A stretch of DNA of 64,000 nucleotides from Robbsia andropogonis (GTDB lineage Bacteria > Pseudomonadota > Gammaproteobacteria > Burkholderiales > Burkholderiaceae): contig NZ_LAQU01000002.1 in assembly GCF_000970345.1 (NCBI RefSeq), positions 1 through 64,000 of the forward strand, written 5' to 3'. This document shows, piece after piece, positions 1 through 64,000 of the stretch. Positions within the stretch are counted from its first letter, which is position 1. The number at the start of each line of letters is the position of its first letter. Below the pieces are notes generated by a model. That model saw only the letters and a list, made by a program, of their open reading frames with translations. It searched no databases and was not told where the DNA came from. The position numbers were made by a program, and so were the translations under genes.

Positions 1-135
1 ACCTCGCGGCGCATAAAGCTCAATCGAAATATCCCCGCGTTCGAACATAACGTTGAAAGGTAACGGGAGTTTAGACAGCGAGGCTGCCGCCCCTTTTTCT
101 GAAATGTGAAAAACGTCGTTCGGAACGGGTTTCAT
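1..135 (-). CDS. cupin domain protein, N-terminal part only
   Basis: Forty-five codons at the left edge are open on the minus strand and run out of the window. The peptide has a short polar start, then SLSKLPLPFNVMFERGD and ISIELYAPRG, which resembles the first strands of small single-domain cupins. In those proteins this part is followed by a metal-binding HxH motif, which lies off-window here, so metal binding cannot be judged. An in-frame ATG at 153 is an alternative start; neither ATG has a strong Shine-Dalgarno sequence. Function beyond the cupin fold is unknown. Confidence 0.6.
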   Translation of the reverse strand, partial: MKPVPNDVFHISEKGAAASLSKLPLPFNVMFERGDISIELYAPRG

Positions 136-414
136 GATCGTGTTTTCTTGCATGGCAAATGCGCCTTGAGCTGATTGTCTTGTCGGCCGCGATCTGCCCT
201 GTCTTGGCATGCATACGACTGCAATGGTCAATCTTTTTTCTTAGAAACAGCCTATGCTGGATAGTGATAACAGGTAGCGCAACAGCGGCCGCTCGGCGAC
301 ATCATTCTACTGAGTGTAACCAAGCGAGCCTCATGGTCAGCACTAGAAGCCGGTGTCGTCCTGATTACAACAAGCACCAGCAAATTCTGCTTTCAAGCCA
401 ACCTATGTTGCCAG

Positions 415-1749
415 TCAAACTTGGTCACGCACCGGCCGCGTATGACCAGCAACACCATCATAGACCCAGGCCAACGCCCAGACCGTAAGTCCCGGCAGCA
501 ACCAACCGAGTCCCGCTTGTGCAAAAGGCAAGGACCGCGCCGAGTGGCTCAATACGGGCATCGTCAGGTTGGCGCTGTGTAAGCCATCCAGACACCCCAT
601 CACGGTGGTGACAAACATCACGGGCCATAGCACGCGACTGGGCGTACGGGTGCGATGTAGCGTAAAACTCATCACCACCAGAATGATGCACGGTGGATAG
701 ATTGCCGTCAGGGCAGGAATGGAAAACGCAATCAGATGATCCAGGCCGAGGTTCGATACCAATAGCGCGAAGAGCGACAAGCCAATGGCCATCGTTCGAT
801 ATCCAATCTGCAACCACTCACTGAAATAAGCTGCGCAGGCGCAGGTCAAACCGACGGCGGTCACCAGGCAAGCAACGGTGATCAGGACAGTCAGCAACAC
901 CACCCCGCCGTTTCCAAACGCATGCGCAACGTATGCGTCCAGAATCTGTGCCCCATTCGTGGCGCTCGGCGCCAACGTGCGGCTCTCCGCACCAAGCTTG
1001 AACAAGCCCAGATACAGCAACGCCAGCCCCACGCCCGCGATGATGCCCGCGATCATCGCATAGCGCGTCTGAGCGTAGGCCGAGGTAACACCGCGTGAAC
1101 GCATTGCGTTGACCACGACAATGCCAAAGACCATGGCACCCAGCGTATCCATTGTCAGATAGCCATTGGTGAAGCCGGACGACAGCGCATGGGTGGCGTA
1201 CTCGGGTGTAGGCACGCCTGGGTAGCCTGCGGCGATAAACATGGCCGAGGCGGCGAGAATGGTCAGCATCCCGATCTTCACCGGCGCCAATATCCTACCG
1301 ACAATGTCGAGTAACTTTCCGGGGTACAGTGACAACAACAAAACCGCGACAAAATAAAGCACGCTATAAATGAACAGAGCGGATGCGCTGTTTCCGGTCC
1401 AGGGCACAATACCCAGAGCAAACGAAACGGTTGCCGTGCGTGGTGTGGCAAACAACGGACCCACCGCCAGATAGCACACCACGGCCAGCGCACGCGCCGC
1501 GACAGTGCCGAGCGGGCCGCTCAATTTGTCCAGTGTTCCTCCAACGCGCGCCATCGCGACGATTGTCAGAATCGGCAATCCGACCCCGGTCAAGAGGAAA
1601 CCGATCGCAGCGGTGCCATACCGCGTACCCGCTTGGAGCCCGATGAGGGGCGGAAAAATGATATTGCCTGCCCCAACAAACAGTGCAAATGTCATAAAAC
1701 CCAGCGCAATAATATCGCGCCGACGTAAAACTTGATTTGAATCCAACAT
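415..1749 (-). CDS. brnQ: BrnQ branched-chain amino acid:cation symporter
   Basis: The 444-residue hydrophobic protein matches the LIVCS family of inner-membrane carriers, which import leucine, isoleucine and valine with sodium or protons. The family signature lies near the N-terminus: residues 15-35 read ALGFMTFALFVGAGNIIFPP, the hallmark of the first transmembrane helix. About twelve hydrophobic segments follow and the length is typical. The start is the ATG at 1749 with a weak GCGGG-like element upstream. It stands alone, divergent from the HDOD gene at 2157. No regulatory site was recognised. Confidence 0.95.
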   Translation of the reverse strand: MLDSNQVLRRRDIIALGFMTFALFVGAGNIIFPPLIGLQAGTRYGTAAIGFLLTGVGLPILTIVAMARVGGTLDKLSGPLGTVAARALAVVCYLAVGPLFATPRTATVSFALGIVPWTGNSASALFIYSVLYFVAVLLLSLYPGKLLDIVGRILAPVKIGMLTILAASAMFIAAGYPGVPTPEYATHALSSGFTNGYLTMDTLGAMVFGIVVVNAMRSRGVTSAYAQTRYAMIAGIIAGVGLALLYLGLFKLGAESRTLAPSATNGAQILDAYVAHAFGNGGVVLLTVLITVACLVTAVGLTCACAAYFSEWLQIGYRTMAIGLSLFALLVSNLGLDHLIAFSIPALTAIYPPCIILVVMSFTLHRTRTPSRVLWPVMFVTTVMGCLDGLHSANLTMPVLSHSARSLPFAQAGLGWLLPGLTVWALAWVYDGVAGHTRPVRDQV

Positions 1750-2156
1750 AACCCGCTATCACCATACCTGACTTACCACGCATGCGGCCACTGCCTCCCT
1801 CGTTCCCCAACTGCTTGGCGAAGAGTGAAACCATGCAAAACGCAAAGGAAAAGCTGCATATTCTAGCGCCAGTGCGTTTTCAAGACTTTCAAATAAAAGG
1901 ATGGCCCTATCGAAAACACTGTTTCATCAACATCACTTCGCTCCATACCGTCCCAATGTCATGCTGCAACGCGTCAAGCGGCGCAACGCGGGGACGCGCA
2001 TCCAGCCCCGCCTGATCGACCCCATCGCATGTCGAAATACGTCGTTTTCGCCCGACACCTCCAGTCAAGGCTCGAATTAAAACAAACGATCGAAATACTT
2101 TCAGGGTATCTTTATTATCCCGGTCCATTGCAAACTGCGATTAAAGGATAAGTACG
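1750..2156. other. intergenic region between divergent brnQ and HDOD genes
   Basis: This stretch of 407 bases holds only short overlapping ORFs without protein-like composition. It presumably carries both divergent promoters. An AAAGGA Shine-Dalgarno element at 2143-2148 sits 8 bases before the GTG start at 2157. I see no terminator, repeat or RNA gene. Confidence 0.6.
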
Positions 2157-3104
2157 GTGATAGAAATCGAAAATAAAGCCGACCTTCTGACCCGATTATT
2201 CACGGCAATGGCGGAACGTGGTGAATTACCATCACTACAAAGCTCATCGGACCGCATTATCGCCTCATTAAAAGACGAGGAAGCCTATCTTGCGGATTTA
2301 ACGAATCTGGTACTGTCCGATATCTCGCTTTCCCAAAAGGTTATCCGGCAGGCAAATTCCGCAATGCGGCATTCATTTGGCGACGAGATTATCTCTATTT
2401 CTCGTGCCATCCGGGTTCTTGGCGTCAATACCGTAGAGCAATTTAGCGCGGAATTGCCCGATATCGCAGATTTTCAGGCCAACTCGCCGCACCTCGATAC
2501 CGGTCGCGACGCGCTGAAACGCGCGATGGTCGCATCGGAGTTTGCGCGCAATATGACCCACCGTCATGCCAGCCAAGCCAGCGAAGAGGCGGTCCTGTCC
2601 ACGCTGATGTACTTGCTGGCTCCCACAGTGCTTGCGTTGTACCTGGAAAAAGACTGGCAGCAGGTTCTGGACTACACGCGCTTGTATCCGGACGTGACGA
2701 TCCGGGACGCATGCCGGGAGGTACTCGGGGTAAGCCTGACAGATATCGCGGCAGCCCTGGCGCGGCATTTCAACGTCCCGGAGACATTGGCGGACTGCAT
2801 GGCGGGCGCCCTGCCAGACGCAGGCGTGCGAAACGATTCGCACACGCAGTGGCTGATAATGATCTCGACCGTCGCTGCGGAAGTGGCGACGATGATCGAG
2901 AAAAAAACAGCGCCCCGCGATATCGAACAATTCGTCAAACCTTACCTCAATGCCTTGGGCATGGATGCGCCCACATTGAATAACGCGTTGGAGCACGCAC
3001 AGAGCGCCGCTGTTCGCGTGGATCGGGGGGGACGGGGAGATCGGATGACGCAGAGGCTTTCGAGATGCCAGCCAATCCGATGGAACGATTTGGCGAAGCG
3101 CTGA
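2157..3104 (+). CDS. HDOD-domain signalling protein, broken by a frameshift near its C-terminus
   Basis: The start is GTG with a good AAAGGA ribosome-binding site. Residues about 25-230 form an HDOD domain, recognisable by LPSLQSSSDRIIASL and DISLSQKVIRQANSA. HDOD domains are HD-related helical output modules without phosphodiesterase activity, common in proteobacterial signalling and chemotaxis proteins. After residue about 285 the product becomes arginine-rich nonsense and stops at 3104. The next frame carries a GAF-like module that begins inside this tail. Reading one extra G in the run of seven at 3025-3031 would join both parts into a protein of about 480 residues, so this is probably one gene. 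Confidence 0.85.
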   Translation: MIEIENKADLLTRLFTAMAERGELPSLQSSSDRIIASLKDEEAYLADLTNLVLSDISLSQKVIRQANSAMRHSFGDEIISISRAIRVLGVNTVEQFSAELPDIADFQANSPHLDTGRDALKRAMVASEFARNMTHRHASQASEEAVLSTLMYLLAPTVLALYLEKDWQQVLDYTRLYPDVTIRDACREVLGVSLTDIAAALARHFNVPETLADCMAGALPDAGVRNDSHTQWLIMISTVAAEVATMIEKKTAPRDIEQFVKPYLNALGMDAPTLNNALEHAQSAAVRVDRGGRGDRMTQRLSRCQPIRWNDLAKR

Positions 3105-3595
3105 CACATGTGCGGTCGCTCGCACCGACATTGAACACCGCCGGCGTCATTCCGCTGGTGGTCGAGAATATCGGCCAGTGCCTGAACTTAAGAAATGGCT
3201 TTCTGCTCCTGCTGAATACGAAGGAAAATGTTTATGCGGCCAAGGTGACGTACGGCGAAGGGGTACGCGATCATCTTGTCGATCTGCGCTTTAACGCTGG
3301 CTTCGAAGACAACATCTTTCACCAAGCACTAGGTAGTCGCAACCCCACGTTTTTCCAGGACATACGCGCTGACAGCTTCGTCCATCGCGTGCCGGAATGG
3401 TACAAGACCGCTTTCCCGACCGCACGATCGATCGTATTCGTGCCGGTGCATCTCAATGATCGGTGCATCGCTTTATTTTGTGGCACATGGGGCGCAATAG
3501 CGGCATCGCGCCCCCTGCTCCACGGCGAATCACAAAGTGTCAAAGCCCTTGCAGACGAAATCTCGCGCAGTCTGGAGCGGTCGATTCGTCGGTAG
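3065..3595 (+). CDS. GAF-like C-terminal module of the HDOD protein, now in another frame
   Basis: The 176-residue product has GAF-like features: a helix, then LNLRNGFLLLLNTKENVYAA, a central strand set and SIVFVPVHLNDRCIALFCG. GAF modules bind small ligands or mediate dimerisation. The reading frame is open upstream of the ATG at 3065 back to the G tract at 3025-3031, and reads GGTGRSDDAEAFEMPANPM. This supports a fused HDOD-GAF ancestor. No Shine-Dalgarno sequence precedes 3065, so independent translation is doubtful. The start given is only the first in-frame ATG. Confidence 0.65.
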   Translation: MPANPMERFGEALTHVRSLAPTLNTAGVIPLVVENIGQCLNLRNGFLLLLNTKENVYAAKVTYGEGVRDHLVDLRFNAGFEDNIFHQALGSRNPTFFQDIRADSFVHRVPEWYKTAFPTARSIVFVPVHLNDRCIALFCGTWGAIAASRPLLHGESQSVKALADEISRSLERSIRR

Positions 3596-3599
3596 GCAT

Positions 3600-4379
3600 T
3601 TAACCGATCGTACGCCTGTAGAACGCGAACAAGGCCTTCCAGCCGCGTTCGGCGGCTGGCGCATCAAACACCGGCATGTCCGGCTTCATCCAGCCGTGCA
3701 GCTTGCCTTCGTAGGTTTCACTCTCGTGCTTGATGCCCGCTTCAGTCAAGGCAGCGTTAAAACGCTGGGCCATTTCGGGCGGATAGCTATTGTCCTTATC
3801 CGCGGCAGCCACCAGCAGTTCAGCCTTGATCTTTGACACCAGCAAGTGCGGGCTGGTCGGGAGATCCGTTGCCAGATTGCCGCCGTGGAAGCTGGCGGCG
3901 GCCGCGATACGATCCGGGTAGTAAGCAGCCGCACTGATTGCCATTCCGCCCCCCATGCAGAACCCGACGGTACCAACCTTGCCCTTCTTCACGTCGCCGC
4001 GCGTATCCAGATATGCGAGCAGTGCAGCGGTGTCTTCCGCAGCCTTGTGATTATCGGTACTGGCCATCCGCGGGCCGACGATCGCCCGGAAATCGCCCTT
4101 GAAGACCTCTTTTGGGTCAAGCGTTTCGTACTCGCCGAAGCGGTAGAACAGATCGGCTAGCAGTACAACGTAGCCCTGCTTGGCTACATGGCTCGCCATT
4201 TCGATCATTGCGGGGCGGATGCCGAATGCGTCCATGTAAAAGATGACGCCCGGCCAATTGCCCTCCCCCGCAGGCGTCAACACCCAGACCCTGCATGGGC
4301 CGTCTTTGGCTTGGACGGTAATCTGCGTCTGGCTGGCACCATACGCGTTCACGGCGGCGGCTTGATTCGTGTTTGACAT
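3600..4379 (-). CDS. dienelactone hydrolase family protein
   Basis: This 259-residue cytoplasmic alpha/beta hydrolase shows the Cys-Asp-His triad of dienelactone hydrolases: the nucleophile in GFCMGGG (near residue 141), the acid in AADKDNSYPP (near 195) and the histidine in KLHGW (near 228). Family members open dienelactones in chlorocatechol breakdown, but many act on other esters or lactones, and no chlorocatechol genes are nearby. The start at 4379 is chosen because GAGGA lies exactly 8 bases upstream; an ATG six codons earlier has no such site. It is convergent with the HDOD/GAF gene. Confidence 0.92.
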   Translation of the reverse strand: MSNTNQAAAVNAYGASQTQITVQAKDGPCRVWVLTPAGEGNWPGVIFYMDAFGIRPAMIEMASHVAKQGYVVLLADLFYRFGEYETLDPKEVFKGDFRAIVGPRMASTDNHKAAEDTAALLAYLDTRGDVKKGKVGTVGFCMGGGMAISAAAYYPDRIAAAASFHGGNLATDLPTSPHLLVSKIKAELLVAAADKDNSYPPEMAQRFNAALTEAGIKHESETYEGKLHGWMKPDMPVFDAPAAERGWKALFAFYRRTIG

Positions 4380-4610
4380 CGAAAGGATCCTCGTCATGAA
4401 AATGAAAGAAAAGATCCACTATGCAGCGGCTTTTCCTGCTTGGCGACAAGTGTAAAGCAGAGTGCGAATCAGTGCTTCGCGCGCCATAAGATGCGGGAGT
4501 GCCTGACTGGATCGGCGGACGTTTTCGACATCCCGTCGATCTCGCAGTCGCAGGCAACACCAAGCAGGAACCGCAACCGTCCCAGCGCCGCGGCATGCAT
4601 TCACATTACG

Positions 4611-5210
4611 TTACCGATGCATCAGCGAGGGCATGGCCGCACGTAACAGCGATGCCGCCGTCGACTGCTTGCGCTCCGATTCGCCGCTAGGAAGCCCGTT
4701 TCCGTCCCCATCGATTCCGGCGCCCGGACATTGCGATGCGATATTTGGTCCGCCGATCATGCCCGGCAGCCACTTGCCCGCCTCGGCCGCCACCGCGCGT
4801 TGCAGGGCGACACAGACCGCCTCCACGCAACGCGAATCGGTCAGGCACTCCGCGGGAATGAGATTCCCTGCGATATCGATGGATACATGGCTCTGGTGCG
4901 GCACGCGTTCCACCGGAATCCACGGATCGGCAAGCAATTCGAGATCGTGCTCGATCGGCATGGACAATGTGAACTGGATCCGGCCCGGAGCGTCTTCGCA
5001 GACAATCACCGCATCGTCACCTCCCACACCATTTCGGTCGAGGACCCGTACAGATCCTACTGGGGCGCCTAGCCGACGCTCTACCGCATACGCAAGCGCG
5101 TTCACCTCTTGGCGGCAACGCCGTTTAAAGACGCGCTGAGCCTCCCGGCCTTCATGCAGCGCGGCGATCATTTGATCATACGGTGTAGTGGGAATATTAT
5201 CGGCAGGCAT
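4611..5210 (-). CDS. hypothetical protein
   Basis: I do not recognise this 199-residue product. It has a soluble, mixed alpha/beta composition with a helical N-terminal third (residues 10-45, rich in Arg, Glu and Ala) and segments such as VIVCEDAPGRIQFTLSMP. The C-terminal 40 residues are polar and probably disordered. It has no signal peptide or membrane helix. The minus frame was preferred over the plus-strand ORF at 4633-5139 because that translation is rich in Arg, Ser and Thr with no hydrophobic pattern. A GAGA element precedes the ATG at 5210. It follows the CorA gene in the same direction, 172 bases away. Confidence 0.6.
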   Translation of the reverse strand: MPADNIPTTPYDQMIAALHEGREAQRVFKRRCRQEVNALAYAVERRLGAPVGSVRVLDRNGVGGDDAVIVCEDAPGRIQFTLSMPIEHDLELLADPWIPVERVPHQSHVSIDIAGNLIPAECLTDSRCVEAVCVALQRAVAAEAGKWLPGMIGGPNIASQCPGAGIDGDGNGLPSGESERKQSTAASLLRAAMPSLMHR

Positions 5211-5382
5211 GGCGTTTCTCGGTATTCAGGGTTTGCTCGCCGCCCGTCAGCAGCTGAATACGCAGGCAGCAAATACGTCGCCTCATCGGCGACGATGCAT
5301 TGCACAGTACGATCATGCACGGCAACGGGCAACATTGACTGCCGGAGGAAGACGCAAATGCCATGCCCGTCCTTACCCGCGT

Positions 5383-6348
5383 CTACAACCAACCCGCCCG
5401 CCGAAATCGCCAGTACATGACGGCACAGCCAATTACCGTCCCGCATAGCGTGACGGGATAGCCCATCGACCAATCCAATTCGGGCATGGATTTGAAATTC
5501 ATACCATAGAGACTGAATACGATTGTCGGCACGGCCAGCACGGCGCCCCACCCCGCGAGTCGTTTGACAATCTCGTTTTGCGATACCTGTACCAGTGCCA
5601 GATTCACCTGGATGGCCGTGGTCAGCATTTCCCTCACGACATCGACCGTATCCACTACACGGGCAATATGATCCTGAACGTCTCGAAAATATGCACGCAA
5701 TTCTTTCGAGACAAGATCCTCATGCAGCCGGATCAGCTCGCTGCAGATGCCCTCCACCGGCATGGCAGCGCCCCGAAGATCCACCATCCGTGCCTTGATT
5801 TCATACAGTTTTTGAATGGCGCGATTATCGAATTGGTCAGTGAAAATTTCCCGTTCCAGCGCATCGAATCGCAATTCCAGTTCCGTTGCTACTTCACTGT
5901 ACTGATCGACAACAAAATCGAGAATGGCGTATAAAACATACGCGGCGCCTTTATCAAGCAAATGCTTTGCCGACTCCGCACGCTCCCGCACCGGCGCGAA
6001 CGATCGTACCTTTCCATGGCGGATCGTGATCACGCATTGCGGACTGGCGAAAATATGCACCTCGCCTTCCTCGATATCGCCATTTACCATTTGCATCGTG
6101 CGCAGTGCGATAAAGAGCGAATTGCCATACGTTTCGATCTTCGGCCTTTGCTCAGCCGTCAACGCATCCTCGATCGCTAGGTCGTGCAGGCCAAACTCCT
6201 CCTGGACCTTGCGTAGCTCATCGATTGTCGGATCGGCGATACCGAGCCATACAAACGTTTCCTTGTCGCATAAAGCGTCGCTGATACCGTCCATCGTCAC
6301 CGGGCGTGGTGGACGATGCGGCGCATAGGCCAGACAATTGACAATCAT
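5383..6348 (-). CDS. corA: CorA-family divalent metal transporter
   Basis: The 321-residue protein has CorA architecture: a soluble N-terminal alpha/beta domain (HDLAIEDALTAEQRPKIE is typical), a long stalk helix, and two C-terminal transmembrane helices. The first helix ends in the selectivity-filter motif YGMNF, near residue 285. CorA pentamers carry Mg2+, and some homologues Co2+, Ni2+ or Zn2+, across the inner membrane. The canonical GMN argues for Mg2+ uptake rather than Zn2+ efflux. The ATG at 6348 was preferred to a GTG three codons upstream. It is divergent from the MHYT gene. Confidence 0.92.
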   Translation of the reverse strand: MIVNCLAYAPHRPPRPVTMDGISDALCDKETFVWLGIADPTIDELRKVQEEFGLHDLAIEDALTAEQRPKIETYGNSLFIALRTMQMVNGDIEEGEVHIFASPQCVITIRHGKVRSFAPVRERAESAKHLLDKGAAYVLYAILDFVVDQYSEVATELELRFDALEREIFTDQFDNRAIQKLYEIKARMVDLRGAAMPVEGICSELIRLHEDLVSKELRAYFRDVQDHIARVVDTVDVVREMLTTAIQVNLALVQVSQNEIVKRLAGWGAVLAVPTIVFSLYGMNFKSMPELDWSMGYPVTLCGTVIGCAVMYWRFRRAGWL

Positions 6349-6508
6349 GAGTTGCACACCGCGAAATCACGTAAACGAATGTTTTACGGGAAATTTCTAA
6401 TCAATGCAATCACGGTGTAAGTCATTATAGAGAATGGCGCGAAAGGTTCGCATTTTTCCGCCTTTCAGCGCCTCCCAATTTTGCTCGGTCACCGGAAATG
6501 CATGCATC

Positions 6509-7882
6509 ATGGTAGGAACATTCAATCCGACGCTCGTTGTATTGTCTCTGATCATCGCAACGCTGGCGTCCTATACGGTTCTCGACCTGACGGCGTTCAT
6601 CTCGTTTCTCGAGCGTCCTCGTGTCAAGCATGCATGGCTCGCCGCTGGTGCCACCGCGATGGGTATCGGCATCTGGTCGATGCACTTCGTGGGCATGTTG
6701 GCATTCTCCCTCCCTATTCCGCTAGGTTATGACCTGAAAATCACGGTGGCGTCACTGGCACTCGCCATCGTGGTCTCGTATTTCGCACTGAACGTCGTCA
6801 TTCGTCCCGTGTTGTCGTTGCCACATATCGCCGTCGGCGGCGTCCTCATGGGTTGCGGCATCGCCGGCATGCACTATGCCGGGATGGCCGCCATGCGCAT
6901 GCAGCCTGGCATCGACTACGATCCAGTGCGGGTCGCACAATCGGTGGCCATTGCCATCGTGGCCTCGGCTGCCGCACTCTGGCTGGCCAACACGCTCAGC
7001 GGTACGACGCGCCGCCATCTTCTCGCGAAGCGAGTCGGTGCGGCGTTGATCATGGGCTTGGCTATCACCGGTATGCACTACGTGGGCATGAGTGCCGCGC
7101 ATTTCCTGCCGGGCTCGGTCTGCGGGGCCGCGCGTGGCATGAATATGCCGTGGCTGGCCACCACCATCGTCGTGCTGACGCTGATGATCCTGATGGTGAC
7201 ACTCGTCGTGTCGCGTTTTGACGCCCGAGCGGCGTTCCTGCGGCGAATGACCAGCACCCTCGAAGGCCAGTTGCAAAGTCGAACCGGAGAATTAGAGCGG
7301 GCGGTTCACCAGCATGCCCTGGCGACCCAGGCCTTGGATAATGCCCGCTTGAAAATTGAACAGGAGCTGATCGTGCAGCGCGAGACAACCGCTGCGTTGA
7401 CCGAGCAAAACGAGCGGCAGTTGCAGGAAATCGACGCGTTGAAGCGGACCGTGGAAAGCCTCCTGCAATCGATGGAAGCCTCGGTGCATGGCGCACCGAT
7501 CTGCGCGCTGCCCGACGTGTCGAGCCTTCCGGCGACACTGGCATCCCGCGCGACCGAAGGATCATCCACTCATGGCGCTGCCGTCGCACGAAAGGTCGGA
7601 GTGTCCGACAACGACGTCTCTTCCGTTGATCCGGATGCCTCCGCGGATGCGTCGATGCAGCGACTCGGCGCAAATCTGATCGCATTGAAAGCCCGACTCC
7701 ACCGCATGTTCCGCCTGCCGGCCATCGACGCCGGAGAAGGAGAATTGTGGGAGGCGCCAACACCGGCACCGAATCACCCGTTACGGCGCGCCAGCGACAG
7801 ACCTGCCACGCAGCCTGATCCGGCGCAACAACAAGTATTGACGCTGGTCGACGAAACGATCGACCTGGCGTTGCAGCGTTGA
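6509..7882 (+). CDS. MHYT-domain integral membrane sensor without an enzymatic output domain
   Basis: The N-terminal 245 residues hold seven hydrophobic helices with three copies of the MHYT signature, seen as MHFVGM, MHYAGM and MHYVGM. MHYT domains are proposed to bind copper and sense O2, CO or NO. They are usually fused to GGDEF/EAL or kinase domains, but here a predicted coiled coil (about residues 245-320) and a polar tail follow. The product is 457 residues. The start at 6509 places a short N-terminus before helix one, as in relatives; an ATG at 6434 would add 25 residues of unlikely sequence. The signalling partner is unknown. Confidence 0.88.
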   Translation: MVGTFNPTLVVLSLIIATLASYTVLDLTAFISFLERPRVKHAWLAAGATAMGIGIWSMHFVGMLAFSLPIPLGYDLKITVASLALAIVVSYFALNVVIRPVLSLPHIAVGGVLMGCGIAGMHYAGMAAMRMQPGIDYDPVRVAQSVAIAIVASAAALWLANTLSGTTRRHLLAKRVGAALIMGLAITGMHYVGMSAAHFLPGSVCGAARGMNMPWLATTIVVLTLMILMVTLVVSRFDARAAFLRRMTSTLEGQLQSRTGELERAVHQHALATQALDNARLKIEQELIVQRETTAALTEQNERQLQEIDALKRTVESLLQSMEASVHGAPICALPDVSSLPATLASRATEGSSTHGAAVARKVGVSDNDVSSVDPDASADASMQRLGANLIALKARLHRMFRLPAIDAGEGELWEAPTPAPNHPLRRASDRPATQPDPAQQQVLTLVDETIDLALQR

Positions 7883-7903
7883 CGCGCCGCCGCTGCGCAT
7901 GGC

Positions 7904-8848
7904 TCACCGAATCGGCAACGCCGCCGACGTCTGCCGTATGAACGCCACTACATCGCGCCGCACGGGCGCGATGAAGCGCAACGGCGCACCCACGACCCCC
8001 ACCGTGAGGGCATGGTTGACTCGCGGATAATATCGGACGGTCACCCGGTCGCCCGCTTCCATCAAACGCGCCGCAAATCGAGTCGTATTGCCGGGATCGA
8101 CAGTCTTGTCGGCGTTACCGACACCCAGGAACATCGGCGGCTCGGTGCCATCGATGTAATGGATCGGCTGGCTTTCCTCGCGGCGAGCCAGCGGAAAGAT
8201 GCGCTTCAACGTGTCATCCCGCAAAGGCAGGAAATCGTACGGACCGGCCAACCCGACTACGCCCGCGAGCATCGATTTGTTCAATCCCTGCGCCCGCAGG
8301 TAACGATCATCGGTTGCCAGCAGGCCGATGATCTGCGCCCCTGCCGAATGCCCCATCAGGAACAAGCGGCGCGGATCGGCACCATAGGCGCCGGCGTGAT
8401 CACGCGCCCATGCGACTGCCGCGGCCGCATCGTCGACAAAGCCCGGAAAGATCGTTTCAGGATAGACGCGATAGTCCGGAATAACCACGACGAAGCCGGC
8501 CGACGCCAGGGCCTCTCCCACAAATCGATAATCGGTCCGCGACCCGCTTTGCCAACTGCCGCCATAGACAAACACGATGATCGGCACGGGCCCCGCGTCG
8601 GCCGCTAAAGCGCCCTGCGCCGGCGCGCCGTTACCCGATGTCTTCGTGCCCGTGAACGTCGGCAATGCCGTCGCCATGCCCTTTGGCACATAGACGTCAA
8701 GTTGCTCTCGATCCGACGTGCCATAGCGAATGCCGCGCTGTGCCACGTAAGTATCGCCGGGTGTCAGCGCATTGAGCGTCCCAACCGGGGAACATGCGGC
8801 CAATCCTGCCATCCACAGCGCCATCATGACGCTTGCCATCTGCCTCAT
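7904..8848 (-). CDS. lipoprotein alpha/beta hydrolase (carboxylesterase-like)
   Basis: The 314-residue protein starts with a lipoprotein signal ending in the lipobox LAAC near residue 19, so it is probably anchored to the inner or outer membrane. The body is an alpha/beta hydrolase of the hormone-sensitive-lipase/BD-FAE type: an oxyanion motif variant in VFVYGGSWQSGS, the nucleophile elbow GHSAGA, an acid in VGNADKTVDPG and a histidine in RVNHALT. The natural ester is unknown. It is convergent with the MHYT gene, only 21 bases away, and divergent from the porin at 9285. Confidence 0.88.
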   Translation of the reverse strand: MRQMASVMMALWMAGLAACSPVGTLNALTPGDTYVAQRGIRYGTSDREQLDVYVPKGMATALPTFTGTKTSGNGAPAQGALAADAGPVPIIVFVYGGSWQSGSRTDYRFVGEALASAGFVVVIPDYRVYPETIFPGFVDDAAAAVAWARDHAGAYGADPRRLFLMGHSAGAQIIGLLATDDRYLRAQGLNKSMLAGVVGLAGPYDFLPLRDDTLKRIFPLARREESQPIHYIDGTEPPMFLGVGNADKTVDPGNTTRFAARLMEAGDRVTVRYYPRVNHALTVGVVGAPLRFIAPVRRDVVAFIRQTSAALPIR

Positions 8849-9284
8849 CGTGCAAACCTGTTCGTCGTATCCACCTCTTTATCGTGCCATGGATCAACCG
8901 GGGAAGCAGATGCGCGTCCAGGAACGACGTCACCGCGCAACAGACACGTCCACAGTGACGCTCCCATATCACCCGCATCCGTTTGAGCCGCTCACATTGG
9001 CGTTTGGCAGATGCCAGCCTTGCGATGTCTCGGTTCGCGATTCGTCGCGATGACAATGCGCCAGCCGTCGCACCACTGGCCTCGAAAATGCCCCGTTTTT
9101 GCGCTTGCCTTACGCGGAAGAGCAAAAGATCAAGTTTGCGCGCGTGCGCGGACAACTTCGCCCGAATATGGTCGGGTACGTTTTGTACTGCGCCGCGCAC
9201 GTCACCACAAGCGTGTTTCAGCGCAATGTCCAAGGTTGATGCAATCCCCATTCCGCCACACACGGCCCAGCGACAGGAAACACC
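8849..9284. other. divergent intergenic region, esterase/porin
   Basis: These 436 bases contain overlapping ORFs on both strands whose translations are dominated by Arg, His, Pro and Cys, which is typical of shadow frames. No RNA gene, terminator or mobile element was recognised. It must contain the porin promoter; the porin has a clear AGGA at about 9275. Confidence 0.5.
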
Positions 9285-10532
9285 ATGAACCAGGCACACC
9301 CGGCCCGCAACCCGCAAGAAGCACCGCACCCCATCGCGGTTGCTTGCGCGCGGGTCCAAGACGTTCACACAACGCCCCGCCGCCTTGCCACCCGCCTCTT
9401 GCCATTATCCAGTTTCGCCCGAGGCGCTTGCGCGGCGCTGTTCGCCATGGGTGCGACAAGCAATGTCCATGCACAAAGTAGCGTCACGCTATACGGCATC
9501 ATCGACGCTGGTATCACCTATGTCAGCAATCAGGCAGGCAAGCACCAGTTCAAGTTTGAAGATGGTGCCAACTTCGGCAATCGGTGGGGCTTGAAAGGGA
9601 GTGAAGACTTAGGCGACGGCATGAAGGCCATCTTCGATCTGGAGAATGGTTTCTCGCTCGGCACGGGCGCATTCCGCCAGAACGGCGCGGAATTTGGGCG
9701 CCAGGCCTATGTCGGCCTCGCCACACCGTATGGCACGGTGACGTTCGGCAATCAATACGATTTCATCTTCGATACGATCACACCGTTCAACGTCAACGGC
9801 TATGCCAGCGTGTACTCGGGCCATATGGGCAATTTTGATCGGATATCCGGCGTCCAGGTAGCGAATTCGGTCAAATACATGAGCAATGCCTATAACGGCC
9901 TCTCCTTCGGCTTGATGTATGGCTTCGGCAACGTAGCCGGAAACTTTCATCAGAACAGCTCATACAGCGGCACCGTGGCGTACACACATGGCGGATTCAG
10001 CACCGCAGCCGCCTATACACGGCTCTATAACGTCGCCATCTATCCTTACGCTCAGATTGGTGTCACCCAGTTCCTGGGACAGACCGTTGCCACCCGTAAT
10101 GCAGACGGCAGCGTGACGGACCTGTATTACACCTCACCGTTCACGGTCGATCGCGATGCCACTGCCGCTGTCGGCGCGAGCTACCAGTTGGGAAAAGTCA
10201 CGCTGGTAGGCAACTTCACATCGACGAACTTGCGCTATGGCAGCAACAGCGCCACGATGAACGTCTACGAGGCTGGCGCCATGTACGCGCCGCGACCTGA
10301 TGTTCTGCTCATCGGCGGTTGGGAATACACCACGTTCGAAGGTGCACACTGGCATCAACCAACGCTCGGCGCACAGTATTACCTGTCCAAACGTACGTCG
10401 TTCTACGCGAACGTCTCTTATCTACGCGCATCATCAGGTGTCGATGCCAACCAGGGCGCCGGTTTCTATTCCCTGCCGTCCAATACACAAACCCAGGTCG
10501 TCTCACGGATCGCCATGATTCATCGTTTCTGA
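9285..10532 (+). CDS. outer-membrane trimeric porin (OmpC/Burkholderiales type)
   Basis: The mature barrel begins QSSVTLYGIIDAGITY, standard for Burkholderiales general porins, and the chain ends in Phe (IHRF), the outer-membrane targeting signal. The motif RWGLKGSEDLGDGMKA is also diagnostic. Such trimers let small hydrophilic solutes into the periplasm. An unusual point is the leader of about 64 residues before the Ala-Gln cleavage site; typical leaders are about 20. The start at 9285 is supported by AGGA 7 bases upstream, and the ATG inside the leader lacks one. It precedes the catabolic locus and may serve its substrate. Confidence 0.93.
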   Translation: MNQAHPARNPQEAPHPIAVACARVQDVHTTPRRLATRLLPLSSFARGACAALFAMGATSNVHAQSSVTLYGIIDAGITYVSNQAGKHQFKFEDGANFGNRWGLKGSEDLGDGMKAIFDLENGFSLGTGAFRQNGAEFGRQAYVGLATPYGTVTFGNQYDFIFDTITPFNVNGYASVYSGHMGNFDRISGVQVANSVKYMSNAYNGLSFGLMYGFGNVAGNFHQNSSYSGTVAYTHGGFSTAAAYTRLYNVAIYPYAQIGVTQFLGQTVATRNADGSVTDLYYTSPFTVDRDATAAVGASYQLGKVTLVGNFTSTNLRYGSNSATMNVYEAGAMYAPRPDVLLIGGWEYTTFEGAHWHQPTLGAQYYLSKRTSFYANVSYLRASSGVDANQGAGFYSLPSNTQTQVVSRIAMIHRF

Positions 10533-10556
10533 GATGGTCACGCCGCACCGGATGCA

Positions 10557-10571
10557 ACGGCGGTACGCCGT
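10557..10571 (+). repeat. perfect 6-bp stem with a 3-base loop after the porin gene
   Basis: ACGGCG and CGCCGT flank GTA, 25 bases past the porin stop codon. No T tract follows, so it is not a canonical intrinsic terminator. It may stabilise the porin mRNA 3' end or be chance. Confidence 0.3.
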
Positions 10572-10699
10572 GCGCATGACGACAAGACGGCGGAAATTTA
10601 GCTGCTTATGCTTGGTTCAATCACGTTGTCGACGTCGTCCATGCCTATAGCGGCGCGGCGACGGTTCATCGATAGACAAAGCCTCGGAAAAGGGCCCCA

Positions 10700-12289
10700 A
10701 TGATAAGCCGTAGACATTTTCTTCAAGCGCTGAGCGGCGGCATTGCCTCCGGCATGCCGCTCGCCGAGACCCTCATCGCAGGTCAGCGCCTCCTCGGCGG
10801 CGCCGCTGCCGGCACGCTCGCCACGGGACTCGGCATCAGTACGACAGCGCATGCCGCCGCACCCCTTGCAATCGCGTTCCCGGTTGATGTGCCATCGTGG
10901 GACCCCTTGGTCCGCGTTGCACCAAATCCGATTTCGATCTATCGCTGCGTATTCGACACCGCACTGGATATCGACGCGAAAGGCGCACTGTCGCCCGCCA
11001 TCCTGACGGCGTGGCGATGGAAGGACACCGCAGGGACGGTCCTGGAACTGGATCTGCGCGACGACGTCTATTTTCATAACGGCGACAAAGCCAGCAGCGA
11101 CGACTTCAAATTCACCTACTTCGACCGCCTGCATGCCGACAAAACGTTGCAAGTGGGCGGCATCTGGTGGGCACTCGATCGAATCGAGACCCCTACGCCG
11201 ACCCGGGCAGTGATGCATTTCAAGGCCCCAATGGTGTCGGCACCGGCCTACCTTGCCTATCTCGGCGGCTATCTGTTGCCGCGCAAGTATTTCGAGAAAG
11301 TAGGCAAGGAAGGCTTCATCGCCAAGCCGGTAGGATCAGGACCCTATCGCCTGACGGACTACCAAGCGGACTCACGCGTGACGCTCACCGCATTCGACAA
11401 GCATTGGCGCGGAACGGCAAAGGTTCGCGATGTGGTGTTTCAAGTGGTCAAGGACGCTACCGCGCGCATCGCGGCGGTGCAAGCAGGGCAAAGCAGCTTT
11501 GCTTCAGGACTGCCGGTGAAACAAACAGCCCGTCTGGGCGGCACGCAGGGACTAGCCGGCACGATCACCGCGACCAGCGACACCTATCTGATTCACATGA
11601 TCAATGCGGGCCCGACCGCCGACAAGAACGTCCGGCTGGCTATGCATCACGCCATCGACAAGCAGGCATTGGCACGCGCGTTCTTCAATAACGTACCGAA
11701 ACCCCAGTCCACGCCGGCCGCTCCTGGAACTCCGGCCTACGATCCGGATTACACGTTCGCCTATGACCCTGCGCTATCGACGAAACTGCTCGCCGCCTCC
11801 GGTTTCAGCCCGGCCAAACCCGTCAAGCTACCATTCCTCGCCACCAATGGCGTGTATCCGGGCGACCTCGACATGGCCCGTGCCATTGTCCAGATGTGGA
11901 AGCAAGTGGGAATCGATGCCCAACTGACCATCATCGAGCCGGCGCAGTTCTTCACCCAGGCGGCAAATGGCACGCTGGCTGGACCGGTGCTATGGATGTG
12001 GCAGAACGGCAGCGGCGACCCGGAATTGTCGGCAGGCAGCTACCTGAATCCGAAAGGCTCGTTCGCGGTCTGGCGCAGCCCGGACATCTCCGCCTATCTC
12101 GATCCATTGACGGCGCAGACCGATGAAGCCAAACGTATTGCCGGCTACAAGGCGTTCCATCGATGGGCGATCGAGCACGGATATGCATTGCCCTTGCTGC
12201 AAGGGATCGCCACCGCGGCCTACAAGCACGACCTTGCTTATACGCCGTTCCTGAGCGGTTGGATGCTGCCAAGCTACTGGTCCGCTTGA
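10700..12289 (+). CDS. ABC transporter substrate-binding protein, SBP_bac_5 (oligopeptide/opine) family
   Basis: The 529-residue protein has a twin-arginine-type leader starting SRRHFLQ and ending near AHAA at residue about 53, so it is exported folded to the periplasm. The body is a cluster C binding protein as in DppA/OppA: LRDDVYFHNGDKASSDDFKF and KPVGSGPYRL are typical blocks. Family ligands include peptides, opines, nickel and glycosides. The ligand is not predictable from sequence, but the following genes suggest a compound that is oxidised after import. It is the first gene of a run reaching 20967. A weak AAGGG precedes the ATG. Confidence 0.9.
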   Translation: MISRRHFLQALSGGIASGMPLAETLIAGQRLLGGAAAGTLATGLGISTTAHAAAPLAIAFPVDVPSWDPLVRVAPNPISIYRCVFDTALDIDAKGALSPAILTAWRWKDTAGTVLELDLRDDVYFHNGDKASSDDFKFTYFDRLHADKTLQVGGIWWALDRIETPTPTRAVMHFKAPMVSAPAYLAYLGGYLLPRKYFEKVGKEGFIAKPVGSGPYRLTDYQADSRVTLTAFDKHWRGTAKVRDVVFQVVKDATARIAAVQAGQSSFASGLPVKQTARLGGTQGLAGTITATSDTYLIHMINAGPTADKNVRLAMHHAIDKQALARAFFNNVPKPQSTPAAPGTPAYDPDYTFAYDPALSTKLLAASGFSPAKPVKLPFLATNGVYPGDLDMARAIVQMWKQVGIDAQLTIIEPAQFFTQAANGTLAGPVLWMWQNGSGDPELSAGSYLNPKGSFAVWRSPDISAYLDPLTAQTDEAKRIAGYKAFHRWAIEHGYALPLLQGIATAAYKHDLAYTPFLSGWMLPSYWSA

Positions 12290-12399
12290 GCGTGATGCGC
12301 GCCAACGCGCCATACGTGAATCGACATACCGATTTTCACGCCTTGCCCGATGCGCTCGCATATGCAACGCGATTACGTTACGTATTAAGAGATATTGTC

Positions 12400-13677
12400 A
12401 TGAAGCCGAATATCGCCCTCCCACGGATGCCGCAAGCATTCGACGACGCATTCTTCGCAGGACTGGAAACGAGCACGCTACCAGTGGGCCAGGCCGAGAC
12501 CCTGCCGCCCCAGTGCTACACGGATCCCGCCTTCTATGAATTCGAGAAGGAAGCGGTCTTCAATCACGAATGGCTCTGCGTCGGACGTACCGACTGGATT
12601 GCCAAACCAGGCGATTTCTTCACCACGTCGATCGTCAACGAACCGCTGCTGATCGCGCGCAATGCGCGTAATGAAATCAAGGCGATGTCCGCCGTGTGTC
12701 AACATCGCGCGATGCTGGTCGCGGAAGGCAACGGCAATACCCGCGCATTCCTCTGCCCCTATCACCATTGGGCCTACTCGCTCGACGGCGAATTGATTGC
12801 CGCTCCGGCAATGGACGCCACGGAAGGTTTCGACAAAAAAGCATTTTGCTTGCCGACGTTGCTCGTGGAAACGTGGCAAGGCTTTATCTTTGTCAACTTC
12901 GACAAGGAAGCCGCGCCGCTTGCGCCGCGACTCACGGCGCTCGATCCGGTACTGGCGAATTTCGAACTCGATCGCGCGGAAGGACCACGGCCGAGTGACG
13001 CTGCACACTTTCCGTGGAACTGGAAAGTCATGTTCGAAAACAACAACGACGGGTATCACGCAAACCGGCTGCATCACGGTCCGCTGCACGATTTCGTGCC
13101 AAGCGCGTTGGCGTCCTTCCCGGACAGTCTTCCCGAAGACACGGCCGGCTATTACCGTTTCAACGGCACGATTCACGCGGACGCCGCCTTCAACCCGACG
13201 CAAAAAGCGCTGTTTCCGATCTTCCCCAAACTGACGGACGAAGAGCGCAACCGGATGCTGTTCGCCAATGTCCCGCCCACGCTGTCCTTGGTGGTTACGG
13301 TCGACAGCGTGATCTACATGATCCTGCGCGCCGACGCGGCCGGTACGCATCATATGGATCAGGGCGTGCTCTATGCACCCGGCGCGATGCAGGACCCGCT
13401 GTTTCAAAAACGGGTCGAGCTGTCGTTCAGCGCCGTGTCCGATATCGTCGCGCAGGACCTGCACGTGGACGAGCTCGTGCAAAAAGGCCTGCAATCACGG
13501 TTCGCCATTCGCGGCCGGTATTCCTGGCAAGAACGCGCACAGCAAGAGCTGAACGCCTGGCTCGTCCCACGCTACCAGGCCGCACGTCAACGTATCGGCA
13601 AGGCGGCCGCTGCCCGCACGACGCTAGAGGGCGCGCACGCCCGGCTCGCCGCCATTGACGTGGTCACGGCAAGCTGA
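12400..13677 (+). CDS. Rieske non-haem iron oxygenase, large (alpha) subunit
   Basis: The 425-residue protein carries a Rieske [2Fe-2S] site near residues 95-120, read as CQH then CPYHHW. A catalytic domain follows, with the mononuclear iron ligands in NNNDGYHANRLHHGPLHD (two His) and a later Asp. Such subunits hydroxylate or demethylate aromatic or quaternary-amine substrates using electrons from a reductase, probably the product of 18658-19779. No small beta subunit is present, which fits the alpha-only oxygenases. The frame is open upstream to 12163, but 12400 gives the usual N-terminus. It is placed between the binding protein and its permeases. Confidence 0.9.
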   Translation: MKPNIALPRMPQAFDDAFFAGLETSTLPVGQAETLPPQCYTDPAFYEFEKEAVFNHEWLCVGRTDWIAKPGDFFTTSIVNEPLLIARNARNEIKAMSAVCQHRAMLVAEGNGNTRAFLCPYHHWAYSLDGELIAAPAMDATEGFDKKAFCLPTLLVETWQGFIFVNFDKEAAPLAPRLTALDPVLANFELDRAEGPRPSDAAHFPWNWKVMFENNNDGYHANRLHHGPLHDFVPSALASFPDSLPEDTAGYYRFNGTIHADAAFNPTQKALFPIFPKLTDEERNRMLFANVPPTLSLVVTVDSVIYMILRADAAGTHHMDQGVLYAPGAMQDPLFQKRVELSFSAVSDIVAQDLHVDELVQKGLQSRFAIRGRYSWQERAQQELNAWLVPRYQAARQRIGKAAAARTTLEGAHARLAAIDVVTAS

Positions 13678-13744
13678 ACGCAGTACATGGTCCGCACAGT
13701 GGTTTGCAAGTCCCTTATGCAGGTCTACGTCGACGAGGCGCCGT

Positions 13745-14869
13745 ATGTTGACGCATCCCAATAAAACGCACGGCAGACGAGTTCGTGCTGCCGATGCCAC
13801 GCTGCCGGCATCTCCCTCCCCCACCGCCGATGCGACAGTGCGGGCTGCCGTACGGCGCCATAACGCGCGGCGCTTCGGCCTGCGGCTGCTAAGGCGCGTG
13901 GCGACGATGCTCACGGTTTCGGTGGTTGTCTTCGTCGTGCTACGGATGCTCCCGGCAGATCCGGTCGCCATGCTGCTGCCGCCCAACGCAAGCCAAGCCG
14001 ATGTACTGGCGATGCGTCATCAGCTTGGTCTCGATCGCCCCCTCCCGGTACAGTACCTGCAATGGCTTGCGGATATCGTGCGCGGCCAGTTTGGCTATTC
14101 GCTGCAAACCGGTCAACCGGTAGGCGCGTTGATTTTGAATGCGCTGCCAACCACACTGCAATTGCTGGCAGGCGGCCTGTTGCTTGGCGTCGTGGTCGGC
14201 GTGGGCACAGGCATCATCGCGTTTCTTCAACGTGACACCCGGGCCGAGAAGATCGCGGAAGTCGCCAATGGTCTGGCGATGTCGATTCCCGATTTCCTCT
14301 GGGGCATTCTGCTGATGCTGGCGTTCGGTATCGGCCTCCGGTGGCTGCCTTTCGTCGGACCGCTTGACGGCCGCTATACCATCGTACGTCATACCGGCTT
14401 TTTATTACTGGACGCATTGCTGGATGGTCAGTTCGCAGCCTTCGGCAACGCGTTATGGCACCTGGTGCTGCCTTGCGTCGCATTGGCGATGGGTATCGCA
14501 CCGCCGCTGATGCGGCTATTGCGCTCGTCGTTGCTGGAAGTCTATGCGGACGACTACGTGACGGCCGCGCGCCTGCGCGGCCTCTCCGACCGCGAGATTT
14601 TATGGCGACATGCGTTGCGCAATGCCGCCTTGCCGACGATCAACGTGCTAGGCATCCAGGTCAGCCTGATGATCGGCGGCACGCTGTTGGTCGAGAAGGT
14701 TTTTGGCATGCCGGGCATCGGCAACGTGATGATTTCAGCCATCGGCGCGCATGATCTTCCCACTATTCAGGCGCTGGCCTTGCTGTACGCGCTGGTCGTG
14801 CAAATGGTCAATGCGATTGTCGACGCGTTGGAGTTGATGTGGAATCCCCGTCTGCGGAGTGCATCATGA
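13745..14869 (+). CDS. ABC transporter permease, DppB/OppB type
   Basis: The 374-residue inner-membrane protein has the DppB layout: a cytoplasmic N-terminal stretch of about 45 residues, a first helix (TVSVVVFVVLRMLPADP), and five further helices. It has the DppB-type extracytoplasmic loop QLGLDRPLPVQYLQWL and the cytoplasmic EAA-like loop DDYVTAARLRGLSDREILW that contacts the ATPase. GAGG lies 6 bases before the ATG at 13745; the frame is open earlier but without such a site. It overlaps the next gene as ATGA, so the two are translationally coupled. Confidence 0.92.
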   Translation: MLTHPNKTHGRRVRAADATLPASPSPTADATVRAAVRRHNARRFGLRLLRRVATMLTVSVVVFVVLRMLPADPVAMLLPPNASQADVLAMRHQLGLDRPLPVQYLQWLADIVRGQFGYSLQTGQPVGALILNALPTTLQLLAGGLLLGVVVGVGTGIIAFLQRDTRAEKIAEVANGLAMSIPDFLWGILLMLAFGIGLRWLPFVGPLDGRYTIVRHTGFLLLDALLDGQFAAFGNALWHLVLPCVALAMGIAPPLMRLLRSSLLEVYADDYVTAARLRGLSDREILWRHALRNAALPTINVLGIQVSLMIGGTLLVEKVFGMPGIGNVMISAIGAHDLPTIQALALLYALVVQMVNAIVDALELMWNPRLRSAS

Positions 14870-15858
14870 TCGCTACCCTGTTGCACGTCCTGCGCGAACC
14901 CCGGGTTGTCCTGGGCGGCCTGATATTGCTCGCCGTCGCCGCGATGGCCCTGTTCGCACCCTGGCTTGCGCCTGTCGCACCGGACCAGCAGGACCTCATC
15001 AACACGCTGTTGCCGCCCGCATGGGCAGCCGGCGGCATGGCGAGCCATTTTCTCGGCACGGACTCGCTTGGCCGCGACATCCTTAGCCTGACGATTTACG
15101 GTGCCCGCGTCGCCATGTTCGTCGGTTGCGTCGCCCCGATCGGCGCGGCGCTGGTCGGCGGCACGCTCGCATTGCTGGCCGGTTGGCGCGGTGGGCGAAC
15201 GGATTGGGTAGTGATGCGAATCGTCGAGACCTGGATGTCGTTTCCGGCCGTGGTCCTTGCCTTGATCCTGATGGTCGCGCTGTCGCCCAGCATCATCAAT
15301 GTCGTGATCGCACTCGTGTTCGTCGATTGGACGCGCTTCTGCCGCGTACTGCGCGCGGAAGTCGCCGTGATCCGTCGTCGCGAGTATGTTGCCGCCGCGC
15401 GCATCGCCGGTGCGGGAACGTTCCGCACAATCGCGCACGACGTCCTGCCCAACATGATGCCGACGTTGATCACGTTGATGAGCCTGGAAATTGGGATAGC
15501 CGTCGTGGCCGAATGCAGCCTGTCTTTCGTCGGGCTCTCGGCGCAGCCCGGCACACCAACCTGGGGCAGCATGATCGCCGATGGACTGGCCAATGTTTTT
15601 ACCACCCCTTGGGGCTTAATTGCCCCCATCACCTGCATTGTCGTCACGGTGCTGGCTACCACGTTGCTCGGCGAAGGACTGCGGCGTGCAACGGATGCCC
15701 GCTTGTTGGTGCGCGGGACGAATCGCGGAAACGAGCGCGGCGGCAAGACCGATGGCACGCGTCCGGTATACGCAGTCGCGGAATCGACATCGCATGAGGC
15801 CCGCCCGTCGAGGAAAGCGCGTGCGCCTACACCGGCGCGCGAGGAGGCGGCACGATGA
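14866..15858 (+). CDS. ABC transporter permease, DppC/OppC type
   Basis: The 330-residue second permease of the importer has the DppC signature HFLGTDSLGRDILS, five to six transmembrane helices, and the coupling loop REYVAAARIAGAGTFRT. A polar tail of about 45 residues (from residue 285, rich in Arg, Gly and Thr) follows the last helix and is longer than usual. Both ends overlap neighbours by the ATGA arrangement, which indicates one operon. It should pair with the DppB-like subunit in the inner membrane. Confidence 0.93.
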   Translation: MIATLLHVLREPRVVLGGLILLAVAAMALFAPWLAPVAPDQQDLINTLLPPAWAAGGMASHFLGTDSLGRDILSLTIYGARVAMFVGCVAPIGAALVGGTLALLAGWRGGRTDWVVMRIVETWMSFPAVVLALILMVALSPSIINVVIALVFVDWTRFCRVLRAEVAVIRRREYVAAARIAGAGTFRTIAHDVLPNMMPTLITLMSLEIGIAVVAECSLSFVGLSAQPGTPTWGSMIADGLANVFTTPWGLIAPITCIVVTVLATTLLGEGLRRATDARLLVRGTNRGNERGGKTDGTRPVYAVAESTSHEARPSRKARAPTPAREEAAR

Positions 15859-17786
15859 CCGCATTACTACACATCTCGCGCTTGAACCTCCGCCGCGACG
15901 GCGTCGCGTTATTGCGAGACATTTCGCTGACCCTGAAAAAAGGCAGTACGCTCGGCCTCGTAGGAGAATCCGGCGCGGGAAAGAGCATGCTGGGCCGCGT
16001 GCTGGGTCGGTTGATTCCCGCGCATTTTGCCACCGATGCCGCGTTCCTGTCTTTCTCCGGCGAAAACCTGCTGTCGATGTCACCTTCGGCGCATCGTGCC
16101 TTGCTCGGCCGTCGGATTGCGTATATTCCACAGGAGCCGACCACGGCACTCGATCCGACGTTGTCGATCGGCAAGCAATTCGCATTACATCTCGCGCGGC
16201 TCGGCATCCCGTCGGGCGCACGGCGGCAACGCACGCTGGATGCCCTGACGGAAGTGCTGTTGCCAGACCCTGTTGCCTTGTTGACGCGCTATCCGTTCGA
16301 ATTATCTGGCGGCATGTGCCAACGGGTGGCCATCGCGATGGCATTTGCAAGCAATCCCGAACTCGTCATCTCAGACGAAGCCACCACCGCGCTGGATGTC
16401 AGCACGCAACGCCATGTCGTCGATCTGATGCGCACAATGCAAGCAAAACGCGGCACGGGGATTTTGTTCGTCACGCACGATCTAGGCCTCGCGCGATTTG
16501 CCTGCGACGACATTGCCGTTCTGTATGCGGGAGATATCGTCGAGCACGGTACCGCGCAGCAGGTGGTGACCCGTCCAGCGCATCCCTACACACAGGCGCT
16601 GCTACGCGCGAATCCGCCTCTGAAGGGGCCTTTGGTCCGCGTGGTGCCGTTGGCCGGCCACATGCCCGGCTTCGAATCGTTCGGCGACATCGGCGGCTGC
16701 CGTTTCGCATCGCGCTGCATGCTGGCCGTCGAGGCTTGCAACAAAGCCCCCGTGCCGATGATCGATACAGGTGGCACGCTATCGCGCTGCCTGCTGCCGA
16801 TGGGCAGCCCTGATCATGCTCGCGGCACGTTGTCGGACGCACGCCCTTCGAAGACGCTGACGCCGCCATCATCCGCCGCTGAGACCGTGGTTGATGCATT
16901 CGCGGTTGCCGCATCTTCAATGGCAGCCCAAAGCGCACGCGCTCCACGCCGCGAACCTGGCCCCTTCCTTCGTTTGCAAGGTGTGTCGAAACGCTATACG
17001 GCGGTGGGTGACACCGCCGGCGGTGGTGCGAACAATATTGCGCCCTCGGCGCTCGCGCCCCTGGATCTCGATATCGCGCCCGGTGAATTCGTCGGTATTG
17101 TCGGCGAAAGTGGCAGCGGTAAAAGCACGCTTGGCCGACTCGTCATGGGCCTAGACACCCCCACAAGCGGCACGATCACGCTCGACGAGCGTGCGTTGGG
17201 AGCAAGCCGTGCTGAATGGCAACGCCGCATTGGCGCGATCCAGATGATCTTTCAAGATGCGCGCGCCGCGCTGAACCCGCGCCGACGCCTCGGCGACATC
17301 GTCACGCAAGCTTTGTCACAGCGCGCGCATTTGCACGTCGATCGCGAACGCCGCGCGCTGTCTCTGCTCGAAGAAGTAGGTCTTGCGCCGGAACTGGTCG
17401 GACGGTACCCCGCACAACTGTCCGGCGGTCAACGGCAACGCGTCAATATCGCCCGCGCCTTATGCGACGTACCACGCCTGATCGTCGCCGATGAAATCGT
17501 CTCCGGCCTGGATGTCTCTGTGCAAGCCCAGATCATGGCACTGCTGCTGTCGCTGCGCGACTCGCACAATGTTGCGCTGCTATTGATCTCTCACGACCTT
17601 GCCGTCGTGCGCTATCTCTGCTCGCGTGTCCTGGTATTGCAACGCGGCGTTGTTGTCGAACAGGGTCCGACCGAAACGGTCCTCCACAATCCAAGGCACC
17701 CCTATACCCGCAGCCTGCTGGCCGCCGCACCGCATGTCGAGCGCCATGACGATCCGGCGGCGGTTCCCGTATCCTCTTTTGCCTGA
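15855..17786 (+). CDS. ABC transporter ATPase with two fused nucleotide-binding domains (DppD-DppF type)
   Basis: The 643-residue protein joins two ATPase domains. The first has Walker A GESGAGKS and signature LSGGMCQR; the second has GESGSGKST and LSGGQRQR. Walker B segments are VISDEA and IVADEI. The first domain ends with a cysteine-bearing C-terminal segment (GGCRFASRCMLAVEACNKA) typical of the oligopeptide family. A linker near residues 310-370, rich in Ala, Ser and Pro, connects the halves. It energises import by the two preceding permeases. Confidence 0.95.
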   Translation: MTALLHISRLNLRRDGVALLRDISLTLKKGSTLGLVGESGAGKSMLGRVLGRLIPAHFATDAAFLSFSGENLLSMSPSAHRALLGRRIAYIPQEPTTALDPTLSIGKQFALHLARLGIPSGARRQRTLDALTEVLLPDPVALLTRYPFELSGGMCQRVAIAMAFASNPELVISDEATTALDVSTQRHVVDLMRTMQAKRGTGILFVTHDLGLARFACDDIAVLYAGDIVEHGTAQQVVTRPAHPYTQALLRANPPLKGPLVRVVPLAGHMPGFESFGDIGGCRFASRCMLAVEACNKAPVPMIDTGGTLSRCLLPMGSPDHARGTLSDARPSKTLTPPSSAAETVVDAFAVAASSMAAQSARAPRREPGPFLRLQGVSKRYTAVGDTAGGGANNIAPSALAPLDLDIAPGEFVGIVGESGSGKSTLGRLVMGLDTPTSGTITLDERALGASRAEWQRRIGAIQMIFQDARAALNPRRRLGDIVTQALSQRAHLHVDRERRALSLLEEVGLAPELVGRYPAQLSGGQRQRVNIARALCDVPRLIVADEIVSGLDVSVQAQIMALLLSLRDSHNVALLLISHDLAVVRYLCSRVLVLQRGVVVEQGPTETVLHNPRHPYTRSLLAAAPHVERHDDPAAVPVSSFA

Positions 17787-17800
17787 CTGACCACCGTACC

Positions 17801-18661
17801 ATGCCCGACATTCCATACCGCCAGCCGGTTCTCTTTTTTGGACATGGCAGTCCGATGAACGCATTGGAAGACAATGCCAACACCCGCGCCTGGGCCGAGA
17901 TGGGTCGGCACGTGCTCTCACGTCGGCGGCCGCGCGCGATCGTCATGGTATCGGCACACTGGATGACCCGTGAAACGGCGGTCACCGCGATGGCACAACC
18001 ACAGACTATTCATGATTTCGGCGCCTTCCCACAAGCGCTATTCGACGTACAGTACCCGGCACCAGGCGCACCGGACGTCGCACGGGAACTGATCGAATGC
18101 GCTGCGGCCGCGGGCATCGCGGTCACGCCGGACGAGCGCTGGGGTTTCGATCACGGCACATGGTCGGTACTCGTCAAGGCAATGCCCGAAGCCGATATCC
18201 CGGTCTTGCAACTCAGCCTGAACCGGGCGTTCTCGCCACGCGATCACTTCGCGCTGGGCCGTGCATTACGTCCGTTACGAGATGCGAACGTCCTGCTGGC
18301 CGGCAGCGGTAACATCGTGCATAACCTGCCCGCCATGAACTGGTCGCGGCCAGACTCGGGGTATGACTGGGCGCAACGTTTTCATACCGTCATTCGCAAT
18401 GCCATTGCCGCGAACCAGTCGGATGACGTCATCGATTTCGCCAGGCACGGCCGCGACGCCGCCATGTCGATCCCCACAGCCGAGCATTATCTGCCGGTCC
18501 TCTACGCGCTGGGCGCCCGACACGATGACGATATGCTGCGCTTCGAATCCGAGCGCGTCGAATACGGCTCGCTGAGCATGCTGAGCTTCTCCTTGCAAAG
18601 CATATCGCCCTTGACACAAGCCACGAATGGTGCGTTTGCGTCTACCGGGGCAATGCAATGA
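17801..18661 (+). CDS. class III extradiol (LigB/DODA-type) dioxygenase
   Basis: The 286-residue protein matches the DODA/YgiD group of LigB-fold dioxygenases. Iron or zinc ligands are expected at the early FGHGSPMNA histidine, in VSAHWMT, and in FDHGTWSVL; GSGNIVHNL is a further conserved block. Members cleave catecholic rings between or beside the hydroxyls, for instance L-DOPA, though many are uncharacterised. Its place between a Rieske transporter block and a Rieske-type reductase suggests cleavage of the hydroxylated import product. It overlaps the next gene by ATGA. Confidence 0.88.
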   Translation: MPDIPYRQPVLFFGHGSPMNALEDNANTRAWAEMGRHVLSRRRPRAIVMVSAHWMTRETAVTAMAQPQTIHDFGAFPQALFDVQYPAPGAPDVARELIECAAAAGIAVTPDERWGFDHGTWSVLVKAMPEADIPVLQLSLNRAFSPRDHFALGRALRPLRDANVLLAGSGNIVHNLPAMNWSRPDSGYDWAQRFHTVIRNAIAANQSDDVIDFARHGRDAAMSIPTAEHYLPVLYALGARHDDDMLRFESERVEYGSLSMLSFSLQSISPLTQATNGAFASTGAMQ

Positions 18662-19779
18662 ATGCGCACCTTCTGCTCCCTGGTAATCCGGACACACACA
18701 TGGAATCGATGCGCACGCCGGTTGCCACGACGTCCTCCCGTCCGCCAGTACTGCGCTTGCGCGTCATCGCGCGGTACGCGCTCAGCGAGCGCATTATCGC
18801 GCTCGAACTCGAAGCGGCCGACGGTATGCCCTTGCCGGCCTACGAGGCCGGCGCGCATCTGGCAATCGACTGTCGCCCCGCATCGGATTACGCGAACGAT
18901 CCGGCGCAAGATGAGCCGCGTTTGCGGCACTATTCGTTGTGCGGTGATCCGTCGAACCCCATGGTCTACCTGATCGCAATACAACGGGAATCCGATGGTC
19001 GTGGCGGCTCGCGCTTTCTTTGCGATGACGTACGGCCCGGTGACCTGCTGCACGCATCGACGTCCTCGAATCTCTTTCCCGTGCGGTGGCCCGCCGTTGG
19101 GCCGAATAGCACGCCGCCCCAGTTGCTGATCGCCGGCGGCGTGGGGATCACACCACTGATCGCCATGGCCTGGGCCCTGGACAATGCAGGGATCGCCTTC
19201 ACGCTACATGATTTTGGGCGAAGTGCCGATGCACATGTTTCCGCCCAACTGTCGACCGGCACGCGCTGGCGGCATGCGGTGCGGCGTCACGTCGGACGCG
19301 GTCAGGATCTGGTCGCCTTGATCGGCCCGCCCGAACCGCATCGCCATTTATACGTATGTGGACCGGCCTCGATGATCGATGCCGTTTTCGAGACAGCCGC
19401 GACGCTAGGCTGGCCGCACGATCATATTCACACCGAACGCTTCACCGCGCCGACAACTGGCGCGGAACGACCAGGCGGCGAAGCGAACGCGGAAGGCGGG
19501 CATCATGCCGATGGTCCCTTTGTCGTAGAAATCGCCAGTACCGGCCAGCGTATTCCGGTAACGGCCGGTGAAAGCGTCTGCACCGCACTGTCGCGCGCTG
19601 GTGTGCGCATCACGGTGTCGTGTGAACAAGGCGTCTGCGGTGCCTGCACGACGCGCGTGCTGTCCGGTACGCCCGACCATCGCGACTGGGTCCTGAGTGC
19701 CGACGAACAGGAAACAGGCACGGTCTTCACGCCTTGCTGTTCGCGATCCCGGTCACCGCTACTCGTACTCGATCTGTAA
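18658..19779 (+). CDS. PDR/VanB-family oxidoreductase (FMN/NADH reductase with plant-type 2Fe-2S domain)
   Basis: The 373-residue protein has a flavin-binding barrel (LRHYSLCGDPSN), an NAD-binding domain (GGVGITPLIAMA and YVCGPASMID) and a C-terminal ferredoxin domain with the cluster cysteines in CEQGVCGACTTR plus a later CC. The order is that of VanB and phthalate dioxygenase reductase, which pass electrons from NAD(P)H to a Rieske oxygenase. The natural partner is the alpha subunit at 12400. An insert of about 20 Gly- and His-rich residues precedes the ferredoxin domain. The 5' end overlaps the dioxygenase gene by 4 bases. Confidence 0.92.
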   Translation: MNAHLLLPGNPDTHMESMRTPVATTSSRPPVLRLRVIARYALSERIIALELEAADGMPLPAYEAGAHLAIDCRPASDYANDPAQDEPRLRHYSLCGDPSNPMVYLIAIQRESDGRGGSRFLCDDVRPGDLLHASTSSNLFPVRWPAVGPNSTPPQLLIAGGVGITPLIAMAWALDNAGIAFTLHDFGRSADAHVSAQLSTGTRWRHAVRRHVGRGQDLVALIGPPEPHRHLYVCGPASMIDAVFETAATLGWPHDHIHTERFTAPTTGAERPGGEANAEGGHHADGPFVVEIASTGQRIPVTAGESVCTALSRAGVRITVSCEQGVCGACTTRVLSGTPDHRDWVLSADEQETGTVFTPCCSRSRSPLLVLDL

Positions 19780-19890
19780 TGCCGTGTCGCGTGATGCAGC
19801 GTGCCGCGGCTCGTCACCGCCTAGGCCCATGAAGTTTGCGGGTGTTGCCCTATTTTTTCTACCGATCCCGTTACCTGTCAGGAAATTGCA

Positions 19891-20967
19891 ATGGCTCTGA
19901 TTCCCTCCCCTGCGCACGTCCGCGCGGACACGCCTCCCAAGCAACTACACACGCTGCGCGCCACTCCGGAGAATGTGCACTGGGGTTACTTTGATGCATC
20001 GTTGCGTCCATCCCTGACAGTCGCGAGCGGTGACATCGTCCATGCGGAAACGGTCACGCATCATGCCGGCGACGCGCCGGACTTGATGATGGATGAGGCG
20101 CTGCATACGCTCTGGCGCGCTATCCCGGAAAAAGATCGCAATCCCGGCGTGCACATCATGACTGGCCCGATCCATGTCACGGGTGCGCAACCAGGCGACA
20201 TGCTCGAAGTCCGCTACCTGTCGATGACGCCGCGCTGCCGCTACGGCTCGAACCTGGCGGCAAACTGGGGCTATCTATACAAGGAAATGGGCGAAAGGGA
20301 ACGCGTGACAATCTATGAACTGGATGCCGCCGCGCAGTACGCTAGCGCACGCTATGCCTACGATTTCAAGGGAAAATACCTAACGCCCGGCACGATCACC
20401 GATTGCCCGGTCTGTGACCGACAGACCGCATTATCCGGCGTGCGCATTCCCGCCCGCCCACACCTCGGCACCGCGGGCGTCGCGCCAGCGCTGAATGGCC
20501 GTGTCAGCACGATTCCCCCGGGCCGGCACGGCGGTAACATCGATAACTGGCGGATTGGCGCGGGCGCGACGATGTACTACCCGGTGCAGGTAGAAGGCGG
20601 TCTATTCTCGGTTGGGGATCCGCACGTCTCGCAGGGCGATGGCGAAGTCAGCGGTACGGCTATTGAATCATCGCTGAATGTGACGATGCAGATCATCTTG
20701 CGCAAGGACTTTCACTTTCCCGCGCCGTTGCTGGAAACGCCCGACTGCTGGATCGTTCACGGGTTTGGTGATCAACTGGACGACGCCTTGCGCGGCGCCA
20801 CGCTGGACACCATGACCTTGCTGGAGGAGCACCTTGGACTCAGTCGCAACGATGCCTACTCGCTGATTAGCGTGGCGGGTGACGTTGGCATCACGCAGGT
20901 GGTGGATACCACGCTGGGCGCACACGTACGCATCCCACGCGGCATCTTTCCGCCGCGCCACGACTGA
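19891..20967 (+). CDS. acetamidase/formamidase (FmdA_AmdA) family amidohydrolase
   Basis: The 358-residue protein fits the FmdA/AmdA family, metal-dependent enzymes that hydrolyse formamide or short aliphatic amides to ammonia. Typical blocks are GPIHVTGAQPGDMLEV and FSVGDPHVSQGDGEVSGTA. AGGA lies 8 bases before the ATG, and the 111-base gap to the reductase keeps it plausibly in the same transcript. With the upstream oxygenases it may release nitrogen from an amide formed during substrate breakdown. The actual substrate is unknown. Confidence 0.88.
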   Translation: MALIPSPAHVRADTPPKQLHTLRATPENVHWGYFDASLRPSLTVASGDIVHAETVTHHAGDAPDLMMDEALHTLWRAIPEKDRNPGVHIMTGPIHVTGAQPGDMLEVRYLSMTPRCRYGSNLAANWGYLYKEMGERERVTIYELDAAAQYASARYAYDFKGKYLTPGTITDCPVCDRQTALSGVRIPARPHLGTAGVAPALNGRVSTIPPGRHGGNIDNWRIGAGATMYYPVQVEGGLFSVGDPHVSQGDGEVSGTAIESSLNVTMQIILRKDFHFPAPLLETPDCWIVHGFGDQLDDALRGATLDTMTLLEEHLGLSRNDAYSLISVAGDVGITQVVDTTLGAHVRIPRGIFPPRHD

Positions 20968-21000
20968 CCGCCCCTCTCAACACGCACTTTTTTGAATTGT

Positions 21001-21028
21001 TTGACTTGCATCACATTGGCGCGACAAT
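21001..21028 (+). promoter_or_regulatory. candidate sigma-70 promoter for the AraC-type regulator
   Basis: TTGACT at 21001-21006 and GACAAT at 21023-21028 are separated by 16 bases. This would start transcription about 85 bases before the regulator's ATG at 21120. It lies just past the amidase stop, so the regulator may be transcribed separately. Confidence 0.45.
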
Positions 21029-21119
21029 AGGGCTAGACAAAAGCATCAATATCCCCTGTCTTGATTTATTCCGCGATATCGCCACGATCGAGACGAACCG
21101 TGCCGAGAGGACCGATGCG

Positions 21120-22100
21120 ATGATGACCGTCAAGAACTGGCATTATTCGACCCAGGGCAGTGCCGAAACGGCGCGTCCGTATGTGTGGCGCGAGGCCATG
21201 GATACGATGTGCCTGCCCATGCCGGAAATAGCGTTAGGCGACGATTTCCACGCCGAAGTCGTTGGCATGGTGTCGCCGACAGGCATTGAATTTTCCCGCC
21301 TCAGCGCCTCGCCGCTGACCATCTCAGGTAGCTATCAGAACCAACAGGCCGGCCTCTGGCTTGCGGTATTGCTCGACGGGAGGTCGGTGTTTTCCGAAGC
21401 AGGCGATCGCATCGCATTGTCTCGCGGCGACATTCTCTATGGACCGAGCCGACGCGATTCGACGCTCGAATTGCATGCCGATTTCCGGATGCTGTATGTG
21501 CGGATGCCGATCAACGCGTTGCACCCCGGTCTTGTCGATCCGGGGACATTGCGCAGCGGCATCCTGCCGGGAGATAGCCGGCTGACACGGATGCTGACCG
21601 GCATGTTGCTGTCCGTCGGTGATGAGCTGGAAGCGTTTGCTCCGCACGAGATTCACCCGCTGGAAGTCGCGCTGTCGGAATTCCTGGTTGCCAGCCTCGC
21701 CGATGCGCAGCCAGGAAAGCGTTTCGGCGATCGTATCCGGGCGGCGCATTTCCATCGAATCTGCCAATCCATCGATCAGCAATTAGGTGATGCCGAGTTG
21801 TCGTTGTCAAAACTGACCGAACAGCAAGGCATCTCACCGCGCTATCTGCAAAAATTATTCGAAGAAGCCGGTCTGACGTTCAGTATTTATCTTCGCGATC
21901 GTCGACTGGCACGTTGCCACGCAGACCTGTGCAGCAGCGCGCATGGCACATTGTCTGTGTCTGAAATCTGCTTCCGATGGGGTTTCAACGACGCCGCGCA
22001 TTTCAGCCGTAGCTTCCGCGCGAAATATGGCATCACGCCCCGCGAATGCCGAACCAGGCAAATGCGCGTCACCATAGCCAGCACGCGCGCGGTCGTTTAA
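21120..22100 (+). CDS. AraC-family transcriptional regulator
   Basis: The 326-residue protein ends in a two-helix-turn-helix AraC domain (residues about 225-315), with LSLSKLTEQQGISPRYLQKLF as helix set one and VSEICFRWGFNDAAHFSRSFR as set two. The N-terminal part is like the AraC-binding domain of FeaR/NphR-type regulators of aromatic catabolism. The start at 21120 follows GAGAGG by 9 bases; the frame extends to 20997, but that would lie across the candidate promoter. It probably controls the upstream oxygenase/transporter genes. The effector is unknown. Confidence 0.9.
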   Translation: MMTVKNWHYSTQGSAETARPYVWREAMDTMCLPMPEIALGDDFHAEVVGMVSPTGIEFSRLSASPLTISGSYQNQQAGLWLAVLLDGRSVFSEAGDRIALSRGDILYGPSRRDSTLELHADFRMLYVRMPINALHPGLVDPGTLRSGILPGDSRLTRMLTGMLLSVGDELEAFAPHEIHPLEVALSEFLVASLADAQPGKRFGDRIRAAHFHRICQSIDQQLGDAELSLSKLTEQQGISPRYLQKLFEEAGLTFSIYLRDRRLARCHADLCSSAHGTLSVSEICFRWGFNDAAHFSRSFRAKYGITPRECRTRQMRVTIASTRAVV

Positions 22101-22166
22101 AGGAAAAGACCCGGCAAGGACGGGATCCAGACCCGTTGCTGTTGCCACCGCGATGCGGCAGCGGCA

Positions 22167-23261
22167 TTACCCGCCCATGCGGGGGACGGCAGCAATCGCA
22201 ATCTTGAAATTACCGGCGACATCGGCCATTGCATCGGGCAGATCTTGCTGCCGCCGACCTTCGTGTCGATCCTGCACGACCGCGTTCTTCCCGAACCCGG
22301 AGACAATCGGCCGCCCGCCCGCGCGCCGCAACCACAAACGCAACAGGTGGCGTCGTCTCTGCGGCTCCGGGAAGTCGACAAATCGCGTGCGCGAATGCAG
22401 CGCCGCGTAGTTCGAAAGCCACTGGATGTCGCCCGGACGGAAATCCATTTCGAGCGACATGCCCGGTTCATAAGCAATGTCGTCGAATAGCTTGAGCACT
22501 TCCGTCTGCGCCGACGTCAAGCGCGGCACTTCCGGGTAGTCTTGCGCGGTGAACACGTAGAGCGAGCCCGCATACATGCTGAAGACTCCCTCGGCCAAGC
22601 TGACGATCGGCGAGGTATAAGTATTCGCCGGAGCGCGTGGGTCCTGTCGACGCCAATCCCAATGGAATGGCTCGAGCAACAACGGCGCCAGGTCCGGACG
22701 CCGCCGCAAAATCTCGTTATAGATTTCCGCGCCCGAAACGAGGCACGATGCGCCACCTTCTTTCGCGGGCCGCAGACACATCAGCGCGACGATATCGGAG
22801 CTATCGGAATGAAATGGCAGCAGATCGCGGATCTTCGAGGACAAGGCGCTCGGATCGTCAAGCAGCTTGTCCGACGTGGCGTAGACGTGATCGAGCAGAT
22901 CACCCAACTCGTTCTGTCGCATCGGATCGCCCATATGCAAGCCAAGAATGTAGTAGATGGCCGCCGACAACGCATCCGAATAGAGATGCGTGCGCAAACC
23001 ACGCGCGAGCACGAAACCGCGGCCCGTGTCGACATCCTTTCCCCACGCCGCAATCGCCGATGCGCAGTGGTCCAGCGGATAATCGGCTGCGGTAACACAA
23101 CGCAAGTCCGGATCCGCCTCGACAAAGCGGCGCCCGAGTCGCTCCAGTTCCGCGACCTGTTCTTCGCTGAGTTGATAGATCCAGCTGTCCTTGCCACTGA
23201 GCGCGTCGCCGCGCCAGGCCGGCGCGCCGCTGACCGGCGTCAATGCCACTGAAGAAGTCAT
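22167..23261 (-). CDS. TauD/TfdA-family Fe(II)/2-oxoglutarate dioxygenase
   Basis: The 364-residue protein has TauD-type features: the HxD iron ligands in FHSDSSD (near residue 150), the distal histidine in AALHSRTRF and a 2-oxoglutarate-binding arginine in RRRHLLRLW. This length and the FVLARGL segment resemble the uncharacterised branch near gamma-butyrobetaine-hydroxylase-like proteins rather than true taurine dioxygenases. It is convergent with the AraC gene, only 66 bases apart. The C-terminal 35 residues are polar. The substrate is unknown; membership of the neighbouring catabolic locus is inference. Confidence 0.87.
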   Translation of the reverse strand: MTSSVALTPVSGAPAWRGDALSGKDSWIYQLSEEQVAELERLGRRFVEADPDLRCVTAADYPLDHCASAIAAWGKDVDTGRGFVLARGLRTHLYSDALSAAIYYILGLHMGDPMRQNELGDLLDHVYATSDKLLDDPSALSSKIRDLLPFHSDSSDIVALMCLRPAKEGGASCLVSGAEIYNEILRRRPDLAPLLLEPFHWDWRRQDPRAPANTYTSPIVSLAEGVFSMYAGSLYVFTAQDYPEVPRLTSAQTEVLKLFDDIAYEPGMSLEMDFRPGDIQWLSNYAALHSRTRFVDFPEPQRRRHLLRLWLRRAGGRPIVSGFGKNAVVQDRHEGRRQQDLPDAMADVAGNFKIAIAAVPRMGG

Positions 23262-23417
23262 GATGTCGTGATCCGCGAATGAAGGAAACGTGCCGCCGAA
23301 GGATTGCGCGCCAACCGGTATGCACCTTTTCGGGCCCCCGTTGCACCCGCGCTCCGTCGCACGACACGATCCGTCATCTTCGCCGCCTCGGGCGGGACTG
23401 TCTTGTCTGCATGCGCA

Positions 23418-24743
23418 TCACGACCGGCCCTTGGCGCGCAAGGCGTCACGCCCGTCCCCACCGGGCATGTGCGGTGAGGTGTCGGGCGACGCCAACGCCG
23501 CTTCCGCGACATCGACCAGGCGTTTGTTCTGATCCATCGCCCCTTTTTGCAGCATCCTGAACGCCGCTTCCTCACGCAAGCCATGCCGCGCCATCAATGC
23601 CGCCTTCGCACGCTCGATCAGCTTGCGATCATGCAGCGCGCGCCGTGCCGCGTCGAGCTCGACCTCCACCCGCGCCAAGCGCGCCGCCTGCGCTTGCAAT
23701 ACCGATTGCAGGCTCGCCACGGTCGAGCGGTCCGCGGAGGAAAAGCGGTCGGGCAATGCATACGCGGCAAACTCGTCGCCGGACGCTCCGGCAAAAAAAT
23801 GTTCGAGCGCATGGGTGTGAGGAGGCGGATTCTCGCGCCACTGCCGGAACAAATGTTCCGAATCCCGCAAGGCCTGCCGTGCCACACCAATCTGCGTGTC
23901 GCACGCCTGCCGTACATGCATCGTCAACGCGATTTGCAAATGCCAAAGGTCGGTAATCCGCGCGCTGGTGGCATCAAACCAGGACTCGGTCAACGCCGCG
24001 TCCAAGGTGTCGCCGGCCTTGGCGGCAGTGATGATCTGGCGCAACGTTTCAACACGGCTCACATGCGGCGTCGCCGTGCGCGTTTGCCACCATTCGCAAT
24101 GTGTTGCACCCGCGAACTGCAGGAACACGTCCAGGCTGCGCTGCTGCGCACCGATCAGATGCGCGAAGCGCTGCTGCTGGTCCGCGGAAAACGTCCCCGC
24201 GGCAAACATATGCCCGCCCACGGCCCGTTCCTGCCCAGCCGCCTCCTTGCCTTGCACCACGTGAACCAGCGCGACCAGCGTACGCGAAATGCCAGGGTCC
24301 GGCGATACATCCGCCAGTTGGAAGATCAACTCCATCAGACCACCGATGACCTTGCTGAAGGCCATTACAGAGTCAGGCGCGGACACCGTACGCCGATCGA
24401 TTCGCGCACGCAGCGCGTCAAGGGAGTCCAGATCGAGCAGCACCCAGGCGATCATCGACAACATGCGCGCCGTGGCGTGCTGGGTCGGCCCCAGCTCCAG
24501 ATCGAGCCGGTCACGCAGCGCCAGCAGGATCGGCGAGGACGCGTCACGCACGGCACCGCGCTCGGTCACGAAACGTTTGCCATCGGATGCAAGGTAGATG
24601 CTCGAAATGCCCCGCTCACGCTGCAATGCGTGAATCAGCCGGCCGAGCAGATCAGTGAGTTCGATCCGGTCGGCCAGCAAACGCAACGCGTCGATTTCCC
24701 GTTGCTTCGCGTGCAACGTGAACTGCATGGCTGGGGAGGACAT
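23418..24743 (-). CDS. NIT-domain ANTAR RNA-binding antiterminator (NasR-like)
   Basis: The 441-residue soluble protein starts with a NIT domain (residues about 25-300, with LGRLIHALQRERGISSIYL), the helical nitrate/nitrite sensor first seen in NasR. It ends with an ANTAR domain (about 360-425, LIERAKAALMARHGLREEAAF), which binds paired hairpins in leader RNA and blocks termination. NasR regulates nitrate assimilation in Klebsiella, and AmiR (also ANTAR) regulates an amidase. No nas genes are in the window, so the target may be elsewhere or in the amidase locus. Confidence 0.92.
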   Translation of the reverse strand: MSSPAMQFTLHAKQREIDALRLLADRIELTDLLGRLIHALQRERGISSIYLASDGKRFVTERGAVRDASSPILLALRDRLDLELGPTQHATARMLSMIAWVLLDLDSLDALRARIDRRTVSAPDSVMAFSKVIGGLMELIFQLADVSPDPGISRTLVALVHVVQGKEAAGQERAVGGHMFAAGTFSADQQQRFAHLIGAQQRSLDVFLQFAGATHCEWWQTRTATPHVSRVETLRQIITAAKAGDTLDAALTESWFDATSARITDLWHLQIALTMHVRQACDTQIGVARQALRDSEHLFRQWRENPPPHTHALEHFFAGASGDEFAAYALPDRFSSADRSTVASLQSVLQAQAARLARVEVELDAARRALHDRKLIERAKAALMARHGLREEAAFRMLQKGAMDQNKRLVDVAEAALASPDTSPHMPGGDGRDALRAKGRS

Positions 24744-24901
24744 CGTCGAGAAAGAGGCGTGTATCGTGAAGGAGGATTTTTTCCATTGCTATTGTAAGCG
24801 TGACAATATCAGCGCGACCGTGCTCGTGCGCGGCGTCGCACAAGATACGACACATCCGCCGCCTTTCTCTATCGCGCGCAATGGAATAATCGCCTGTCCC
24901 G

Positions 24902-25837
24902 TCAACAATGCGCGTAGGCGATCCGCATTTCGACACACAGTCGCTGTCCCGGGGGTAGTGCTTGCATGCTGGCCTGCCCCGGCAACGCGCGATTGATCAC
25001 GTCCACGCCATGGGTGACCGGCTCGATGCAGAAGAACGATTGTCCAGCCGGACGATACAGAATCAGCGAGCGCAAGGGTTCGGATGCGATCAGTTGCAAG
25101 ACCTCATGCCCATCGATATTCCCGGCATCGGGTTCGGAAACTTGCCGTGACAGCGTGACCGTGCCGGCCCAACCATGAAAACAGTGGTCGATCTCGATAT
25201 CCGCCATTTGGACGCCGGTGTGAAAGGACCAGGCTTTCGGCGGGGGTACGACGGCCGTCGGCAGGCCATCGTCTCCCTTTATCTCGATGGTGCCTACCGA
25301 TGTGACCAGCCGCGTCCCGGCTTCCAATGGAAAATAAGGGTGCCATCCCAAACCGGCGGGCGCCGGCACGCCGGAATCATTGACCAATTCGAGCCGGCAT
25401 GTCATGCCCGAGTCGTCGAGCCGGATTGTCTGCAGTGCAGCGAAGTCGAATGGCCAATACGCGTCGGCGCGATGCCGCAGCACCATCGTCACGGCCTGTA
25501 TATCGCGCGACGTCACCTGCCAGGCGCGACGCAAGCCAATGCCATGCAATGCATGCGGGGCGGCGCGATCGTCTGGTGGCAATCGATAGCGAGCGCCTTG
25601 CCAATAAAAGCTACCGTGATCGATGCGATTGGAAAACGGCACCAACGGAAAACACGCCAGTGCCCGAATATTGCCGGTCATTACATCCGTCTCGCCGCCC
25701 CCACGCAAGACCTCGCGACCGCTACGCCATAGTCCGACAATCGCGCCACCGAGTGACGGACAAACCGACGCGGTCCATGTGCCAGCCGAAAGCGTCAGGA
25801 TTGCCGCGGACGAAGGAACCGATAAAACGTTTTGCAT
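24902..25837 (-). CDS. aldose 1-epimerase (galactose mutarotase) family protein
   Basis: The 311-residue protein shows the beta-sandwich family blocks ACFPLVPFSNRI, PHALHGIGLRRAW (catalytic His) and LGWHPYFPL. The family interconverts alpha and beta anomers of aldoses in the cytoplasm. The ATG at 25837 is chosen because GGAG lies 7 bases upstream; the frame extends 15 codons further without support. The gene stands alone, with 158 bases to the ANTAR gene. Which sugar it uses cannot be told. Confidence 0.9.
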   Translation of the reverse strand: MQNVLSVPSSAAILTLSAGTWTASVCPSLGGAIVGLWRSGREVLRGGGETDVMTGNIRALACFPLVPFSNRIDHGSFYWQGARYRLPPDDRAAPHALHGIGLRRAWQVTSRDIQAVTMVLRHRADAYWPFDFAALQTIRLDDSGMTCRLELVNDSGVPAPAGLGWHPYFPLEAGTRLVTSVGTIEIKGDDGLPTAVVPPPKAWSFHTGVQMADIEIDHCFHGWAGTVTLSRQVSEPDAGNIDGHEVLQLIASEPLRSLILYRPAGQSFFCIEPVTHGVDVINRALPGQASMQALPPGQRLCVEMRIAYAHC

Positions 25838-26029
25838 ATGCACGCTCCATAGCGCATGCTGACAGCAGCGCGATGTGGACATTACACATCATTATTGAAA
25901 GCATCGTCAGATTCGAATTGTCCGTCGAAATGCTCTGAGCGACAATCAGCGCCAATAGGCAGGCACATCTCCTGGTCATTTGCCCAGTTTGCCGTTAAAC
26001 CGGAAAGCCGTCCCGAACCACGCTGATTC

Positions 26030-26617
26030 ATGTCCCCTTTCCGCGTTCACCTCGCCTCGATACTGGGCACGATCCTCATGTTCATCGCGGCGCTATGGCT
26101 CAATGAGATGCTATTTGCGCGCACGGAGTTCGTTCAAGGCATCAACTGGATCTACCTGCCCGCTGGCGTTCGGCTGCTGAGCACATTACTGTTGGCGGAA
26201 GGAGGGGCCATCGGCTTGCTGCTGGCCGGCTGGATCGTCAAATTCACTTATGTCTTTCCCCACGATCCGCAGCGCGCCTTCATCGGGGGCATCATCTCGT
26301 CCCTGGTTCCCTACCTGATCTATAAAGCCGCGCAGCACAGATATGGACTGGAAGCGTCGCTGTCCAATCTGACAAGCTCCCGGTTGTTCGTGCTGATTCT
26401 TGCGTTCTCCTTTCTGGACCCACTGGCGCAGCATGTCTGGTTACTGCTGCAAGGACGCACGCATCTGCTTTTCGAAGGCCTTACCGTAATGGTCATTGGT
26501 AATCTGGTCGGCACAATGCTGGTAATCTACACGCTGAAAGCCGGGCTCGCCTTGTCGGCCCGACTGTTGCCGCACCCGCCGGCCCGCGCAAAGGCGCATC
26601 AACGTATTCCCCCATGA
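26030..26617 (+). CDS. conserved integral membrane protein of unknown function
   Basis: The 195-residue protein has about five transmembrane helices (near residues 8-28, 42-68, 80-100, 120-140 and 150-178). The segment NWIYLPAGVRLLSTLLL resembles the start of MASE1-type sensor domains, which also carry a W-x-P-x-G stretch after helix one. No kinase, GGDEF or other output domain is attached. It overlaps the acetyltransferase gene by ATGA, so the two are co-translated. A function cannot be assigned. Confidence 0.75.
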   Translation: MSPFRVHLASILGTILMFIAALWLNEMLFARTEFVQGINWIYLPAGVRLLSTLLLAEGGAIGLLLAGWIVKFTYVFPHDPQRAFIGGIISSLVPYLIYKAAQHRYGLEASLSNLTSSRLFVLILAFSFLDPLAQHVWLLLQGRTHLLFEGLTVMVIGNLVGTMLVIYTLKAGLALSARLLPHPPARAKAHQRIPP

Positions 26618-27177
26618 CCATCTCATCCGCACAAGGCACCCGACCTGACGTCTCCGGCGACGTCGATACGATCACCATCCGTGCGGCAACGCCGGCGGAT
26701 ATGACCGACGTAGCACGGATCTACGCGCCGTATGTGTTGTCTACAACGATCTCGTTCGAAACAGAGCCGCCTAGCGTCGACGCGATGCGCCAGCGCTACC
26801 ACGATATCGTCGCTGCAAATGCACCCTACCTGGTCGCCGTGCAGGATGATCGCGTTGTTGGTTACGCCTACGCCGGCACCTACAAAGCGCGCGCGGCGTA
26901 TCGCTTTACCGTCGAACACTCGGTCTACCTCGATGCATCCGTCACCGGGCGCGGGCTCGGTCGCCGGCTACTCGAAAACCTGATCACGGCATGCCGCAGG
27001 GCCGGCTTCAAGGAAATGATCGCGACGGTTGCTGGCGACGACAACGCCGCATCGCTGGGCTTGCATGCACGCTGCGGGTTCGTGCCGATCGGGCGCTTGA
27101 AGAACGTCGGATTCAAGTACGATCGGTGGATAGACGTCACGCTGATGCAGTTGTCATTGCGTGACGCCAATGCTTGA
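26614..27177 (+). CDS. GNAT N-acetyltransferase, phosphinothricin/methionine-sulfone acetyltransferase type
   Basis: The 187-residue protein has GNAT motif A in GRGLGRRLLENLI, which binds the acetyl-CoA pyrophosphate, and PAT-type blocks: ISFETEPPS and LHARCGFVPIGRLKNVGFK. This subfamily (Pat/MddA/YncA) acetylates amino-acid analogues such as phosphinothricin or methionine sulfoximine. A leader of about 20 polar residues precedes the domain, forced by the ATGA overlap with the membrane-protein gene. The natural substrate is unknown. Confidence 0.9.
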   Translation: MTISSAQGTRPDVSGDVDTITIRAATPADMTDVARIYAPYVLSTTISFETEPPSVDAMRQRYHDIVAANAPYLVAVQDDRVVGYAYAGTYKARAAYRFTVEHSVYLDASVTGRGLGRRLLENLITACRRAGFKEMIATVAGDDNAASLGLHARCGFVPIGRLKNVGFKYDRWIDVTLMQLSLRDANA

Positions 27178-28428
27178 TCAACCAGCCAGCGGCGCGGCGA
27201 CCGTAATCCAATTCGCGCCTTTACCCGATGCACATCGGTCAGATAGCGTCAACGCACCGGTTGCCGAATCGATGCGGTAAGCCGACAGGAAATCGGAGCG
27301 CTCGCCGCTGGCAAACAAGTATTGTCCATTGGCATCGATTGCGATGCCTCGCGGCTGCGCTTCCGTGTCGATCCATGACACAGGTTGCCAGCCGTGCGTT
27401 TCATCCGCAGCATGCACGATGATGCGGCTCGATGCCCGCTCGCTGATATAGAGGAAACGATTGTCGGGGGTCAGTTGCAGATCCGCGGCCCAGATCCAAC
27501 GGGCCATCTCGGTGGGATCGGGCTGATCCGGATCGGAGAAGTTCGGTCGCGCTCGCCCTTGTATCAACGCTGACAAACCGTCGCTGCGGGGTGATATCGA
27601 GATAAGCGTCAAATGCCCGGTCTCCGGCGCACGCGCATAGGTCGCCACCACGCCCTGGAACTCGCTAAGGACATGCAGATAGTCTTCGGCGAGGCTCAGG
27701 CGCATGTGACGGGGGCCGAAGCCAGCACCCACGTCCACCACGTCGTTGACCGTGAGTTGGCCATCCTGCAGAGTAAAACACCACACGGCGTTGCCGCCCA
27801 AGGCAGACACATACACGTGGCGTCCATCACGGCTTACGACAACGGCATGCGCATGCGCGACGCCATCGATCACCTGCCGTGGCGGTACTTCCCGCGACAT
27901 GTCGATGTCGGTATCGCGCTTCTTCCCGTCGCCTTCCTGCGCGGAATGCCCACCGGCAGCGGAAAGGAGCGTGTCGACGTCATACACGCTCACGCGGTTC
28001 TCACCATACGACGCACCAATCGCCGTGCGGCCTGATGGATCGATTTCAACATACGCCAGACTGGACGCGATGGAAGCCCGGCCCAACCGTTGCAGTCTCG
28101 GCCACGTCTTCTCGAAAACGGCTGGCGAAATCGAGGCGTTCCCACTGATCGACGAGGAGGCCGTATCGACCACGCGGTAGATGACGATATGACGATTTTC
28201 CGCACGTGTCGCCGCCAGCAGCAATGCCCCGTCCGGACGTGCGGATACCCTCGCGGCGTGAGGCGACGCGAGGGTTACGCGCCGCGCCCACGACAGCGCC
28301 ATCGGCATGACGACCGGCTCAGCCGGATGGCGCGCCGATCCTACAAAACGGCCGATATCGCAATCAAAATCATAGCCGCCGATATCGCCGTCCTGCGCAT
28401 GCGAGACCCATACCGCCAGGCGGGTCAT
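27178..28428 (-). CDS. lactonase-family (6-phosphogluconolactonase-like) seven-bladed beta-propeller
   Basis: The 416-residue protein is built of propeller repeats such as GRTAIGASYGENRVSVYDV, GRHVYVSALGGNAVWCF and NRFLYISERASSRIIVH, as in PF10282 lactonases and muconate cycloisomerase-like proteins. Members hydrolyse 6-phosphogluconolactone or related lactones. An acidic, Lys- and Asp-rich insert lies near residues 150-175. The ATG at 28428 overlaps the TGA of the frameshifted carboxylesterase as ATGA, so the two form an operon. The ATG five codons earlier is less likely. Confidence 0.87.
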   Translation of the reverse strand: MTRLAVWVSHAQDGDIGGYDFDCDIGRFVGSARHPAEPVVMPMALSWARRVTLASPHAARVSARPDGALLLAATRAENRHIVIYRVVDTASSSISGNASISPAVFEKTWPRLQRLGRASIASSLAYVEIDPSGRTAIGASYGENRVSVYDVDTLLSAAGGHSAQEGDGKKRDTDIDMSREVPPRQVIDGVAHAHAVVVSRDGRHVYVSALGGNAVWCFTLQDGQLTVNDVVDVGAGFGPRHMRLSLAEDYLHVLSEFQGVVATYARAPETGHLTLISISPRSDGLSALIQGRARPNFSDPDQPDPTEMARWIWAADLQLTPDNRFLYISERASSRIIVHAADETHGWQPVSWIDTEAQPRGIAIDANGQYLFASGERSDFLSAYRIDSATGALTLSDRCASGKGANWITVAAPLAG

Positions 28429-30139
28429 AGCACACCGTCCCACAAGGCCAACTCGTCACCCGATGGATTCGATGCCAGCGCGGGCTTGTCACGCAGCAAC
28501 ATCGTTTCACGCGGGGCCGGGCCGCTGTCGTCCTGATCTTTCTGGCGCGTGCGCGCATGTGCGGTTGGATCGTCATCGACCAGCAAGGCCGGGCGCAGCT
28601 TCTGCGGATCGGGCGAATAGGGCAACCAGCGCGGCAGCATCCGCGATGCGGGCGCATCACCCTTGATGAAAGCAACCCATGCCTCCTGCATGGCCTTGCC
28701 AATGGGCGGCATCGGCGCACTGCCCTTGTAGTACATCTGTGTGAATGGATCGTCCAGATTGCCCCAGACAAACGGCAATTCCGAGCCGTGCACGGTATAT
28801 CCCTCGAAGGCGCCAAAAGCCAGTGGCCGTTCGAAGCGATAGGACCACGTATCGCCCCCGCTAGCGCATGCGCATCCGCCAGTCGAACCGTAGGCACCCA
28901 ATATTCCTCGGCGGTCAGCAAGCGGATGCGCCGGTCGAATGCGGACAGCGATGAAAACGTCTGCTGGTACCGCGCCGATGCCTTTTCCATGTCCGCTACA
29001 CGCAACTGCGCCAGTTCGCGCGGCAAGAACGGGGCCGCGACGCTCGGGTCCTTGCGCCCCGCCGCAACCGACTCCGGTGAGAAAAAGACCAGACTTTCAT
29101 CCCGGTTGGAACCGATCAGCAAACGCACTTGATTCGACGCGCCTTTTGCAATGGCATCCTGCGGCCTGGCCATCAACATCGCGCCATCGACGACCGATCG
29201 GAATGCGAAGGCGCGTTGGTAGTTGGCGATGGTCGCGGCTTGCGCCTGAAGGATCTGAGCCGTCGAAGCACTCAGCAGGTCTTCCTTCTTCAACCCTTGC
29301 TTGTCGAGCGCCTGTAAAAAAATGCCCGTAACGCGGTCCGCCTCCGGGAGATCGTGGACGGTCTGCCCCCCACCACTTTCGATGATCGCCGACTGGAACA
29401 GTCCCGCGGAGGCCGGCATCGCCATCAATGCCGCAACCGCCTTGCCGCCAGCGGATTCACCAGCCAGCGTAACACGCGCCGGATCACCGCCGAAGGCCGC
29501 AATATTCTGGCGTACCCACTGCAATGCCATCAACTGATCGCGGTTTGCGTTGTTGCCGCTACCCCGATACGCATCGCCGAGAACACTGCCCAGTTCCAGG
29601 AAACCCAATGCGCCGACGCGATAGTTCAGTGTCACGCAGACGATGCCCTGCTCGGCGAAGTGCGTGCCGTCATACAGCGGTTGGCTGGCTGCTCCAGCGA
29701 TATTGCTGCCACCGTAGATCCAGACGAATACCGGGTGAGTCCCGGGGTCGACAGGTGCCCAGACATTCAGGCGCAAACAATCCTCATCGAGCGGCACGTC
29801 GCCGAGCAGCGATTGATCCGATCCCGGTAGCTTGCGAACCGCCTGAATCGGGGCAGGCCCGAATGCAAACGCGTTCCACGTATCGTCCCATCCCGGAGAG
29901 GGCAGTGGCAGCGGCGGCTTGAAGCGCAGTTCGCCCACGGGCGGCTGCGCATAAGGAATGCCCTTGTACACGTCGACGCCATCCTGACGCATGCCGCGCA
30001 ACGGTCCCGCCGGTGTCTTCAACGACACCGCCTCACGTGGCGACGGTGCGCGGCGTGGCGCGGCATGCGCCAGGAACGGCCACGAAGCCACGGCGGTCAG
30101 CGCGGCGGAATGCTGCAGGAAGGCACGGCGTCCTTTCAC
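28425..30139 (-). pseudogene. carboxylesterase (type B) gene with a frameshift removing the catalytic histidine
   Basis: A GTG at 30139, 5 bases after AAGGGG, opens a Tat-type leader (KGRRAFLQ to AHA), so an exported enzyme is expected. The type-B esterase core follows, with DEDCLRLNVWAP, the nucleophile GESAGG and the acidic residue in SNRDES. After VRLADAHALAG the frame changes: the sequence GDTWSYRFERP and the catalytic histidine in YTVHGSELPFVWG continue in another frame to the stop at 28425. The break lies at five C (plus strand) at 28855-28859; six would restore about 570 residues. As read, the first frame runs on to 28370 with nonsense and should be inactive. Confidence 0.85.
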
Positions 30140-30284
30140 GGGTTCCCCTTTGGATGTGAATGTCACTATGGTAATAGGTCCAGATGCGCCCGGCTCCACG
30201 AACGCGTCTTTCTCGTACATATTGCCTAATTGCGCACGATTATGCAGACAGCGAGGGGCAGCCGTCCAGTTACCCCATGCGATA

Positions 30285-30315
30285 ATCGACGATGTAGATC
30301 ATGGGCATCGACGAT
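30285..30315. promoter_or_regulatory. 9-bp direct repeat in the esterase/oxidoreductase divergent promoter region
   Basis: ATCGACGAT occurs exactly twice, at 30285-30293 and 30307-30315. The copies are 22 bases apart, about two helical turns, so a dimeric regulator could bind the same face. They sit 30-60 bases before the oxidoreductase ATG. Confidence 0.4.
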
Positions 30316-30344
30316 TTAATAATCATTCAACGGAGCGTGAAGCG

Positions 30345-31442
30345 ATGAAAGCTGCCGTCCTGACTGCCTTTGGCGCACCGCTATCCATCCAGACGTTGCC
30401 TGCGCCCGTCGCCGGTCCCGGCGAAATCGTCGTCGATGTCAAGGCGGCGCCGATCCTGCCCTACACGAAGGAAATCCTGGCAGGCGCCCGCGTCTATTCG
30501 TTGACACCCCCCATGGTGCCCGGATGCGGTGCAGTCGCGTGCGTGTCCGCGGTCGGACCCGACGCGACCACGCTACGCCCAGGCGATTGGGTTTTCTGCG
30601 ATCCGACATTGCGTTCGCGGGACGATCCGCATACCCGTGACGCCGCGCTGCAAGGCTGGGACGCCCGCGGCGAAACAGGCGCCATCCTGCAACAGCGCTA
30701 TCGAGACGGTCCGTTCGCGCAGCAAATGCGACTACCCCTCGAAAACGCCTTGCCAATCCCGATTGATCGTTCACCCGCTGCCCAGGACGACGACACCCTC
30801 CTCCAATGGAGTGCGCTGAACACGTTGCTCGTCCCCTACGGAGGATTGGCATCCATTGGCTTCTCCCCCGGCGAGACACTGCTCGTCAGCGGCGCCACCG
30901 GGCATTTCGGCAGTGCCACCGTGGCGGTGGCATTGGCCATGGGTGCCGCACGCGTCGTGGTGGCAGGTCGCAATACCAAGCGTCTTGCGGCGCTGGTAGA
31001 CCGCTTCGGTTCGCGAGTGGTACCTGTCGCGCTAAGCGGGATCGAGCCGGACGATAAAAGGCGCATGCGCGCCGCCGGTCGCGACATCATCGATTGCGTA
31101 CTTGACTTCCTTCCCCCCACCGCCACCTCTCGCACCGCGCGGGCGGCAATGATGAGCGTAAGACAGGGTGGTCGCGTGGTATTGATGGGGGGCATCGGGC
31201 TACAGGGCGAAGAAGATCTGGTGCTGCCCTACCCTTGGTTCATGCTGAACAACATCACCGTGCGTGGGCAGTGGATGTATTCGCGTGCCAGCGCCCCGCG
31301 CCTGGTCGCGCTCGTGGAAGCCGGGCTGCTGCGACTGGACGACTTCGCGATCATGCGGTTCGCACTCGACGACGTGAATGCCGCGATCGAAGACGCGGCC
31401 GCGCATCCGGTGCCATTTCGACTCACGGTCGTCTGCCCCTGA
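30345..31442 (+). CDS. MDR-superfamily (zinc-less alcohol dehydrogenase/quinone oxidoreductase-like) oxidoreductase
   Basis: The 365-residue protein has the GroES-like N-terminal domain (residues 1-135, TPPMVPGCGAVACVSAVG) and a Rossmann domain with the nucleotide motif SGATGHFGSATVAVA near 185. The cysteine ligands of structural and catalytic zinc are missing, which places it with quinone-oxidoreductase-like reductases that use NAD(P)H. The ATG at 30345 follows GGAG by 9 bases; the frame is open to 29991, but that part is antisense to the esterase leader. It is divergent from the esterase gene. The substrate is unknown. Confidence 0.88.
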   Translation: MKAAVLTAFGAPLSIQTLPAPVAGPGEIVVDVKAAPILPYTKEILAGARVYSLTPPMVPGCGAVACVSAVGPDATTLRPGDWVFCDPTLRSRDDPHTRDAALQGWDARGETGAILQQRYRDGPFAQQMRLPLENALPIPIDRSPAAQDDDTLLQWSALNTLLVPYGGLASIGFSPGETLLVSGATGHFGSATVAVALAMGAARVVVAGRNTKRLAALVDRFGSRVVPVALSGIEPDDKRRMRAAGRDIIDCVLDFLPPTATSRTARAAMMSVRQGGRVVLMGGIGLQGEEDLVLPYPWFMLNNITVRGQWMYSRASAPRLVALVEAGLLRLDDFAIMRFALDDVNAAIEDAAAHPVPFRLTVVCP

Positions 31443-31546
31443 CAATGGGAGAACGCGGGCGGGCACGCAGTTTGGCATAATAGGTCAGCTTGCCGACTCC
31501 ACCGCGCGGCGCCGCATCGGCACCGCAACCACGCCCAGCGCCCGCC

Positions 31547-34453
31547 ATGACCCTCCCCCGCACCGCTGCTCCGTCAAACGCTTCCGACCTCGCTTCCGTG
31601 TTGCCCTCCGGCCATGGTGCCATCCCGGTCCCTGCCGCCGAAGTGCCGGACAAGGATCGCCCGTTGTTCGAGGACATTCGTTTTCTAGGTCGATTGCTGG
31701 GCGAAGTGGTCCGTGATCAGGAAGGCGAGACGATATATGCATTGGTCGAGTCGATCAGGCAGACCGCCGTGCGCTTTCGACGGGATGGCGACATTGCGGC
31801 AGGCCAGGCGCTCGACAAGGTGTTGAACGGTCTCAGCGACCCGGAAATGGTCTGCGTCGTCCGCGCCTTCAGCTATTTCTCACACTTGGCGAATATCGCG
31901 GAAGATCGGCATCACAACCGGCGGCATCGGCACCATGAACTCGCGGGCACGGCACCGAGAGCGGGCTCGTTGCCGTATGCCTTATCCCGCCTGCGCGAAG
32001 CGGGCATTGACGATGAGGCAACGCGCAATGCGCTGCGGCACATGCTGATCGTCCCGGTACTGACGGCGCATCCGACGGAAGTACAACGCAAGAGCATCCT
32101 CGATGCGCAAAAGGCCATTGCGGACCTGCTGGCCCAGCGCGACGCACCACTGAGCGCGCGAGAACGGGCACGTATCGATGCGCTGATTCAAGCCCATATC
32201 ACCACCCTCTGGCAGACGCGCATGCTGCGGCCGGCGCAACTCAGCGTCGAAGACGAAATTGTCAACGCGCTGTCTTATTACGGCACGACGTTCCTTGACC
32301 AGTTGCCGGCGTTGTATGGCGATCTGGCGGAAGCGATCAAGGCGCCAGGGCCGCTACCCGCTTTCTTGCGGATGGGGAGCTGGATTGGTGGTGATCGTGA
32401 CGGTAATCCAAACGTCGATGCCGGCACGTTGGCCCTTGCCGCGCGGCGACAAGCACGAATCGCATTGACTTACTACCTCGATCAAATCGCCGCGCTGCGC
32501 ACCGAGCTTTCCATGTCGTCGACGCTCGTCTCGGTCAGTCCGGCGCTGGATGACCTAGCAACACGCGCAGATGCCTGGCTGCCACCGTCGACACACCGCG
32601 AAGACGAGCCCTATCGGCGCGCCTTGGGAGGGATGGCACTCCGGTTACGCGCAACGGCATTGCAGCGCGACGTCGACCTTCCAGGCCGCCCCGCGCTACC
32701 GCACGATGCGTTGGCCAGCGCGACGCCTTACGCGAACGCCGCGGCATTCGCCGACGACTTGAAAATCGTCTATGACTCACTGCATGCACACCACGGCAGC
32801 GCTCTGACGGCCGCACGATTGACACCGCTACGACAGGCACTCGCCATTTTCGGTTTCCATTTGGCCAGCGTGGATCTACGGCAAAGTTCCGATATCCACG
32901 AACAGGTGATCACCGAGCTGTGCGCCGTTGCAGGCGATGCCGATTATCAACGGATGGACGAAGCAAGCCGGGTGGCCTGGTTGCAGCAGGAACTCGCGCA
33001 TGTGCGGCCTTTACGCAGCCGCTACGCACGATACAGTGCACTGGTGCAAGGCGAACTTGCCATCTTCGAACAAGCTGCCACGCTGCGCGCGCAATTCGGC
33101 GTCGAAGCCGTGCCGCATTATATCGTCTCGCATACGGAGACCGTCAGCGACCTGCTAGAAGTTCTGCTGCTGCAGAAGGAAACGGGGTTGCTTGCCGACG
33201 CGGACAACCCAGGCATCATGGTCATCCCGTTGTTCGAGACAATCGAGGATTTGCAAAACGCACCGGCGATCATGGCAGCCTGGCTCGCCCTGCCGCACAC
33301 ACAAGCCCGGATGCGCGCGCTGGGACGAGAACAAGAAGTGATGCTGGGATATTCGGACAGCAATAAGGATGGAGGCTTCCTGACATCGAACTGGGCGCTG
33401 TATCGGGCGGAAGAAGCATTGGTCGCGGTGTTTGCCGAACATAACGTGCAATTGCGGCTGTTTCATGGTCGCGGCGGCACCGTGGGCCGTGGCGGCGGCC
33501 CAACCTATCAGGCCATCCTGTCGCAACCGACCGGCACTGTGCAAGGACAGATTCGGCTGACCGAACAAGGCGAACAGATCGCGGCAAAGTTCGGTAATCC
33601 ATCGATCGGTCGGCGCAATCTCGAGTCCTTGGTGGCGGCAACGCTTGAAGCCACGCTGCTCGACGACATCAAGGCGGGCGCGGGTGCGGGTGCGGGTGCG
33701 GGTGCGGGTGCGGGTGCGCAGGATGCCCGTTTCGCGCGATATGGGCAGATCATGGATCGGTTGTCGACGTTAGCGCAGCAAGCGTATCGCGCCTTGGTGT
33801 ACGAAACGCCAGGTTTCGTCGATTATTTCTTCGCGGCAACCCCGATAGCCGAAATCGCTGATCTGAATTTGGGCAGCCGTCCCGCGTCGCGAAAACTGCA
33901 GGACCCCGCATCGCGCTCCCTCTCTCATCTTCGCGCGATTCCGTGGGGATTCTCCTGGGGACAATGCCGTCTATTGCTGCCGGGATGGTATGGCTTCGGC
34001 AGCGCCGTCAAGGAATGGCTTGCACAAGGGGAGGATACCGAAGCAGCGCGGCTCGCGGAATTGCAGCAGATGGTACGGCAGTGGCCATTTTTTACAACAT
34101 TGCTGTCGAACATGGACATGGTATTGGCGAAAGCCGATTTGCCAATGGCGTCACGCTACGCGAGCCTGGTTGACAATGCCGCACTGCGGCAGGCGATCTT
34201 CGGCGCAATTCAACGTGAATGGCAAGCCACCGTGGAGGTTCTCGAAGCCATCACGGGTCAATCGGTGCGACTTGCCGACAATCCCCTGCTCGCGCGGTCG
34301 ATTCGCAATCGCTTCCCGTATCTCGACCCGTTGAATCATCTTCAAGTCGAATTGCTACATCGCTATCGCAGTGGTGAATCGAGTGACAAACTTCGTCGCG
34401 GCATCAAGTTATGCATCAACGGTGTCGCGTCCGGCCTGCGCAATACAGGGTGA
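31547..34453 (+). CDS. ppc: phosphoenolpyruvate carboxylase
   Basis: The 968-residue enzyme fixes bicarbonate onto PEP to give oxaloacetate, an anaplerotic step. Diagnostic blocks are LTAHPTEVQRKS (catalytic His near residue 175), GSWIGGDRDGNPNV, the flexible loop FHGRGGTVGRGGGP and the C-terminal INGVASGLRNTG. The first ATG is at 31547; the frame upstream opens only with TTG. An Ala-Gly stretch encoded by a hexanucleotide repeat interrupts a region upstream of ARYGQIMDRLS. The length is normal for the bacterial enzyme. Confidence 0.97.
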   Translation: MTLPRTAAPSNASDLASVLPSGHGAIPVPAAEVPDKDRPLFEDIRFLGRLLGEVVRDQEGETIYALVESIRQTAVRFRRDGDIAAGQALDKVLNGLSDPEMVCVVRAFSYFSHLANIAEDRHHNRRHRHHELAGTAPRAGSLPYALSRLREAGIDDEATRNALRHMLIVPVLTAHPTEVQRKSILDAQKAIADLLAQRDAPLSARERARIDALIQAHITTLWQTRMLRPAQLSVEDEIVNALSYYGTTFLDQLPALYGDLAEAIKAPGPLPAFLRMGSWIGGDRDGNPNVDAGTLALAARRQARIALTYYLDQIAALRTELSMSSTLVSVSPALDDLATRADAWLPPSTHREDEPYRRALGGMALRLRATALQRDVDLPGRPALPHDALASATPYANAAAFADDLKIVYDSLHAHHGSALTAARLTPLRQALAIFGFHLASVDLRQSSDIHEQVITELCAVAGDADYQRMDEASRVAWLQQELAHVRPLRSRYARYSALVQGELAIFEQAATLRAQFGVEAVPHYIVSHTETVSDLLEVLLLQKETGLLADADNPGIMVIPLFETIEDLQNAPAIMAAWLALPHTQARMRALGREQEVMLGYSDSNKDGGFLTSNWALYRAEEALVAVFAEHNVQLRLFHGRGGTVGRGGGPTYQAILSQPTGTVQGQIRLTEQGEQIAAKFGNPSIGRRNLESLVAATLEATLLDDIKAGAGAGAGAGAGAGAQDARFARYGQIMDRLSTLAQQAYRALVYETPGFVDYFFAATPIAEIADLNLGSRPASRKLQDPASRSLSHLRAIPWGFSWGQCRLLLPGWYGFGSAVKEWLAQGEDTEAARLAELQQMVRQWPFFTTLLSNMDMVLAKADLPMASRYASLVDNAALRQAIFGAIQREWQATVEVLEAITGQSVRLADNPLLARSIRNRFPYLDPLNHLQVELLHRYRSGESSDKLRRGIKLCINGVASGLRNTG
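33674..33718 (+). repeat. GCGGGT hexanucleotide tandem repeat inside ppc
   Basis: One GCGGGC is followed by six perfect GCGGGT copies and a final GCG. It encodes seven Ala-Gly pairs plus Ala. Unit changes would keep the ppc frame, so copy number can vary without destroying the enzyme. Confidence 0.95.
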
Positions 34454-34746
34454 TCCACTAACCTCTCAAGCATATGGGGCGTCATCGTAAAATCAGCGCA
34501 CGCCCGCTGTTACAGAGCTCAGAAAAATCGCAAAAGTACTTGCCTATACTGGTTTGTAAACGTTTCCAATCTATTTATTTAGCCCGAGTATCATTCTAGC
34601 GTGGTAACGTCAAGCCGTTGACACGGCGGGTCGAGGTCAGATATGTCTAATTTACATGGATAATTATTGATCATTGAACAGTAAAATAAGAGAGAATTCG
34701 CACGGCGGCAACGCCATTGCATTCGCGATGTCTCAGGAGAAACAAA

Positions 34747-35049
34747 ATGTCCCATCGTGTCAACAGTGCGACAGTGATTCCGTCAGAAACCCTGCCGGGT
34801 ACGACGACGTTGATCGACACTGTCACGCAATTGCTGAACAGCCAACAGATTCACTACCGTTTGGCTGATCGCATTTCCAAGTCCATTGTCGTCGCTTTAC
34901 CGACGGACGCGTCCACCGATACACACGTCGCTCTGGCCGCATATCAAGAGGCACTGGAAAAACTCAGGTACTCGGTCAAAGCGGCAAAAGCGGGCAATAT
35001 GATGGACGCCCTCATCCGTCTGCGCGAAGCCGACCAGCCGTCGGCCTGA
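34747..35049 (+). CDS. small hypothetical protein
   Basis: This 100-residue soluble protein is not recognised. It has a strong AGGAGA ribosome-binding site 6 bases before the ATG, which supports expression. The chain is helix-rich, with TTLIDTVTQLLNSQQIHYRL and YQEALEKLRYSVKAAKAGN as likely amphipathic helices and no membrane segment or cysteine. It lies between ppc and the convergent phosphate transporter. The AT-rich 290 bases upstream include TTGACA at 34618-34623, but no well-spaced -10 box was found. It is probably monocistronic. Confidence 0.72.
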   Translation: MSHRVNSATVIPSETLPGTTTLIDTVTQLLNSQQIHYRLADRISKSIVVALPTDASTDTHVALAAYQEALEKLRYSVKAAKAGNMMDALIRLREADQPSA

Positions 35050-35060
35050 TCTCGGCTGCG

Positions 35061-36506
35061 CTACAGCGCGGGGTTATCGAGGACGTAGAATAGAACGCCC
35101 GCGATCAGCATCGTGACCGGCAGGGTCACGATCCAAGTCAGTACGATGCGGATCAACATGCCAGGCTGGAGGCCTTGCCCTCCAGCCGCCATCGTTCCGG
35201 CGATACCCGATGTCACGATATGGGTCGTGCTGACGGGAAGGCCCGTAAAACCAGCGGTTCCGATCAGAACCGAACCGACCAGTTCGGCGCTGGCACCCTG
35301 CCCTGGCGTCATATGCTGCTTGCCCAGGCGCTCACCTAACGTGCGGACCACGCGCTGATAGCCGAACATCGTGCCCACGCCGAGGCAAAGCGCACTCAGC
35401 AGCCGGACCCATAGCGGCGCATATTCCACGGAGTCACGCATTGCTTTGCGGATTTCGGTCGCTTCATGGCGTTCCTCCGCCGACGCATCGACCGATCCGG
35501 CAACGTGCTTCATCTGCGAGACAATCTGATAAACATCGCCGCGCAGTTGTGCGCGTGTGGCGGCGAATTGCCCGCCATTGGCATCTAGCGGACTACTTTG
35601 TCCCTGCTGCTGCGCCTCGATGGCCTGTGCCTGTTGCGCAAGTACGTGGCTTGACCCGTGCAAGCGACTCGCCGATGTCAAAGCCTGGGCCTTCATATCG
35701 TCGCCGTAAAGCGCGATCAATGGAATGGCTCGACCCGCATAGTCGCTGAGTGTGCGGATCTGGTTATCCGCCGACGGATTCAAGGCGTAGGTTGCCGGCA
35801 GCATCCCGATAATCGTCAACATGATCAAACCAATGCTCTTTTGCCCGTCGTTGGTTCCGTGAGAAAAACTTACCGACGTACACGTCAGAATCAGCAAGAC
35901 GCGCATCCACCAGACCGGCGGCTGATGCGGTGCCGGCGGCACGAACAAATGGCCGCGGCTCTTCAGAAAAATACGTAGCAGGCCATACAATGCGCCCGCC
36001 AGGACAAACCCTAACACGGGAGAAATCGCGAGCCCTTTTAGAACGACCAGAATCTGCTTCCAATCCACTCCTTGCGCCACACTGCGGGATTGCAGTAACG
36101 CATCAGCCGCTGCGACACCGATCAGCGAGCCGATAATGCAGTGCGAACTGCTGTTCGGCACGCCAAACGCCCAGGTCAGGACGTTCCAGAATAGTGCCGA
36201 CGCAAAGATGGCAACCAACATCGGTACCGCAGGGGCGCCGTTTGGCGGCGTCAACACGTCAGGAGGCAGAATTTCGACGAGGGCATACGCCACCGTAATG
36301 CCTCCTACCAGTACGCCAACGAAATTGCAAATGCCGGACCAAACCACCGCTGGCGTGGCCTTCAGGGAGTTCGTGTAAATCACGGTGGCAACGGCGTTCG
36401 ACGCATCATGGAAGCCATTGGTTGCTTCGAAAGCCAATACCATCAAGAAACACACAGCGAGCATCGCAATCACGATCCCCGACGACGGTACAAAATGTGA
36501 CAGCAT
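35061..36506 (-). CDS. PiT-family inorganic phosphate transporter
   Basis: The 481-residue membrane protein has both duplicated PiT signatures, ATNGFHDASNAVAT near residue 28 and SFSHGTNDGQKSIG near 212. These bind phosphate and the coupling cation (proton or metal-phosphate). Around ten helices flank a hydrophilic central loop of about 130 residues (about 240-370), rich in Gln and Ala, as in PitA. It is a low-affinity constitutive type in relatives. It is convergent with the small hypothetical gene; no PhoU gene is adjacent. Confidence 0.95.
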   Translation of the reverse strand: MLSHFVPSSGIVIAMLAVCFLMVLAFEATNGFHDASNAVATVIYTNSLKATPAVVWSGICNFVGVLVGGITVAYALVEILPPDVLTPPNGAPAVPMLVAIFASALFWNVLTWAFGVPNSSSHCIIGSLIGVAAADALLQSRSVAQGVDWKQILVVLKGLAISPVLGFVLAGALYGLLRIFLKSRGHLFVPPAPHQPPVWWMRVLLILTCTSVSFSHGTNDGQKSIGLIMLTIIGMLPATYALNPSADNQIRTLSDYAGRAIPLIALYGDDMKAQALTSASRLHGSSHVLAQQAQAIEAQQQGQSSPLDANGGQFAATRAQLRGDVYQIVSQMKHVAGSVDASAEERHEATEIRKAMRDSVEYAPLWVRLLSALCLGVGTMFGYQRVVRTLGERLGKQHMTPGQGASAELVGSVLIGTAGFTGLPVSTTHIVTSGIAGTMAAGGQGLQPGMLIRIVLTWIVTLPVTMLIAGVLFYVLDNPAL

Positions 36507-37089
36507 CAGCGTTTTCCCGAAAAGACGCGTTGGCAGAATGCCAAGCGATGGCTGGAAATGAAATCAACGGACGCATGGAGCACGTAGGTGGACTTTCGCA
36601 GAGTGGGCTTGGGTTCGACGACAATCCGTTGAGCGCAGCCCCCTGTTTATCGTAGGCGATTAGCATGACAGGCATGAGGCAGAAAATTTCGATTGACTAA
36701 CAGGCATGTTTTTTTATTTTATGTTGTACTGCTTATTAGTTTTTTAGTGCGGCATGATTTTATGACGACATCGCCAACAGCATATTTTGTATTCTAGATG
36801 CCGCACCGACGGCCGGGAATCACATGCGCTGGCGCGCAAGCATGATGCGCGTGGCCGCTGATGGTGCCGATCCTCAGTGGTAACGACTCCCCCCCAATCC
36901 GACGACACAAACATAACAACAAAGGAAAGGACGTTATTGCCTGTTAGTTGCATTATAGGAAGTTGACGACCAAGTTGGTATTTTTACTATTCCCCTGTAG
37001 GAATGGCAAAACATGCCGTTTACCAATTGGAAGCCCGATTGGCGATACGCCTCTTGGCAACTCTTCTTAAAGCGAAGTACTGGAGCACC
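36507..37089. other. AT-rich intergenic region before the chemoreceptor gene
   Basis: These 583 bases separate the phosphate transporter from the chemoreceptor. The part 36680-36800 is strikingly AT-rich, with a run of T at 36708-36720. No protein-like ORF, RNA gene or terminator was recognised. A promoter candidate is listed separately. Confidence 0.55.
36963..36990 (+). promoter_or_regulatory. candidate sigma-70 promoter for the chemoreceptor
   Basis: TTGACG at 36963-36968 and TACTAT at 36985-36990 are spaced by 16 bases. The inferred leader is about 90 bases. Confidence 0.4.
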
Positions 37090-38715
37090 ATGGGCAACAT
37101 GTCTATTCGATGGCGCTTACGCGTCTCAGTGTTTTTCCTGGCGATTTTGGTTGTGATCGTCGGGGTGTTAGGTCTCGTCGGCATGAACAAAGCCGTCAGC
37201 GGCTTGCGCGAGATCTACAGCAACGACCTGAACGCCACGCGCTTTCTCGGCGATATGGAAATTCAGATCGGCCGTGCACGCGCGGTCGTCCTGCGAGCAC
37301 CTTTGGCCACGACACCTGAACTCGGCAAAGAGGATTTGGACAAGGGACTGGTATATTGGACTGAATCAGACAAAGCGTGGTCGCAGTTCACCGCACTGCC
37401 GATGGACGACACCGAAAAGGAATTGTCGCGGGTGGTCTCCGACAAGCGTGAAGCGCTACGCAGCATCTTCATGAACTTTTCCAATGCAGTGCGCGGCGGC
37501 AATAGCGCGCAGTACTACAGCACGGCCAATGCCGTTGGCAAGGCGTACACAGCGCTTGTCGTTGCGAATGATGCACTGAAAGCGCAACAATCCACTGCCG
37601 GTAAAATATCGTATGAAGATGCGGAATCGACGTACTCGCGGTTGACGTTCCTGGTATTGCTGCTCATCGTCTTTGCGCTCGCGGCGGCTATTGCCACCGC
37701 ATGGTCGTTGGCGAAAGCGATCAACGCGCCACTGGATTCGGCCCTGGCACACTTTGCCGCCATGGCGAACGGCGACCTGACGCGCCCGGTGCATATCGGT
37801 AGTAAAAATGAGATGGGCCGCCTGATGGAGGCGTTGATGAGCATGCGCGACAGCTTGTCCGCCACGGTTGGACGCGTGCGCCGCAGTGGCGAATCGATCG
37901 CCAGCGCAAGCAAGGAAATTGCCGCCGGTAACAACGACCTCTCATCGCGCACGGAAGAGCAAGCGGCATCGCTGGGCGAGACGGCCGCCAGCATGGAAGA
38001 GTTGACCGCCACCGTCAAGCAAAACGCGGACAATGCACGCGTTGCCAGCGCGCTTGCTGGCGAGGCGCAATCCGTCGCCACGGAAGGCGGTGCGATCGTC
38101 GGACAGGTCGTGCAAACAATGGCTGATATTCAAGATAGTTCCGGCAAGATCGCGGACATCATCGGGATCATCGAGGCCATCGCCTTCCAGACCAATATTC
38201 TGGCGCTGAATGCCGCCGTGGAAGCGGCGCGCGCCGGCGAACAAGGGCGCGGCTTCGCCGTGGTTGCCACCGAGGTGAGATCGTTGGCGCAACGCTCGGC
38301 CAGCGCCGCCAAGGAAATCAAGACATTGATCGATACGTCGGGAAACCGCGTGGACGCAGGCTCGAATCTCGTCTCGCAGGCCGGCGAGACCATGGAAAAA
38401 ATGGGCAAGGCCATCCAGCGCGTCAACGACGTCATGGCGGAAATTGCCGCGGCATCCGAGGAACAAACCCGGGGGATCGAGCAGGTCAATCAAGCCATTT
38501 CGCAGATGGACGAAGTGACGCAGCAAAATGCCGCGTTGGTCGAGCAGGCCGCGGCGGCGGCCAGTTCGCTCGAAGATCAGGCCGAGCACTTACGCGTCGC
38601 GGTGGAGGTATTCAAGATACGGGATGCGGTGGAGTCTGGTGATCAGTCGATGATGACCGCGCACCGTTCCCGTTCAGGCGCGCATTTTTCTACAGCGCCT
38701 GCCGTTGCGCATTGA
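37090..38715 (+). CDS. methyl-accepting chemotaxis protein with four-helix-bundle sensor
   Basis: The 541-residue receptor has an N-terminal transmembrane helix (about residues 12-32), a periplasmic four-helix sensor of the Tar/4HB_MCP type (LREIYSNDLNATRFLGDMEI), a second helix near 190-210, a HAMP domain and a signalling domain. The highly conserved hairpin tip reads [20 protein letters not shown]. It signals to CheA/CheW in the inner membrane. No CheR-binding pentapeptide ends the chain. GGAG precedes the ATG at 37090; an ATG three codons later is equally possible. Confidence 0.95.
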   Translation: MGNMSIRWRLRVSVFFLAILVVIVGVLGLVGMNKAVSGLREIYSNDLNATRFLGDMEIQIGRARAVVLRAPLATTPELGKEDLDKGLVYWTESDKAWSQFTALPMDDTEKELSRVVSDKREALRSIFMNFSNAVRGGNSAQYYSTANAVGKAYTALVVANDALKAQQSTAGKISYEDAESTYSRLTFLVLLLIVFALAAAIATAWSLAKAINAPLDSALAHFAAMANGDLTRPVHIGSKNEMGRLMEALMSMRDSLSATVGRVRRSGESIASASKEIAAGNNDLSSRTEEQAASLGETAASMEELTATVKQNADNARVASALAGEAQSVATEGGAIVGQVVQTMADIQDSSGKIADIIGIIEAIAFQTNILALNAAVEAARAGEQGRGFAVVATEVRSLAQRSASAAKEIKTLIDTSGNRVDAGSNLVSQAGETMEKMGKAIQRVNDVMAEIAAASEEQTRGIEQVNQAISQMDEVTQQNAALVEQAAAAASSLEDQAEHLRVAVEVFKIRDAVESGDQSMMTAHRSRSGAHFSTAPAVAH

Positions 38716-38800
38716 GTGATCGCGGCAGAACGACATGGACGGCGTTCTCGCCGGTTCTATCGCGTTGATGGTTGGAAAGCGAATTTTTCGCGACATGGCG

Positions 38801-39335
38801 CTACGTCCCGCAAACTGAACGGACCATTCGTGCCGGTGCAAAAACTTGTTCGGCGAACGATATTGCATTCGCTCCGATTGCGAATTGCCCCTTGCTGATC
38901 ATGTGCATGCGTTCCACGCCAGCAAGCACCACGCTAGCGGCCCGGAACGATTTGAAGTTGCGCATCGGCCTAGTCACCCGCTTGATGGCGCGATGGTCCT
39001 GTTCGACGATGTTGTTGAGGTACTTGACTTTGCGCACCACGACGGATACGTCGCGGTCGGCGTTGATCTCATCACCAGCAGCCCTGTTAGCGCCGCTATT
39101 GTCCATCGCGATCTTCAGGGATTGCCGTTTGGCCTTATAGCTTTGTAAGAGAAGCGCATCGCCGAAGATATGTCGCACTTCGCAGTGAGCAGGAAGTCGA
39201 AGGTCTTGCCACGTTTGTCAACCGCGCGGTAGACATATTTCCAGACGCCCTTGACCTTGACGTACGTCTCGTTGATGCGCCAACTGACACCGACCAGCCA
39301 CGCCGGAGTACGTAGCCAGCCGTATTAGTAAGACC
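38801..39335 (-). mobile_element. IS6-family transposase remnant (N-terminus lost, frameshifted, catalytic Asp replaced)
   Basis: Two frames together give the central and C-terminal parts of an IS6/IS26-type transposase. The upstream frame reads ETYVKVKGVWKYVYRAVDK and FDFLLTAKCD. After NGNP it meets a stop, and the second frame continues with LKIAMDNSGANRAA and KYLNNIVEQDHRAIKR. The first catalytic Asp (WRxDETY in relatives) is Asn here; the second Asp and the Glu remain. The zinc-finger/HTH N-terminus is absent and no terminal inverted repeats were found. It is dead and lies directly beside the GntR gene. Confidence 0.88.
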
Positions 39336-39348
39336 GGCCGCCAATCTA

Positions 39349-40020
39349 TCATTCAGCCGTCGACATCCGTATGAGCAGTGCATTTGTAGTGCTCATGATG
39401 TGAGCCTCCATAGATGCTACCGCTGCATCCGCGTCTCGCTTTAGGGCGGCATCCATTAACGCGCGATGTTCGCTTTCGAGGTCCCGCTTATCCCCAGTTA
39501 TCGAAACCGAAAGCGCACGGTATCGTGCGTTTTGCTCGAAAAGCATGATGCGGAAACGCCTTAGCCATGTGTTCTCACAAGCACTGACAAGGGCTTCATG
39601 AAATGCGGTATGCGCATAGCTCCAATCGACCGGAACATGGCCGCCCCGAAGCGGGGACTCAGTTTTCGACAGTCGATGGAATGCAGCAACCACGGCAACC
39701 TCCCACGCGACATCACCATTTGCAATCGATCGTCGCAGACAAGTCCCCTCTATCTCGATACGGGCTGCCGTCAAATCCTGTAGGTCCTGGACGGATATTG
39801 CCGCGACCCGAAAACCTTTCTGCGGCTCTGCCACGATCAACTCTTCGGCCGTAAGCCGTGAGAGCGCCTCACGTAGTGCACCGACATTGGTATCAAGCGA
39901 TTCGGCAAGCTCCTTCACATTGATACGCGCTCCAGGACGAAGCTCACATGTCAAAACAAGCTTTCTGACCGTTTCGTATGTCGATAGGGTCAAGCTTCGA
40001 GCAACGGCTGTAGCGGACAT
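39349..40020 (-). CDS. GntR/FCD-family transcriptional regulator
   Basis: The 223-residue regulator has an N-terminal winged helix (residues 12-75, with ELAESLDTNVGALREALSRL) and a helical FCD ligand domain (from about 85) with metal-ligand histidines in HTAFHEALVSAC and ESEHRALMDA. FCD regulators sense small organic acids. GAGGA lies 5 bases before the ATG. It is divergent from the FAH-family gene, with a strong palindrome between them, so autoregulation and control of that gene are likely. The 3' end almost touches the IS6 remnant. Confidence 0.92.
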   Translation of the reverse strand: MSATAVARSLTLSTYETVRKLVLTCELRPGARINVKELAESLDTNVGALREALSRLTAEELIVAEPQKGFRVAAISVQDLQDLTAARIEIEGTCLRRSIANGDVAWEVAVVAAFHRLSKTESPLRGGHVPVDWSYAHTAFHEALVSACENTWLRRFRIMLFEQNARYRALSVSITGDKRDLESEHRALMDAALKRDADAAVASMEAHIMSTTNALLIRMSTAE

Positions 40021-40043
40021 AGCATTCCTCTATTGATAAACTG

Positions 40044-40060
40044 ATTTTATCCTATAAAAT
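40044..40060. promoter_or_regulatory. 17-bp palindrome, candidate operator of the GntR regulator
   Basis: ATTTTAT and ATAAAAT are perfect inverted arms around CCT, 24 bases before the GntR start codon. A third half-site ATAAAAT lies at 40074-40080. The location between the divergent genes fits an FCD-regulator operator. Confidence 0.55.
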
Positions 40061-40181
40061 AGTTTTTGCTTAGATAAAATGTTTTTGCATTGATCATCGA
40101 CTCAACACCATGCCTTCGCTTCGGAATGCTCCGTCGTGATGTCAGTCGCATATAAAGTCCGCCAATTGAAAGGAATATGAA

Positions 40182-41027
40182 ATGAAACTGTGCCGCTTTG
40201 GCGCACCGGGCGAAGAGCGCCCCGGCCTCGTCGATCCCCAAGGACGAATTCGCGATCTTTCCGCCCACGTGGCCGACATCGATGGGAGCCAACTGTCACC
40301 GAAACGTCTCGCTGCGATTGCCGCGCTGTCGCTCGACATGCTGCCGATCGTCGAAGGGGCTGTGCGCTATGGGCCTCCTGTGAAGAGCGCTTCAAAATTT
40401 ATCGCCATCGGCACTAACTACCGCGATCACGCAGAGGAAGCAAACCTGCCGATACCCGATGAACCATTGGTATTTTTCAAAGCGATCAGTTGCTTATCCG
40501 GACCGAACGACGACATCGTGCAACCTCCGCACTCCACCAAACTTGATTGGGAGCTGGAGCTGGGCGTCGTCATCGGCACACGCGCTCGCTATGTCAGTGA
40601 GGCGGACGCGCTGGATCACGTCGCTGGCTACACGATTGTGAATGACGTGACAGATCGCGGCTTTCAGTTTCAGAGCTCGCAATGGGACAAAGGCAAGGGC
40701 TGCGACACTTTTGGCCCGGTCGGCCCCTGGTTGGTCACGCGGGACGACATCCCCGATCCGCACAATCTCGATATGTGGCTGGAAGTCGATGGCGTGCGCA
40801 GACAGGCAGGCAACAGCAAAACGATGATTTTTAGCGTACCCCAGATCGTCTCGTATCTTAGCCACTACATGACCCTGGAACCAGGCGACATCATTTGCAC
40901 CGGAACGCCACCGGGCGTTGGTCTAGGCATCAAGCCCACACCGATTTTCTTGAACCAGGGTGAAACGGTCCATCTTTGGATTGATGGCCTCGGCGAACAA
41001 CGCCAGAAGGTGATCGCCGCGCGATAG
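40182..41027 (+). CDS. fumarylacetoacetate hydrolase (FAH) family protein
   Basis: The 281-residue protein has the FAH fold with divalent-metal ligands in LDWELELGVVIG (two Glu) and VNDVTDRG (Asp), and the lid segment FIAIGTNYRDHAEE. The family includes acylpyruvases, 2-keto-3-deoxy-L-fuconate/ulosonate hydrolases and oxaloacetate decarboxylases. The block SSQWDKGKGCDTFGPVGPW is common in the ureidoglycolate lyase-like and 2,4-diketo-3-deoxy-L-fuconate hydrolase group. AAAGGA lies 7 bases before the ATG. It is divergently paired with the GntR regulator, which probably controls it. Confidence 0.92.
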   Translation: MKLCRFGAPGEERPGLVDPQGRIRDLSAHVADIDGSQLSPKRLAAIAALSLDMLPIVEGAVRYGPPVKSASKFIAIGTNYRDHAEEANLPIPDEPLVFFKAISCLSGPNDDIVQPPHSTKLDWELELGVVIGTRARYVSEADALDHVAGYTIVNDVTDRGFQFQSSQWDKGKGCDTFGPVGPWLVTRDDIPDPHNLDMWLEVDGVRRQAGNSKTMIFSVPQIVSYLSHYMTLEPGDIICTGTPPGVGLGIKPTPIFLNQGETVHLWIDGLGEQRQKVIAAR

Positions 41028-41448
41028 CTGTCGCGGAGCCGGTGGTAACGAGAGGGGAGAAGGTATGTGATCCTCTCGTCGCCAGCAATGCATCTCTTAT
41101 CCCAACCAGGGACATCACAAATGACCTGCAAACGCGATGGCGTCTGCTTCGCGATCGTGGGCACGTATGCTCTTATCCGTTCGAACCCGGCACCGCATTG
41201 GATCGCCGGGCGCTTACTCAAATTCGGCCTGAGCGGTCGCTCTGCACGAGGTCTATCGATGCCCGTTGTCGGCAAGAAAACGGTCGTTAACCATCCGGTC
41301 GGAAAATTTGTGGCGCGGGGTCCGATACCGACCCGTTTGAGTCACTCAGCTAGCATGGGCGCCGGTCCACTACCGCACCGATATAAGACATTCGCATGCA
41401 GCGCTGCAGTCACTAGCATCAGTAGCTGCCGAGACGACATCCATCCGT
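41028..41448. other. intergenic region with no recognised gene
   Basis: The 421 bases between the convergent FAH and HEPN genes hold overlapping ORFs on both strands (for example 41067-41507, plus), whose products show no domain and are rich in Ser, Arg and Pro. I consider them spurious. No terminator with a T tract is visible. Confidence 0.5.
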
Positions 41449-42558
41449 TCAGCCGCGCCACTGCACCGCAGTCTGACAATGGACCTTCGTGCCGACGACC
41501 TTGCTGATAAGTTCGTTTGCAGTGTTGATCGCGCGAGCCGCGTCGTCCCACATTACGGGACGGAGGCTATGTGCAAAATTGTTACGCGTCCGTCTTGCAT
41601 CATCCAAACGCGCGAGCATGTCGTCTTCAATTTTTTTATGAAAAGAGAGCATCTGCGTCACGATCGAAGCAGTGTAGTCGTGCCCTTCAAGCAGCATCCT
41701 GCGGCGATCGCGGTTCATCTCGGTGTGCCCGCCATTCCTTGCGTCTAGTTCATGTACAAGGCTCGCCCACACTTTATTGAGTGATTTTTCGATAACCGAC
41801 CAGGCAATAAGGTGGGCGGATTCGTATTGATGAAGTGTCAACTGATTGCCCGCAGTCAGGCAGAGTGCCAAGATTTTTAGGCCGTCGTCCTCAAACACTT
41901 CGCCACAGCGTGCCATCACATGCAATGCATGATCTAGGGCGGCTAGCTTTATATCCTGCGCCAAGAAGTTTGATCCCTTCACTTGGCTGATTGAAATGTC
42001 TGTGATAAGCCAGAGACCTTGCTGCTCAAAAGCCTTGCAGTAGCTAGTTGGATTCAGCGGCGATTGTACGGGTGTTCCGGTTTGCATCGTCTCAGCGATA
42101 CCCGAATGCAGCGCCATCAAGAATGCGTTCATGTATTGAAAGCGCTGATGGGCTAGTTCCTGGCGCTCTCGCATAATCTTCTCGTCAAACGTCGTACTTG
42201 GTACTTGCCGGAAGTTTGGAGACTTGTCAAAGTCAAAGATCAGAAAACCATCGCGGCGAGCTGATATGGGCACATTTGAGGGGCCCGTTTCTTGCCATAC
42301 GATTTCCGCCAGCTTACGGTTGACCTCATCCATAGACGTCATATCCCTAGGCGCGCTTTCGAAGCAATACTGGATTCCTCCGTAGAAGTAGACCGCCAGA
42401 GCATAGGGTGAGATTGCGAGCGAGTTTTCCATGCGCTTGAGGGGGCGTTTTTTGTCGAAAGTGTTCGAGATAATCTCATAGGCGACATCAAATGGGGCGC
42501 ATGACCGAAACGGAGCTCCGTTGAGCCATAAGTCAGCGCCACGCGAGCGTCGCTTAAT
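41449..42558 (-). CDS. HEPN-domain protein of unknown function, possible non-AUG start
   Basis: From the first ATG at 42432 the product has 327 residues. The C-terminal 130 residues look like a HEPN domain: a helix ESAHLIAWSVIEKSLNKVW and the ribonuclease-type motif Rx4H in RTRNNFAHSLRP (Arg 283, His 288). HEPN proteins are often RNases in toxin-antitoxin or antiphage systems. The N-terminal two thirds are unfamiliar. Coding-like sequence (GADLWLNGAPFRSCAPFDVA) continues upstream for 42 codons to an ATT at 42558, just after an in-frame TAA, without ATG, GTG or TTG. The gene may use ATT or have lost its true start. No intact partner gene is adjacent. Confidence 0.7.
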   Translation of the reverse strand: MKRRSRGADLWLNGAPFRSCAPFDVAYEIISNTFDKKRPLKRMENSLAISPYALAVYFYGGIQYCFESAPRDMTSMDEVNRKLAEIVWQETGPSNVPISARRDGFLIFDFDKSPNFRQVPSTTFDEKIMRERQELAHQRFQYMNAFLMALHSGIAETMQTGTPVQSPLNPTSYCKAFEQQGLWLITDISISQVKGSNFLAQDIKLAALDHALHVMARCGEVFEDDGLKILALCLTAGNQLTLHQYESAHLIAWSVIEKSLNKVWASLVHELDARNGGHTEMNRDRRRMLLEGHDYTASIVTQMLSFHKKIEDDMLARLDDARRTRNNFAHSLRPVMWDDAARAINTANELISKVVGTKVHCQTAVQWRG

Positions 42559-42595
42559 GGCCGATTACCGCCTCACAATGCTAGCGCGGAAATAA

Positions 42596-42845
42596 TCAGG
42601 AAGATTGTCCCCGATAGACTAGTTTGAGACTTTCGACTGAAAGGTCAAGATCGGCGACAATCGACACCGGTGTGTGTGGCGATTCTCGAGAAATAGATGA
42701 AACTAAATGAAGGGCATCGACACGTCCAACAAAGGAAACTCGTGCCAGGGTCTCGACTGCATCGGAGTGCGCACCAGGCCCGACTCGAACGGCAGGATAT
42801 TTTTCAAGGCGCTCCGGTTGGCGTTCCCGCCCGGGCCGCTTGATT
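42596..42845 (-). pseudogene. 3' fragment of an unknown gene upstream of the HEPN gene
   Basis: A minus-strand frame ending at 42596 encodes a protein-like tail, including SDAVETLARVSFVGRVDALHL and PVSIVADLDLSVESLKLVY. Upstream of about 42845 the frame runs into the end of the lipoprotein hydrolase gene on the same strand and loses its character. Its stop lies about 37 bases before the HEPN frame, so the two could once have been an operon. The left boundary is approximate, and no family is recognised. Confidence 0.4.
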
Positions 42846-43853
42846 GACGATCTCACTGAGCGCGTTTGCCTGTCGCGCATTGTCGGTAAGTCCGGTGAAT
42901 GTTTTCGTGATGAACGCGCTAGGCAAGCCGTCCATGCAAGCCTGGACTACGCGCATACCTGTCATCATCGTTTGGTGATGTTCGGCCCCGGTGCCGTTTA
43001 TCGCAATCTGATATGCCTCGATCCCTTTGTCCTTTACCGCCTCGACAAAAGCAGTCTGCGTGCTGAAAGGGACATTGCTGTCGGAAATCGAACTTACGGC
43101 AAACAAGCGAAAACCGGGCATCGGATGAATGGCATTCACGTGATCAATCGGATCCCAGACATTGCCGAATGACGTCCCGGTGGCATCGACACTTTGCCCT
43201 TTCAATTCGGCGCGGGCTTTTACGCTCAACACGCCCGAAGTGGGTACCGCGCACAACACGTCGTTTCTTTCCGCGATCAGCGCACCCACTAGCCCGCCAC
43301 CCCCACTTTGGCCGATCAGGCCGAATTCTCGAATCTCGTACCGTTGTTTCAGTTTGTCGATTGCCGCATTGATGACCGCGGTTTCATATCGCTGGCGACG
43401 TCTTTTCTGATCGCCGCTGGAACCGTCGGTTCCCGGTCGCCCCAGTAAAACCCATGCCATGTGGTCATGCGCCTGTTCTCTCTCGGCTTCATCGTAGAGA
43501 TCCCGAGGCGTGCGCTTCGCGTATCGCGGCCCTACCGCTCGCCCCGAAATCCAGTCGCCCTCCATCGCGACAATGGCGCGATGCGTCTTTCCCGCGACAA
43601 AGTCACTCGACGGATAGTATTTGATACATTCCGCAAAATCGGCGCCGTCTACCCATACGGTATCTGGCTTTAGCGAACAGGCTTCCCGAGTAGTGGTTGC
43701 ACCGGACAGCACTTCAGACGCGCTGAAATGATCATTCAAGCCATAGTGCGTCACTTGTGAAGCGCATCCTCCCAGCAGTACAACTGCCAACGCACCGCCA
43801 TGGACAATCCACCTCGATAAAACATCCCGTTTATTTTTCCTATGCGCTCGCAT
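42804..43853 (-). CDS. lipoprotein with an alpha/beta-hydrolase fold
   Basis: The ATG at 43853 gives a 349-residue protein with a lipoprotein leader ending in LLGGCAS (Cys near residue 26). The body contains a nucleophile elbow GQSGGGGLVGAL, a strand-loop acid candidate in SSISDSNVPF and a histidine pair in GAEHHQTM. These are consistent with a serine hydrolase of the prolyl-oligopeptidase/esterase class. The frame is open 58 codons further upstream, but that stretch is hydrophobic and charged without a site. Base composition is lower in GC than the ppc region, as for its accessory neighbours. The substrate is unknown. Confidence 0.75.
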   Translation of the reverse strand: MRAHRKNKRDVLSRWIVHGGALAVVLLGGCASQVTHYGLNDHFSASEVLSGATTTREACSLKPDTVWVDGADFAECIKYYPSSDFVAGKTHRAIVAMEGDWISGRAVGPRYAKRTPRDLYDEAEREQAHDHMAWVLLGRPGTDGSSGDQKRRRQRYETAVINAAIDKLKQRYEIREFGLIGQSGGGGLVGALIAERNDVLCAVPTSGVLSVKARAELKGQSVDATGTSFGNVWDPIDHVNAIHPMPGFRLFAVSSISDSNVPFSTQTAFVEAVKDKGIEAYQIAINGTGAEHHQTMMTGMRVVQACMDGLPSAFITKTFTGLTDNARQANALSEIVNQAARAGTPTGAP

Positions 43854-44304
43854 CGTGGCGTTCTTATAAAAATAAAATGGCAGACAAATTAACCCTATGT
43901 CGAGGCGGGTGCATATGCCTCGTGCTGGCATTGCCACGTTACTGAGGCTGGGGCGAGAAAACGGTATGTTGCCGACCCAGTTCAAAACAAGAATGGATTT
44001 TAGCCGACAAGCGTAAACTGTCACCACGTGTCAAGGCGGGCAACGCATGGATGCCAATGCGTCATCTCGCCAAGCCTGCCACTGGAGCGTGAAATGCCGT
44101 CGAATCACTCGAAAACATGACAGAAAGTCCCGGGCACGCAGCTGCGCTGAAAACTTCACATGCGCGATGCACGTTCTCGCGTTAAACCATCTCATGGCGC
44201 TTACCGCGACCATCACTAATACACCAGATCCGTCCGGGCGCCGGATATCGACGCCGCATAACAACCTCGCTTACGTGAAGATGCCGGGATGACCTGCCGC
44301 ACAG

Positions 44305-45849
44305 TCAGGCGACATGAAAAGCGCCGATGGCGGACCGCAGTTCGTCGGTCTGGTCTTCCAGCGCACCAGCCGAAGCGGCGGCCTCTTCGACAAGCGCCGC
44401 GTTCTGCTGCGTGACCCCATCCATTTGCGCAACCGCGAGGCCGACCTGCTCGATGCCGCGGCTCTGTTCGTTCGACGCGGACGCGATCTCGGTCATGATC
44501 GCTGAAACCTGCTTGATCGCTGCCTCGATCCGCTCCATCGTCGCACCAGCCCGCATGACGAGTTCGGAGCCGGTCTGGACACGCGCGCCGGAGGTGTCGA
44601 TCAATGCCTTGATCTCCTTCGCGGCAGAGGCGGAGCGCTGCGCAAGTGATCGCACCTCGCTCGCCACCACTGCAAAGCCGCGCCCGTGCTCGCCTGCACG
44701 CGCGGCTTCCACTGCGGCGTTGAGCGCGAGAATATTGGTCTGGAATGCAATACCTTCGATTATCGAGATGATCTCGGCCATGCGAGCAGCACTTTCGTTG
44801 ATAGCCGCCATCGTTTTCACGACATCACCAACAATCGCATTGCCCTCGTTCGCCACCGAACGTGCCTCGGAGGCAACGCCGCTCGCGTGCTGCGCGCTCT
44901 CCGAATTCTGCCGTACCGCCGCGGTCAGTTGCTCCATGCTCGCGGCGGTTTCCTGCAGTGACGCCGCCTGCTGCTCGGTCCGCGACGACAGGTCCATGTT
45001 GCCCGCCGCGATCTGCCGGGTCGCGTCGGCGATAGCCGACACCGAGCCCTTGATCGTGCCGATCGTCTGTGACAGTTGCGCTTGCATCTGCCCGATCGAG
45101 AACATCAGACTGGTCTCGTCGGCATGGCCGACGTCGAACCGCATGTTGAGATTGCCCCGCGCGATCTCGAACGCGGCATCGCGCGCACGTGCCGGGTCAC
45201 CACCGATCTCGCGCGACAGGCTGCGAATGATCCAAGCCGCCAGTAGCGATGCAAGACCGCCAGCGAGCAATACCTCGACAGTCTGCACAAACAGCGCGCG
45301 GTAAAACACGGCGTCAATGTCGTCGATATATGCGCCGGTGCCGACTACCCAGTTCCACCCACTGACCGCGCGCACCGCCGACAGTTTCACTGAGTCTGTC
45401 TTCTCGCCCGGCTTCGGCGTGTTGGTATGCAGGTAGCCGTGGCCCGGGCGCGCCGCGGCCAAAATATTGGCGTAGATTCGATTACCCTTTGCATCCTTCA
45501 GATCGCCCACATACTTGCCAACCATCTGCGGCCGGGCGGGGTTGAGCAGAATAACCGGCTCGGTGGTCGCGACGAAGAGGTATCCATCACTGCCATAGCG
45601 CATCAAGTCCAATTGCGCGAGTACGGACCTCTGCGCGTCCGCGAGTGACATCTGATTTGCATCGACCCTTTTCTTGTAGCTATCGATCACATGGCTTGCG
45701 GCATCGAGCAAGGTATCCAACATGGCCTTGCGATCATCGAGCATGGTCTGGCGGTGTTGCCATACGCTTAATGTGCCAATGATCGCAAGCGCAAGCCAGA
45801 CCACGGCTACGAGGGACCACAACTTCCGATGGAATGAGAGGCGATTCAT
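44305..45849 (-). CDS. methyl-accepting chemotaxis protein with a single-Cache sensor
   Basis: The 514-residue receptor has a transmembrane helix at residues 8-28 and a periplasmic sCache_2 domain (about 35-185: [21 protein letters not shown] and [17 protein letters not shown]). A second helix follows near 190-210, then HAMP, then the cytoplasmic signalling domain with the tip [20 protein letters not shown]. sCache_2 domains commonly bind small organic acids. No CheR-docking tail is present. The ATG at 45849 is preferred; the frame also opens with a TTG five codons upstream. A flagellar-type promoter candidate lies about 60 bases before it. Confidence 0.95.
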
Positions 45850-46612
45850 TAATAGTGCTCGCAACAGGAATAACCAACGCGATTTAACGGCAATTTCTCA
45901 AAATTATTTATCGTTCCGAGGGAAAACCCTATAAATCAGCGCATTCCCCTAATCGGATTTAGCCGCCTAGGCGTTTTAATAATAAGGTCACGGGACAGCA
46001 AGCAGTGAATGAAGGCTACAGTAATAACGTGACGGTGAACTGTAAAAAATAGAATCGTGTTTGTGCACCATCTTATTATTACGTGTCGAGATAACGACGC
46101 GGTATTGTCATTTCAGCAAGAGAGACGAAAAAATCTTATCGCCGTTAATATTAAAAACAAGAGGATTTTGACAGGCTAGCGTGGCCTGACGCAGTGATGC
46201 GAAGCGCTCAGTACATTGATGTCAATGCTCGGTAGCAAGCGCCTGAGCACCCATACTGTAAAGGTATTGAAATGTTAGCGGGGATGTGCGAGGCCGTCGC
46301 TCAACCAGTAAGGCTCGCCGAGCGAACGCATAGACATCTTATGCAGATGCCGCGTTGTAGTCATGCGCGGTGCGACCTATGCATGGCGTGAAAATATGCG
46401 CCAAATGCATTCCGCCGATGCTGGTCGATTCGTACCTGAGGATAACACCCTGCTCGGGCCGCTGCACTTGGATATTGCGAAAGCGCAGCGGCAAGCGACA
46501 TTGCACAGCGCGGTTGATAATGGCATGCAAGAGCCGAACATTACGGTAGACAGGCATGTTCATTCGCCCGGCTTCCCATCACCCGGCGAACGTCGCCATG
46601 CCGCATTGCGGT
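45850..46612. other. long AT-rich non-coding stretch between a chemoreceptor and a porin
   Basis: These 763 bases include an AT-rich part (45895-46160) and no protein-like ORF. A palindrome CGCCTAGGCG at about 45968 is followed by TTTT, which could act as a weak terminator, although no gene clearly ends there. The frames at 46339-46563 (minus) and 46363-46872 (plus) look spurious. No small RNA could be identified by eye. Confidence 0.5.
45908..45933 (-). promoter_or_regulatory. candidate sigma-28 (FliA) promoter of the Cache chemoreceptor
   Basis: On the minus strand TATA is followed after 14 bases by AACGATAA, which matches six of eight positions of the GCCGATAA consensus. The consensus spacing is 15. 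Chemoreceptor genes are usual FliA targets. Confidence 0.33.
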
Positions 46613-47752
46613 TTAAAACCTATGACGCACGCCAACGGTCAACAATGCCTGAGAGCTGCGCCCTGAGTCCGTATCCGTCGAGCCCACCACCGCGTCCGCT
46701 GCGCCAATGCCGTTCGAACCGCTGGCGTGCGTATAACCGGCAAAAGTGTACACATCCGTCCGCTTGCTCAACGCGTAATCCGCTGCCACGCCGAACTGAT
46801 TGTAGGTCGCGGAAGAATCGCCGCTGGACTTCATATACACGTAACCCAATTCCGCGCTCAACGGCGTACTGATCTGCCACACGGCGTAGGCCGAACCGAC
46901 CTTGTACTTTTCGCTGGTCTGGAAAATCGAGCTGCCATCGGCCTTGTATTCTGAGTAACTGCCGTAGGCGCCGACCGTCACCGCACCAATCTGATAGCTT
47001 GCGCCGATACGCGCAATATCGATTGCCTTTGCCGTGCTGTAATGCGAATTGATATTCGTATTGAACAGGGAGTCCGACGTGGACGTAGACGTGCTGGTGC
47101 CGCGCCTTGCGGCGGTCCCGTTGTCGATGTGCATATAGCCGCCGGCCATCGCCAAGGGGCCATTGTTATACGCCAACGAGGCGGCATAAGTCTGGCCGTT
47201 CGACACCGAGCCCGCTACCCCACCCACCGCGTACATGGCTGACGCCTTCAAACCACCCCAGTTCGGGCTGGCCCACTTGATCGCGTTGTTGAAACGCGCG
47301 CTATTATCGGCGTTGTCGACATCGCCTGGTGAAGTGAAAATGCCGCCCAGGTAATTATCACCCTGCACCGGCTGTACCAAATCTATCAACGGATCGTATT
47401 GGCGACCCAGGGTGAACGTGCCAGCACCGGATGTCACCAAACCGACGAAAGCCTGACGACCGAATTCACGACTACCCTGCCCCAAGGTGCCGGTGGTGGA
47501 ATTAAAACCGTTCTCCAACGTAAAGATGGCCTTCATGCCATCACCCAAATCTTCCGAACCCTTCAACCCCCAGCGCGAACCGGACTCGTTACCGGAAGTC
47601 ATCGCAATTTGCGTCGAATGGCCGCCGCTATTGTGCGTGTAGGTAATGCCGGTATCGATCAGGCCGTACAACGTCACTGAACTTTGCGCATGAGCGGCGC
47701 CAGTCACAGATATCACCGTCAAGGCAGCCGCGACATTTGCTAACTTTTTCAT
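46613..47752 (-). CDS. outer-membrane trimeric porin
   Basis: The 379-residue precursor has a normal 22-residue signal peptide ending AHA, then QSSVTLYGLIDTGITY, the standard Burkholderiales porin start. RWGLKGSEDLGDGMKAIFTLENGF and the terminal RHRF complete the signature. A Ser/Thr repeat (TSTSTSTS near residue 225) marks a surface loop. AAGGA lies 7 bases before the ATG. It forms a diffusion pore in the outer membrane. It is the second porin in this window and is more canonical than that at 9285. Confidence 0.95.
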   Translation of the reverse strand: MKKLANVAAALTVISVTGAAHAQSSVTLYGLIDTGITYTHNSGGHSTQIAMTSGNESGSRWGLKGSEDLGDGMKAIFTLENGFNSTTGTLGQGSREFGRQAFVGLVTSGAGTFTLGRQYDPLIDLVQPVQGDNYLGGIFTSPGDVDNADNSARFNNAIKWASPNWGGLKASAMYAVGGVAGSVSNGQTYAASLAYNNGPLAMAGGYMHIDNGTAARRGTSTSTSTSDSLFNTNINSHYSTAKAIDIARIGASYQIGAVTVGAYGSYSEYKADGSSIFQTSEKYKVGSAYAVWQISTPLSAELGYVYMKSSGDSSATYNQFGVAADYALSKRTDVYTFAGYTHASGSNGIGAADAVVGSTDTDSGRSSQALLTVGVRHRF

Positions 47753-47965
47753 TCGTTATCCTTATCTAGTTTTGTGGAAACGCAGGAAGGTGAAACAACT
47801 TATGCACGAGGTAATATCTCAAAACAAACAGAAAGCATTGGTAATATTCATGCAACGCTTTTATTTTCCATACCTTAATACATCACTTAACGGGATGAAA
47901 TAAAATCCGCATCACGCTAGCCTCCTACAGTACCGTCTCTTAATAAAAGCAGGTAGTGAAAATAA

Positions 47966-48649
47966 TCAAGGGAACAGCTCGATGATGGGCCACTGCCGCT
48001 GCAACGCAACCTCGCGCAACCTCGCGTCGGGATTGCTCGCGATCGGATCCGTCACACGCTCGAGCAATGGCAAATCGTTAATCGAATCACTATAAAAATA
48101 GCTTCTGGAGAAATCACTTAAGCGATGCCCCAGGCTTGCCAACCATGCTTCCGTACGAATCACTTTACCTTCGCGAAACGTCGGTACGCCATGAATCTCA
48201 CCTGTATAGGGGCCGTCAGGATCGTCGTTTTCGGTGCGCAAATCAATCGCCAGTAAATGCGCGACGCCCAAGGCGGCCGCAATCGGTTCAGTCACAAAGC
48301 GATTGGTCGCCGTGACGATGCAACATAGGTCGCCAGCCTGCTGATGCTCAGCCAGCAAGGCCCGCGCGGCAGGCAAAATGGCGGGAGATATCACCGCCTC
48401 CATAAATTGCCGATGCCAATCTCGCAGTTGCGCACGGGAGAATCGCGCCAAGGGCGCCAAGGACAATTCAAGATAGCCGTCCATATCGCGTTCGCCAGCA
48501 ACATAGCGCAGGTAATACTCATCGATGGCCGCCGCATGCGCAACACTGCCGTCCACACCCAAGCGGATCATGAATTGCGCCCACGCTTGATCGCTGTCCA
48601 ATGGGATAAGCGTGTGATCAAGGTCGAACAAAGCCAAACGTCGATCCAT
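47966..48649 (-). CDS. HAD-superfamily IB phosphatase (SerB-like)
   Basis: The 227-residue hydrolase has HAD motif I in LALFDLDHTLIPLDSD (nucleophile Asp near residue 8), motif II Thr in VTATNRF, a motif III Lys in REGKVIRTEAW and motif IV in FYSDSINDLPLLE. Subfamily IB includes phosphoserine phosphatase and related small-molecule phosphatases. GAGGAG lies 7 bases before the ATG at 48649, which makes the start firm although the frame is open to 49045. It is downstream of the DeoR regulator on the same strand and beside an ABC importer, so a phosphorylated import substrate is conceivable. Confidence 0.92.
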   Translation of the reverse strand: MDRRLALFDLDHTLIPLDSDQAWAQFMIRLGVDGSVAHAAAIDEYYLRYVAGERDMDGYLELSLAPLARFSRAQLRDWHRQFMEAVISPAILPAARALLAEHQQAGDLCCIVTATNRFVTEPIAAALGVAHLLAIDLRTENDDPDGPYTGEIHGVPTFREGKVIRTEAWLASLGHRLSDFSRSYFYSDSINDLPLLERVTDPIASNPDARLREVALQRQWPIIELFP

Positions 48650-49041
48650 ACAGAACTCCTCTGCGTTTGCTAGTGCGGCAAGGCCATTCGCGCTGCATGC
48701 TGCCCGAAGCAAATCCGTGTCGTCGGCAGCATCATGCACGCTATCACCGAATACACACAAGTACAATATGCCTAAAATGTGCAAGCGATAAAACAGGTGT
48801 TGGCGAAGGCACTGCAAGTCCGTTTTTGCCGGACATGATGAAGCAGTGTCACCGAACCGACTTTTGATTGTGTTATCTCGTGCGGGCGAAGAGAAGATCA
48901 GCAGCGCGGAGAAAAACGAATAGCTGCGATGGAACGCTACTTTCAAGCGATCTGGCGGCACGACCAATCGACGCGAGGATGATGCCAAGGCAATATGGCA
49001 AGGTGCCTGAAGCGGCTTCGCGGACCCTGCCAACAGGCAGC
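48650..49041. other. non-coding gap between DeoR and HAD genes
   Basis: These 392 bases separate two genes of the same orientation. No ORF in either strand has a protein-like composition, and no hairpin with a T tract was seen. The HAD gene may therefore have its own promoter here. Confidence 0.45.
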
Positions 49042-49824
49042 TCAAGCGAGAACGACGTCACCCACTTTACGCTTGAGCGCGGCGAACGATGCGGCTTCGC
49101 GCGCTTTTTCATTCGTAATCAGCACATCGATATGCTTAGGCAAGCAATAACTGATGCGGCTGCGCTGACCGATCTTGCTGTAGTCCGCCAGAATCACCAC
49201 GCGCGCGGCATGGGCCACCATGGCACGTGCGACATCCGCTTCTTCCTGATCGAAATTACTCGCACCCTGGTGTTCATCGACGGATACCGGTGACAATAGG
49301 GCGAGGTCGGCGCGATAACGCTGGATGTCGAGGATGGTCGCCGCGCCGACTGTGGCCAAAGCACGGTGACTCAAGCCCCCGCCTAGCAGCAGCACTTCAT
49401 TGGCACTGCGACTCTGCTGTCCATCACCGCGAAAACGACTGGCCACGTCGACCGAATTCGTCACGATGAATAAATTGGCCAGCTTCGCCAATTCATCTGC
49501 CAGCAACGCCGTCGTGGTACCGGCATCGACAAAGATTGTCTGGCCGCTTTTGATGATCCCGGTGGCCGCACGCGCCAGAGCGACCTTGGCCTTCACCCGC
49601 ATGCGCGCGCGCTCGGCGATAGGCGCCTCGCTATCGCCGGCCACTTGCGCCGCCACGGCGCCACCGTGCACGCGGCGCAAGGCACCAAGCGCCTCCAGAT
49701 CGAGTAAATCGCGCCGCACGGTTTCGCGCGACACCTCCAAATCCGCCATGATGCGTTCGGTCGACACTCGCTCCAGCGTCGACAGCAATGCACGAATACG
49801 TTGATGCCGCTCTTCCTGCCACAT
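49042..49824 (-). CDS. DeoR-family transcriptional repressor
   Basis: The 260-residue protein has the DeoR winged helix (residues 1-57, with VSTERIMADLEVSRETVRRDL) and the DeoRC effector domain (about 80-235), marked by FVDAGTTTALLADEL, where sugar phosphates bind in relatives. AAGGAT precedes the ATG by 8 bases. It is divergent from the ABC importer at 50496, which is its likely target together with the HAD phosphatase. A phosphorylated compound is the expected inducer by family precedent. Confidence 0.93.
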   Translation of the reverse strand: MWQEERHQRIRALLSTLERVSTERIMADLEVSRETVRRDLLDLEALGALRRVHGGAVAAQVAGDSEAPIAERARMRVKAKVALARAATGIIKSGQTIFVDAGTTTALLADELAKLANLFIVTNSVDVASRFRGDGQQSRSANEVLLLGGGLSHRALATVGAATILDIQRYRADLALLSPVSVDEHQGASNFDQEEADVARAMVAHAARVVILADYSKIGQRSRISYCLPKHIDVLITNEKAREAASFAALKRKVGDVVLA

Positions 49825-50495
49825 TTACTCGATCCTTATTGAGATAAGACAGACGCAAAGGCGTCGGCCCACATTGCAACAAGGCAGCGTGGTGGCGTCC
49901 GCACCCGATGGACGCGCACCGATACTATCATTACAAACGGATAACATCACCTGAACATGCATTGCATATTTTTGCGTACTTGCAAATATAGGTATTTAAT
50001 ATTAGCCTAGCGCTAAGTGCAGTGGTGCAAGGGCACATCGATCGGACTTACCTTGTGCAGCAGCGCTCACCTGAGTAAGCTTCGTCTGCTCGGCGCTCAC
50101 CATGCAATGTTCTGAACGCGTATTACATACGTATTTTCAGCTCGATTCTGTGCCGGATGCATGCGGCGCACGAGCTGGGCGTGCGCTCAAGAATGACATC
50201 ATCGCGGCCGTCCGCACGCACAAGTGGTAAAGCAATTTATTTATTTCGTTATGCTTACCATTTATTCAGAACAAGCTGAAGCGCTAAATACAGCCGCCCC
50301 TTCAAAAAAGTAAAATACTACTCCATGAACGATCTTTAACACATGTTTGTCACATGACAATTGCATGATGATGCCTGATTCGGAATGGGTGGCACTCGTG
50401 CACGCCTGGATGATTTTCGAACAAAACGTGCTTACAAACGGCATGGTGCGGGGCGCACCTCAAGCATTACATCCTACTAAAGGTCAGGGAACACG
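49825..50495. promoter_or_regulatory. divergent regulatory region between DeoR and the ABC importer
   Basis: The 671 bases carry no credible gene. Two dyads stand out. ATATTTTTGC and GCAAATAT face each other across GTACTT at 49966-49989. CATGT and ACATG flank TTGTC at 50342-50356. Either could be a DeoR operator; AGGGA lies 6 bases before the importer's ATG. No -35/-10 pair is convincing. Confidence 0.4.
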
Positions 50496-51596
50496 ATGAA
50501 TCGCAATTGGCTGGCACACGTCCTCTCCATCTCCACCCTTACCGGCTTGTCGATGGCCGCCCATGCGGCATTGCCGGAAGGGCTATTGGCGGCAGCGAAG
50601 AAAGAAGGCCAATTGACGGTGATCGCGTTGCCGCATACATGGTGCGGCTACGGTTCGATGATCGCTGGCTTTGAAAAGAAGTACGGCATCAAGATCAACG
50701 AATTGAACCCGGATGCAGGTTCGGGCGATGAAGTGGAAGCCATCAAGGCGAACAAGGGCAACACGGGGCCGCAAGCGCCCGACGTCATCGACGTCGGGCT
50801 GTCATTCGGACCGACGGCAAAGGCGCAAGGTCTGTTGCAGCCGTACAAGGTTTCCGAGTGGAGCGAGATTCCAGAGACGGCCAAAGACGCAGCCGGTTAT
50901 TGGTACGGCGATTATTACGGTGTCATGTCCTTTGAAGTGAACATGGACATGGTCTCCAAGGCTCCGACCGATTGGAGTGATCTGCTGCATGCTGATTATA
51001 AGAACGCGGTAGCCCTGGCGGGCGACCCCCGCTCGGCGAACGAAGCCATTCAAGCGGTATATGCGGCAGGCAAGCCGACCGCTGGCGGCGACCCGGTGAA
51101 ATCGGCACAAGCCGGCATGCAATTCTTTTCCGAACTGAACAAGCGCGGCAACTTCGTGCCGGTAATCGGCAAAGCAGCATCCTTGGCACAAGGCACCACG
51201 CCGATCATCATGCGCTGGGACTACAACGCCTTGGCCGACCGCGACACGCTCAAGGGCAATCCGAATGTGCAAGTAATCGTGCCAAAGACAGGCGTGGTTG
51301 CAGGCGTTTACGTGCAAGCGATTAGTGCGTTCGCACCGCATCCGAATGCCGCCAAATTATGGATGGAATACTTGTATTCGGACGAAGGTCAGTTGGCATG
51401 GCTGAGCGGTTATTGCCACCCGATCCGCTACAACAGCCTGGTTGCAGCGAACAAAGTCCCGCAAGCTCTGTTGGCCAAGCTTCCGGCAGCCGACGCGTAT
51501 AAACGCGCCCTGTTCCCGACGCTGGCCGATCAAAATGCCTATAAGGAAGCCATCACCAAACAATGGGACACCACCGTGGGCGCGAGTGTGAAGTAG
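50496..51596 (+). CDS. ABC transporter periplasmic binding protein (PotD/AfuA-like cluster D)
   Basis: The 366-residue protein has a Sec signal peptide ending AHA near residue 25 and a periplasmic binding fold of the iron/polyamine/phosphonate group. Recognisable blocks are LLAAAKKEGQLTVIALP, APDVIDVGLSFGPTAKAQGLL and LWMEYLYSDEGQLAWL. Two cysteines (WCGYG and GYCHP) might form a disulfide. Family ligands include Fe3+, putrescine, 2-aminoethylphosphonate and hexose phosphates. It is the first gene of a four-gene importer running to 54631. Confidence 0.9.
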   Translation: MNRNWLAHVLSISTLTGLSMAAHAALPEGLLAAAKKEGQLTVIALPHTWCGYGSMIAGFEKKYGIKINELNPDAGSGDEVEAIKANKGNTGPQAPDVIDVGLSFGPTAKAQGLLQPYKVSEWSEIPETAKDAAGYWYGDYYGVMSFEVNMDMVSKAPTDWSDLLHADYKNAVALAGDPRSANEAIQAVYAAGKPTAGGDPVKSAQAGMQFFSELNKRGNFVPVIGKAASLAQGTTPIIMRWDYNALADRDTLKGNPNVQVIVPKTGVVAGVYVQAISAFAPHPNAAKLWMEYLYSDEGQLAWLSGYCHPIRYNSLVAANKVPQALLAKLPAADAYKRALFPTLADQNAYKEAITKQWDTTVGASVK

Positions 51597-51804
51597 CGCG
51601 GTGATGTAAATCGGTGAGCTGATGCACTGAAGTAGTTCGCTGCATTCGTGCCGTGGACATCATGCAGCAACGCCAGGCGGTAACGTCGTGCTTGGAACGT
51701 ACGCAGGGCACCGTTCCAGTACGCACGCCACACCGCCCCCGCTCCCAAGCCTAGCCAGCCGACTCGCGCGGGTGCCCGAGTCGCATTACTTCACAAATCT
51801 GCCG

Positions 51805-52740
51805 ATGAGTGTCCCCTCGAAAGCCGGATCGGTGCAGGCCGAACTGATGACGCCCCCTACGCATCAGCACGCGCCGAATGCGCGCGGACGGGCGTTTGGA
51901 AAAAACCTGTTCAGTTGGCTTGGCGTCTTGCCATTTCTGGCGTTTGCGCTGTTTTTTTTGATATTGCCGACGGCTTCACTCGTGATCGACGCGTTTCGCG
52001 ATCAGAGCGGACATTTCACATTGGCAAATTTTCGCTCGCTGCTGACCCCGGAAGTGCTGAACGCATACTGGATCAGCATCAAGGTCAGCGCGGCGTCGGC
52101 CTTCATTGGTGGTATCTTTGGCACTTTGCTGGCGTGGGCAGCCGCACAAGGTGGATTGCCTGCGTGGATCAGGCCGACACTAAGCACCTTCTCCGGCGTG
52201 GCGTCAAACTTCGCCGGGGTGCCACTGGCATTCGCCTTCATCTGTACATTGGGTCGCATGGGTCTGGTGACCGTGATGCTCCGCAAGTACTTCGATTTCA
52301 ATCTGTATTCTACGGGTTTCAGCATCCTGAGTTTTGCCGGCTTGACGCTGACGTATTTATACTTTCAGATGCCTTTGATGATCTTGATCGTCACGCCAGC
52401 GCTAGACGGATTGAAACGCGAATGGCGTGAAGCATGCGAATGTCTGGGCGGCAGCGCATGGCATTATTGGCGCCACGTTGCGCTGCCGGTACTTTGGCCT
52501 ACCGTGCTCGGCGCATCTTTACTGCTCTTCGCGAACGCTTTCGGTGCGGTGGCTACCGCTTATGCACTCACCGGCAGTTCGCTGAATATCGTGCCTATCT
52601 TGCTATTTGCGCAAATTCGTGGCGATGTATTGCATAACCCGAATTTAGGTTATGCATTGGCAGTGGGCATGGTAATAATCACCGGTCTGTCTAACGGCGG
52701 TTATATCTGGCTGCGAGCACGTGCCGCACGAGGACGCTGA
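51805..52740 (+). CDS. ABC transporter permease, PotB-like
   Basis: The 311-residue inner-membrane subunit has six helices and the coupling loop EACECLGGSAWHYWRHVALP that docks on the ATPase. A polar N-terminus of about 40 residues precedes helix one (WLGVLPFLAFALFFLILP). The start is uncertain: GTG 51688 has AGGCGG 7 bases upstream but gives a long extra leader, and ATG 51847 is also possible. The stop overlaps the next gene's start as TGATG. It forms the channel with the following permease. Confidence 0.9.
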   Translation: MSVPSKAGSVQAELMTPPTHQHAPNARGRAFGKNLFSWLGVLPFLAFALFFLILPTASLVIDAFRDQSGHFTLANFRSLLTPEVLNAYWISIKVSAASAFIGGIFGTLLAWAAAQGGLPAWIRPTLSTFSGVASNFAGVPLAFAFICTLGRMGLVTVMLRKYFDFNLYSTGFSILSFAGLTLTYLYFQMPLMILIVTPALDGLKREWREACECLGGSAWHYWRHVALPVLWPTVLGASLLLFANAFGAVATAYALTGSSLNIVPILLFAQIRGDVLHNPNLGYALAVGMVIITGLSNGGYIWLRARAARGR

Positions 52741-53540
52741 TGAACATGCAAAAGAAGCCTTCACGCGTCGGCGCCTGGATCGCTATGGTTGTCGGCGCGC
52801 TCTACTTCATGATTCCTTTGATCGCCACATTTGAATTCAGTTTGCGAATGCGGCGCGGCACTTATAGTTTTGATGCTTACCGTGTCGTGCTAAGCGACCC
52901 GAATTTCCAGGCTTCCTTCGGTTATTCGGTCTTGATGGCCATCTTGACGATTGTCACAGGCATCTTTCTGGTCGCGCCTACCGCATTCTGGGTACAGCTT
53001 CGTTTGCCAAAACTGGCGCCCGTAATCGAGTCAATCACCCTATTGCCACTGGTGATTCCCGCCATTGTCATCGTCTTCGGCTATTTGCGTATTTATAACA
53101 GCAGCAGCTGGCTGCCCTTGACCGGTAGTGCGGGTCGTACCAATATCTTGCTGATTTTCGGCTACGTGACGCTATCGCTACCCTATATGTATCGTTCGAT
53201 CGATACCGGACTGCGGGCCATCGACGTGCGTTCGCTCACCGAAGCAGCTGAATGTCTGGGCGCCGGTTGGACCACTATCCTATTGCGGGTGATTCTGCCC
53301 AATATTCGCACGGCACTATTGTCCGGCGCTTTCCTTACCTTCGCTATCGTGATCGGTGAATTCACGTTCGCCAGTCTTCTCGACCGCCCGGCGTTCGGAC
53401 CGTATCTGCAATTGATCGGCGCCAACCGCGCTTACGAACCATCTGCCCTGGCGATCATTGCGTTTGCCGTTACCTGGGCCTCGATGGGATTGATTCAACT
53501 GTTCGACTCGCTGAAGCAGTCTGCCACCCGTAAAGCCTGA
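52740..53540 (+). CDS. ABC transporter permease, PotC-like
   Basis: The 266-residue second permease has six helices and the coupling loop EAAECLGAGWTTILLRVILPNI near residue 180. The first helix follows a short basic N-terminus (MQKKPSRVGAW). Its ATG shares one base with the preceding stop, so the pair is translationally coupled. It pairs with the PotB-like subunit. The specificity lies in the binding protein, not here. Confidence 0.93.
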   Translation: MNMQKKPSRVGAWIAMVVGALYFMIPLIATFEFSLRMRRGTYSFDAYRVVLSDPNFQASFGYSVLMAILTIVTGIFLVAPTAFWVQLRLPKLAPVIESITLLPLVIPAIVIVFGYLRIYNSSSWLPLTGSAGRTNILLIFGYVTLSLPYMYRSIDTGLRAIDVRSLTEAAECLGAGWTTILLRVILPNIRTALLSGAFLTFAIVIGEFTFASLLDRPAFGPYLQLIGANRAYEPSALAIIAFAVTWASMGLIQLFDSLKQSATRKA

Positions 53541-53560
53541 ATGGCACGAGGCATCGCATC

Positions 53561-54631
53561 ATGGCTTTTCTCGATATCAAAGATCTGCTCAAATCGTTCG
53601 GGACGAACGTCGCCTTGCATCATTTCGCAATCAGCATCGAGCGCGGCGAATTCATTACCTTCTTGGGACCATCGGGCTGCGGCAAGACCACGGTTTTACG
53701 GATGATCGCCGGCTTTGAATCGCCGACCAGCGGGACGATTCATATGGACGGGCGCGACGTGACACACCTCCGACCGCGGCAACGCAATATTGGCATGGTG
53801 TTCCAGTCGTACGCGCTGTTCCCCAATATGACCGTAGCCGAGAATATCGGCTTCAGCTTGCGGATCGCCGGCGCCTCGAAAGCCGCCATCAAAACTCGTG
53901 TGGGCGAGATGCTGGAACTGATCAAATTGCCGCTACTTGGACAACGCTATCCGTGGCAGCTTTCCGGTGGCCAACAACAACGCGTGGCCTTGGCCCGAGC
54001 GTTGGCGAGCAAGCCGCAAGTCCTGCTGTTGGACGAACCGCTATCCGCCCTCGACGCAAAAATCCGCGTGTCATTGCGTCAAGATATCCGCGCGTTGCAG
54101 CGGGACTTGGGTATCACCTCGATCTTCGTTACTCATGATCAAGAAGAAGCGTTGTCGATCTCGGACCGCATCGTCGTCATGAACGAGGGCCGGATCGAAC
54201 ATATCGGGACCCCATCGGAAATCTATAACTACCCGCGTACCCGTTTTGTCGCGTCCTTCGTTGGTACTTTGAATATTTTATCGGCACAAGTGGTGGACGC
54301 ACGCAGTGGCCGCATGATGCTCGGAGATCAGGAGCTGGTCACCACACACCCTTTGCAACACAGCGACATCGGCAAGCAGCGCGCGTTGGCACTGCGCCCG
54401 GAAGCGATTTCCATAGACGCGCCCGTGGCGGGGCGCAATGCACTGCGCGCTACCGTACAGGACGTACAATTCCTGGGCGCGGTGGTGCGCGTCAAAACCA
54501 GTGTTAATAACGCTGCCATCTCGTTGGATATCTTCAACGATCCGAACCGTCGACTACCCGAGCGGGGACAGCCGATTTCACTGAGTTTTTCTCACGACAA
54601 TTTACTGGTGCTGGAAGATCAGCCAACGTAA
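53561..54631 (+). CDS. ABC transporter ATPase, PotA/FbpC-like with TOBE domain
   Basis: The 356-residue ATPase carries Walker A GPSGCGKTT, Q-loop VFQSYALFPNM, signature LSGGQQQR, Walker B LLLDEPLSALD and the switch His in FVTHDQEEA. A C-terminal TOBE domain (from about residue 275, LALRPEAISIDAP) is typical of polyamine, phosphonate and iron importers and may sense regulation. GAGG is placed 9 bases before the ATG. It powers the importer encoded directly upstream. Confidence 0.95.
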   Translation: MAFLDIKDLLKSFGTNVALHHFAISIERGEFITFLGPSGCGKTTVLRMIAGFESPTSGTIHMDGRDVTHLRPRQRNIGMVFQSYALFPNMTVAENIGFSLRIAGASKAAIKTRVGEMLELIKLPLLGQRYPWQLSGGQQQRVALARALASKPQVLLLDEPLSALDAKIRVSLRQDIRALQRDLGITSIFVTHDQEEALSISDRIVVMNEGRIEHIGTPSEIYNYPRTRFVASFVGTLNILSAQVVDARSGRMMLGDQELVTTHPLQHSDIGKQRALALRPEAISIDAPVAGRNALRATVQDVQFLGAVVRVKTSVNNAAISLDIFNDPNRRLPERGQPISLSFSHDNLLVLEDQPT

Positions 54632-54873
54632 TAGTCGATGGGGCACCCGAGCAGATCCAGACCGTTCTCTGAAACGGCGAACGACACGGATGTCGGTTAA
54701 TCTGTCGTGCGGATGTTCCGATGGGCGAGAAAAGCGTAACGGATCATCGCTACAAGGACCAATTCGGAACGGACACGGATGGTTGACCAACATTGTCGGT
54801 CAGTCCCTTCACCCGGTAATTTTCTACCTCATTTCACGCTATAGTTACTCCAATTTGTCATGGAGTATGCGTT

Positions 54874-55365
54874 ATGCCATCCGTATTACACGAAATAGGT
54901 CAGGTCATCGTGAAGGAGTTCTCTGATCTCCATGACGCTTCGCAATGGACCGAGCTTCTGATTCGCCTGTTGGTCGCCATCGCGCTGAGCGGCGCCATTG
55001 GTTATGAGCGGGAGAGCCGCCAATCCGCGGCCGGACTGAGAACACATATGCTCGTGGGACTCGGGGCGGCCATGTTCGTGCTTATGCCGCTGCAAAGCGG
55101 GATGACCATTGTCGATATGAGCCGCGTGCTCCAAGGACTTATCGCGGGCATTGGTTTTTTAGGGGCAGGGGCCATTATCAAAATTGACAAGGATCGCGCC
55201 ATTCATGGCTTGACCACCGCAGCGAGTCTCTGGCTGACCGCGGCGGTTGGTGTAGCGGCCGGCATGGGGCGAGAAGCGACAGCGGTCACGAGCGCCATCC
55301 TGGCGCTAATTATTCTGTCCTTCATGCGCCGCTTCAAGGATCACGCCGATTCAGATGAGACATAG
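54874..55365 (+). CDS. MgtC/SapB-family membrane protein
   Basis: The 163-residue protein has the MgtC hallmarks SGAIGYERESRQSAAGLRTH (first helix), IAGIGFLGAGAIIK and GLTTAASLWLTAAVGVAAG. Four transmembrane helices are predicted in the inner membrane. MgtC of intracellular pathogens modulates F1Fo ATP synthase and supports survival in low Mg2+, but the long C-terminal ACT-like domain of virulence-type MgtC is missing here, as in the SapB/YhiD group. GGAG lies 8 bases before the ATG. It appears monocistronic. Confidence 0.93.
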   Translation: MPSVLHEIGQVIVKEFSDLHDASQWTELLIRLLVAIALSGAIGYERESRQSAAGLRTHMLVGLGAAMFVLMPLQSGMTIVDMSRVLQGLIAGIGFLGAGAIIKIDKDRAIHGLTTAASLWLTAAVGVAAGMGREATAVTSAILALIILSFMRRFKDHADSDET

Positions 55366-55401
55366 CATGCCATTGACGCGGCCGCAGTCACTCCCGCTCT
55401 A

Positions 55402-55848
55402 TTATTTAGCCGCGCGCCGCTCGTTACGCAGATCGCGAATACGATCGTGGTTACGAATGACACCTTGATTTTGTTTTTCGATCAACGTACGCACTTCCGG
55501 CGGAAGATCTTGGGCAAGTGCTTCACGATAATTCTTCTTGGCGGCATCTTCCCCACGCTCGACTTCCTCAAGGACCGCCAGATCGTCATGCGACGCCACG
55601 GCCGCTTTCACCGAAAGCCAACCACGATGCAACGTGCCGGCAAACGAGCCTTCATCTTCCGGCGATGCACCTAATCTGCCTACTTCTGCCTGTAGTTCGG
55701 TTACCGCTGCCGCGCACTCCCCCGCCCGTTCAATAAACAGCGCTTTAAGGCCACTATCTTGCGTATCCTCAGCAGCCTTGCGGAACCCTTTTTCACCATC
55801 AATTGAAGTTTCAATCAGGCCGTTCAAAATCTTTGTCGTTGTCGTCAT
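55402..55848 (-). CDS. PA2169-type four-helix-bundle protein (DUF2383)
   Basis: The 148-residue soluble protein is almost wholly helical, with LNGLIETSIDGEKGFRKAAED, FIERAGECAAAVTELQAEV and LEEVERGEDAAKKNYREAL as three of the four helices. This ferritin-like arrangement is typical of the PA2169/DUF2383 family, which lacks clear function and is often stress-induced. AAAGGA stands 6 bases from the ATG at 55848, which fixes the start although the frame extends to 55989. It is convergent with the MgtC-like gene. Confidence 0.9.
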   Translation of the reverse strand: MTTTTKILNGLIETSIDGEKGFRKAAEDTQDSGLKALFIERAGECAAAVTELQAEVGRLGASPEDEGSFAGTLHRGWLSVKAAVASHDDLAVLEEVERGEDAAKKNYREALAQDLPPEVRTLIEKQNQGVIRNHDRIRDLRNERRAAK

Positions 55849-56016
55849 TGCCATTCCTTTATGAATTAGTGAATCACCGGCAACGGTAACGTAGCAATGT
55901 TCAGACCACGCCCGTATCAAATGACATTTTTTGAGCAAGTTGTGAGACGGGCGATGATATTTTTTATTTTTGCAATAGCAAATAGACAAACCGATCGGCG
56001 TAAATCTATGCCCACA

Positions 56017-56430
56017 CTAGCGTATGAGCGCAGACGACCCGCGGTACAGCGCCTGCGGGAACGTCCATCCCTTGCTGGCAGGCGGCGCAAAATGCCTCTT
56101 TCCCGCAAGATCGGAAACACTTCATTCGCAACGGTGCAAAAGGCGTTGGTTCCTTTCAGCACGAAGCCATCCGCAGCGTCCTGTTCGAACGATTCCATGA
56201 AGTCCCTTGCGATAGACTCAGGCGTACCGATCAGGTTCAGACGAACAAATGCGTAAATACTGACGACATGCAACGCTTCCGATCGCGATAGAACGCCACG
56301 GCGGCATTGAGGTTCAGTGGGGCGGTGAAGGCAATCCGGCGTGACGCGTCGCGAAATCGCGTCCTGCTTTCGAAGCACCGACCTGGACAATGACGGCGCG
56401 CTCCTGCCGTCTGGTCAACGGTCAACACCC
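56017..56430 (-). pseudogene. remnant of a flavin-dependent (LLM class) monooxygenase
   Basis: Several frames together spell the C-terminal part of a luciferase-like monooxygenase of the NtaA/SnaA/DszA group. The remnants are QVGASKAGRDFATRHAG (56340-56400), then FTAPLNLNAAVAFYRD in another frame. Next come NLIGTPESIARDFMESFEQ and DAADGFVLKG in a third stretch ending near VFPILRERGIL. The N-terminal two thirds are gone, and at least two frameshifts separate the pieces. In related sulfur loci such enzymes desulfonate or desulfurise organosulfur compounds. It directly follows the TauD-like gene. Confidence 0.78.
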
Positions 56431-56434
56431 GCAC

Positions 56435-57385
56435 TCAATTCAACGCCAATGCGGCGGCGGCGTTGACGGGGGAGCCTTCCAATGCTTCAGATGGCCGACC
56501 GTCCGGTCCCACCGGTATGTCCCCCACCAAGGTCGTGCGATAAAGCTGCCGATCAAAGTCGAGGTCGAAAATATCGGTGGGAGCCAAGTGCGCGGTTGAT
56601 CTGTTATCCCAGAATGCTAGGCTGCCGGCTTCCCATTTGAAGCGCACCGTGAAGCGCGGCTGCGTCACATGCTCCCACAATAATTCGAGCACCGCCTGAC
56701 TCTCGCGCGGCGTTAATCCGACGATATGCTTCAAGAAGCTCGGACTGACATACAGTGCCCGCTCCCCGGTCTCGGGATGCACTCGCACGAGAGGATGCTC
56801 GGTGACAAGGATGCGTTGCTCCACGGCCTGCTTGTAATCATGGCTGGCATGCACACCCGCTGGCGGCGCAAAACGATGTACCCCGCGCAGGCCGTCGACA
56901 AACGCGCGCAAGGGCGCGGAAAGCGCTTCATATGCCGCTACCAGATTTGTCCATTGGGTATCACCACCATACGGCGGGATGGTCACGCCCCGGAGGATGG
57001 AAGCAAATGGCGGATTGACGGCCGCCGTCACGTCCGTATGCCAGCCGGTCCACGGACGCTGGACACCTTGGCCGCTAAAGCGCGTTGCTTGACGGAACTT
57101 GTCGATGGAATACACCTCGGGATGCCCCGGTACGTGTCCAAACACCGGGTGGCCGAGCGTCAACGCACCAAACTGCGCGGAAAATGCAACCTGCTGCGCA
57201 TGCGTCAGCGGTTGGTCGCGAAAGAAGATCACGCGCCACTTCAGCAATGCCGCTCGGATCGCGACAACCTGCTCGGGTCGTAGTGGCACGGAGAGATCGA
57301 CGCCCTCGATTTGGGCACCGATATGGGCGGATATCGGCTTGACCTTCACACTGTTCGCGGCCACTTCCTTGATCACTGCACTCAT
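56435..57385 (-). CDS. TauD-family 2-oxoglutarate-dependent dioxygenase
   Basis: The 316-residue enzyme closely matches the TauD/AtsK group: iron ligands HTD in RPWTGWHTDVT (near residue 108) and the distal His in WDNRSTAHLAPTDIF, with the 2-oxoglutarate arginine in LYRTTLVGDIP. Such enzymes hydroxylate taurine, alkylsulfonates or sulfate esters to release sulfite or sulfate in the cytoplasm. AAAGGA with 8 bases of spacing supports the ATG at 57385, not the upstream ones. Its place beside sulfur genes and a sulfonate-type transporter supports sulfur scavenging. The exact substrate is unknown. Confidence 0.92.
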   Translation of the reverse strand: MSAVIKEVAANSVKVKPISAHIGAQIEGVDLSVPLRPEQVVAIRAALLKWRVIFFRDQPLTHAQQVAFSAQFGALTLGHPVFGHVPGHPEVYSIDKFRQATRFSGQGVQRPWTGWHTDVTAAVNPPFASILRGVTIPPYGGDTQWTNLVAAYEALSAPLRAFVDGLRGVHRFAPPAGVHASHDYKQAVEQRILVTEHPLVRVHPETGERALYVSPSFLKHIVGLTPRESQAVLELLWEHVTQPRFTVRFKWEAGSLAFWDNRSTAHLAPTDIFDLDFDRQLYRTTLVGDIPVGPDGRPSEALEGSPVNAAAALALN

Positions 57386-57564
57386 CGCAAGCATCCTTTG
57401 ACGTAAAGGGCATTGTGGAGCGCGATGACGACTGGTCGATGAGCGAGCCACAATCCCGGTGAGGGGAACGACGATTACCAGACTATCGTCGTAGGGCAAC
57501 GGCCAAAACCATTTTTTTGGGCTTATCTTATGCTTTATTCGTGTTTTAAGCCGCTGCCCGCTCC

Positions 57565-59547
57565 TTAGCGCCGTCCCGACAAACGCCGTACGACTGACGT
57601 CAGGAGATCGACCTCGTCGCGTGTGTTGTAGAACGCCAGCGAAGGTCGAACCGTCGCCTCAAGGCCAAACCGACGCAATATGGGCTGGGCGCAGTGATGA
57701 CCAGACCGCACGGCGACCCCTTCATCATTCAGGGCCCGGCCGACTTCTTCGGTTTCATAGCCTTTCAGGACGAACGACAGCACGCTCGCCTTCTCGTTGG
57801 CGGTACCAACCAATCTCACCCCCGGCACTCGCCCAAGTCGTTCGGTTGCATACGCAAGCAGATCATGCTCGTACCGTGCAATGCGCTCGATCCCGATGCG
57901 ATCGACGTATTCGAGTGCCGCCCCGAGCCCCACCGCGTCCGCAATGTTACCGGTGCCCGCTTCGAAACGGCTAGGAGGCGCTTGGAAAACAGTCCGTTCG
58001 AAGGTCACATCGGCAATCATATTGCCACCGCCCTGCCAAGGCGGCATGGCGTCGAGCAAATGACGCTTTCCATAGACCGCGCCAATGCCCGTCGGACCGT
58101 AGATCTTGTGTCCTGAAAACACGAAGAAGTCAGCATCGATCGCCTGCACGTTCACCCGCATATGCGAAATCGATTGCGCACCGTCGACGAGCGCCACGGC
58201 GCCTACGCTATGCGCGAGCGTGACAATCTCCTTTACCGGCACTACGGTACCGAGTGCATTCGAGACCTGCGTGACGGAGACGATCTTGGTTCGGTGAGTC
58301 AATAATTGGCGGAATGCATCCAATTTGACCTGCCCGGAATCGTCGACCGGAATCACCTTCAAGGTCGCGCCCTTCCGCGAAGCCAGTTGCTGCCACGGGA
58401 CGATATTCGCGTGATGTTCGAGATGCGAGACGATGATATCGTCTCCGGCTTCGACGTTCTGTTCGCCCCATGTCTTTGCCACCAGGTTGATCCCTTCGGT
58501 CGTGCCCCGAACGAAGATAATCTCGTCGGACGACGCGGCTCCGATGAAACGCCGTACGGTATCGCGAGCATGCTCGTATGCATCGGTGGCACGCCCGGCC
58601 AACGCATGCGCCGCGCGATGGATATTCGAGTTCTCATGCGAATAAAAATACGCAAGACGATCGATGACCGCTTGCGGCTTATGCGTGGTGGCCGCGTTAT
58701 CCAGCCACACAAGCGGCTTGCCGTTTACGCGCTCGCGCAGGATCGGGAAATCGCGGCGCACGGCATCGACATCGAATGTCGCGTGCGTTGACGTAAAACG
58801 GTGTTCACCGTCAAGCCGATCCGAGGTGATGGGTCTTCTCGAGTAGTCCGGAGCATCCGGCTCGTCGAGGAAGTACCGTGGGGGCACTTCCGAACCGCTC
58901 TGGGATGCATGCCGATGGTTCGATGACAGCAAATCACGCAAGCTGTTGGCGTCCGGCAGGCCGAACGCCTCAGGTGCCACCGTCGCGCGTGCGGGGGGCA
59001 CGACGGCAGCGGGCTGGGCACGCCATCCATGTGATGCGCTGTCGATAAAGTAGAAAAGAGAGGAAGTGATGCCCGGTGTGCCACCCAGCGCGGTTCCTCC
59101 CGTACGCGGCTCGATGGTCGGTGCGGTTGTCACCACGGTATCGGGTATATCATTCCCGGCGGATGCATGTGGTGCAAGCGACGGTGCGCGATTGCCGAGT
59201 GTCAGCACCTGCGTGGGTGCCGACGATAACAGGTTTGTTCCAGGAAGTGCCCCTACTGGAACGCCCGAAGAAGAAGCGCCGGTGCCGGTGCCGCCGGGCC
59301 CTGCGAACGGCGAGCCCCCGGGGGCGGGATTCGCGGCGACGTTCAATGCGGTAACAGCCTGTGGCAATACTATCGTCACGCCCCCTGGCGCACCGCTTCC
59401 CGGCACCAGCGACGATGCGGGCGATTGTCCCGGCAATGCCGTAAAGAACGCCGTCGCAAGCCGCGCGAGTGTGCCCGGATCGGGCAATCCCGCCGGTGCC
59501 TGCGCCCCCGGATTGGCGATATCAGCGGTAGGTGTCGGGGTAGTCAT
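57565..59547 (-). CDS. encapsulin-cargo cysteine desulfurase (SufS-like) with long disordered N-terminus
   Basis: The 660-residue protein has a C-terminal class-II cysteine desulfurase domain (from about residue 256, LDNAATTHKPQAVIDRLAYF) with the PLP lysine in FSGHKIYGPTG (about 481) and the catalytic cysteine in RSGHHCAQP (about 619). It converts cysteine to alanine and enzyme-bound sulfur. The first 255 residues are low-complexity, rich in Gly, Pro, Ala and Thr, with conserved-looking islands LPDPGTLARLATAFFTALPG, SSLFYFIDSAS and PPRYFLDEPD. In Family 2A encapsulin systems such extensions direct the enzyme into the shell. It overlaps the encapsulin gene by 26 bases. Confidence 0.95.
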   Translation of the reverse strand: MTTPTPTADIANPGAQAPAGLPDPGTLARLATAFFTALPGQSPASSLVPGSGAPGGVTIVLPQAVTALNVAANPAPGGSPFAGPGGTGTGASSSGVPVGALPGTNLLSSAPTQVLTLGNRAPSLAPHASAGNDIPDTVVTTAPTIEPRTGGTALGGTPGITSSLFYFIDSASHGWRAQPAAVVPPARATVAPEAFGLPDANSLRDLLSSNHRHASQSGSEVPPRYFLDEPDAPDYSRRPITSDRLDGEHRFTSTHATFDVDAVRRDFPILRERVNGKPLVWLDNAATTHKPQAVIDRLAYFYSHENSNIHRAAHALAGRATDAYEHARDTVRRFIGAASSDEIIFVRGTTEGINLVAKTWGEQNVEAGDDIIVSHLEHHANIVPWQQLASRKGATLKVIPVDDSGQVKLDAFRQLLTHRTKIVSVTQVSNALGTVVPVKEIVTLAHSVGAVALVDGAQSISHMRVNVQAIDADFFVFSGHKIYGPTGIGAVYGKRHLLDAMPPWQGGGNMIADVTFERTVFQAPPSRFEAGTGNIADAVGLGAALEYVDRIGIERIARYEHDLLAYATERLGRVPGVRLVGTANEKASVLSFVLKGYETEEVGRALNDEGVAVRSGHHCAQPILRRFGLEATVRPSLAFYNTRDEVDLLTSVVRRLSGRR

Positions 59548-60454
59548 GGTACTTGCCGATCTCCACGTCTTCGAGAACCGCGAGTGCATCCGGTGAATGG
59601 ACCGCGAGTGAGCAATATAGCGAAATCAAGTAAGAAGCAATCGCCTGGTTGTTGATCCCCATGAACCGTACCGACAAACCGGGACCTTGTTCGCCGGCCA
59701 CGCCGGGCTGGTAAAGACCAACCACGCCTTGGCGTTTATCGCCCACGCGCAGCAGCAGGATCGACGTCTTGCCATCGGCAACCGGCACCTTGTCCGACGG
59801 AATCAGCGGGATACCGCGCCAGGTGATGAACTGCGATCCGAACAGGCTCACTGTCGGCGGGGGCACGCCGCGGCGAGTGCATTCACGGCCGAATGCGGCA
59901 ATCGCCAACGGATGGGTCAGGAAAAATGCCGGCTCCTTCCATACCTTGCTCAACAACTCGTCCATATCGTCCGGTGTTGGCGCACCCGTCAACGGATACA
60001 CGCGCTGCTCGTCGGTGACATTGGCCAGCAGGCCGTATTCGGCGTTATTGATTAGTTGGCTTTCCTGCAACTCCTTGATTGTTTCAATCGTCAGGCGCAG
60101 TTGCTCCTTGATCTGATCGTGCGGACTGCTATACAAGTCCGAGATACGCGTATGTACATCCAGAACGGTACTGACCGCATTAAGAAAGTATTCCCGTGGC
60201 GCTTCTTCGTAGGGCACGAACGTCTGGGGCAGTACCTGTTCGTCTTCGCGCTGCGTACATGCGGCCTTCACTGCCTCAGGATTCTTGACCTGATTCAATT
60301 GGTAGATGCCGGCTTCCACCGGCACCCATTGAAGGAGGTGGGTCAGCCAGCGGGGCGTAATGGTGGCGAGCTGGGGGACGGTCTTCGTGGCATTCGCAAG
60401 CTGGCGCGCTGCCTGATCGCTCAGCGTGGTCGGACCATTTGCTACGGTCGACAT
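59522..60454 (-). CDS. Family 2A encapsulin shell protein (SrpI/MMPI-like)
   Basis: The 310-residue protein matches the HK97-fold Family 2A shell proteins, related to Synechococcus SrpI and mycobacterial major membrane protein I. Typical blocks are TPRWLTHLLQWVPVEAGIYQLN, LEDVEIGKYHDYPD and the E-loop region EEAPREYFLNAVSTVLDVHTRI. Shells of this family assemble into icosahedral compartments that enclose a cysteine desulfurase. No cyclic-nucleotide-binding insert is present, which separates it from Family 2B. GGAG precedes the ATG by 6 bases. The cargo enzyme is encoded immediately downstream. Confidence 0.94.
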   Translation of the reverse strand: MSTVANGPTTLSDQAARQLANATKTVPQLATITPRWLTHLLQWVPVEAGIYQLNQVKNPEAVKAACTQREDEQVLPQTFVPYEEAPREYFLNAVSTVLDVHTRISDLYSSPHDQIKEQLRLTIETIKELQESQLINNAEYGLLANVTDEQRVYPLTGAPTPDDMDELLSKVWKEPAFFLTHPLAIAAFGRECTRRGVPPPTVSLFGSQFITWRGIPLIPSDKVPVADGKTSILLLRVGDKRQGVVGLYQPGVAGEQGPGLSVRFMGINNQAIASYLISLYCSLAVHSPDALAVLEDVEIGKYHDYPDTYR

Positions 60455-60570
60455 ATCGGGCTCCGGGTTAGAAGAAAAACGGGAAAGCTTATAACGCGCG
60501 GAGATTATGACGAGTGGAACGCGCCGCCCTCAACAGGCTATAGCCATCACTCCGATATTCCTATGAAATA

Positions 60571-60822
60571 TCAATCGACCGCGCTACTGAGCGTGCCAAT
60601 ATGGCGGCGTTCTGTCTGCCGCAATAGCGATGTGATAGGTTGATCGAGCGCGTTCGCCAGTTTCTCCGCGGTCAATATGGACGCGATCACCTCGCCGCGC
60701 TCGACTTCGCCCACATAGGAACGATTGAGGCCGGCATGTTCCGCAAGCTGCTCCTGCGACCATCGCCGCGCTTCGCGGTAGCGTCTCACAGTCACACCGA
60801 ATTGCCTGATCAAGGGTGTCAT
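60571..60822 (-). CDS. XRE-family helix-turn-helix regulator
   Basis: The 83-residue protein is essentially one HTH_3 domain (SQEQLAEHAGLNRSYVGEVERGE), without a sensor domain. It resembles small repressors such as the C proteins of restriction-modification systems and stand-alone Xre regulators, but no restriction gene is nearby. Its ATG overlaps the acetyltransferase stop by four bases, and 116 bases separate it from the encapsulin gene, so it may control that gene or the whole operon. The short length leaves no room for ligand binding. Confidence 0.9.
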   Translation of the reverse strand: MTPLIRQFGVTVRRYREARRWSQEQLAEHAGLNRSYVGEVERGEVIASILTAEKLANALDQPITSLLRQTERRHIGTLSSAVD

Positions 60823-61769
60823 GCCGTCGCGCGGGTAGGGAGCGCCGACGGCACGGGTGCGGCCACCGGACGGGATACAGCGGTAGAGGCCACGGCCTGG
60901 GTCACGTGACTGCCTGGCGCCACATCCTGCGTCAGCCAGACGTTTCCGCCGATCACCGCGCCGCGGCCAATCGTGATACGACCGAGTATTGTCGCCCCTG
61001 CGTAAATAACGACGTCGTCCTCGACGATTGGATGACGTGCGAGACCTTTTTCGAGATTACCTGCCGCGTCCCGTGGAAAGCGTTTCGCACCTAGCGTGAC
61101 AGCCTGATAGATACGAACTCGCTCGCCGATGATCGCCGTTTCACCAATCACCACGCCCGTCCCATGATCAATGAAACAGCCTTGACCTATGCGCGCCCCT
61201 GGATGAATATCCACACCGGTCTCGCCATGCGCGCGCTCGGCAAGCATTCGCGCTAGCAAAGGCAAGCCCAGCGTGAACAATTCGTGTGCAAGCCGGTGGT
61301 GAATAATTGCAAGAATCCCTGGATAGCAAAGCAGCACTTCATCGACGCTGCCCGCCGCGGGATCGCCTTGGAACGCCGCAAGCACATCGGCATCAAGACG
61401 TGAGCGGATATCCGGCAACCGCGACGCGAATGTCTGCACGATGTCGTGAGCGTCGACCTTGGCCAACTCGCCACCGTCACGGTACCGCGCGGAATAGCGC
61501 AACTCGAGCCGCGCCTGAATCAACAAGGCGTTCAACGCTGCGTCCAGGCTGTGCGCGACGTACAGGTCTTCACTTTCCTGGCGTAGATCGGGCGGACCCA
61601 GGCGCATGGGAAACAACACGCCTTTCAAGGCATCGACGATCGCTTTCAGTGCGTCCGGCGAGGGAAGATCGCGGCCGCCCGCTTCGATGGCGCGCTGCTG
61701 ACGCTTACGCCAATCATGCCGGGCAGTATGCAGGGAACGAACGATCCCGTCGATGTCGAATGCGGCCAC
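60819..61769 (-). CDS. epsC: serine O-acetyltransferase (EpsC type)
   Basis: The 316-residue enzyme makes O-acetylserine, the acceptor for sulfide in cysteine synthesis. It has a helical N-terminal domain and a left-handed hexapeptide beta-helix (from about residue 185): GVDIHPGARIGQGCFIDHGTG, VVIGETAIIGERVRIYQAV and the later IGRGAVIGGNVW. EpsC forms are longer than E. coli CysE. GTG at 61769 is chosen because AAGGGG lies 7 bases upstream. A proline- and alanine-rich tail of 25 residues ends the chain. It couples to the XRE gene by overlap. Confidence 0.92.
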   Translation of the reverse strand: MAAFDIDGIVRSLHTARHDWRKRQQRAIEAGGRDLPSPDALKAIVDALKGVLFPMRLGPPDLRQESEDLYVAHSLDAALNALLIQARLELRYSARYRDGGELAKVDAHDIVQTFASRLPDIRSRLDADVLAAFQGDPAAGSVDEVLLCYPGILAIIHHRLAHELFTLGLPLLARMLAERAHGETGVDIHPGARIGQGCFIDHGTGVVIGETAIIGERVRIYQAVTLGAKRFPRDAAGNLEKGLARHPIVEDDVVIYAGATILGRITIGRGAVIGGNVWLTQDVAPGSHVTQAVASTAVSRPVAAPVPSALPTRATA

Positions 61770-61792
61770 GTTGGTGCCCCTTATAAGCAAAA

Positions 61793-62266
61793 CTAATCTT
61801 GAATCCAAGGTAGCTGGCGGAAACGCCAACCGTTGACGCCCCCGCGATGCTGCGCGGCATCCAGATCGCCTTCGAAACCTTCCAGGACATTGAACACGTG
61901 CGAAAAACCGGCTTTCGCGGCGGCATCCGCGGCCTGTGCCGAGCGGTTGCCGCTACGGCAGAGCAGCAGTATCACGGCGTCCTTGCCGCCCGCCTTGGCC
62001 TCCAGCTCGCGAACGAAACGGGGATTCCGTGTCAAGCTGGTTCCGGTCGCCCACGGCACATGCACGGTGTCGGGCACATGGCCAACGAATTTCCGTTCTT
62101 CGGCGGTACGGACGTCGACCAGCAGCGCCTCGCCGCGCGACACCAAGGTCCAGGCGTCGGCAGGACTCACGCCCCCGGCATAGGCCAGCCTGCTTTCGCG
62201 CGCGGTTTCGCGGGCGTAACCCAGTACAGTCTCAGCGAAGGTCTCGTCTTCCAAGGCAATTAGCAT
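61793..62266 (-). CDS. rhodanese-domain sulfurtransferase
   Basis: The 157-residue single-domain rhodanese has its active-site cysteine in LLLCRSGNRSAQAA (near residue 104) and the N-terminal block GEALLVDVRTAEERKFVGH. Such proteins carry sulfane sulfur as a persulfide in the cytoplasm. A start at 62266 is supported by GAGGGG 8 bases upstream. It precedes the acetyltransferase by 23 bases in the same operon. A rhodanese beside Family 2A encapsulins is a recurring association; here it may deliver or withdraw sulfur. Confidence 0.93.
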   Translation of the reverse strand: MLIALEDETFAETVLGYARETARESRLAYAGGVSPADAWTLVSRGEALLVDVRTAEERKFVGHVPDTVHVPWATGTSLTRNPRFVRELEAKAGGKDAVILLLCRSGNRSAQAADAAAKAGFSHVFNVLEGFEGDLDAAQHRGGVNGWRFRQLPWIQD

Positions 62267-62419
62267 GATGAATTCCCCTCCGGTCATCGGTTTTAGCGGA
62301 ATACGCTTGCAGCAAGAAACGACGCGGCAAGACCAGGGGCATCTCTGCCCCGCGCCGCGATCTGGCTTCGCCACTTTGCATTCGAATCACCAGACAGGGA
62401 ACCAATTTAATGTCATTAC

Positions 62420-62430
62420 TTATTTCATAA
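62420..62430. promoter_or_regulatory. 11-bp dyad upstream of the rhodanese operon
   Basis: TTAT and ATAA flank TTC in the 256-base gap before the rhodanese start. It might be a regulator site, for example for a CysB-like protein or the XRE regulator. It is short, so chance is possible. Confidence 0.25.
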
Positions 62431-62522
62431 CGAAGCAGTTCCCGTGCAACGGCGGCGTACTTCGCCTCACAACAGCCGGGGCCGCCGATACTACAAAGAC
62501 AGGGAAATCCTTCACGTCACGC

Positions 62523-63326
62523 TCACGATACGGCCACGCCAAGTTGTCCCAGCACATGCTGGCGCAAGGCAACAAGGTGCGGATCATCGCGATGTCGCGG
62601 ATAGGGTCGATCATTCGGGATATCGGCAATGATGCACGCAGGGCGGTCGCTGAATACGATCACGCGCGTGGCCATGAACAATGCCTCTTCCACATCGTGC
62701 GTCACCAAAAGCGTTGTAAAACGGATCCGATGCCACAATGCCAATAACTCACTTTGCATGTTCAAACGCGTCAGCGAATCCAACTTGCCGAAAGGTTCGT
62801 CCAGGATCAGCAGCGATGGGTCATTGACAAGGGCACGCGCCAACGCGGCACGCTGTGCCATGCCACCTGACAATTGGTGCGGGTAGGCATTGGCGAACGC
62901 GGCAAGACCCACCGTCTCCAACGCTTCGTCGATGCGACGGTCCGCATCGCGTCGACCCTGCGCGGCCGGCCCCAAACCGACGTTGCGACGGATGGTCAAC
63001 CAGGGATAAAGCGTTGGGTCTTGAAATACAACAACCCGATGCGGATCCGGGCCGGCAACACGGTCGTTGTTGTAATAGATGGCGCCTTCACGCGGGGCTT
63101 CAAGGCCCGCAACCAATCGTAACAGCGTCGACTTTCCGCAGCCGCTTGGCCCCAGCAATGCGACAAAATCGCCCGGTTCAGCGGAAAATTGTACGTTATC
63201 CAACACCGGCAACGAAGTGCCATCCAATACAAAGGCATGGCTGACATCGCGAATATCCAGATAGCCGACCGCAGGGCCGATGGATGCATGTGCCGATACC
63301 GCCTGGTTTTCGACGATCGTTACCAT
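62523..63326 (-). CDS. ABC transporter ATPase, sulfonate/taurine/nitrate type (SsuB/TauB-like)
   Basis: The 267-residue ATPase has Walker A GPSGCGKST, Q-loop VFQDPTLYPWLTIRRNV, signature LSGGMAQR, Walker B LLILDEPFGKLD and VTHDVEEALFMATRVIV. These features are those of the SsuB/TauB/NrtD branch that imports sulfonates, taurine or nitrate/cyanate. The ATG at 63326 follows GGGG by about 8 bases and overlaps the permease stop by 7 bases. Downstream sulfur genes make an organosulfur ligand likely. The binding protein gene must lie beyond the window. Confidence 0.93.
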   Translation of the reverse strand: MVTIVENQAVSAHASIGPAVGYLDIRDVSHAFVLDGTSLPVLDNVQFSAEPGDFVALLGPSGCGKSTLLRLVAGLEAPREGAIYYNNDRVAGPDPHRVVVFQDPTLYPWLTIRRNVGLGPAAQGRRDADRRIDEALETVGLAAFANAYPHQLSGGMAQRAALARALVNDPSLLILDEPFGKLDSLTRLNMQSELLALWHRIRFTTLLVTHDVEEALFMATRVIVFSDRPACIIADIPNDRPYPRHRDDPHLVALRQHVLGQLGVAVS

Positions 63327-64000
63327 TTGAGAAGCCCCTTCTGCCATACAAGTAATCTTCCGCGAACGGCAAATAGCAACGTGATCAGGCCTGAGCACAT
63401 CAACGCCATCACCAATAACGCCGCATACATATTCGCGTACGCGGCCCATCCTTGCGCCCATTGCAGATAGAAGCCCAATCCCGCCTTCACGCCCATCATC
63501 TCGGCGACGACCAATACCGAAAAGGATGCCCCAAGTCCCATGAACAAACCGACGAATACCGATGGCAACGCCGCTGGCACGGCAACACGCAAGACCAGGA
63601 ACCAAGGCTTTCCACCCAGCGTGCGCGCGATATCGTAAAAAGCCGGATTGACACTCGCCACGCCCGACCATGTCAGCACGGCAACAGGAAACCCACTGGC
63701 GAGCGCGATCAGGAAGATGCTCGCGGAGAAGCTGGATGGGAAAAAGAAAAATGCCAGTGGCAACCACGCGGTGGCAGGTAACGGCCCGATGATCCGCAGG
63801 ATGGGATGGACCCAATACCCGACGATCCGCGACCACCCCACGCCAACGCCAACCACAAACCCGGTCATCGCGCCTGCCACATAACCAAGGAACAATAACC
63901 GCAGTGAATACAGGAGGCTTGTTCCCAACTTGATGTAGTCGTTACGGAATACGTCCAGCAAGGCCTGCGGCGGCGCGAAAAACGGCCGGGGCAAGAGACC
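63320..64000 (-). CDS. ABC transporter permease, SsuC/TauC-like, 5' part off-window
   Basis: About 227 residues of an inner-membrane permease are visible, beginning LPRPFFAPPQALLDVF and running through five helices. The coupling loop AFYDIARTLGGKPWFLVLRVAVPAALP is of the SsuC/TauC type. The frame has no true start within the window, so its first helix is missing. The N-terminal block (the P-x-P-F region before LLDVF) is that of taurine/sulfonate permeases. It overlaps the ATPase gene by 7 bases and opens the visible sulfur island. Confidence 0.92.
   Translation of the reverse strand, partial: GLLPRPFFAPPQALLDVFRNDYIKLGTSLLYSLRLLFLGYVAGAMTGFVVGVGVGWSRIVGYWVHPILRIIGPLPATAWLPLAFFFFPSSFSASIFLIALASGFPVAVLTWSGVASVNPAFYDIARTLGGKPWFLVLRVAVPAALPSVFVGLFMGLGASFSVLVVAEMMGVKAGLGFYLQWAQGWAAYANMYAALLVMALMCSGLITLLFAVRGRLLVWQKGLLKW

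Follow-up and report, generated by a model that had tools for sequence, protein, structure and literature searches.

The window, the whole stretch of 64,000 nt of Robbsia andropogonis DNA that was analysed here, stems from an assembly of 6.2 Mb in 272 contigs. On its minus strand, a reading frame is open from an in-frame TAA codon at 42565-42567 to the stop codon at position 41449, and the first ATG of this frame is at position 42432 (Table 1). The gene is flanked by a converging gene for an FAA hydrolase (40182-41027, plus strand) and by a gene for an alpha/beta hydrolase (42804-44027, minus strand). Just upstream of the gene, a minus-strand frame of 94 aa (42596-42880) overlaps the end of the alpha/beta-hydrolase gene. 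This frame had no Pfam match at E ≤ 0.01, and its best plasmid match had an E value of 0.6. The 64-kb window contained no tRNA, Rfam at gathering scores gave no match in 40800-44300, and no sigma-70-like sites were found in 41028-42900 (shuffles give 1.2). Three short repeats flank the gene, two direct ones of 14 nt (93%) and 16 nt (81%) and an inverted one of 16 nt (94%), for which chance is the likeliest explanation at such length.

Table 1. Features of the predicted HEPN gene and its upstream region in the window.
Feature	Position	Strand	Basis
Gene for a 327-aa protein read from an ATG; predicted HEPN effector	41449..42432	minus	open frame; 46% identity to P. fungorum L004:8043-9032 (MAFFT)
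In-frame stretch without stops between ATT 42558 and the ATG; most likely an untranslated leader	42433..42558	minus	codon scores, loss of conservation
In-frame TAA, upstream boundary of the open frame	42565..42567	minus	sequence
Conserved N-terminal block (residues 1-78, containing RRDGFLIFDF) of no known family	42199..42432	minus	58% identity to G086
Predicted HEPN domain, residues 217-312, equal to the span of the Pfam HEPN_Swt1 match	41497..41784	minus	match below cut-off, PADLOC CARF_HEPN
RNNFAH (Rx4H motif), residues 283-288 of the ATG form	41569..41586	minus	R, N and H invariant in 5 of 5 sequences

Five relatives of the window protein were retained, from P. fungorum, P. caribensis and the genomes G1474, G688 and G086. 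The P. fungorum relative is full length with 46% identity, while P. caribensis (28% identity over 148 residues) and G688 are represented by the C-terminal half. The G1474 relative is split in two frames and the one from G086 comprises the N-terminal part only, so that some copies of the family have not been kept intact. The window protein shares 142 identical residues with the P. fungorum protein over 312 aligned codons. Over the same codons, the two genes differ at 125, 113 and 232 sites in codon positions 1, 2 and 3, respectively, which indicates that the window gene is under constraint at the protein level.

The initial annotation had described a coding signal that continues 42 codons upstream of the first ATG to an ATT codon, and had concluded that either a rare ATT start or a damaged 5' end was implied. 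We scored codon usage in overlapping windows of 42 codons with two models, one derived from eight window genes and one from the gene itself. With both models each of the 41 gene windows outscored the 42-codon extension. Its score lay within the range of open intergenic sequence: of 184 overlapping intergenic windows free of stop codons, 64% and 42% equaled or exceeded it with the two models. An earlier scoring with a different background also placed the extension below all windows of the gene (14 of 14). A stop-free stretch of 126 nt is unremarkable at this place, as it arose in 19.8% of cases when the 368 nt upstream were shuffled 5,000 times by mononucleotide. By tblastn against five related loci, no match of the extension was better than E 0.29, and comparison of the upstream DNA of the window with that of P. 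fungorum gave a local score of 10, which 131 of 300 shuffles reached.

The comparison to G086 located the boundary of conservation. In a gapless alignment 43 of 72 residues were identical from the Met of ATG 42432 on. The DNA differences in these 72 codons numbered 21, 14 and 43 at codon positions 1, 2 and 3; in the 22 codons before the ATG they numbered 19, 15 and 16. Since the bias for codon position is present after the ATG and absent in the preceding 22 codons, we concluded that the constraint begins at ATG 42432. The two relatives that reach the N-terminus, P. fungorum and G086, both have an ATG at the matching place and thus fit a start at the internal Met. In P. fungorum this ATG stands behind the Shine-Dalgarno sequence GAGGAG (-9.3 kcal/mol) and only 16 codons are open upstream of it; in G086 no strong Shine-Dalgarno sequence precedes it (-2.5). 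Judged by these sequence comparisons, translation of the window protein very likely starts at ATG 42432 and yields 327 residues. The upstream coding signal was therefore not borne out, and neither codon usage nor conservation lent support to a rare ATT start or a damaged 5' end.

One observation keeps a start at ATT 42558, or at another non-standard codon, among the alternatives. The 20 nt before ATT 42558 would pair with the anti-Shine-Dalgarno sequence at -9.0 kcal/mol, a value that falls between the 1% quantile (-9.3) and the 5% quantile (-6.4) of 2,000 random 20-mers, whereas the 20 nt before ATG 42432 reach 0.1 kcal/mol, which means no Shine-Dalgarno sequence. Values for five window genes ranged from -4.3 to -6.0. 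In addition, the 44 codons that precede the ATG are free of stops. Such a start would give a form of 369 residues, the 42 extra residues being a fast-evolving or lineage-specific leader that perhaps limits the expression of a toxic protein. However, the best pairing value is less striking considering that 43 codon positions were scanned, and a strong Shine-Dalgarno sequence is likewise lacking in G086, G688 (-3.0) and P. caribensis (0.3). The low codon score of the extension, the end of G086 conservation at the ATG, the lack of tblastn matches and the arrangement in P. fungorum also argue against the ATT, and we regard this start as improbable. Even less probable is a damaged 5' end, with the true start beyond the in-frame TAA and the present copy as a decaying remnant. 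An in-frame GTG (42576) three codons before the TAA could be such a start, and broken copies in the wider family (G1474 and G086) would be in line with decay. Against this, the conservation boundary falls at the ATG, and the body of the gene is co-linear with P. fungorum in one frame and under protein-level constraint.

The P. fungorum homologue (L004:8043-9035) is annotated from ATG 8283, 80 codons downstream of ATG 8043. Because the upstream ATG has a strong Shine-Dalgarno sequence and is followed by conserved N-terminal sequence, this annotation is probably too short.

An RNNFAH motif in a C-terminal HEPN domain had been proposed for the frame 41449-42567. The motif is real, and it follows the HEPN pattern Rx4-6H, in which R is usually followed by a polar residue. 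The residues R, N and H of R-N-x3-H were invariant in the window protein and in all four relatives that have the C-terminal half; P. fungorum has RNAFAH. We compared the C-terminal half with HEPN profiles. The C-terminal 173 aa of the window protein matched HEPN_Swt1 (PF18731) with E 7.6e-4 and 20.2 bits, below the cut-off of 27.5 bits. The PADLOC models CARF_HEPN (2.7e-4, spanning the motif), Csx1/Csm6 (4.9e-3) and PDC-M05B (0.013) also matched this half. For the P. fungorum protein, Pfam gave RiboL-PSP-HEPN (0.058) and DUF4145 (0.075), both spanning the motif, and CTD2 of ABC-3C systems (E 0.01), which ended just before the motif, while in PADLOC the candidate defence family PDC-M05B matched over the motif with 1.7e-4. 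The whole P. caribensis protein showed motif-spanning Pfam matches to DUF4145 (0.029), RiboL-PSP-HEPN (0.077) and HEPN_Swt1 (0.17), and G688 matched DUF4145 (0.081, spanning the motif) in Pfam and a CARF_HEPN model (0.046) in PADLOC. No Pfam model reached its gathering score for the window protein or any relative scanned. The C-terminal piece of G1474 and the G086 piece had no Pfam matches, P. caribensis and the G1474 pieces had no PADLOC matches, and a genome scan with PF18731 listed no match in G000 at E ≤ 1e-4. In the proposed search of the C-terminus against HEPN profiles, several HEPN models matched weakly over the motif, but no Pfam match reached its cut-off.

Profile comparisons connected the relatives to each other. 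The C-terminal profile of the window and P. fungorum proteins matched that of P. caribensis and G1474 (98.4%, E 5e-15, score 93.0, compared to 20.9 as the highest of 25 column shuffles) and also G688 (94.2%, E 1.2e-7, score 50.3, highest of 25 column shuffles 20.7). By this sequence evidence, the C-terminal halves of all five proteins belong to one family. Comparison with one HEPN_Swt1 member (L020) was not significant (0.2%, E 0.3) and covered 17 columns around the motif. E215 is a candidate for the conserved acidic residue of HEPN helix 2 and was invariant in the four full-length sequences aligned, window included; the window protein has no K or R four residues further on.

AlphaFold predictions from the single sequence resulted in mostly helical models of low quality, with a pLDDT of 41 for the whole protein and 51 for the C-terminal 168 residues. 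With this poor C-terminal model, Foldseek returned 51 matches at E ≤ 10 and none at ≤ 0.001, and VIA-align gave Z ≥ 2 for 136 of 159 chains with a best Z of 6.1. In both searches, the matches were assorted helical proteins, and no HEPN chains were seen among the best 50 rows of either search with this low-pLDDT model; these results were counted neither for nor against a HEPN fold. Sequence matches in the PDB were at chance level and were rejected (fucosidase, E 0.23; METTL16, E 0.74 with the three-row profile). Considering the convergence of individually weak profile matches and the conservation of the motif, we regard a HEPN domain whose Rx4H motif is intact as highly probable for the C-terminal half, as had initially been suggested.

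The N-terminal half had been described as matching no recognised family, and this description holds for the libraries searched. The window protein had no NCBIfam match at E ≤ 1 and no PHROGs match at E ≤ 5, and residues 1-81 had neither a Pfam match at E ≤ 5 nor a PHROGs match. Residues 1-78 show 58% identity to the G086 frame, starting from residue 1. As this block occurs in G086 without the HEPN half, it may be a separable domain, or the G086 copy may be truncated. In the G086 frame (L003:922-1464, minus strand), the HEPN half is missing and the N-terminal block leads into a tail in which short motifs are repeated. By eye, the N-terminal halves of the window subfamily, of P. caribensis/G1474 and of G688 share an RDG-like motif with a helix behind it. 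The N-terminal profile scores against P. caribensis/G1474 and G688 were 17.8 and 12.3 and did not exceed those of the shuffled controls, which reached up to 20.4 and 17.4. The suggestion of a new HEPN architecture stood in part: the N-terminal half is unmatched in three libraries, but a novel N-terminal domain in front of a HEPN domain is itself a described pattern (PMC3710099). What is new, the data suggest, is that a rare family joins a known effector domain to an N-terminal domain of unrecognised kind; there is no sign of a new kind of system.

The family is rare and patchily spread. With the source genome included in the counts, and with genome draws that are overlapping samples of larger groups, we found matches in 1 of 3 genomes of the genus, 2 of 299 of the family (3 of 398 with the three-row profile), 1 of 399 of the order, 2 of 369 of the class, the second of which was stop-ridden and dropped, and 2 of 398 of the phylum. 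Using the P. fungorum protein as query, 1 of 65 genomes of the G688 genus was matched, which was G688 itself. Two of 72,556 plasmid records matched and none of 50,697 phage records; four scans of viral contigs gave no matches or chance matches only. The search of named genomes, sensitive to close relatives only, yielded one locus, L002 (Myxococcales), which was rejected as chance; the match comprised 33 residues within frames of no relation. Also rejected as chance were the loci L018 and L019 from viral contigs, where the match is on the strand opposite to a phage frame of 210 aa, and L013 (G892), the stop-ridden match of the class, with eight stops. The HEPN protein of the G688 type has relatives on Azospirillum and Vibrio replicons (H14, NZ_CP032322.1, 33% identity, and H15, NZ_CP009620.1, 26% identity), and this sister subfamily therefore spreads further than the window subfamily. 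We found no description of the family in the open-licence literature, and the P. fungorum accession and locus tag appeared in no paper there.

Most relatives keep company with genes resembling those of defence systems or mobile elements. In P. fungorum, an annotated HNH gene (Pfam HNH, E 0.0056, below cut-off) is located 402 nt upstream, and a small hypothetical gene, the gene for a TrlF ATPase and, further on, BREX-1 pglX follow downstream. In G1474, a DUF4365 gene lies upstream at a distance of 40 nt. This gene and the frame-split relative form a stretch of about 2.9 kb (L015:4442-7741) between the 3' end of guaA and a second copy of 213 bp with 91.5% identity, a pattern as expected of insertion at the guaA 3' end. 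The G688 relative adjoins a tyrosine integrase, and a DUF4238 gene is found near the G086 piece. A weakly M48-like gene is present upstream of the P. caribensis relative, and the frames adjoining this relative are presumably IS66-like. Among seven neighbouring frames of the window gene scanned with Pfam, no defence or mobile gene was recognised. The alpha/beta-hydrolase gene has a relative in genome G015 with 79% identity over 306 residues, and the frame beside this relative is, by our reading, of the LysR type. None of seven other window proteins matched the same 14-kb stretch of G015, and a clean empty site was therefore not shown.

Taken together, we consider it fairly probable that the 327-residue protein read from ATG 42432 is a self-contained HEPN RNase effector. 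Its C-terminal HEPN domain would most likely be a metal-independent endoribonuclease, and its unrecognised N-terminal domain would have a regulatory role, with release on infection or stress. By this reading, the N-terminal half would sense a cue, or restrain the nuclease until infection or another stress occurs; the released HEPN half would cut cellular or phage RNA, and RNA cutting would stop growth, as with abortive-infection HEPN proteins. The analysis itself established constraint at the protein level, a likely start, a conserved motif, a rare family of patchy spread, and defence or mobile neighbours of most relatives; RNase activity, the N-terminal role and a function in phage defence are inferred. 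The effector encoded by the window gene would probably act against viruses or poison its own cell. In the published account of HEPN domains, R and H of the Rx4-6H motif make up an RNase site that needs no metal, and several abortive-infection proteins contain such domains, some of them behind varied N-terminal domains (PMC3710099). Standalone HEPN genes near BREX have been proposed as backup effectors (PMC12839542). It is conceivable, though rather doubtful, that the N-terminal half represents a new sensor domain, in an antitoxin-free, self-contained family of HEPN RNases that travels with defence islands among the genomes of Burkholderiales, one gene being enough both to detect infection and to shut the cell down.

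Two other functions were weighed. The protein could be the toxin of an unrecognised toxin-antitoxin pair, with the 94-aa frame at 42596-42880 or something unlinked as the partner. In HEPN-MNT systems, a partner neutralises the HEPN toxin (PMC7641770), and the close spacing of the DUF4365 gene and the G1474 relative resembles an operon-like pair. However, the 94-aa frame lacks matches at the thresholds given above and overlaps the end of the hydrolase gene, the upstream gene in P. fungorum is 402 nt away and of a different kind, and the seven neighbouring window frames have no Pfam match to a nucleotidyltransferase. We therefore consider such a pair unlikely. Slightly less likely still is a HEPN domain that acts as a regulator or binding module without RNase activity, as in MtlR or nucleotidyltransferase-linked families. 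Among HEPN families there are inactive ones and others in which the motif is only partly retained (PMC3710099, Table 1), but R, N and H are invariant in all five sequences here, and nucleotidyltransferase-linked families are often devoid of the motif (PMC3710099).

If the reading as a self-contained effector is true, an undescribed combination of sensor and HEPN domain joins the known single-gene RNase effectors, and a small protein becomes available for studying partner-free activation of a HEPN RNase. Once a relative is aligned, a leader that is open by chance can account for what looked like a non-standard start codon.

Among known proteins, the P. fungorum plasmid protein WP_253045811.1 (NZ_CP099649.1, hypothetical protein) resembles the window protein over its length from ATG L004:8043 and carries the same motif; it differs by the TrlF and BREX genes nearby and by the annotated start further in. 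HEPN_Swt1 is the sole Pfam match of the window protein and spans the motif, but the score is below the cut-off and the member L020 aligned over the motif region only. DUF4145 (PF13643; P. fungorum, P. caribensis and G688) and RiboL-PSP-HEPN (PF18735; P. fungorum and P. caribensis) gave weak matches below cut-off that span the motif in relatives, whereas the window protein itself matches neither of them. The adjacent MNT nucleotidyltransferase of HEPN-MNT toxin-antitoxin systems is absent from the window locus as judged by Pfam in the seven neighbouring frames. For Csx1/Csm6, the CARF-HEPN proteins of type III CRISPR-Cas systems, the PADLOC matches of the window protein cover the HEPN end only. 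A Bxe_C0808 HEPN family is listed in Table 1 of PMC3710099, and the main text of that paper names Bxe_C0808 once. The NTD-HEPN abortive-infection proteins AbiJ (AbiJ-NTD1 to 5) and ApeA are similar in layout alone, with a distinct N-terminal domain and a C-terminal HEPN domain with Rx4-6H. They were compared by their published description (PMC3710099), and the N-terminal half of the window protein had no Pfam match. Since a good number of HEPN domains with a novel domain in front of them are already on record (PMC3710099), the general picture is unchanged, and the window protein is best read as one more NTD-HEPN architecture.
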